DNA from: a virus
Direction: 5' to 3' (one strand)
Length of the DNA stretch: 23,087 bases
Virus record (IMG/VR): IMGVR_UViG_3300032087_000969
Span: 1 to 23,087 of that record
Positions 1 through 23,087 of the stretch are shown here, one piece after another. A model generated the notes under the pieces. It worked only from the letters and a program-made list of their open reading frames with translations, ran no database searches and had not been told where the DNA came from. The translations under genes and the position numbers were made by a program. The first letter of the stretch is position 1; each line of letters starts with the position of its first letter.

Positions 1-108
1 AATCTTTTCTTTTCCTTTATCACAGGCTTTTACAACAAACTTCTTGCCGCCAGATACCTGACGCTTGGGTTTGTTGCATTTCATCTTGGACTTGTCGATT
101 TTAGCCAT
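1..108 (-). CDS. Small basic protein, 3' end cut off by the window edge
   Basis: The reading frame opens with ATG at 108 on the minus strand and runs 36 codons to the window edge without a stop. The visible part begins MAKIDKSKMKCNKPKR and is rich in Lys and Arg, with two Cys residues (the second in KACDKGKEK). From memory, similar short basic proteins with a KxxVKAC..GK.K pattern recur near the structural genes of marine phages, but no function is established for them. It lies just downstream of two decoration-like proteins and ends the visible late block. Assignment as a gene rests on the clean start, its place in the operon and that remembered pattern. Confidence 0.6.
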   Translation of the reverse strand, partial: MAKIDKSKMKCNKPKRQVSGGKKFVVKACDKGKEKI

Positions 109-110
109 AA

Positions 111-395
111 CTACTCCACTATCACTGATATGGTGGTGTTGGCGGGAATCGAAGCGTACACACCTTTTTTAGCCAGCATACCATCCCCAGGGAGAAATAT
201 CTCTTCCATACCTTGAGAAGTTTCATCGACTCTAAGTAATACTTTTCCTGACGCTTCTGATGCGTTGTCGTAAAGTATAACATGACCAGTGGCTCCAGAC
301 TCATATGTCAAAAGCACACCTTGTAGGCGACAGCGTCGAGTTACCAACGCTGCCGAAGTTTGTGAGTAAAACGATGTTACCTCACTACCAACCAT
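111..395 (-). CDS. Decoration-like small structural protein, paralogue of the upstream gene
   Basis: This 94-residue protein shares its layout with the 93-residue product of the gene just upstream (404-685). Both begin with a segment around TSAALV or TSAAVV, follow with alternating short beta-type stretches, and share a Gly-[IM]-[IL]-Ala-x-x-Gly-Val-Tyr motif about 20 residues before a hydrophobic C-terminal strand. The pattern suggests a small beta-sandwich subunit, plausibly a capsid decoration or head-fibre protein, because the pair follows the major capsid gene. There are no signal peptide or membrane segments. The ribosome-binding site is weak (GGTGGCGAG before ATG), so coupling to the upstream gene, 8 bases away, is likely. 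The function is inferred from position. Confidence 0.72.
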   Translation of the reverse strand: MVGSEVTSFYSQTSAALVTRRCRLQGVLLTYESGATGHVILYDNASEASGKVLLRVDETSQGMEEIFLPGDGMLAKKGVYASIPANTTISVIVE

Positions 396-403
396 CTCGC
401 CAC

Positions 404-685
404 CTACGACAAGATAATGGTGAGTTCGTTCGCCGATCCTGTAAACGCTGAGACATAAACACCGCTACTTGCAATGATGCCATCATCAGGAATGTTCATT
501 ACATGATGACCTGTAGGAAACTTTTGCGTTAGCAAAGTGTCCCCGCTTGCACTTCCGTTTTTCAACGTAAAAGCACCCGCAGCCGCCGCGTAAATTACAA
601 CCTGCCGTAAACGTGACCGAGATGGGCCAACGACTGCCGCCGATGTCCCTTGAACCCAATTATACGCTGTTACTGGACCAGCCAT
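404..685 (-). CDS. Decoration-like small structural protein, paralogue of the downstream gene
   Basis: This 93-residue protein starts MAGPVTAYNWVQGTSAAVV and is preceded by a good AAGGAG site 7 bases before ATG. It is the upstream member of a tandem pair with the 94-residue gene at 111-395, with corresponding SAAVV, DGIIASSGVY and C-terminal hydrophobic-strand segments. The sequence is low in charge, rich in Ala, Gly, Ser and Thr and predicted to be mostly beta, like many virion surface proteins. It sits 11 bases after another Thr/Gly-rich probable virion protein. A decoration, head-fibre or head-completion role is an inference from position and composition; no family name is assigned. Confidence 0.75.
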   Translation of the reverse strand: MAGPVTAYNWVQGTSAAVVGPSRSRLRQVVIYAAAAGAFTLKNGSASGDTLLTQKFPTGHHVMNIPDDGIIASSGVYVSAFTGSANELTIILS

Positions 686-696
686 GAGTTATCTCC

Positions 697-1167
697 TTAC
701 GGACGAATTACAGTGTTATATGCCTGTGCATACAAGATTGTAATTACGGCAACTCCCGCAGTAGTTGCTGCGCTGTTTGTAACCGTCAGTTTTAAGTCCG
801 CAGTTCCTGTGTTAGCCCACTCGCCTGTCCCACCACCTTGTGTAGTGACAGTCTTGAGACCCGCAGTCGTGCCCGTTGCCAAAGTGTTAAGGATTGTAGT
901 TGCACCACCAACGGTGTCACCAACGCTAATGTTGGTTGTAGTATTCGCCGCTGTTGATAGATCAACAATACAATCAATAATTTTTGAGTTTGCTGGGATG
1001 ACCATGTCAGTCGAACCCGCTGCAATCGCGCCACCAGAAAGATCCATGGTGTGCGTCTGCATCATTACAACATAACCTACGTTGGCAATGTCCGAACCAA
1101 CAGTAGTTCCTGTTGTGTTTTTAATGTTTCCTGCCCGAATAGGACCTGAAAAAGTTGAATTAGCCAT
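697..1167 (-). CDS. Thr/Ala/Gly-rich probable virion protein
   Basis: The 156-residue product is very rich in Thr, Ala, Gly, Ser and Asn, with few charges and no Cys, a composition typical of beta-structured virion surface proteins. The N-terminal ANSTFSGPIRAGNI resembles the opening of phage proteins annotated as decoration or structural proteins. The ATG at 1167 follows an AGGAG site by about 6 bases. The gene is the first after the strong terminator that closes the capsid gene, so it may depend on read-through or on a promoter in the gap at 1168-1326. A role as capsid decoration or minor head protein is inferred from composition and neighbourhood only. Confidence 0.75.
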   Translation of the reverse strand: MANSTFSGPIRAGNIKNTTGTTVGSDIANVGYVVMMQTHTMDLSGGAIAAGSTDMVIPANSKIIDCIVDLSTAANTTTNISVGDTVGGATTILNTLATGTTAGLKTVTTQGGGTGEWANTGTADLKLTVTNSAATTAGVAVITILYAQAYNTVIRP

Positions 1168-1240
1168 GTTGATCTCCTGTCTTGGCTAGTGTCAGTCGCC
1201 CAATGCAACTGTCAGGGATAAATTAACCATACAGAAGTTT

Positions 1241-1274
1241 CAGATAAAAAGAAAGGGGCTACCGAAGTAGCCCC
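1241..1274 (-). terminator. Rho-independent terminator after the major capsid gene
   Basis: On the minus strand GGGGCTAC and GTAGCCCC form a perfect 8-bp stem closed by a TTCG tetraloop, followed at once by TTTCTTTTTAT. The stem occupies 1255-1274 and the T-rich tract 1241-1254. The cTTCGg loop is exceptionally stable in RNA. It lies 53 bases beyond the capsid stop codon, inside a 159-base gap, and would lower expression of the genes to the left relative to the capsid gene. Confidence 0.9.
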
Positions 1275-1326
1275 AGTCTATCAGGGAGGAGGTAAATGAA
1301 AGTACCCCCTACACTATAGCACAGAT

Positions 1327-2238
1327 TTATGCACCTGGCGAACCAAATACTGCGCGTGGGTCTGAGAAACCGAACGAGTAACGCTCACGCGCTTTGAAGC
1401 GCATGTTACCTGTATCGAAGTCTGCTTCCATGCCAGTAGTCATTGGCGTACGCTCGAAGTGGATAAATCCACGAGGCGCGTCTGTCATGACGAAGAACGC
1501 ATCTGGGTCCGTTAGGAAGTCGTTAACGGCGTAACCGTTTGGCAACATACCCATTGAACGGATAGCGTTAGTGTCATTGTCGGCTGTGCCAACACGCAAG
1601 TTTGATACCATCAAACGCTCTGCAACGAATTGCAGTTGACGTGGGATGATCAACTTGGTGCCGCGCAACGCGACTTTAAGACCACGCTCGTCAACAAACC
1701 CTGCAACGCTGATCAACGCGTCTTCCAAAGAAGTCTCGTTTAAGTCAGCCGCAGTTGTTGGTTCGTTGGCAAATGTCCCACCTGATGTAAGTGGGTGGTT
1801 GGTCGCACAAAGCGCAACACCGTCACCACCAGCAGATGCGCCAGCAGTAAATGCGTTGTTAAGAACCGCAGCGGCCTTAACTTGTTTTGTGTGAGCCATT
1901 GACCGAGCCAACGCACGAGTATAACGTGAGCCTAGACGATCATAAAGGTTATCTTCGATAGCCTCTTCTGTGATCGAGAATGCCAACGCGATAGTCTCGT
2001 GGTTATAACGAGCAGTATACGCTTCGTTTGCGTCGTCGTAGTTGATTGCAGAACCTTCCGACTTGGTTGGTGCTGCGCCGAAACCACTCAACATAACTTC
2101 CTCTTCGAATGCTCGATCAGAAGATTCTGTTGTGTAAATCTCTGCATGTTGGTCTTCGTACCTACTGTACTCCATACCGAACAAGGCGTTGAGACCAGGT
2201 TCCAACTCTTTCGCTAGTTGTGCGCGAGAGATAGCCAT
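1327..2238 (-). CDS. Major capsid protein, HK97 fold (Mu gpT-like group)
   Basis: This 303-residue protein forms the icosahedral head shell. It begins with a helix-rich N-terminal arm (MAISRAQLAKELEPGLNALFG). Residues around 80-130 hold an Ile-Thr-Glu-Glu-Ala-Ile-Glu-Asp-Asn-Leu segment and a SMAHTKQVKAAAVLNNAF helix. Further on come CATNHPL and a region around KLIIPRQLQFVAERL, all characteristic of HK97-type capsid proteins related to the Mu major head subunit. Length fits the family. An AAGGAG site lies 9 bases before ATG. It follows the scaffold and two small structural genes and is closed by a strong terminator, matching the need for high expression. The frame is intact. Confidence 0.93.
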   Translation of the reverse strand: MAISRAQLAKELEPGLNALFGMEYSRYEDQHAEIYTTESSDRAFEEEVMLSGFGAAPTKSEGSAINYDDANEAYTARYNHETIALAFSITEEAIEDNLYDRLGSRYTRALARSMAHTKQVKAAAVLNNAFTAGASAGGDGVALCATNHPLTSGGTFANEPTTAADLNETSLEDALISVAGFVDERGLKVALRGTKLIIPRQLQFVAERLMVSNLRVGTADNDTNAIRSMGMLPNGYAVNDFLTDPDAFFVMTDAPRGFIHFERTPMTTGMEADFDTGNMRFKARERYSFGFSDPRAVFGSPGA

Positions 2239-2250
2239 AAGTTAGTCTCC

Positions 2251-2886
2251 TTATACGCCAGTAGTCGATGGAGTACCAGCAACAATCGCACCATTGGCGG
2301 AGTTGAAGCTGTTATTCAATCGAACGATTACAGGGATACCAGCCGCTGTGAAATCGCTGTTTTCTGGATCATCTTGGATTCCGATGATACGCAGTTGCAG
2401 CGCAGCAGTGGCGGCGATTGTGCTAACACCCAACTTAGCAGATGAGATACCTGTGGTAGAAGAACCAGAAGTAGCCGTTGCAAAGTTTGCGTTTGCGAAC
2501 ACATGACCACGCGCAGTTGCTTCGCTAGTAAGTGAAGCGTCTGAACATATAACAAATGTTTGCATTGGGTTGTCATACACGAAGGCTTTGACAGGATGAT
2601 TAGAATCCGCGCCAGAACCAGGCCAGTTATTGGAAAAAATAGTTTCACCAGTAGTGGACGAAACGTATTCGCATCCCCAGAACACACCTAAAAGACCCAC
2701 AGTGCCTCCAGCAGCCGCGCCAACAATGTCAATAAAGCCAGTTGAAAGCGGGATAACAGGAGAACCTTGATAGATCGCGTTAGTGTTTCCAGAGGCGATA
2801 CGATACTCGGTCGCACCAGTGGTGTTCGCAGCCTGACCGACTACGCCAATCGGGCGAAGCCCGAATGCACCGTTAGTGTTTGCCAT
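2251..2886 (-). CDS. Virion structural protein next to the capsid gene
   Basis: The 211-residue product starts MANTNGAFGLRPIGVVGQ and is rich in Gly, Ala, Ser, Thr and Asn, with beta-type strands and few charges. The NGAFGLRPIG opening is shared, from memory, by capsid-associated proteins of marine phages that sit directly upstream of the major capsid gene. It ends 12 bases before the capsid start, so both are very likely translated from one message. A GAGG site precedes ATG. It is a candidate capsid decoration or stabilising protein. There are two Cys residues and no membrane segment. The exact role is not shown by the sequence. Confidence 0.8.
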   Translation of the reverse strand: MANTNGAFGLRPIGVVGQAANTTGATEYRIASGNTNAIYQGSPVIPLSTGFIDIVGAAAGGTVGLLGVFWGCEYVSSTTGETIFSNNWPGSGADSNHPVKAFVYDNPMQTFVICSDASLTSEATARGHVFANANFATATSGSSTTGISSAKLGVSTIAATAALQLRIIGIQDDPENSDFTAAGIPVIVRLNNSFNSANGAIVAGTPSTTGV

Positions 2887-2903
2887 AGTAGCAATCCTCT
2901 AAA

Positions 2904-3365
2904 TTATTCGGTGTCTCGTCTTGATCCACCGAAGGTTACACGACTTTGCCGAGTTTGATTAATCGGCATTGAAGGATGTTGTTCCTTCATAAGGTCCTGA
3001 TCTACAGCTACCATCTGTTCGCGGGTTCGGCCCCCGTAATACTCGTTTCTTTCTTGGGCTGTTTCGGCAGGAATGCGACACAACATCAGACCACCTTGAC
3101 CGATGACGCCCTCGTACCGACCATCGTCGATAGTTGGAGCCTCGTAGTCTGGGTACTCGTCTTTACGGACGGGTTCCCAACCTTCACGCAACTTGGAGTT
3201 TACGTTCATCTTGTCTTCTTCGCCGCGCATTGCGACTCGAATCCAACGATGCACAAACCCTTCAGGTGCGGGAGGTGCGGCTAAGTGACTGGGCGGTGCC
3301 CATGGTTTTCTGCGCGTTTCAGTTTCGCGTGTTGCGCTTTTGCGCGGTGCTCTTGTGTCAGCCAT
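2904..3365 (-). CDS. Basic N-terminus phage protein in the capsid operon, function unknown
   Basis: The 153-residue protein has an Arg/Lys-rich, probably disordered first 25 residues. These are followed by a folded part with PEGFVHRWIRVAMRGEEDKMNV, REGWEPVRKDEYP and GGLMLCRIPAETAQERNEYY. The Trp-rich GWEPV segment followed by a GLMLCRIP strand and a helix rich in Glu and Arg recurs in hypothetical proteins next to phage capsid genes (family memory, not checked). The start is 4 bases from the scaffold stop, and AAGGAT lies before ATG. A head-assembly role is likely from position: between scaffold and capsid. It could be a minor head protein or an assembly factor; no motif decides. Confidence 0.72.
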   Translation of the reverse strand: MADTRAPRKSATRETETRRKPWAPPSHLAAPPAPEGFVHRWIRVAMRGEEDKMNVNSKLREGWEPVRKDEYPDYEAPTIDDGRYEGVIGQGGLMLCRIPAETAQERNEYYGGRTREQMVAVDQDLMKEQHPSMPINQTRQSRVTFGGSRRDTE

Positions 3366-3369
3366 GATC

Positions 3370-4245
3370 TCAATCCTTTACATACTTGGCGTATTCTTCG
3401 AGAGGTACGCCCAGTTTTTTCGCAATCGCTACTTGTGAGTGCGATAACTTGACCGACCTGCGCCCCTGTTTGTTAGTGCGGGATGCGGAATTACCAGCAG
3501 AAGCGACCTGATTTCCACCCGATTTCTTAGCCGTATTAAACTTGTGCGGAAACTCCGAACGAATACGACCATCTATTTCAGTATAATACTCATCGGTGTT
3601 CGGGTCAAACCCCTCTTCTTCGACAAGTCTACGATGTATTGTGAATGCCGCAGTGGTCATGATCTCATCATTCCCAAACCACTCATTCTTTTCTGCCCAT
3701 GTTTTTGCCTTTGGATCAACCTTTACAGGGGTTTGAGCCTGTTGAGCAGGGGCTTGTTGTTGCGGCTGCGCTTGCTGTTGAACCTGCATTCTTTGCTGTT
3801 GTTCAACCCGAGTTTTCGCCGCGCCATACCGTTGTTTGTCAATTGCAATCTGAGCAATTTGCTCTTGAGCAGCAAGCATTGCGTCGGAATCTCCAGACTC
3901 ATATGCCTGTTTATACGCCCGTTTTGCTGCATCTTCTTGCGTTGTCAGTCGGTTACCGTACTCGTTTAAGTACCCACTGTCTAACTGTTGAACTCGGCCT
4001 TTCAGCTTATTGTTTTCATCCAATAGCTTTTGCGCCATTCGTACCGCTTCTTCACGGTCTCGTTGTTCATTGCGATAACGCTCAGTGAGTTTTTTAATAC
4101 GCTTTTGTACTTTCTCACCGTATTCTTCAAGTTCACCTTCGCCTTCAGCCGAGGCTACTTGCGCCTTTTCTTCCGACTTAGATTCCTCTTGCTGTTCTTC
4201 TAGAACAACTTCTTGTTCTTCAATCTCTTGCTTTTCTTCAGCCAT
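3370..4245 (-). CDS. Scaffold-like head assembly protein
   Basis: The 291-residue protein has the usual make-up of phage scaffolds. Residues 1-45 are strongly acidic. Residues 45-90 form a charged coiled coil (EKVQKRIKKLTERYRNEQRD onward). Residues 105-145 are helical, 148-175 are a Gln/Pro/Ala linker, and a basic C-terminal helix at 262-291 includes KLSHSQVAIAKKLGVPLEEY. In other phages a basic C-terminal helix binds the capsid subunit during procapsid assembly, and this one fits that pattern. It lies between the co-chaperonin-like gene and the capsid group. AGGAT precedes ATG closely. No protease gene is visible, so scaffold exit by cleavage is not supported here. Confidence 0.83.
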   Translation of the reverse strand: MAEEKQEIEEQEVVLEEQQEESKSEEKAQVASAEGEGELEEYGEKVQKRIKKLTERYRNEQRDREEAVRMAQKLLDENNKLKGRVQQLDSGYLNEYGNRLTTQEDAAKRAYKQAYESGDSDAMLAAQEQIAQIAIDKQRYGAAKTRVEQQQRMQVQQQAQPQQQAPAQQAQTPVKVDPKAKTWAEKNEWFGNDEIMTTAAFTIHRRLVEEEGFDPNTDEYYTEIDGRIRSEFPHKFNTAKKSGGNQVASAGNSASRTNKQGRRSVKLSHSQVAIAKKLGVPLEEYAKYVKD

Positions 4246-4254
4246 AATCCTGCC

Positions 4255-4749
4255 CTATACTTGTTTTACATCGTCTGGCTCTAAAATCGTAGCAATAACC
4301 TCATCATCGTTGATGATGCGGACTTCACCGCCGTCGATTTTAAAACGAGAACCTGAGTACCTGCCTATGCAAACCCATTGGCCTTCTTCACACCAAGGTG
4401 CTTCGTCGGGTCCAAACTTGTTCGGATCCTTATATGCCAACGGCCCTAACTTCAGAACGTACGCGACTACCGTAGCAATCGACTCTCGTTCTCGAACTTC
4501 GTCAGGGATGTATAGGCCACTCGAAGTTTTAGCCTTACCTTGATACGGCATAACTAAAAGCCGCCAACCAGTTGGTTGCGGCAATCGTTCGAGTAACGGT
4601 TTTTCTAAAAGGGATGGATCTAGTACGCGGTCCTGTGCATTTACATATGCGCTGTCAACTGCAACACCAGAGACTTCAGCTTTAGCAGCGTCTTTCTCTT
4701 TGTTCATTTTCTGCGCGACATGGTCAGGAAGATATAAAGTCTTCGACAT
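4255..4749 (-). CDS. GroES/Cpn10-like co-chaperonin
   Basis: The 164-residue protein carries a Cpn10 beta-barrel at about residues 55-160 (LPQPTGWRLLVMPYQGK, SSGLYIPDEVRE, ATVVAYVLKLGPLAY, GQWVCIGRYSG, VRIINDDEVIATIL). Residues 72-86 correspond to the GroES mobile loop that docks on GroEL. Bacterial GroES is about 97 residues; this protein has about 55 extra at the N-terminus, helical and of unknown role. Phage co-chaperonins such as T4 gp31 work with host GroEL to fold the capsid protein. The location directly before the scaffold and capsid genes supports the same job here. Its start lies 26 bases inside the upstream gene and the ribosome site is distant, suggesting coupled translation. Confidence 0.87.
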   Translation of the reverse strand: MSKTLYLPDHVAQKMNKEKDAAKAEVSGVAVDSAYVNAQDRVLDPSLLEKPLLERLPQPTGWRLLVMPYQGKAKTSSGLYIPDEVRERESIATVVAYVLKLGPLAYKDPNKFGPDEAPWCEEGQWVCIGRYSGSRFKIDGGEVRIINDDEVIATILEPDDVKQV

Positions 4750-4936
4750 CGTCTACGTTTCTCTCCAGCAGGGTCTTGATTTCTTCTCTAGCGTAAGCGA
4801 GGCCCCGTATCTCCCCTACAGACATTTTATACTGCTCCCAGTCTTTTACAGAACCGTGAGAAAGAGCCGCTCCAATATCTTTTTGCCGCTCTTCAATTTT
4901 CTTATACAGGTGTTTTGCCAAATCGACAACATCCAT
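4724..4936 (-). CDS. Small helical protein of unknown function
   Basis: The 70-residue product is charged and predicted to be helical throughout (VVDLAKHLYKKIEERQKDIG, then REEIKTLLERNVDDVEDF). Its ATG shares an A with the TAA of the upstream Cys-rich gene, and its last 26 bases overlap the start of the co-chaperonin gene, so it is embedded in a coupled series. No motif is recognised. The coiled-coil-like composition might suit a small assembly or packaging partner, but nothing else points to a function. Confidence 0.7.
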   Translation of the reverse strand: MDVVDLAKHLYKKIEERQKDIGAALSHGSVKDWEQYKMSVGEIRGLAYAREEIKTLLERNVDDVEDFISS

Positions 4937-5295
4937 TATAGGTTGTCCTTATATTCCTCTTGTAAATCGGATGTAAGCGGACCACCTTCAGCCCATGCAT
5001 CACATACATTCTCTTTCATACATGTAAATTTAAGCAGTTGGCAATAGCCAAGTTCACCCGAGCTATCTCCGATGCACTCCAACATGTCTTCCGTTTGGTT
5101 ATAGGAACTACAAGTGCCGCACTCTTCCTCACCAATAGCCGCACCGTAATTATATTCATCAATCGCTACTTCTCGATTCATGTCATTTAATTCAGGGTCT
5201 TGCGTTGGAAGCGGACAACTGTTGCCTTCTTCTGTTTCTTCCATCTTGTCCACAGGCATTCCATCTGGAAGAATGCTAATCATAATTGTCGGCAT
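4936..5295 (-). CDS. Cys-rich protein, possible Fe-S or zinc binder (HiPIP-like pattern)
   Basis: The 119-residue product has an acidic N-terminal half and a Cys cluster at C59, C62, C74, C85, C92 and C98, in the segments CGTCSSY, LECIGD, GYCQLL, FTC and VCDAWAEGGP. The CxxC followed by a Gly-Tyr-Cys and a C-terminal Cys-Asp-Ala-Trp resembles the high-potential iron-sulfur layout and related Cys-rich proteins of marine phages (family memory). It starts MPTIMISILPDGMP with a good AGGAG site and its ATG overlaps the endolysin stop codon. Metal type and role are unknown; the sequence only shows conserved-looking Cys spacing. A structural zinc site is an equal alternative. Confidence 0.75.
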   Translation of the reverse strand: MPTIMISILPDGMPVDKMEETEEGNSCPLPTQDPELNDMNREVAIDEYNYGAAIGEEECGTCSSYNQTEDMLECIGDSSGELGYCQLLKFTCMKENVCDAWAEGGPLTSDLQEEYKDNL

Positions 5296-5939
5296 TACGT
5301 TCTCCTAATCCATTCATATATCTTTTTGGTTTTTTCTAAGCGGTCATCTAAGCCGTGAGTCCCGCCGTTTACCCTGCGAGTTACCTCTGTAATTACCTCG
5401 TCATTGACGCCTTTGTCTGCAATATTAAAAAGTCCATTGCGCTTAAAAAACCAGTATGCGCTTTCAAAAGCATACTCTGTAGCTACAAGATCAGGGTCTT
5501 TCATAACATCAGGCAAACGCATTTCCGATGCAAACTTTCGGTAGTTGGAACGCCCAGTGCATTGTAAAAATCCTCGGCCTCGGAACGCCCAGCCGTCATT
5601 TTCCTCAATATTTCCGAGCGCACCCTTTTTTGATCGATGCTCATCCATGTACACATAGTTAGCAATCTTCTGAGGGTTTCGAGCATACTTAGATGCATCC
5701 TCTTTTCCCTCTCCAAAGTAACGACGAAACACACGGTTCAATGCGTCTTCTGAATAGTTTAGGTTTTCCTCTGTCTGCTTGAAGTAACCACTCTCATGCG
5801 CCGATTGACCCAGCAAATGCGCCCCGCGTTCTGGTGATAACTCGTAATGCTTGACGATTGCCCTTGCAGTATTGGGACCAAAGGCTCCATCTGCGGTCAC
5901 CCCACAGCGTTGCTGCAAGGCTTTCATTGCTTTGCTCAT
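5295..5939 (-). CDS. Endolysin: peptidoglycan-binding segment plus GH19 chitinase/lysozyme domain
   Basis: This 214-residue enzyme would cleave the peptidoglycan glycan strands at the end of infection. Residues 4-30 look like a short peptidoglycan-binding repeat (MKALQQRCGVTADGAFGP). The rest is a glycoside hydrolase family 19 domain. The catalytic acid is probably Glu49 in QSAHESGYF, with Glu57 or Glu58 in the following QTEENLNYSED as the second acid, and the substrate-cleft motif FRGRGFLQCTGRSNY lies at 119-133. There is no signal peptide, so access to the wall would need the holin encoded 6 bases upstream. Length and motif order are normal for phage GH19 endolysins. Confidence 0.92.
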   Translation of the reverse strand: MSKAMKALQQRCGVTADGAFGPNTARAIVKHYELSPERGAHLLGQSAHESGYFKQTEENLNYSEDALNRVFRRYFGEGKEDASKYARNPQKIANYVYMDEHRSKKGALGNIEENDGWAFRGRGFLQCTGRSNYRKFASEMRLPDVMKDPDLVATEYAFESAYWFFKRNGLFNIADKGVNDEVITEVTRRVNGGTHGLDDRLEKTKKIYEWIRRT

Positions 5940-5945
5940 CTTCCG

Positions 5946-6335
5946 TTACTTCCTCTTAAACAGGGCAGTTGCCCCTCTCACACCAAAACTGGCTGAAATT
6001 GCAATTCCAAGGCTGTAAAAATACCAGTCGGGCGCTTTGGAGAGTTGGGCAAAACCACGATCAACCCAACCTTCTGCACCTGGAATAAACGCCAAAACAA
6101 GGGGAATAGACAGGACAATTACGAACCATTCGTCTTTCCAGCTTGATTTAGAACCCTCTGCCATAATGCGTTCCCAGTCGGCAACGCTTGTCTTTTCAGA
6201 CAAAAGTATCTGAGCTTTCGCTTTCGCCTCAGTAAGCTTTAACTCCGCTTCAGCGGCGTTCTTATCGGCCTTACCCTGCAACCATGATCCAGCAAGGTTA
6301 GCTATCGGCCCTAGTGCAGCGGTGAAGATACTCAT
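5946..6335 (-). CDS. Holin, resembling the 3TM holin group of gene transfer agents
   Basis: The 129-residue protein has a weakly hydrophobic N-terminus (IFTAALGPIANLAGSWL) and a charged helix at 22-65. Two clear membrane segments follow at about 70-88 (WFVIVLSIPLVLAFIP) and 104-122 (WYFYSLGIAISASFGVR), and the end is basic (LFKRK). The WKDEWFVIVLSIPL stretch and the WYxYSLGIA segment match what I recall of the holin family named for three transmembrane segments in gene transfer agents. It is encoded directly before the endolysin and shares an ATGA overlap with the small membrane protein upstream. It would form the inner-membrane lesion that releases the endolysin. Confidence 0.8.
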   Translation of the reverse strand: MSIFTAALGPIANLAGSWLQGKADKNAAEAELKLTEAKAKAQILLSEKTSVADWERIMAEGSKSSWKDEWFVIVLSIPLVLAFIPGAEGWVDRGFAQLSKAPDWYFYSLGIAISASFGVRGATALFKRK

Positions 6336-6532
6336 TTCTCAGATCCTAACCAAACGGCTATCGTTCCTGTCATGGCCCCGCTGACCACTGAAATCATTGC
6401 CGATTGCTGCGTAGACAAGTCATCCAAGCTCATCCCCCAGTTTATGACTTTTATGTACATGATCGTCATGACAATCATCATAAAACGTGGCATGAGTTTA
6501 TATTGCAGTATTTTTTCAAAGGTATTTGTCAT
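6332..6532 (-). CDS. Small two-segment membrane protein, possible holin partner
   Basis: The 66-residue product has two predicted membrane helices, about residues 14-33 (MPRFMMIVMTIMYIKVINWG) and 44-63 (SAMISVVSGAMTGTIAVWLG), joined by a short acidic loop. Small proteins of this size next to holin genes often act as antiholins or second holins. The start of the downstream holin overlaps its stop as ATGA, so the two should be made in a fixed ratio. The function is inferred from topology and position; no family motif is claimed. Confidence 0.75.
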   Translation of the reverse strand: MTNTFEKILQYKLMPRFMMIVMTIMYIKVINWGMSLDDLSTQQSAMISVVSGAMTGTIAVWLGSEK

Positions 6533-6533
6533 A

Positions 6534-6788
6534 TTACACCTCTATGTTTAACTTCGTTCCTTGCGGTCTATCCGCTGTAGTCTTGCGACCAAACCTATCA
6601 TAACTTTCCTGTAAATCAAATCTCTGCTTTGCAAGCGCCTCTAAGTGGCTGTGGTTGGCCCTATGTTCTTTTTCTACCCTCTGCTCCACCAAATGCGTTT
6701 CTATGCGCTCACGCGCCCTCGTTTGGGCGTGTATGTCACTGCCCACGTTAAACGGCATGTTGCCTACACCTGTCAGACCATCAGCCAC
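6534..6788 (-). CDS. Small charged protein in the lysis group, function unknown
   Basis: The product is 84 residues from a GTG at 6788 (MADGLTGVGNMPFNVGSD). This start is preferred because an AAAGGGG site lies 5 bases upstream; a second GTG at 6794 would overlap that site. The C-terminal two thirds is a charged helix rich in Glu, Arg and His (RARERIETHLVEQRVEKEHR). There is no membrane segment. The gene begins inside the end of a 40-codon gene and ends 2 bases before the small membrane protein gene. Its place between two membrane-protein genes hints at a lysis or membrane role, but the sequence gives no function. Confidence 0.65.
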   Translation of the reverse strand: MADGLTGVGNMPFNVGSDIHAQTRARERIETHLVEQRVEKEHRANHSHLEALAKQRFDLQESYDRFGRKTTADRPQGTKLNIEV

Positions 6789-6903
6789 AGCCACCCCTTT
6801 CCATAACCCACTCGGCTATTCTGCGATGATGTGTTATAATCACAATCTTTCCTTGATCATCATACACAACCCAACGCATCCTACCTGCTTGCACCAGTCG
6901 CAT
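6781..6903 (-). CDS. Very small gene, 40 residues, unrecognised
   Basis: An ATG at 6903 directly follows the TAA of the gene upstream (TAAATG) and opens 40 codons that end at TGA 6781-6783, overlapping the start of the next gene. The product reads MRLVQAGRMRWVVYDDQGKI then continues VIITHHRRIAEWVMERGGCG. It has a plausible beta-hairpin (MRWVVYDDQGKIVII) followed by a helix. The exact fit between neighbours, with no spare bases, is the main evidence. The function is unknown. Confidence 0.6.
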   Translation of the reverse strand: MRLVQAGRMRWVVYDDQGKIVIITHHRRIAEWVMERGGCG

Positions 6904-7377
6904 TTACCATCGACCTTGGCCCTTACCTATCATCCAAAGTATGAAACCCATGACAGCAATACCAATTGCTCCAGCTAGTATGCCGACAATCCATTCTATG
7001 ATCTTACGTTTTAATTCTTCTTTGCGGTACAACTCTTCTTTGCGCTGTTTTCGCATTCTTGCCTCAATAGACAGAACCTCCTCCCACGCAGAAGGCCCAT
7101 AATTCCAGCTAATAAACGACTTAATGTCGTTACGCATCTGCTCCATTTTCTTTTTCTGGGCAAAGATTTGTAACGCCGTCTCTTCGTCACTACCCTTAAA
7201 CTTATACCAAGGAGGATTTTGAGCTTTGTCCTCGGCATAGGAAAAATCGCTGAACGCCTTACCCCACTGGGAAAGCTGACCAGACATATCTTGCAAATCA
7301 CGCCCGACACTTATGCCTTGCTTGATGGCGTTGAATGCGGAAGTCGCCAATCCAACCGCTGTAATAGGATCAATCAT
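6904..7377 (-). CDS. Membrane-anchored protein of the lysis group, possibly spanin-like
   Basis: The 157-residue protein opens with an amphipathic segment (MIDPITAVGLATSAFNAIKQ) and has a long charged helical middle (65-125, ending in a very basic KQRKEELYRKEELKRK). A single strong membrane helix lies near the C-terminus at about 127-150 (IIEWIVGILAGAIGIAVMGF), with a short basic tail. From memory, proteins starting IDPxTAVxLATSAFN are widespread in marine phages but have no assigned role. A single membrane anchor with a coiled stretch near holin and endolysin genes could suit an inner-membrane spanin or an anchoring factor, although the C-terminal anchor is the reverse of classical i-spanins. 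Confidence 0.75.
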   Translation of the reverse strand: MIDPITAVGLATSAFNAIKQGISVGRDLQDMSGQLSQWGKAFSDFSYAEDKAQNPPWYKFKGSDEETALQIFAQKKKMEQMRNDIKSFISWNYGPSAWEEVLSIEARMRKQRKEELYRKEELKRKIIEWIVGILAGAIGIAVMGFILWMIGKGQGRW

Positions 7378-7543
7378 CTTTACGAAACCTCACAGGACAC
7401 CGATAATCTGGATCTACGCGATACACTCTATCATAATATCCGTAACGGTTCGAGCCGCAGTCGTACTGACAGGCTTTGTAAAACCAACTACCGTATCCGT
7501 TTACCCACATGTGCCCGTATGCAACGAACACAAGTACACACAT
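7370..7543 (-). CDS. Small exported or membrane protein with Cys pattern
   Basis: This 57-codon gene fills the gap between its neighbours exactly. ATG at 7543 overlaps the upstream stop as TGATG, and its TGA at 7370-7372 falls 8 bases inside the next gene. The product begins with a short hydrophobic stretch ([20 protein letters not shown]) and continues with Cys and aromatic residues (YKACQYDCGSN, RVYRVDPDYRCPVRF). The three later Cys residues after a hydrophobic start suggest export with disulfides, or a small metal site. A GAGG site for the next gene sits inside its end. The function is unknown. Confidence 0.7.
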   Translation of the reverse strand: MCVLVFVAYGHMWVNGYGSWFYKACQYDCGSNRYGYYDRVYRVDPDYRCPVRFRKDD

Positions 7544-7740
7544 CAAAACTCTCCAGAAAACCTTTGAGGACGTGCAATCCTGCTGAAACGGCTGTTTACC
7601 ATGCCGCCAGATGCATATTTCTTTTTACCTGCATTGTTTAATGCAATAGCCACCGCTTGCTTTTGTGGATAGCCTTCGTCTTTTAGCTTGCCAATGTTGG
7701 AGCTAACCGTGGTTTGAGAGGACCCCTTCTTGAGTGGCAT
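7543..7740 (-). CDS. Small basic protein, unknown function
   Basis: The 65-residue product starts [20 protein letters not shown]. It contains the segment [18 protein letters not shown], a pattern I recall from short basic proteins common in phage structural regions and also found in bacterial genomes. The first half looks like a small helical fold; the end is basic and flexible ([12 protein letters not shown]). It starts 2 bases after the stop of the upstream gene and shares its TGA with the next start. A DNA- or head-associated role would fit the charge, but this is only inferred. Confidence 0.75.
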
Positions 7741-7742
7741 CG

Positions 7743-8153
7743 TTACCTCGCAGCTAACAAGCCAAGGGCCGCGCCCGAAACACCTGAGAAGATGTCCTGT
7801 GTTGGCATAGGACGTTGTTGCTGGAGTAACGCCCCTACCCCCATGCCTCCACCGCCAAACGCATTAGGAAACCGTTCGTTTGCTAGACTTGTCACCTCTT
7901 GCACAAACGGTTGCACCTCGTTTTGCTGGTAGTGATTGGTGATCTGGCTAATCATCGGTAGAAGATACTGACCTATGCCGCCACCGCCGCCTCCAATAAT
8001 AGGTTGAAGATATCCAGAACCTGGTCGCTCTGCTATTAGGTCAAACCCGTTATTCATGTCTGGCTGTCTAATCGGCATAAGCTCCCCAAGCAAGGATTTA
8101 CCCATAAACGGACCGTTCATGGCAGACTCTGGCTGTACTAAGTCCATCTGCAT
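7743..8153 (-). CDS. Gly-rich small protein after the portal gene, function unknown
   Basis: The 136-residue product has two glycine runs ([13 protein letters not shown] and [12 protein letters not shown]), each beside a short hydrophobic helix, and a middle stretch rich in Gln, Asn and Val ([20 protein letters not shown]). It begins [20 protein letters not shown] directly after the portal stop (1 base apart). The glycine-flanked helices give it the look of a virion-internal or membrane-interacting protein, for example one ejected with the DNA, but that is speculation. No family is recognised. Confidence 0.68.
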
Positions 8154-8154
8154 A

Positions 8155-10641
8155 TTAATTTCTCCTCAACATAGCCTCCCGTTGCACATCAATGCGCTCA
8201 CGGTTTACTTCGTTTCTATTCCCAGCGATTTCTTCCTGACTTTCAATCCGCGCTGCATCCGTCGCCGCTTGCTGCTGCATTTTCGCTGCGTTCATCATAA
8301 CGTCTGCCTCGTCCATCTGAGACTTACGCTGCTCTGATTGCTGCTTGAGCGCAAGCTCCTGCATACGGATTTGCACAAGAGGATCAGACATAGGATCCTG
8401 TCCTTGTGGTGTAATCTCCGCCAGTGTTTGCTGCATGATTTGCATTTCCTGCAAGGCAACTAACTTCTCTACCTCGGCAGGGTTCTGCATCTCTTGTTGC
8501 ACTTCCATGATCTTTTGCTGCGCTGCTTGCGGATCTACCGCGCCCATCTGAGCGTTTAACTGCACCTGACTGATCAAACCTTGGATCTCAGCCATAACCA
8601 ACTGACGTGCCTTCATAGCAATGTGCTCCTGCAAGTGAGCATAAAACGTACCCATAACCTGCGGCGAAGTCATGACCAACGGCGTCTTCATAAACATGAC
8701 GTGGATTTTAATATGCGCGTCATGGTCCTGATCAGGGAACGCTTGCAACAATGATCCCATCAAACCTTTGGCATTCTCCAAGGCAGGATCTGTTGGCTGT
8801 GGCTCTGGCGGCGGTGGGAGAATCTCGTCAATGTTCTGAACCTCAAGGGCCTGATACATCCGTCGATACGCCGCATGCAAGTTGTGCATCTGGGGATTGG
8901 ACTGTGCTAACTGCAACTGAGTTTGAGCTAACGTCACCCTTTGTGCCATGGAGAATATGTTTGGATCGCTAACTGGAATGATATCCACACGCGCATCAAA
9001 GTCTTCAGCCTTGATCGTCTGCTCCGCACCCGCAACCTGATATGGATACTCAGGCGGTAGGTTCTCAGCAATGATCCGAGCTAGAATACGGAACTCTGTT
9101 TTCTGTGCGTAATGCAACCGCTTGTGAATAGCAGACATCACCTTCATGCCACGTTCCAACATCGCCATGGTTGTACCCACAGGCGTCTCTTGGTTCATGT
9201 TGCTAACCTGCTGGTCAGCCAATGACACAAAGCGTCTACCACCCTCAATCAACGCACCAAGCAATTGTGCTAGTGTAGCCGACGGCTCCTTGTATGGCAG
9301 CGGTATGATCGAGTCTCTGATGTTTCCACCAGGTGCATCAATGTCTCTCCACTCACCTGGCTGCAACGGCTCGTCGTCATTCCGTACCCGAACACCACGC
9401 GCCTTGAAACCCGCTGGCAAGTTCGCCAACGTACCCGCATCGATCAACTGACGCAGAATGCTCGTCGCCGCACGACCCAATCCACCAATCATGTGGATCA
9501 AACCGAAACCATAAAAACCAAGACCAGGCATAAACCTGTAATGCACAAAGTATTGCTGCTTCTTAGCTAGTTCGCTGCCTTCCTCAAAGTTTCGACGAAT
9601 ACCAAGGATCTCTCCCGATGCCTCGTCAATCGTTACGATATACGGAAGCTGAATACCCGTAGGCTCTCCGTCAGGAGACATGTCCTCGAAACCCTCGATG
9701 TCCAAGTCCACATGCATTTCCAAGATCGTATATACGTCATCCGCATACGTCTTGCTCGTGCCTTGTAACTCATCAACCTTCTGACGAACCTCGTCTGGAC
9801 CCTGATCACTCGTAAGCAACTCCACGTCACGGTAAAAACCCGCGACCTGCATTTTGCGAACCTGATTGTAATCCATCCGCAGAACATGCGTAACCCGAGT
9901 TGCTGTCTGCAAATCACTAGAGTGATATGGAACAACCAAGTCTTGAGCAGGAACAAACTTAGACACAGGCCGCTGTTTAGCCTCGTCATAGTAAACTTTC
10001 TTAAATGTAGAACCTGATAGGGGTAAATAGAACAGCAACTGATCCATATCTGGATCGAACTCTTCCATCACTTCCATGATTTGGTAGTTCATAAAATTCT
10101 TTACGCGCTGGGCTTGAGCCTCCCGCGCTTGATCCTGCAATCCAAGGATCTGTGTTTGTACTGGACCTCCCGCTGGCAAAAGTTCCTTATACGCTTGCGC
10201 TTGGAACTGTGTGACGCTTTCAGCTATCAGAGGGTGTGTTACCCCACTGGCACCCTGAAACGGCTCTGTACGGTCCTCATATTTAATCCCAAGCTGGTCT
10301 AGCCCCTTGGTGTAACCCTCTTCCCACTCGGAACGCGACTCTTGGTCTTCTTCGTATGCCGCTCGTAACTCGCTCGACAACTCACCAAGATACCCTTCGT
10401 CCAGAAACTCAGCCAAGTTTGCGTTGTGCTCCATCGGAGCTTCCGCCTCTGCTTGTTGGATCATGTCCGCCAAAGCCTGTACTACAGCCGTGCCGTCCTC
10501 TTGAGGGATAACTTCCGCTCCCCCCGCAAAGTCTTCAACTTGTGGAATCGATACATCAACGCTAGGAAGATTTTCATCCATCCCGCCTTGCATTTGTCCC
10601 CCGTCTACTAACGTGCCCATCGGGCGGGGTGGAATAGCCAT
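8155..10641 (-). CDS. Portal (head-tail connector) protein
   Basis: This 828-residue protein would form the ring at the capsid vertex through which DNA is packed and ejected. An acidic first 90 residues precede the portal core, which shows GYTKGLDQLGIKYEDRTEPF, a THPLIAESVTQFQAQAYKEL helix, and a long helix of QRVKNFMNYQIMEVMEEFDP type, followed by the sheet around PLSGSTFKKVYYD. Between 545 and 640 are helices rich in Gln. The C-terminal 100 residues are a Gln/Glu/Arg coiled coil (RMQELALKQQSEQRKSQ). Size and order match the large portals of podovirus-like and marine phages. The ATG overlaps the terminase TGA as TGATG. Confidence 0.9.
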   Translation of the reverse strand: MAIPPRPMGTLVDGGQMQGGMDENLPSVDVSIPQVEDFAGGAEVIPQEDGTAVVQALADMIQQAEAEAPMEHNANLAEFLDEGYLGELSSELRAAYEEDQESRSEWEEGYTKGLDQLGIKYEDRTEPFQGASGVTHPLIAESVTQFQAQAYKELLPAGGPVQTQILGLQDQAREAQAQRVKNFMNYQIMEVMEEFDPDMDQLLFYLPLSGSTFKKVYYDEAKQRPVSKFVPAQDLVVPYHSSDLQTATRVTHVLRMDYNQVRKMQVAGFYRDVELLTSDQGPDEVRQKVDELQGTSKTYADDVYTILEMHVDLDIEGFEDMSPDGEPTGIQLPYIVTIDEASGEILGIRRNFEEGSELAKKQQYFVHYRFMPGLGFYGFGLIHMIGGLGRAATSILRQLIDAGTLANLPAGFKARGVRVRNDDEPLQPGEWRDIDAPGGNIRDSIIPLPYKEPSATLAQLLGALIEGGRRFVSLADQQVSNMNQETPVGTTMAMLERGMKVMSAIHKRLHYAQKTEFRILARIIAENLPPEYPYQVAGAEQTIKAEDFDARVDIIPVSDPNIFSMAQRVTLAQTQLQLAQSNPQMHNLHAAYRRMYQALEVQNIDEILPPPPEPQPTDPALENAKGLMGSLLQAFPDQDHDAHIKIHVMFMKTPLVMTSPQVMGTFYAHLQEHIAMKARQLVMAEIQGLISQVQLNAQMGAVDPQAAQQKIMEVQQEMQNPAEVEKLVALQEMQIMQQTLAEITPQGQDPMSDPLVQIRMQELALKQQSEQRKSQMDEADVMMNAAKMQQQAATDAARIESQEEIAGNRNEVNRERIDVQREAMLRRN

Positions 10642-12104
10642 CAGTAATACTCCCGTCTAGTGGGAACAAAATCGTCCCCGACGTTCTCGTTTTCCAAAGC
10701 TATAAAGCCTCCTTGGCGAAAACGCATCAATGCTAAAGTCATACTATCACAAAAATCGTCATAGTCACCATTAGGAAATGAAACAACTTCTTCAATCACT
10801 TCATCCGCGAATTTCTTGTCCGTTGGTGCCCACACTACCTCCGCCTCAAATAGCGGTGCTACCATGTGCATCCTCGTTATCTTATCCCGTCCTTTACCTG
10901 GCGAAAAGCCCAATGCAGGAATACCGCGCAGCCGCAACTCGTCAATGAGTGGTGTACCCGTCGCTTTCGCTTCGACCAACACCATGTCTGGCTCCCAGTA
11001 TTCGTGTTCTTCATACGCTATCTCCTTGAGTTCGGGAAAGTTCCAACGCCCTCGTCGAGCGTCCATCAAGATAATGTTGTCCGCGCCGCCCTCTTCTGGC
11101 TCGAAGATGCCCCACGTTGTGATAGCTGAATAGTCCGCCGTTTCCTTTTTAGAAAAGGCCGTGTCGTATGCTTGAAGAATGTACTTAACTGGAGGGATCT
11201 TGTCCTCTTCCCACGCTTGCCACCAGTCCCGTTTGATGATTGCACTCTCGGATGAGGTGGGCTGTTGCTGCCACTGCGCGTTCCACTTGCCCACAGGCAG
11301 TGACGCCTTGATAGACAAAAGCGCGTCCTTGTCCCAAAACTCAGGCCATAACGGTTTATCCGAAGGCATGATCGCAGGAAACTCCACGACCTCCCACTGA
11401 TCTGCCATGACATCCCCGCCTTGACTCGCAATCAAACGGCCCGTCAAATCTTTTTTACCCCAACGGGTCATAACAAGAATAATCGCACCACCTGGCTGCA
11501 AACGCTGTCGAGGACCTGATGTGTACCACTCATACGCGTGATCAAACGCCGTATCGCTTAACGCATCCTGTTCCGAATGAGGGTCGTCAATGATAAACAA
11601 GTCCGCACCACGCCCCGTAACAGCCGCTCCAACACCCGCTGCAAAATATTCACCACCTCGGTCAGTCTGCCATTTACCCGCACCCTTGTTGTCCTCCTTT
11701 AAATTCGTATTAGGAAACACTTCCTTGTACGCAGGATCATCAATCAAATCCCGCACCTTACGTCCAAACCGTACCGCAAGCTCCGTATTGTGTGTAGCTT
11801 GAATAATCTTGAGCTTTGGATTGCGCCCCAAAAACCACGCTGGCATCAGGAATGATGCAAACTCGGACTTGGAATGACGAGGCGGCATGTTGATAATTAA
11901 CCGCTTGAGTTCCCCTCGAGCTACGCGCTCCAGTTTCTCCGCGATAATTCTATGGTGCCTACCCTCAATGAAGTTTTCATACACATGATGAGCAAAGGGC
12001 ATGAAGTAATTCTGGGCTTCCTCTCTGAGGTCCAGCTTTTTCTTCGCTTCCGTTAGCGCAAGGATCTCCTTTAATGCTTCCTCTGGAAGTGCCTGTAAGT
12101 TCAT
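10641..12104 (-). CDS. terL: Terminase large subunit (packaging ATPase and nuclease)
   Basis: The 487-residue motor protein has both expected domains. In the ATPase, the Walker A-type segment INMPPRHSKSE is at 71-81, Walker B LFIIDDPHS at 169-177 (Asp173, Asp174), and the coupling motif MTRW at 212-215. In the RNase H-like nuclease, the likely metal-binding acids are Asp314 in YDTAFSKKETADYSA, Glu378 in VLVEAKATGTPL and one of the Asp residues in DYDDFCDS at 447-454. Walker A has Ser where most have Gly (PPRHGKS), a modest variation. It is preceded by the giant low-complexity gene and followed by the portal. The small subunit is not adjacent: it lies 8.4 kb to the right. Confidence 0.94.
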   Translation of the reverse strand: MNLQALPEEALKEILALTEAKKKLDLREEAQNYFMPFAHHVYENFIEGRHHRIIAEKLERVARGELKRLIINMPPRHSKSEFASFLMPAWFLGRNPKLKIIQATHNTELAVRFGRKVRDLIDDPAYKEVFPNTNLKEDNKGAGKWQTDRGGEYFAAGVGAAVTGRGADLFIIDDPHSEQDALSDTAFDHAYEWYTSGPRQRLQPGGAIILVMTRWGKKDLTGRLIASQGGDVMADQWEVVEFPAIMPSDKPLWPEFWDKDALLSIKASLPVGKWNAQWQQQPTSSESAIIKRDWWQAWEEDKIPPVKYILQAYDTAFSKKETADYSAITTWGIFEPEEGGADNIILMDARRGRWNFPELKEIAYEEHEYWEPDMVLVEAKATGTPLIDELRLRGIPALGFSPGKGRDKITRMHMVAPLFEAEVVWAPTDKKFADEVIEEVVSFPNGDYDDFCDSMTLALMRFRQGGFIALENENVGDDFVPTRREYY

Positions 12105-15100
12105 TATCTAAACCTATATGCCTTCGCCGTCGCCGCTGGAGATGGTGTGCGTGGACGATAGTAAGCCCCACCCGTTGGACGCATTCTGCCAACTTTCGGT
12201 GTGTCGTCCCCGATCTTCTGACAACGCCACTCGCCGTTGATCTGAACAGCCTCGAACCCTTCTGGACATTCGAACGGTGCTTCCTCTGCGGTTTCGTCAT
12301 CATCATCATCGTCACCCGTTGGTGCGCCAACTTCGACCACAACATCATCCTCTTGAGCAGGTCCACCTGGCCCACTCGGTTCGTCCGCTGGCGGCTCGTC
12401 CACCTCGACTACAACATCATCCTCATCACGAGGGGCTGTGTCCGTTGATCGAACGGCCCTGATCGTCTCAGGTGTTGTAGTGGTAGGTGCTCTTGTCGTT
12501 GTGTCCGTTGTGGACGGTGTAGTCGTCGAAGTATCCACAGGAACATCAACCACCGCAGCCACGTCTCGAGAACCAACCGTGCCCTCAATAATATCGCCTT
12601 CGACAGGTGTTTCAACTTCCGTTGATACCTCAGTATCCGTTGGAGAGAGAACCTCACCGTCAAATACAAACTCCGCTGCGCCTCGGCCCATCGCTTCTTC
12701 AGCGGCAAGCTGATTTGCACCAGGTGTTGCGTCAACGACATCAACCGTAGCCGCAACATCAACCTCGGTGCTCGGTCCAGTGGCCTCAGATTGCTCAATA
12801 CCCATGGCATTCTCTGCAATGTTCGCCACATCCTGCATCGACAGGTTGTTGTCTTCCGCTACTTTACGCGCCGTTTCAGCCGATAATGCACCCGTTTGGG
12901 CCACTTCTAGGCCAATTATGCCCTCTGGAGTGGTGTTTTGCCGTGCCGCCGCAACCGCTGCATCCAACGATCCAATACCCGCAGGAAGGTCCGTAGGCTG
13001 GTTAATACGGCTAATATCCACGTCAGATAACGATGGAGCCGCTGGTTCAGGTGCAATCGCAGGGGTTAAATCCACGTTCGGTAGCGTTTCCATGCCCGAT
13101 GGCTGCTGAAGTTGGTTAATTGTACCCACATCTATGTCTGGAAGCGTACGACCCATGGCCTCTTCCGCCGCAGCTTGGTTGTCTGACGCAATCTGATTGA
13201 CAATTTTAGACGATACCTCCGCACGACTGTCGCCCACATTCACATCCGCACCCTCATTTCGAGCCGCTTCAATCAATGCAATGCTTGCAGGACCCTGTGA
13301 CGCCTGATCCGCCGTCGTATTCGTGTCCGTCGTGATAATATCTATCTCATTTTGCAAGATTTCCGCCGCCGTCAGCCCCTCTGGACCCTGTGACATCACT
13401 TCAGGTGGCGTTGGCTGCGTTTGTTCTACTGTCGGTTGTGCATCCACGTTAGATGGCGCAGGTAACTGCGCTACAGTGCCCGTATTAGGCCGTCGGAACG
13501 CGCCTCCCGTGCCCAAAGCCTCGATACCAGAGGGCGGACCTTGGTTCGGAGCCTGTGGTTGCGCGGGTGCAGGAGCCTGAACCACCACATCCGTACCAGG
13601 AATGTTGATTACACTAGGCATTTGTTCTGCACTTGGGGCTACAGGCTGCGTAGGTTGTACGTTAGTTGCAACATTTCTGCCCATCGCCGCGTCAGCGTCC
13701 GCCTGAGTAGACGGAACAAGCGACTGACCGCTAATAACCGACGCTGCGGGGGCCACTGGCGCAGTAGGACCATCAGTCATAACATTCGGACCCGCGCCTC
13801 CCGCCTGATTTGGAGCCGTGCCGCGAGTTGCAACCGACGCTGTACCAGAGGCAAGAGCACCAACGGTCCCCGCTTCTGGGTCAAACTGGAACTCATTTTC
13901 AAAACCACCCGCCGTAGACGCCGATGTTTGAGCAATGTTAGGTTCAAACACACCTTCCTGAACAAATTCTTCCCCTGCGCTAATACCCATGCGCTGCAAT
14001 AGGTTCTGTCCAAGGCGACCAGGTAACAAATTCGATACCGTACCAATCAATGCAGCAGGAATTGTGTTAGTTCGACGGGCTTCGCCCTTCATCGCTTCAA
14101 TTTCACCCTGACCCAAACCTGACAATGTGCCGTCCGCAACGGCTGCATCAATAACCTGATCCGAAGACAACCCTACATCACCAACAGTCAAACCACCCGC
14201 AATTATCGGATTTGTTATAGCCGCCGCCGCAGAAGGCAATGTCCGAACCGTCTTCGCACCCAAGGCACTAAAGTCTACGAAACCATCTTCAGGAAACACA
14301 GGATTGGTAAGGTTAGCCTGATCTTCCGCCGACAATGTAGAAAACTGCCTGTCAATTAAATCTTGATCATACGGTAATTGAGCATCCGCGTAATTCGTCA
14401 AGAAGTTCGGATCATACTCAAGCATAGGAACCCCATTAGGTCCCACCTCCCCCAGTCTAGGTTTTGCAACAAACTCCCCAAGACTTTTAGCGGCACTGCT
14501 CGTCAACTGATTCAAATCAGCAAGACCCAAACCTGTTTTGGTCCCCGTCAATAGACCCATAGGCTGATCCTCACGGACCATAGTGCCATCTCTAAGCGTA
14601 AAGTAAGGCGTAGCCTCGCCAGTCTTAGGATCGCGTCCAAACGGACCAAACGCCTCGGCCTCATATGCCGCTTGATTCTCCGCGTTGATCTCTTCAACAG
14701 ACTTACGGCTCTGCCTACGAGCAGCCTGTCTATCATCAAAATCAGAAATCGCGCCCGTGATCGTATCATACGCAGTAGATAAACCGTCTCCTATGTCTGA
14801 AAAAAATCCCGCCTGAGTAACCTGAACACTCCCGTCAGGGTTCAAAGGTACGCGGGACGGGGCACTCGGATCAAGGTAACTCGTTTCCGTCGGAATGTTC
14901 TGTATCGCCGTCAACTGACGATTTAAATCCTGCGCGTCAGATAACTGAGCCTCCGCAAGCGTGTCATAAGTATTACCCTGAGAATCCGAATATGTGACCT
15001 TGTTAATTACAGGATCCTCGCCAGCTATAGTCGTCGCCTCAAATGTAGCAGGGCGTCCAGTCTCAGGGTCCGTTGTAACTAATGTATCAACAGACGATCC

Positions 15101-16219
15101 GTCCGATAACAACGTACCCGTCGCCGTGCTCTGACCCGTCGGATCAGCATCCGCCAACTCACTCTGACGCTCAAACCGCTCCGTGAAATTCATGTCCTCA
15201 ATAGTCGTGCCACCGTCCGCAGCAGGAGGCAATAAATCTTCAATAGTCGTGCCAGCACCGCCGCCTATCTGATCCAATATATCCTGCGGTATGTTCCCAG
15301 AAAGAGTAACAACATTGTCATTCTCGTCCTGAGTAAAAATAGTCGGACCCGCACCAGGATCAAAACCCTCGGGCTGCTGATCTGGCAAATACGGACCAAA
15401 CTCCTCTAAAGAAACAGACGTGTCCTGCGGAGCAACATAACCCACATTCTCACCGCGTCCCGCTTCTCCAACCCCCATGTTGGCATACGCAGGAGCAGGA
15501 GCAGGAGCAGGTGTCTGCTGGGCAGCAATCGCCGCGTCCAACGCAGGATCCTCACCAGTGATAGCCGTAGAATACGATTGCCCGTTATAAGTAAACGTAC
15601 TCCCCGCACCCAAGTTACTACGAGCCTCGCTAAACGCATCGCTGAAACTATCCGCACCACTGTAATCAGTCTGAGCAGCAGGAGCCGCCGCTGGCGCGTT
15701 GTAATTATCCTCAAAACCATTGTCCACCTGACCAGACGCGTAACGAGATGCAGCGTCACTACCCTGCGTACGCTCAATAGTCGCCGCAGTTCGGTCAATA
15801 AAATCCTGATCCTTGGGAACCAATCCCAAACCCATAGCTAAATCATTGCCAATGCCACTCACAACATCCGACGCAGTCTCCTGTACCGTCGTTAAAATAC
15901 TCTCCGCTGGAGAGGGAGACGGACTAGGGGACGGTGATGGACTTGGACTAGGGGACGGTGATGGAGCAGGAGCAGGGGAACTCTCGCGTATCTCAGTACG
16001 CTCCGAAACTAAATCATTCAGTTCAGGGGTCCAATCACCACCACTCGCACTCAACGCCGCATTGATATCCGCCTGTACCTCAGACTCCGAACGAGCCGCT
16101 GGTGCAGGAGAAGGCGAGGGACTCGGATCGCTGCTCGAACTCGAACTCGGCTCTGGATCACCAAAAGCTCGACGATCAAACTGCCAACTCATAAATGGGT
16201 TATACAATGAATAGCGCAT
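12104..16219 (-). CDS. Giant low-complexity protein of 1371 residues, function unknown
   Basis: The frame is open for 4.1 kb, from ATG at 16219 (overlapping the acetyltransferase stop as TGATG, AGGAG 7 bases before) to the terminase start. Ser-Pro runs lie at about 31-40 and 85-104. The body is rich in Ala, Pro, Thr, Asp and Gln, with three copies of an AxxAMGR motif (DADAAMGR, AAEEAMGR, AAEEAMGR). Twin TTIEDLLPP and TTIEDMNF segments also occur. The end is Asp/Glu-rich (DDVVVEV twice, a six-Asp run). A CPEGFEAVQINGEWRCQKIG module follows, then a basic tail. No enzyme motif or membrane helix is certain. It could be an ejected internal protein or an appendage. Confidence 0.78.
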   Translation of the reverse strand: MRYSLYNPFMSWQFDRRAFGDPEPSSSSSSDPSPSPSPAPAARSESEVQADINAALSASGGDWTPELNDLVSERTEIRESSPAPAPSPSPSPSPSPSPSPSPSPAESILTTVQETASDVVSGIGNDLAMGLGLVPKDQDFIDRTAATIERTQGSDAASRYASGQVDNGFEDNYNAPAAAPAAQTDYSGADSFSDAFSEARSNLGAGSTFTYNGQSYSTAITGEDPALDAAIAAQQTPAPAPAPAYANMGVGEAGRGENVGYVAPQDTSVSLEEFGPYLPDQQPEGFDPGAGPTIFTQDENDNVVTLSGNIPQDILDQIGGGAGTTIEDLLPPAADGGTTIEDMNFTERFERQSELADADPTGQSTATGTLLSDGSSVDTLVTTDPETGRPATFEATTIAGEDPVINKVTYSDSQGNTYDTLAEAQLSDAQDLNRQLTAIQNIPTETSYLDPSAPSRVPLNPDGSVQVTQAGFFSDIGDGLSTAYDTITGAISDFDDRQAARRQSRKSVEEINAENQAAYEAEAFGPFGRDPKTGEATPYFTLRDGTMVREDQPMGLLTGTKTGLGLADLNQLTSSAAKSLGEFVAKPRLGEVGPNGVPMLEYDPNFLTNYADAQLPYDQDLIDRQFSTLSAEDQANLTNPVFPEDGFVDFSALGAKTVRTLPSAAAAITNPIIAGGLTVGDVGLSSDQVIDAAVADGTLSGLGQGEIEAMKGEARRTNTIPAALIGTVSNLLPGRLGQNLLQRMGISAGEEFVQEGVFEPNIAQTSASTAGGFENEFQFDPEAGTVGALASGTASVATRGTAPNQAGGAGPNVMTDGPTAPVAPAASVISGQSLVPSTQADADAAMGRNVATNVQPTQPVAPSAEQMPSVINIPGTDVVVQAPAPAQPQAPNQGPPSGIEALGTGGAFRRPNTGTVAQLPAPSNVDAQPTVEQTQPTPPEVMSQGPEGLTAAEILQNEIDIITTDTNTTADQASQGPASIALIEAARNEGADVNVGDSRAEVSSKIVNQIASDNQAAAEEAMGRTLPDIDVGTINQLQQPSGMETLPNVDLTPAIAPEPAAPSLSDVDISRINQPTDLPAGIGSLDAAVAAARQNTTPEGIIGLEVAQTGALSAETARKVAEDNNLSMQDVANIAENAMGIEQSEATGPSTEVDVAATVDVVDATPGANQLAAEEAMGRGAAEFVFDGEVLSPTDTEVSTEVETPVEGDIIEGTVGSRDVAAVVDVPVDTSTTTPSTTDTTTRAPTTTTPETIRAVRSTDTAPRDEDDVVVEVDEPPADEPSGPGGPAQEDDVVVEVGAPTGDDDDDDETAEEAPFECPEGFEAVQINGEWRCQKIGDDTPKVGRMRPTGGAYYRPRTPSPAATAKAYRFR
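15921..15964. repeat. 24-bp tandem repeat coding Ser-Pro runs
   Basis: The 20-base unit from 15921 to 15940 (start GGACTAGGGG, end GGTGATGG) recurs exactly at 15945-15964, separated by ACTT, giving a period of 24 bases, a multiple of three. It encodes part of the Ser-Pro run near residues 85-104 of the giant protein. Slippage in such a repeat would change run length in frame. Confidence 0.85.
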
Positions 16220-16686
16220 CAGCTAACTCCTAAACAGTAATTCGCGCCGACCAAATCATAACCACGTCGTTCCATCATGCGCGTGAACTTGTCCATATGT
16301 ATACCAGAATCTTGGCTCAGGTAAACTACCCTCACACCACGGCCCCGCGCCCAATCCTCAAACCTGTCCAATAAAACCAAGCCTACACCGATTTTCCGAT
16401 ACTCTTCTCTCACATACCATAACACATCACGCGCCAGTTTGTCATAACTAAAGTAAAACTCACCTAAATGACCAGCAAACACACCAACACACACACCACC
16501 ATCAACCGCTACACACAAAAACTTCTCAGGATCAGTCGCATAGGACCGAGCAATACTCAACAACTTCTCACCACTGTAATCAACCTTCAAACCAAACGTA
16601 CTCTCCGCATGAGCCAAAAAACCCATCTCCACGAAACACGCCTCTTGGGCCTCGGTTAAACTATCCAACATCAAATATTCTAGCAT
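16219..16686 (-). CDS. GNAT-family N-acetyltransferase-like protein
   Basis: The product is 155 residues from ATG at 16686, chosen because GGAGG lies 7 bases upstream; a longer version starting at 16737 has no such site. The acetyl-CoA-binding part is seen at about 91-113 (YVREEYRKIGVGLVLLDRFE), with RKIGVG as the pyrophosphate-binding turn. It is followed by a segment typical of the GNAT C-terminal fold (RGVRVVYLSQDSGIH and MERRGYDLVGANYCLG). It is the first gene of the leftward late block. Its substrate is unknown: small molecules, protein N-termini and tRNA are all possible, and phages are known to carry GNAT genes without a demonstrated target. Confidence 0.85.
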   Translation of the reverse strand: MLEYLMLDSLTEAQEACFVEMGFLAHAESTFGLKVDYSGEKLLSIARSYATDPEKFLCVAVDGGVCVGVFAGHLGEFYFSYDKLARDVLWYVREEYRKIGVGLVLLDRFEDWARGRGVRVVYLSQDSGIHMDKFTRMMERRGYDLVGANYCLGVS

Positions 16687-16986
16687 CTCGGTCCTCCGTT
16701 TGTGGGGAGTTGTACCAAAGGTACAAGCAACAAACAACCCAAATGAAATTAGACCCGCGATTTTTTGGAGGGCATGGGACTCTAATGGAATTACCAGTGA
16801 ATGAATTTATCAAACTTGTATATATAGCGCGTATGTGTTGACGTGTCCCGCCAAATAGGGGGGATGGGGGGTCGCTGCTGCTCGAGCCGTCGCTGCAATG
16901 CGGCATAGTAACCCCTAAAGGGGGAGGGGGGATGCTGCATCGCGGCATAAGTTATCTGACATATTGGCGAAAATTAATTTAAATAA

Positions 16987-17040
16987 ATGTGATTTACTTG
17001 TGCTCTGGCTATTGACTTTCCATAAGTCAGGCCCCATATC
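16987..17040 (+). promoter_or_regulatory. Candidate rightward promoter with a block shared by two other gaps
   Basis: TTGACT at 17012-17017 is followed 17 bases later by CATATC at 17035-17040, an acceptable sigma-70 type pair. Just upstream, 16987-17008 (ATGTGATTTACTTGTGCTCT then GG) is nearly repeated at 18543-18564 and 19160-19180. The shared block is longer than a -10 or -35 element and may be an activator site. Assignment to sigma-70 is inferred from the consensus. Confidence 0.55.
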
Positions 17041-17050
17041 TTAGATATGG
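17034..17050. promoter_or_regulatory. Perfect palindrome over the candidate -10 region
   Basis: CCATATCT and AGATATGG flank a single T, giving an 8-bp-arm inverted repeat that overlaps the proposed -10 box and start site. That is the typical place for a repressor operator. The bases GCCCC (17031-17035) and GGGGC (17058-17062), the latter followed by TTTTCATTTT, could also form a leader hairpin in RNA, so an attenuator is an alternative reading. Confidence 0.55.
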
Positions 17051-17089
17051 AAAGCAAGGGGCTTTTCATTTTAACAAGGAGCAAAACAA

Positions 17090-17386
17090 ATGCCTTTTAC
17101 TAAAGTTCAACAGTTCGTCGACGCTGAGATTTACAGCGGATCAGATCCAGAAGTCGCCAACGTCGACGATATCAAAGAGCGCCTAGCGGTTCTCAAAGAG
17201 ATCAAGAGCGACGTTGACGCGATGATCAAAGCCGCTCAAGAGATGGCAATCGAAGACGGCATCGCTGAGATGAAACCATGCCAACGCACCAACGTGCCAA
17301 ACCTAGCATGGTGGAAAGCAAACAAGCCCAAGTCATGGGCGAAGTATTGCACCGTATCAACCTATGATCGGTTCTCTTGGAAGTAA
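17090..17386 (+). CDS. Small early-type protein of unknown function
   Basis: The 98-residue product begins MPFTKVQQFVDAEIYSGSDP. It has a helical middle (DIKERLAVLKEIKSDVDAMI) and a Trp/Lys-rich end (LAWWKANKPKSWAKYC). An AAGGAG site lies 8 bases before ATG within a leader that recurs before several genes here. It is the first gene of the rightward cluster and directly follows the promoter and palindrome, so it should be the first made. No enzyme motif is visible. Small helical proteins at the head of early clusters often bind host proteins, but that is an expectation, not evidence. Confidence 0.8.
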   Translation: MPFTKVQQFVDAEIYSGSDPEVANVDDIKERLAVLKEIKSDVDAMIKAAQEMAIEDGIAEMKPCQRTNVPNLAWWKANKPKSWAKYCTVSTYDRFSWK

Positions 17387-17393
17387 ACCAAAC

Positions 17394-17411
17394 GGGGGAC
17401 TACGGTCCCCC
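17394..17411 (+). terminator. GC hairpin after the first early-type gene, weak terminator or processing site
   Basis: GGGGGAC and GTCCCCC form a perfect 7-bp stem with a TACG loop. The downstream sequence ACCATTTAACAAGG lacks a strong T tract, so partial termination, RNA stabilisation or processing is more likely than full stop. Confidence 0.55.
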
Positions 17412-17434
17412 ACCATTTAACAAGGAGTAAACAA

Positions 17435-17767
17435 ATGTCTTTAAATTATGATCTAACCAACGTGGCAGCGGACTACAAAGATGATGCGGTCTGGCCTATC
17501 ACAAACGCTTTGATCTGGGGCACCATGTCAGTAGCGATGAACGAAATCACCAAAGATAATTGGAAGGAGTTTTATACCCGCTGCTATATGATCGAGACCA
17601 TTCACGGAACATGGCTAAACCAAAACGGTAAACGCCGCCCGATAACACCCGAAGACGTGAAGGATCATATTGGTCTGCACACCAACGCATCAACGCTCAC
17701 CAAAGCAAAATTCAAAGCGGATATCGACCGCCGCCTGAGATACGCTGCCGATGCTATGATGCGATAA
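17435..17767 (+). CDS. Small early-type protein of unknown function
   Basis: The 110-residue product begins MSLNYDLTNVAADYKDDAVW. It contains predicted helices around ALIWGTMSVAMNEITKDNWK and near the end (SKAKF-like TKAKFKADIDRRLRYAADAM). A middle section with TPEDVKDHIGLHTNAST looks like a compact helix-turn. It starts with an AAGGAG site in the recurring leader and is followed by a CCCCGC/GCGGGG hairpin. No known fold is recognised. Intact frame, clear ribosome site and position in the run of small genes support it as real. Confidence 0.8.
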   Translation: MSLNYDLTNVAADYKDDAVWPITNALIWGTMSVAMNEITKDNWKEFYTRCYMIETIHGTWLNQNGKRRPITPEDVKDHIGLHTNASTLTKAKFKADIDRRLRYAADAMMR

Positions 17768-17777
17768 AAACACTTGT

Positions 17778-17795
17778 GCCCCGCTTGTTGGCGGG
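17778..17795 (+). terminator. GC hairpin between early-type genes
   Basis: CCCCGC and GCGGGG pair around a 6-base loop (TTGTTG). It is followed by TACACTCTACTTGCATTT, which is pyrimidine-rich but not a clean T run. It is a probable weak terminator or an RNA-end stabiliser like the hairpin after the previous gene. Confidence 0.5.
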
Positions 17796-17833
17796 GTACA
17801 CTCTACTTGCATTTAACCAGAAGGAGTAAACAA

Positions 17834-18106
17834 ATGCCTAGAACATCATTCGGAAAAACCAGATCACAAGAGAAACCATACGCAATCTATAAGAACACCA
17901 GCGGATGGGAATGGCGCGTACTGAAAACCTACAAGCATTCCGATGCCGAGCGCAAGGATCCATATGCTCGATGGTTCGTCGCTGCCACGTCACCCATGAT
18001 GCATGACGGTCAATTCGAGATGGGAGATACCTACGCTCGAGACATCATGAACAATGGGCATCTGGTTCTAGCCGATGACACCTGGCTCGAAGAGTATGCC
18101 AGCTAA
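17834..18106 (+). CDS. Small conserved-looking phage protein of unknown function
   Basis: The product is 90 residues from ATG at 17834, which has AAGGAG 7 bases upstream; an in-frame ATG at 17774 lies before the hairpin and lacks a site. It begins MPRTSFGKTRSQEKPYAIYK. It contains an aromatic-rich beta stretch (GWEWRVLKTYKH), a PYARWFVAATSPM segment and an acidic end (DDTWLEEYAS). From memory, proteins with the YAIYxNxxGWEWRVLKTYK arrangement are frequent in marine phages, always without function. The stop shares bases with the next start (TAATG). Confidence 0.82.
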   Translation: MPRTSFGKTRSQEKPYAIYKNTSGWEWRVLKTYKHSDAERKDPYARWFVAATSPMMHDGQFEMGDTYARDIMNNGHLVLADDTWLEEYAS

Positions 18107-18231
18107 TGTTTCACGCTATCGAAACTCTAATCAAATGGTGCCGTGGTCGTCAGACCACGGTGCTCGATGATGTACTGGGCGGCATCGCATTGTTTGCCAT
18201 GCTGTTCATTCTGCTATGGATGACACCATGA
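18106..18231 (+). CDS. Very small membrane protein, 41 residues
   Basis: ATG at 18106 overlaps the upstream stop and 42 codons end in TGA at 18229-18231, overlapping the next start as ATGA. The product has a polar helix (MFHAIETLIKWCRGRQTTVL) and then one membrane helix (LGGIALFAMLFILLWM). Linkage on both sides supports translation. A perfect 8-bp inverted repeat (CCGTGGTC and GACCACGG) lies inside it, so a purely regulatory reading of this stretch cannot be excluded. Confidence 0.6.
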   Translation: MFHAIETLIKWCRGRQTTVLDDVLGGIALFAMLFILLWMTP

Positions 18232-18422
18232 TCCACATATTTAACAGCGCAATTAATTACGATGAGCGGACAGAGTTACCTTTGTCCGCCGTCAAGATCC
18301 ACAAGCAAAACATCTGTGAGTTTACCGCTCGACCTTACATCATGTTCGAGCACAGCGACTACCCTCTGGGTGCACTCAAAGCTGAGTACAACGGGGACGT
18401 TTGGGTCTGCGACCTGTGCTAG
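18228..18422 (+). CDS. Small protein of unknown function
   Basis: The product is 64 residues from ATG at 18228 (MIHIFNSAINYDERTELPLS), preferred over an in-frame ATG at 18216 because it forms an ATGA overlap with the preceding small membrane gene. It contains a beta-like stretch (SAVKIHKQNICEFTARPYIM) and ends GDVWVCDLC, with Cys residues that could bind metal. There is no strong ribosome site, so coupling to the upstream gene is likely. A terminator follows 45 bases later. Confidence 0.65.
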   Translation: MIHIFNSAINYDERTELPLSAVKIHKQNICEFTARPYIMFEHSDYPLGALKAEYNGDVWVCDLC

Positions 18423-18466
18423 ATTACTAACACCCAGGCGCGGGGGATATCGCGCCATGCTCCTTG

Positions 18467-18498
18467 AACCCTGTGACTGCAAAGTCGCAGGGTTTTTT
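18467..18498 (+). terminator. Rho-independent terminator
   Basis: AACCCTGTGACT (18467-18478) pairs with AGTCGCAGGGTT (18483-18494) around a GCAA loop, including one G-T wobble, and six T residues run through 18493-18498. It ends the first run of early-type genes. Part of its right arm (GTCGCAGGG) has the same unit as the dispersed GC-rich repeat that begins a few bases later. Confidence 0.88.
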
Positions 18499-18501
18499 GT
18501 T

Positions 18502-18527
18502 GGGCCGCAAGGTCGCAGGGCCGCAGG
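18502..18527. repeat. GGTCGCAG/GGCCGCAG repeat cluster, first copy
   Basis: Three adjoining 8-9 base units (GGGCCGCAA, GGTCGCAG, GGCCGCAG) lie directly after the terminator. The same units recur at 19086-19139 and 20167-20254. They are intergenic here. No protein is encoded. The function is unknown. Confidence 0.8.
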
Positions 18528-18542
18528 ATTTTATTTATATAC

Positions 18543-18608
18543 ATGTGATTTAGTTGTTGACTGGTTGTTGGATCTGTGCAACCATGGGTCATAGGCAATC
18601 GGGCCTAT
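18543..18608 (+). promoter_or_regulatory. Second copy of the promoter-like block and leader hairpin
   Basis: ATGTGATTTAGTTGT at 18543-18557 matches 14 of 15 bases with the block at 16987, and TTGACT follows at 18557-18562 (a -35-like hexamer) without an obvious -10 at ideal spacing. ATAGGC (18591-18596) and GCCTAT (18603-18608) form a hairpin in the leader of the next gene. Confidence 0.45.
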
Positions 18609-18631
18609 CTTAAACCAGAAGGAGCAACCTT

Positions 18632-18814
18632 ATGAAAAAAGGTTATATTACACACACCCGTCTTGAAGCAGAGATCCGCTTGGATCTTGGTGAACTTGGT
18701 TCAGTCATCCGCGAACTGCCAGAAGATAGTTCGATCCGCAGCAAGCTGGAAACAGTTCGCCGCCAGATCCTCGAGGATGTGCAGTCTTCAATCAACTACG
18801 AACTTATGGATTAA
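18632..18814 (+). CDS. Small helical protein of unknown function
   Basis: The 60-residue product begins MKKGYITHTRLEAEIRLDLG and is charged and helical (SVIRELPEDSSIRSKLETVR, then QILEDVQSSINYELM). AGAAGGAG lies 7 bases before ATG in the recurring leader. A terminator-like hairpin with a T run follows directly. No family is recognised; it could bind a protein or nucleic acid partner through its helices. Confidence 0.75.
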   Translation: MKKGYITHTRLEAEIRLDLGELGSVIRELPEDSSIRSKLETVRRQILEDVQSSINYELMD

Positions 18815-18819
18815 GGAGG

Positions 18820-18845
18820 CGGGGGGCTTGGCCCCCCGATTTTTA
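18820..18845 (+). terminator. Terminator-like hairpin between two small genes
   Basis: CGGGGGGC and GCCCCCCG form an 8-bp stem with a TTG loop, followed by ATTTTTATT. It lies between an AAGGAGG site (18813-18819) and the start codon at 18848, so it may also shape translation of the next gene. Confidence 0.8.
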
Positions 18846-18847
18846 TT

Positions 18848-19033
18848 ATGGTACATGGATCACCAGAAGATCGAGGCGGGGCCGATGCCTACTATGGCAG
18901 GGCAATAGATCCGCACTACTGGCCCGAGGGAACTTACAACGGCAAGCGGGTCGAGAAAGATAATATGACCAGAGCGCAGATCGAAGCCTATCTCAAAGCA
19001 TACGAAGACCAGGATTATTTTAAAGAATGGTAA
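18848..19033 (+). CDS. Small conserved-looking protein of unknown function
   Basis: The 61-residue product begins MVHGSPEDRGGADAYYGRAI. It contains DPHYWPEGTYNGKRVEKD, MTRAQIEAYLKAYED and an acidic-aromatic end. I recall similar short proteins (HGSxxDRGxADxYYGRxxxPHYW) in phages and bacteria, with no known role. There is no ribosome site in the 9 bases before ATG; the only one is upstream of the hairpin at 18820-18838. The G-rich codons and lack of a nearby site make the start less certain than the gene itself. Confidence 0.75.
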   Translation: MVHGSPEDRGGADAYYGRAIDPHYWPEGTYNGKRVEKDNMTRAQIEAYLKAYEDQDYFKEW

Positions 19034-19037
19034 ACCA

Positions 19038-19060
19038 GGGGGCCGCAAGGCCCCTTTCAC
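19038..19060 (+). terminator. Terminator-like hairpin with GCAA loop
   Basis: GGGGCC and GGCCCC form a 6-bp stem around a GCAA tetraloop, followed by TTTCACAT. A further 5-bp hairpin (TATGC, GAAA loop, GCATA) follows at about 19063-19076. They mark the end of the upstream gene; the short T run suggests partial termination. Confidence 0.65.
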
Positions 19061-19085
19061 ATATGCGAAAGCATAATAAAGACCA

Positions 19086-19139
19086 GGGCGGCAAGGCCGC
19101 AGGGTCGCAGAGACGCAGACAGGGCCGCAAGGTCGCAGA
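19086..19139. repeat. GGTCGCAG/GGCCGCAG repeat cluster, second copy
   Basis: Six 8-9 base units lie head to tail, with one three-base break: GGGCGGCAA, GGCCGCAG, GGTCGCAG, AGACGCAG, ACA, GGGCCGCAA, GGTCGCAG. Intergenic, directly before the promoter-like block for the Cys-rich gene. Confidence 0.85.
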
Positions 19140-19156
19140 GATATAAAGAAAACTTT

Positions 19157-19190
19157 TTACTTGTGGTTTACTTGTGCTCTGCTAATATCA
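19157..19190 (+). promoter_or_regulatory. Third copy of the promoter-like block
   Basis: TTGTGG (19161-19166), a 16-base spacer and TAATAT (19183-19188) make the best sigma-70-like pair in the window. The block TTTACTTGTGCTCTG (19167-19181) is identical to one upstream of 17090. TTACTTGTG is also directly repeated here (19158 and 19168 onwards). The Cys-rich gene starts 30 bases after TAATAT. Confidence 0.6.
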
Positions 19191-19217
19191 AATTGTTAAC
19201 TAGAAAGAGGAAACAAA

Positions 19218-19898
19218 ATGCAACATGCAATCATCTACAATGGGCCAAGCCTCTTGGATGGAAAGCCAATTGTCGTTATCGCGACGTACTCAAACCGCAA
19301 CACCAAAACGGGCAAGGTCGTGCAAACTTATATCTTGCGCTCAGATATTAACCCGCTCGAGGCCAGCAAAACGGGCCAAGACTTTTCAATCTGTGGATCG
19401 TGCCCAATGCGCGGCGAAGTGACGACGGATCCAAAGCGCAAGATTGCCAAGGGCCGCAAGTGTTACGTTAACTTAGGCCAAGGCGTTTTAATTGTTTTCA
19501 AATCATACAATCGCGGCGTTTATAAAGAGGGCGACCCGCGCACCATGGGCCGCGATAGGTTCGTGCGCGTCGGGACATATGGCGATCCCGCCGCCGTCCC
19601 GTCGCACGTTTGGGACGAATTACTAGCAGAATGTGAAACTTGGACAGCCTACACACACCAGAAACCATGGCGTCCAGATATCGCAATGCAAAGCGCGGAT
19701 TCATACGACGAAGCAAAGGCCCATTGGGCCGAGGGCCGTCGCACCTTTCGCGTAATTGTGGACCTTGGCGATATCGACAAAACAAACGAGGCACTATGCC
19801 CTGCATCAAAAGAGGCGGGTCGCCGCGTCCAGTGCACAGCATGTAAACTTTGCAAGGGATCCAGCCTAGCAAAATCAATCGCAATCGTGGAGCATTAA
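19218..19898 (+). CDS. Cys-rich phage protein of unknown function
   Basis: The 226-residue product has a beta-rich first half with a motif remembered from many marine phage hypothetical proteins (TGKVVQTYILRSDINPLEAS, then GQDFSICGSCPMRG and RKCYVNLGQG). Cys residues at 59, 62, 82, 139, 194, 206, 209 and 212 include two CxxC pairs (CGSC and CTAC), suggesting one or two zinc sites. It carries an AAAGAGG site before ATG and follows the best promoter-like pair. No catalytic motif is visible. A nucleic-acid-binding role is possible, since early-type phage zinc proteins often bind DNA or host polymerase, but this is only inference. Confidence 0.85.
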   Translation: MQHAIIYNGPSLLDGKPIVVIATYSNRNTKTGKVVQTYILRSDINPLEASKTGQDFSICGSCPMRGEVTTDPKRKIAKGRKCYVNLGQGVLIVFKSYNRGVYKEGDPRTMGRDRFVRVGTYGDPAAVPSHVWDELLAECETWTAYTHQKPWRPDIAMQSADSYDEAKAHWAEGRRTFRVIVDLGDIDKTNEALCPASKEAGRRVQCTACKLCKGSSLAKSIAIVEH

Positions 19899-19900
19899 AA

Positions 19901-20107
19901 ATGGCAAAGACACCGCAAGTAAAACCAGACTGGAACACAGGCATCTACATCGGAGACGGTGTAGTTGCCACACCAAAACCCGCCTGGCAATGGACGGATC
20001 AAGAGATCCGAGACTACTACGACCAGAATCCTAACCTAACAATCCTAACCTTGGCGGGTATGGTCGGATTGACGGGCACCGAAGTAAAAGAAATACTGAT
20101 GTCATAA
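19901..20107 (+). CDS. Small protein with a helix-turn-helix-like C-terminus
   Basis: The product is 68 residues from ATG at 19901, with GGAG about 10 bases upstream; an in-frame ATG at 19850 lies inside the preceding gene and lacks a site. It begins MAKTPQVKPDWNTGIYIGDG. It ends with helices NPNLTILTLAGMVGLTGTEV that fit a short HTH (helix, turn around GL, second helix). It starts 2 bases after the upstream stop. A small regulator or DNA-binding partner is possible but unproven. Confidence 0.75.
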   Translation: MAKTPQVKPDWNTGIYIGDGVVATPKPAWQWTDQEIRDYYDQNPNLTILTLAGMVGLTGTEVKEILMS

Positions 20108-20112
20108 AGACC

Positions 20113-20134
20113 AGGGGGCCACGGCCCCCTTTTT
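20113..20134 (+). terminator. Rho-independent terminator closing the rightward cluster
   Basis: AGGGGGC (20113-20119) and GCCCCCT (20124-20130) form the stem, with a CACG loop, followed by TTTT. A second inverted repeat, CTGTGCC and GGCACAG, follows at 20135-20151. The opposing gene ends at 20162, so this gap separates convergent units; the same stem can also work weakly on the minus strand. Confidence 0.85.
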
Positions 20135-20161
20135 CTGTGCCATCGGCACAGGCACACAATA

Positions 20162-20596
20162 CTACAGGACCGCAGGGTCGCAGGGTCGCAGGGTCGCAGA
20201 CATTTGATCAAGCAAACGGGGCCGCAGACTTTCGAACAAGGCCGCAGGGTTCGAGAACCGTTGGCCCTCCGCACCTTTGATGCCCCCGAAGATGAGACTT
20301 GGCCCCTGATCCCCCCCAAACAAATATAGATCCTTCGTAGAGAGGCTCTTTACCAAGAAGAAACTAAGACCACCTCGGGCGTAATAGGCCATATGCCACG
20401 CTGCCTGATGAGATGAGACTTTTACTGCATTCCCCTTGCTTACCTTTAATTCGAACCAAAACGGTATGCCATCCCAGACAATGTGCACATCAGGAACACC
20501 GCCCCCATGTACGTTTTCAATCCGAGTTGCGAATGCTTTCTTGGGTAGGTTCGACCTCAACGTGTTCCAAAAGTTGGCCTCTGGTCCCTTGCTCAT
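20162..20596 (-). CDS. PD-(D/E)XK nuclease-like protein (VRR-NUC or Holliday resolvase type)
   Basis: The 144-residue product shows the core of the restriction-endonuclease-like fold: GGGVPDVHIV with Asp36, then FWFELKVSKGNAVKV with Glu49 and Lys51, then HQAAWH with Gln64. It starts MSKGPEANFWNTLRSNL with GGAGG 9 bases before ATG. The role could be recombination, DNA processing for packaging, or host DNA cleavage. It shares 80 bases with the end of the small terminase gene in another frame. Its last 31 residues (from SNPAALFE) come from the GC-rich repeat, so the natural C-terminus may be set by repeat expansion. Confidence 0.85.
   Translation of the reverse strand: MSKGPEANFWNTLRSNLPKKAFATRIENVHGGGVPDVHIVWDGIPFWFELKVSKGNAVKVSSHQAAWHMAYYARGGLSFFLVKSLSTKDLYLFGGDQGPSLIFGGIKGAEGQRFSNPAALFESLRPRLLDQMSATLRPCDPAVL
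20167..20254. repeat. GGTCGCAG/GGCCGCAG repeat cluster inside the nuclease 3' end
   Basis: Units GGACCGCAG and three consecutive GGTCGCAG occupy 20167-20199. GGGCCGCAG and GGCCGCAG follow at about 20219 and 20240. Because the unit is 8 bases, its copies are read in rotating frames as the tail of the nuclease. This is the third cluster of the same family in the window. Confidence 0.85.
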
Positions 20597-21086
20597 CTGT
20601 TATATCCTCCGCTGTGCCATCGATCACGAAGGCTTGCGGATATTGTTTCTGTAACATTGCAAGTCGGGCAGTTATTTCATCCCTCGAGAGTTGATCAATA
20701 GTGTTTATTGTTTCACGCCTGTCGATGGTCAGACCACCAAGAGCAGAGCGTATCTTTTCTGCGTTGATTGCGGCAGAGAATTGCCCTGCCTCTTCTGCAC
20801 CCAGAGATAATTTAAACAGACGCTCAAGCTGCCCGATGGTTGTCACACCATACTTGCGTTCACGTTCCTGTCGTAACTCTTGGATGTATTCCACGACATG
20901 TGGATAGTCTCGACCATTTAACAAACGTGACGCGTGTTCTTTTGCGAGATCCTCTTTGTACCCAGACTTTCTTGCACACTCTGCGTTGGAGTAGATCCCT
21001 TCCACAATGTGTTTAGCAAAAGTCATTTGCCGATTGGTCAGTTGGCGACCATGTTCTTCTTCAATCTTTTTCTGTACCGAACCCAT
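20517..21086 (-). CDS. terS: Terminase small subunit
   Basis: The product is 189 residues from ATG at 21086 (MGSVQKKIEEEHGRQLTNRQ), chosen because GGAG lies upstream; a longer frame to 21119 lacks a good site. The N-terminal part is the DNA-binding helical domain (LTNRQMTFAKHIVEGI, SNAECARKSGYKEDLAKEHA, SRLL), typical of the small terminase family that selects the packaging site. The middle is a coiled-coil oligomerisation region (EYIQELRQERERKYGVTTIG). The C-terminus is acidic. The two terminase genes are on the same strand but 8.4 kb apart. Its end overlaps the nuclease start by 80 bases. Confidence 0.87.
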   Translation of the reverse strand: MGSVQKKIEEEHGRQLTNRQMTFAKHIVEGIYSNAECARKSGYKEDLAKEHASRLLNGRDYPHVVEYIQELRQERERKYGVTTIGQLERLFKLSLGAEEAGQFSAAINAEKIRSALGGLTIDRRETINTIDQLSRDEITARLAMLQKQYPQAFVIDGTAEDITDEQGTRGQLLEHVEVEPTQESIRNSD

Positions 21087-21164
21087 GCCTGTCTCCGATT
21101 TTCCACAACCATAGTACAAGTAATTCCTGTTGCCAAGATTTCTATATAGGATGTTCCCAGAGAT

Positions 21165-21354
21165 AAAGTGTAAACACTTTGCCCTTTTTTTGTCATGGGC
21201 TGAGTTGTCAAATGAAAGGACACTGCAATTGTTTACGGTATTTTGTAAACTGTTTACGCTTAATTTTTAATCGGTGTAAACAAGGACCGAGGTACTAGAC
21301 CCTTGATACCATTAGCTTTTTCCCTCTTCAAATCTACCTGTTTACGTTGTTTAC
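21165..21354. repeat. Seven TGTTTAC motifs in an intergenic cluster
   Basis: TGTTTAC, or its complement GTAAACA, or GTAAAC, occurs at 21170-21176 (inside AAAGTGTAAACACTTT), 21230-21236, 21245-21250, 21251-21257, 21276-21282, 21339-21345 and 21348-21354. The third and fourth form a GTAAAC-T-GTTTAC palindrome. The last two are direct repeats 9 bases apart. Nothing is coded here on the plus strand. An origin with iterons, or a set of repressor sites between divergent genes, are the two best readings. Confidence 0.75.
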
Positions 21355-21427
21355 AGAAATTTGCCCTGTTGGAGATGAAAAAAATAAAAATCTCTGGTAG
21401 CGTTCTATATGTAAATCAGTAACGGGC

Positions 21428-21456
21428 TTGACTTGCCGTGTTTGTTGTGCCATTCT
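21428..21456 (+). promoter_or_regulatory. Candidate promoter for the methyltransferase-like operon
   Basis: TTGACT (21428-21433) and CATTCT (21451-21456) are 17 bases apart, a reasonable sigma-70 pair, 45 bases before the start codon. The leader ends in the AGAAGGAG site of the recurring type. The TGTTTAC cluster lies just upstream. Confidence 0.5.
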
Positions 21457-21500
21457 CACAACCACACCACAAGTGTTTTATATTAGAAGGAGCTAAACTC

Positions 21501-22130
21501 ATGAAGGTACTTATTGGTTGCGAGACATCGGGTATTGTGCGCGATGCATTTTTGGAGAGGGGCCATGATGCGTGGTCCTGTGATCTGTTACCCTCGGACA
21601 CGCCGACCAACCGTCACATACAGGATGACATTCGGAACGTGATGCAGGATGACTGGGATTTATTGATGGTGGCACATCCACCATGCACGAGGTTGTGCAA
21701 TTCTGGTGTGCGTTGGTTATCGTCGCCGCCCCCGAACCGTACGCTCGAGGAGATGTGGCGTGAGTTGGACGAGGGCGCGGAGTTATTCTCTGCTGTTTGG
21801 AACGTGCCACATATCTCGATGGTTGCTGTTGAGAACCCTGTGATGCACAAGCATGCGAAGGCTCGGATCAGGAACTATGTGCCGTTTGCCCAGAGCATAC
21901 AGCCTTGGGAGTTTGCCAAGTCTGAGGACAGTGGCGACAATGTAAAGAAGCGCACATGTTTGTGGCTCAAGAACCTACCGAAGCTGAACCGCACTGGCAA
22001 TCTTGATGGATCGACGGCGCGTGATGAGTGTCACAAGTTACCGCCGAGCGCGGATCGTTGGAAGCTGCGGTCTAAATTTTACAAGGGCATTGCTGATGCG
22101 ATGGCTATGCAGTGGGGGGCTTTGGCATGA
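21501..22130 (+). CDS. Small cytosine-C5-methyltransferase-like protein lacking a recognition domain
   Basis: The product is 209 residues from ATG at 21501 (AGAAGGAG 7 bases before; an in-frame ATG at 21438 has no site). Motif I-like VLIGCETSGIVRDAF opens the SAM-binding fold, followed by WSCDLLPSD, the Pro-Cys motif HPPCTRLCNSG with Cys62, and VENP at 110-113 (motif VI). IQPWEFAK and KKRTCLWLKNLP lie at 133-160. These match a short phage and bacterial family usually annotated as DNA cytosine methyltransferase. At about 210 residues there is no room for a target-recognition domain, so activity and specificity are uncertain. Confidence 0.85.
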   Translation: MKVLIGCETSGIVRDAFLERGHDAWSCDLLPSDTPTNRHIQDDIRNVMQDDWDLLMVAHPPCTRLCNSGVRWLSSPPPNRTLEEMWRELDEGAELFSAVWNVPHISMVAVENPVMHKHAKARIRNYVPFAQSIQPWEFAKSEDSGDNVKKRTCLWLKNLPKLNRTGNLDGSTARDECHKLPPSADRWKLRSKFYKGIADAMAMQWGALA

Positions 22131-22450
22131 TTTTATTACAAGAGTATACGATCCGAGCGAACCGTGGTCGCCCTCGCATTTGGTTGGAGGGCAAGCGGTT
22201 GGTCGAAGCGGGTTACGAGCGCGGCGTTCGGTTTAACGTAATTCAATTACCGTTGCGTGATGGTGGCATGTTGTTGGTGCAGAATGAAGAGGGGACTGGC
22301 AAGCGCAAGGTATCGGGGAAGGGTGACCGCCCGATAGTTGACATCGTTGGAGCGGAGATTGTGAACAGCAAGTTGCGTGTTGGCGATGAGGTTGTGATCA
22401 CTTACGATTGTGATGTCAGAGAAATTTTAATCAGGAGGAAGGAAGTATGA
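22127..22450 (+). CDS. Small basic protein, possible partner of the methyltransferase-like gene
   Basis: The product is 107 residues from ATG at 22127, which overlaps the upstream TGA as ATGA; an in-frame ATG at 22112 is possible. It contains an RANRGRPRIWLEGKRLVEAG segment, a beta stretch with FNVIQLPLRDGGMLLVQNEE, then GKRKVSGKGDRPIVDI. The RGRPRIWLEG and KRKVSGK features recall, from memory, a small domain found at the N-terminus of some bacterial cytosine methyltransferases. Here it is a separate gene directly after the methyltransferase-like gene, so joint function is likely. Its own stop overlaps the next start. Confidence 0.7.
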   Translation: MILLQEYTIRANRGRPRIWLEGKRLVEAGYERGVRFNVIQLPLRDGGMLLVQNEEGTGKRKVSGKGDRPIVDIVGAEIVNSKLRVGDEVVITYDCDVREILIRRKEV

Positions 22451-22815
22451 ATATTAATCTGAAAGATTATCAGGCTGTCATCGGGCAACGCCGTGAGCCA
22501 CAGCGTCCAGTCTCAGTGGTGAACCAGACTAGTTCAGCGAATGCTTTCCCACCTCAAGAGCATCTCCACGAACTTGTCAAGGCGCTCAGTGCATCTGGCA
22601 CAGATGTCCGATCGCTCCGCCAGTTCCGTGAGAACTTTGCGATGTCTCGCTCCCTATCTTACGACGGGTCTAGCGAATCTCTGCAAGACAAGGGCTTCCG
22701 ATTTGAATTCAATCATAATTCTAACGTTGTGTCTCCCAAGATTCTGTACTCATATGTCTATTGTCTGAAGCGCATTAGTGTGACGGCTCAGGACGGACTC
22801 CAAGTGATGGCGTAA
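22447..22815 (+). CDS. Unrecognised 122-residue protein
   Basis: The frame starts at ATG 22447, overlapping the upstream TGA, with a strong AGGAGG site. The product begins MNINLKDYQAVIGQRREPQR. It has a helical middle (EHLHELVKALSASGTDVRSL) and a beta-looking C-terminal third (FRFEFNHN, SPKILYSYVYCLKRISVTA). It resembles no phage early gene I know. The upstream coupling argues for a genuine continuation of the operon, while the C-terminal part looks more like a virion beta protein. A junction inside the frame cannot be excluded. The function is not assigned. Confidence 0.55.
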   Translation: MNINLKDYQAVIGQRREPQRPVSVVNQTSSANAFPPQEHLHELVKALSASGTDVRSLRQFRENFAMSRSLSYDGSSESLQDKGFRFEFNHNSNVVSPKILYSYVYCLKRISVTAQDGLQVMA

Positions 22816-22861
22816 TGTAATTTTATCAAGCGCAAGAATTATCTAACACATCATTAAAGGA

Positions 22862-23087
22862 ATGGACAGCTCCACGATTCTTCAGAAGCGATTTCTCTCA
22901 ATCAATCCAGTTAATAGCGGCGAGGGAGTCTATGGTTATTCCAATGGATTGCCGCAATTAATCTTCAATCTCGGCAATACAGGTCTGCTCCAGACTAGCG
23001 AAGTCCGTTTGTCTTTTAATCTGCGAATAGTGGAATCGGGGGCAACAACAAACAATGTTGACCCAGCGAAGCAAGTCTCAGTCGGCT
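22862..23087 (+). CDS. 5' part of a beta-rich protein, possible capsid-type start, cut by window end
   Basis: The frame opens with ATG at 22862 and runs 75 codons to the edge without a stop. It reads MDSSTILQKRFLSINPVNSG, then EGVYGYSNGLPQLIFNLGNT, then GLLQTSEVRLSFNLRI. The order (Gly-rich turn, a strand ending in IFNL, a Gly-Leu-Leu turn, then a long amphipathic strand) recalls the N-terminal strands of double jelly-roll capsid proteins of non-tailed DNA viruses. That is pattern memory only. AAAGGA abuts the ATG, which is poor spacing for a bacterial ribosome site. Nothing else in the window suggests such a capsid gene. Confidence 0.55.
   Translation, partial: MDSSTILQKRFLSINPVNSGEGVYGYSNGLPQLIFNLGNTGLLQTSEVRLSFNLRIVESGATTNNVDPAKQVSVG

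Follow-up and report, generated by a model that had tools for sequence, protein, structure and literature searches.

Oriented short-repeat arrays, putatively protein-binding, in one small-gene module of about 90 related marine phages

What is the role of a GC-rich octamer that recurs in three clusters among the small genes of a marine phage? We analyzed a 23-kb phage record from IMG/VR (23,087 bases; hereafter the window), whose terL is 54-60% identical to terL of pelagiphages HTVC027P and HTVC023P and of phages 023Pt_psg01 and DSL-LC04. The repeat unit, GGYCGCAG, has 11 exact matches in the window, 10 on the + strand and one on the - strand (18407, within a gene). Across 100 dinucleotide-preserving shuffles, the mean count was 1.36 and the maximum 5, and none of the 100 reached 11; chance is excluded. 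The matches form clusters at 18502-18527, 19086-19139 and 20165-20247 (arrays 1, 2 and 3), in agreement with an earlier note made from the sequence alone. That note described the family as dispersed, which is misleading, as the repeat is restricted to one gene module. It also knew of no named phage repeat of this type, and our literature search likewise found no paper describing the literal unit GGYCGCAG.

In the window, the late genes and the terS-nuclease operon are leftward and flank a rightward module of small genes (17.1-20.1 kb). On the + strand, the order is terminator, array 1, promoter, two small ORFs, terminator, array 2, promoter, phrog_2554 gene, 68-aa ORF, terminator and array 3. 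The first intrinsic terminator (18466-18495), recognized from its sequence, carries a one-mismatch copy of the unit (AGTCGCAG, 18483-18490) in the 3' arm of its hairpin, where the earlier note had placed it. Array 1 (GGCCGCAA GGTCGCAG GGCCGCAG, 18502-18527) is followed by a putative promoter with a weak -10 box (TTGACT, 17 nt, AACCAT; 18557-18585), and the motif TTGTTGACTGGTTGTTGG was also found after array 1 in relatives. Two small accessory ORFs of 60 and 61 aa (18632-19033) separate array 1 from array 2. A terminator hairpin (GGGGCC-GCAA-GGCCCC-TTT, 19039-19057), identified by sequence and arranged alike in relatives, stands ahead of array 2 (GGCGGCAA GGCCGCAG GGTCGCAG AGACGCAG, a gap, then GGCCGCAA GGTCGCAG; 19086-19139). 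The predicted promoter of the phrog_2554 gene (TTGTGG, 16 nt, TAATAT, with an A/T-rich spacer; 19161-19188) lies 22 bp below the final array 2 unit, and the gene itself (226 aa, 19218-19898) is well conserved within the clade. The 68-aa ORF (19901-20107) is the last rightward gene, and a further intrinsic terminator (20113-20135) precedes array 3 (GGACCGCAG, three copies of GGTCGCAG, then GGCCGCAG at 20220 and 20240; 20165-20247).

Array 3 is the antisense of the C-terminal codons of a leftward nuclease gene (20162-20596, - strand; phrog_2165/phrog_93, weakly RecU/Hjc-like). The upstream gene of this operon encodes the terminase small subunit (terS, 20517-21119, - strand), and array 3 sits at the convergent end of the operon. 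A palindrome (GGTTCGAGAACC, 20247-20258) adjoins the array, and GGTTCTTGAACC occupies this place in several relatives (L132, L163 and L059). Elsewhere in the window, we observed a 1371-aa ORF (12104-16219) that lies between terL and the small-gene module, is rich in Ser, Pro and Gln and contains simple-sequence tracts; another G-rich repeat (GGGGGGATGGGGGGTCGCTGCTGC... / GGGGGAGGGGGGATGCTGCATCGC, 16840-16950) upstream of the first gene of the module; and a 28-nt imperfect inverted repeat (79%; 21137-21164 and 21390-21417) in the divergent promoter region of terS and a methyltransferase gene.

Viral contigs were scanned twice by DNA pattern and twice by protein, which yielded 153 loci after contained copies were dropped; densities and array counts were taken from 93 non-redundant loci. 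The core was present at the 3' end of the nuclease gene (array 3) in 92 of the 93 relatives and upstream of the phrog_2554 gene (array 2) in 71 of 93, frequencies that hold for this clade and not for phages generally, as the relatives were gathered by nuclease, phrog_2554 and octamer searches. Most of the listed loci that lack array 2 have another gene and a terminator directly before phrog_2554. In relatives lacking the exact octamer, a clade variant (GGCGCAAG, AGCCGCAG or GGGGCGCAG) stands in the corresponding position, which reduces the constant core to [CGT]CGCA[AG]; CGCAR is kept in the units and the flanks vary by clade. Core density was strongly oriented, with 28.9 forward vs 1.2 reverse per kb at the nuclease end and 18.6 forward vs 1.7 reverse per kb upstream of phrog_2554. 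Forward densities in the nuclease body and terS were 0.1 and 1.1 per kb. In two near-complete relatives of 56-58 kb, clear arrays were limited to a single accessory-gene module of 1-2.5 kb, lying between terS and terL. The repeat is therefore no accident of sequence: about 90 related marine phages share it as a conserved element of probable control or boundary function.

One more octamer array was found in G006 (the record of L184), a 63.9-kb phage contig of 58% GC. Its 34 core units (GGYCGCAG; L253:1899-2232) lie between two co-directional genes and in the orientation of those genes. G006 encodes no homologue of 11 window proteins, and we set this array aside as convergent or transferred.

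Could the repeats exist because the nuclease needs them as protein? The nuclease ORF ends in LRP-CDP-A..., a tail supplied by the repeat in rotating frames, as the earlier note described. Selection for an LRPCDP tail would fit its stability between close relatives and the layout of array 3, which is the same in 92% of pairs with at least 97% nuclease identity (23% for array 2). The variable bases of array 3 units also differ by frame. Yet the non-coding arrays 1 and 2 hold the same units, all three frames are used in array 3 across the 93 genomes (149, 100 and 222 units), and units extend beyond the nuclease stop codon in 42 of them; in 4 of 93, no unit lies inside the ORF. The note's own test, by which a tail conserved as protein in diverged relatives would favour coding, came out split. 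Within the clade the tail is fairly constant, but deeper relatives change its sequence, frame and length or lose it, their nucleases ending in LAPLAPLAPQ or in unrelated tails. In HTVC023P, the nuclease is short and its gene is not convergent with the small genes, and no array was found in the stretch tested. As the tail varies across deeper relatives and units pass the stop codon, the DNA repeat looks primary, and we consider a coding origin highly improbable. The nuclease tail appears to be mainly a by-product of array 3, that is, translated array DNA, and the frozen layout of this array hints that the tail is not quite free to change.

Arrays 1 and 2 are positioned between an intrinsic terminator and the following promoter. 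Among relatives, the distance from the end of array 2 to the -35 box has a median of 19 bp (10-90% range 12-22), and the promoter below is TTGTGG-like, with 16-17 nt of A/T-rich spacer and a TAATAT/TACAAT-like -10 box. Best promoter scores exceeded those at random module positions downstream of array 1 (p=2e-17) and array 2 (p=2e-36), p-values that are optimistic because related genomes are not independent; array 3 had no such downstream enrichment (p=0.81). Because array 2 guided the setting of promoter weights by eye, array 1 is the fairer test.

We interpret the units, with a probability of roughly 0.4, as direction-sensitive, putative protein-binding arrays that regulate or insulate small transcription units. 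The units would be cis-acting DNA sites, read one way by a sequence-specific protein of the phage or the host. Arrays, of 3-8 units each, would occupy the spacers between the terminator of one small transcription unit and its successor's promoter (arrays 1 and 2), and array 3 would close off the point of convergence between the leftward terS-nuclease operon and the rightward small genes. Once bound, the protein might switch on or gate the promoter below and keep adjacent transcription units insulated, and the arrays may grow and shrink by slippage of whole repeat units. Protein binding, a role in regulation or insulation, and any connection with timing are what we infer from the non-random occurrence of the units, their strict orientation, their confinement to one module at conserved positions, the association of arrays 1 and 2 with promoters, the conserved core, the flanks that differ by clade but tend to agree from array to array, and the whole-unit turnover of array 2. 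Two points count against binding arrays. The 7-8 bp pitch would put neighbouring units on different helix faces, and array 3 lacks a downstream promoter, so activation alone cannot account for it.

A search for a candidate binding protein near the arrays turned up no more than an HTH match in the 68-aa ORF, weak and below cutoff. The phrog_2554 protein was considered as the reader and rejected: its AF2 model (pLDDT 84.5) had no PDB fold match better than E 0.8, and the protein had no sequence relative of solved structure.

An element acting in the transcript, whether through hairpins (GGCC-GCAA-GGYC), through G-quadruplexes or as a Rho-utilisation site in leftward RNA, would be consistent with the folding of array 2, which was better than that of shuffles on both strands (z=-2.8). 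Arrays 1 and 3, however, folded no better than shuffles (z -0.15 to -0.97), and the self-complementary GGYC is lost in clades with AGCCGCAG or GGCGCAAG. Strict quadruplex motifs (four G-tracts of three or more) occurred in just 10/93 and 3/93, the leftward strand did not have the excess of C over G expected for Rho utilisation at array 3 (median C-G = -0.017), and an Rfam search returned no match. The RNA structure suggested by the earlier note thus finds no general support, array 2 alone folding better than shuffles, and we regard an RNA-level element as very unlikely. The search of marine host genomes, along the lines that the note had proposed, gave 54 genome stretches, mostly from high-GC actinobacteria, with scattered chance matches. 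None of the 54 encodes a homologue of the 11 window proteins tested, and borrowing of the repeat from a host was not supported.

We compared 14 phage pairs in which the phrog_2554 and nuclease genes were at least 93% identical and the promoters matched. Whole 8-bp units were often gained or lost in array 2, whereas array 3 was identical in every pair. Spread of the units by slippage or recombination, another proposal of the note, is accordingly supported for the non-coding array 2, between near-identical flanking genes. The arrays as such could be products of these processes, that is, same-direction repeats at the borders of swappable cassettes that arise by unequal exchange and template switching and are kept for aiding cassette recombination, with no dedicated binding protein. 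The turnover of array 2 fits this explanation, as do the small genes between the arrays, which are patchy among relatives while phrog_2554, the nuclease and terS persist. Similarity between the window and its relatives also breaks repeatedly at the arrays (about 18429, 18527, 19023-19092 and 20107-20171), but these breakpoints are weak evidence, since shared arrays trivially end alignments. Recombination leaves unexplained the strict orientation at all three sites, the narrow array-promoter distance and the unchanging layout of array 3, and we find it doubtful as the origin of the arrays.

Unit flavour differs by clade and tends to match between the arrays of one genome. The flavour of arrays 2 and 3 correlated within genomes (rho 0.62, 0.57 and 0.47), and still agreed once terS divergence was accounted for (partial Mantel 0.40, permutation p=0.002, 34 genomes). 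A single reader shared by the arrays would produce such agreement; so would gene conversion, and shared descent could also be the source of the covariation. As a tentative possibility, flavour may serve as an address code, in which a clade-specific 7-8 bp sequence is kept uniform by a putative trans-acting reader that times the small-gene module. The timing role would be suggested by HTVC027P, where gp33 and gp34 form a distinct expression cluster.

The location of array 3 raises another explanation, a packaging or replication site in which oriented arrays beside terS are recognized by the small terminase, the nuclease or a replication initiator, with array orientation setting the direction. 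Each genome has a single such locus, in one orientation and adjoining terS, in the window and likewise in relatives, and nuclease divergence was the best tracker of unit flavour (0.52 and 0.59). The cumulative GC-skew minimum fell within ~3 kb of the arrays in five contigs, but it also coincides with the transcription switch. Divergence of terS did not predict array 2 flavour beyond phrog_2554 (partial 0.07), and the spread of the arrays, 1.7 kb around promoters, is not that of a compact pac or ori. The small ORFs neighbouring the arrays, searched for a replication initiator, had no family match above cutoff. We consider a packaging or replication site unlikely.

The cultured pelagiphage HTVC027P resembles the window family in having three syntenic array places in one orientation. 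One of its 7-bp arrays occupies the nuclease 3' end, and the others stand immediately upstream of the TTGACA -35 boxes of gp33 and gp34. In contrast to GGYCGCAG, the unit in HTVC027P and 023Pt_psg01 is CAAGCYN-like (7 bp) or CRAG-based, and the HTVC027P gene below the array, gp33, belongs to phrog_1392 and not to phrog_2554 as in the window clade. In infection RNA-seq, exactly gp33 and gp34 made up a separate expression cluster with a peak at 6-9 h (PMC12753301), which we treat as a positional analogy because gp33 is not a demonstrated phrog_2554 homologue. Homology of the two was not supported (hhalign probability 3%), and they represent different families. The HTVC027P nuclease homologue with the repeat tail (L265 6001-6420) is not annotated on that strand in the public record. 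In 023Pt_psg01, a periodic 7-8 bp repeat occurs at the nuclease end. This genome also has five copies of a 31-nt element containing GGGCCCACCC (L267 5398, 6211, 6968, 7751 and 7806); one copy falls within the nuclease end, and at least one is closely followed by a promoter-like site. The literature searched does not mention the HTVC027P and 023Pt_psg01 repeats, and no arrays were seen by eye in roseophages CRP-171 and CRP-2 or in pelagiphage HTVC033P.

The arrays resemble several known short-repeat phenomena and are a member of none tested here. The short repeats SRL and SRR of T7 are arrays of ~7-bp direct repeats in a tailed phage and flank the terminal repetition, whereas the window arrays flank small accessory transcription units. 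The GGGNATC heptamers of Xanthomonas and Nostoc are likewise short, G-rich tandem units over-represented between aligned ORFs, but they are genome-wide and quadruplex-forming (PMC4692102), whereas the phage arrays are confined to one module and have no conserved G-tracts. Tandem repeats of Borg elements are fast-evolving direct repeats, both intergenic and in ORFs of an extrachromosomal element (PMC9879509). They arose independently at many sites, in contrast to the three fixed places held by the phage arrays in ~90 relatives.

Protein-binding sites are the best remaining reading of these units. The arrays keep their positions across a widespread, little-understood marine phage group, marking the borders of accessory genes, and they exemplify how an enzyme can gain a translated tail from a DNA element beside its gene. 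Should a protein read them, the arrays would offer a handle on the timing of early-middle genes, which could be tested in cultured HTVC027P.
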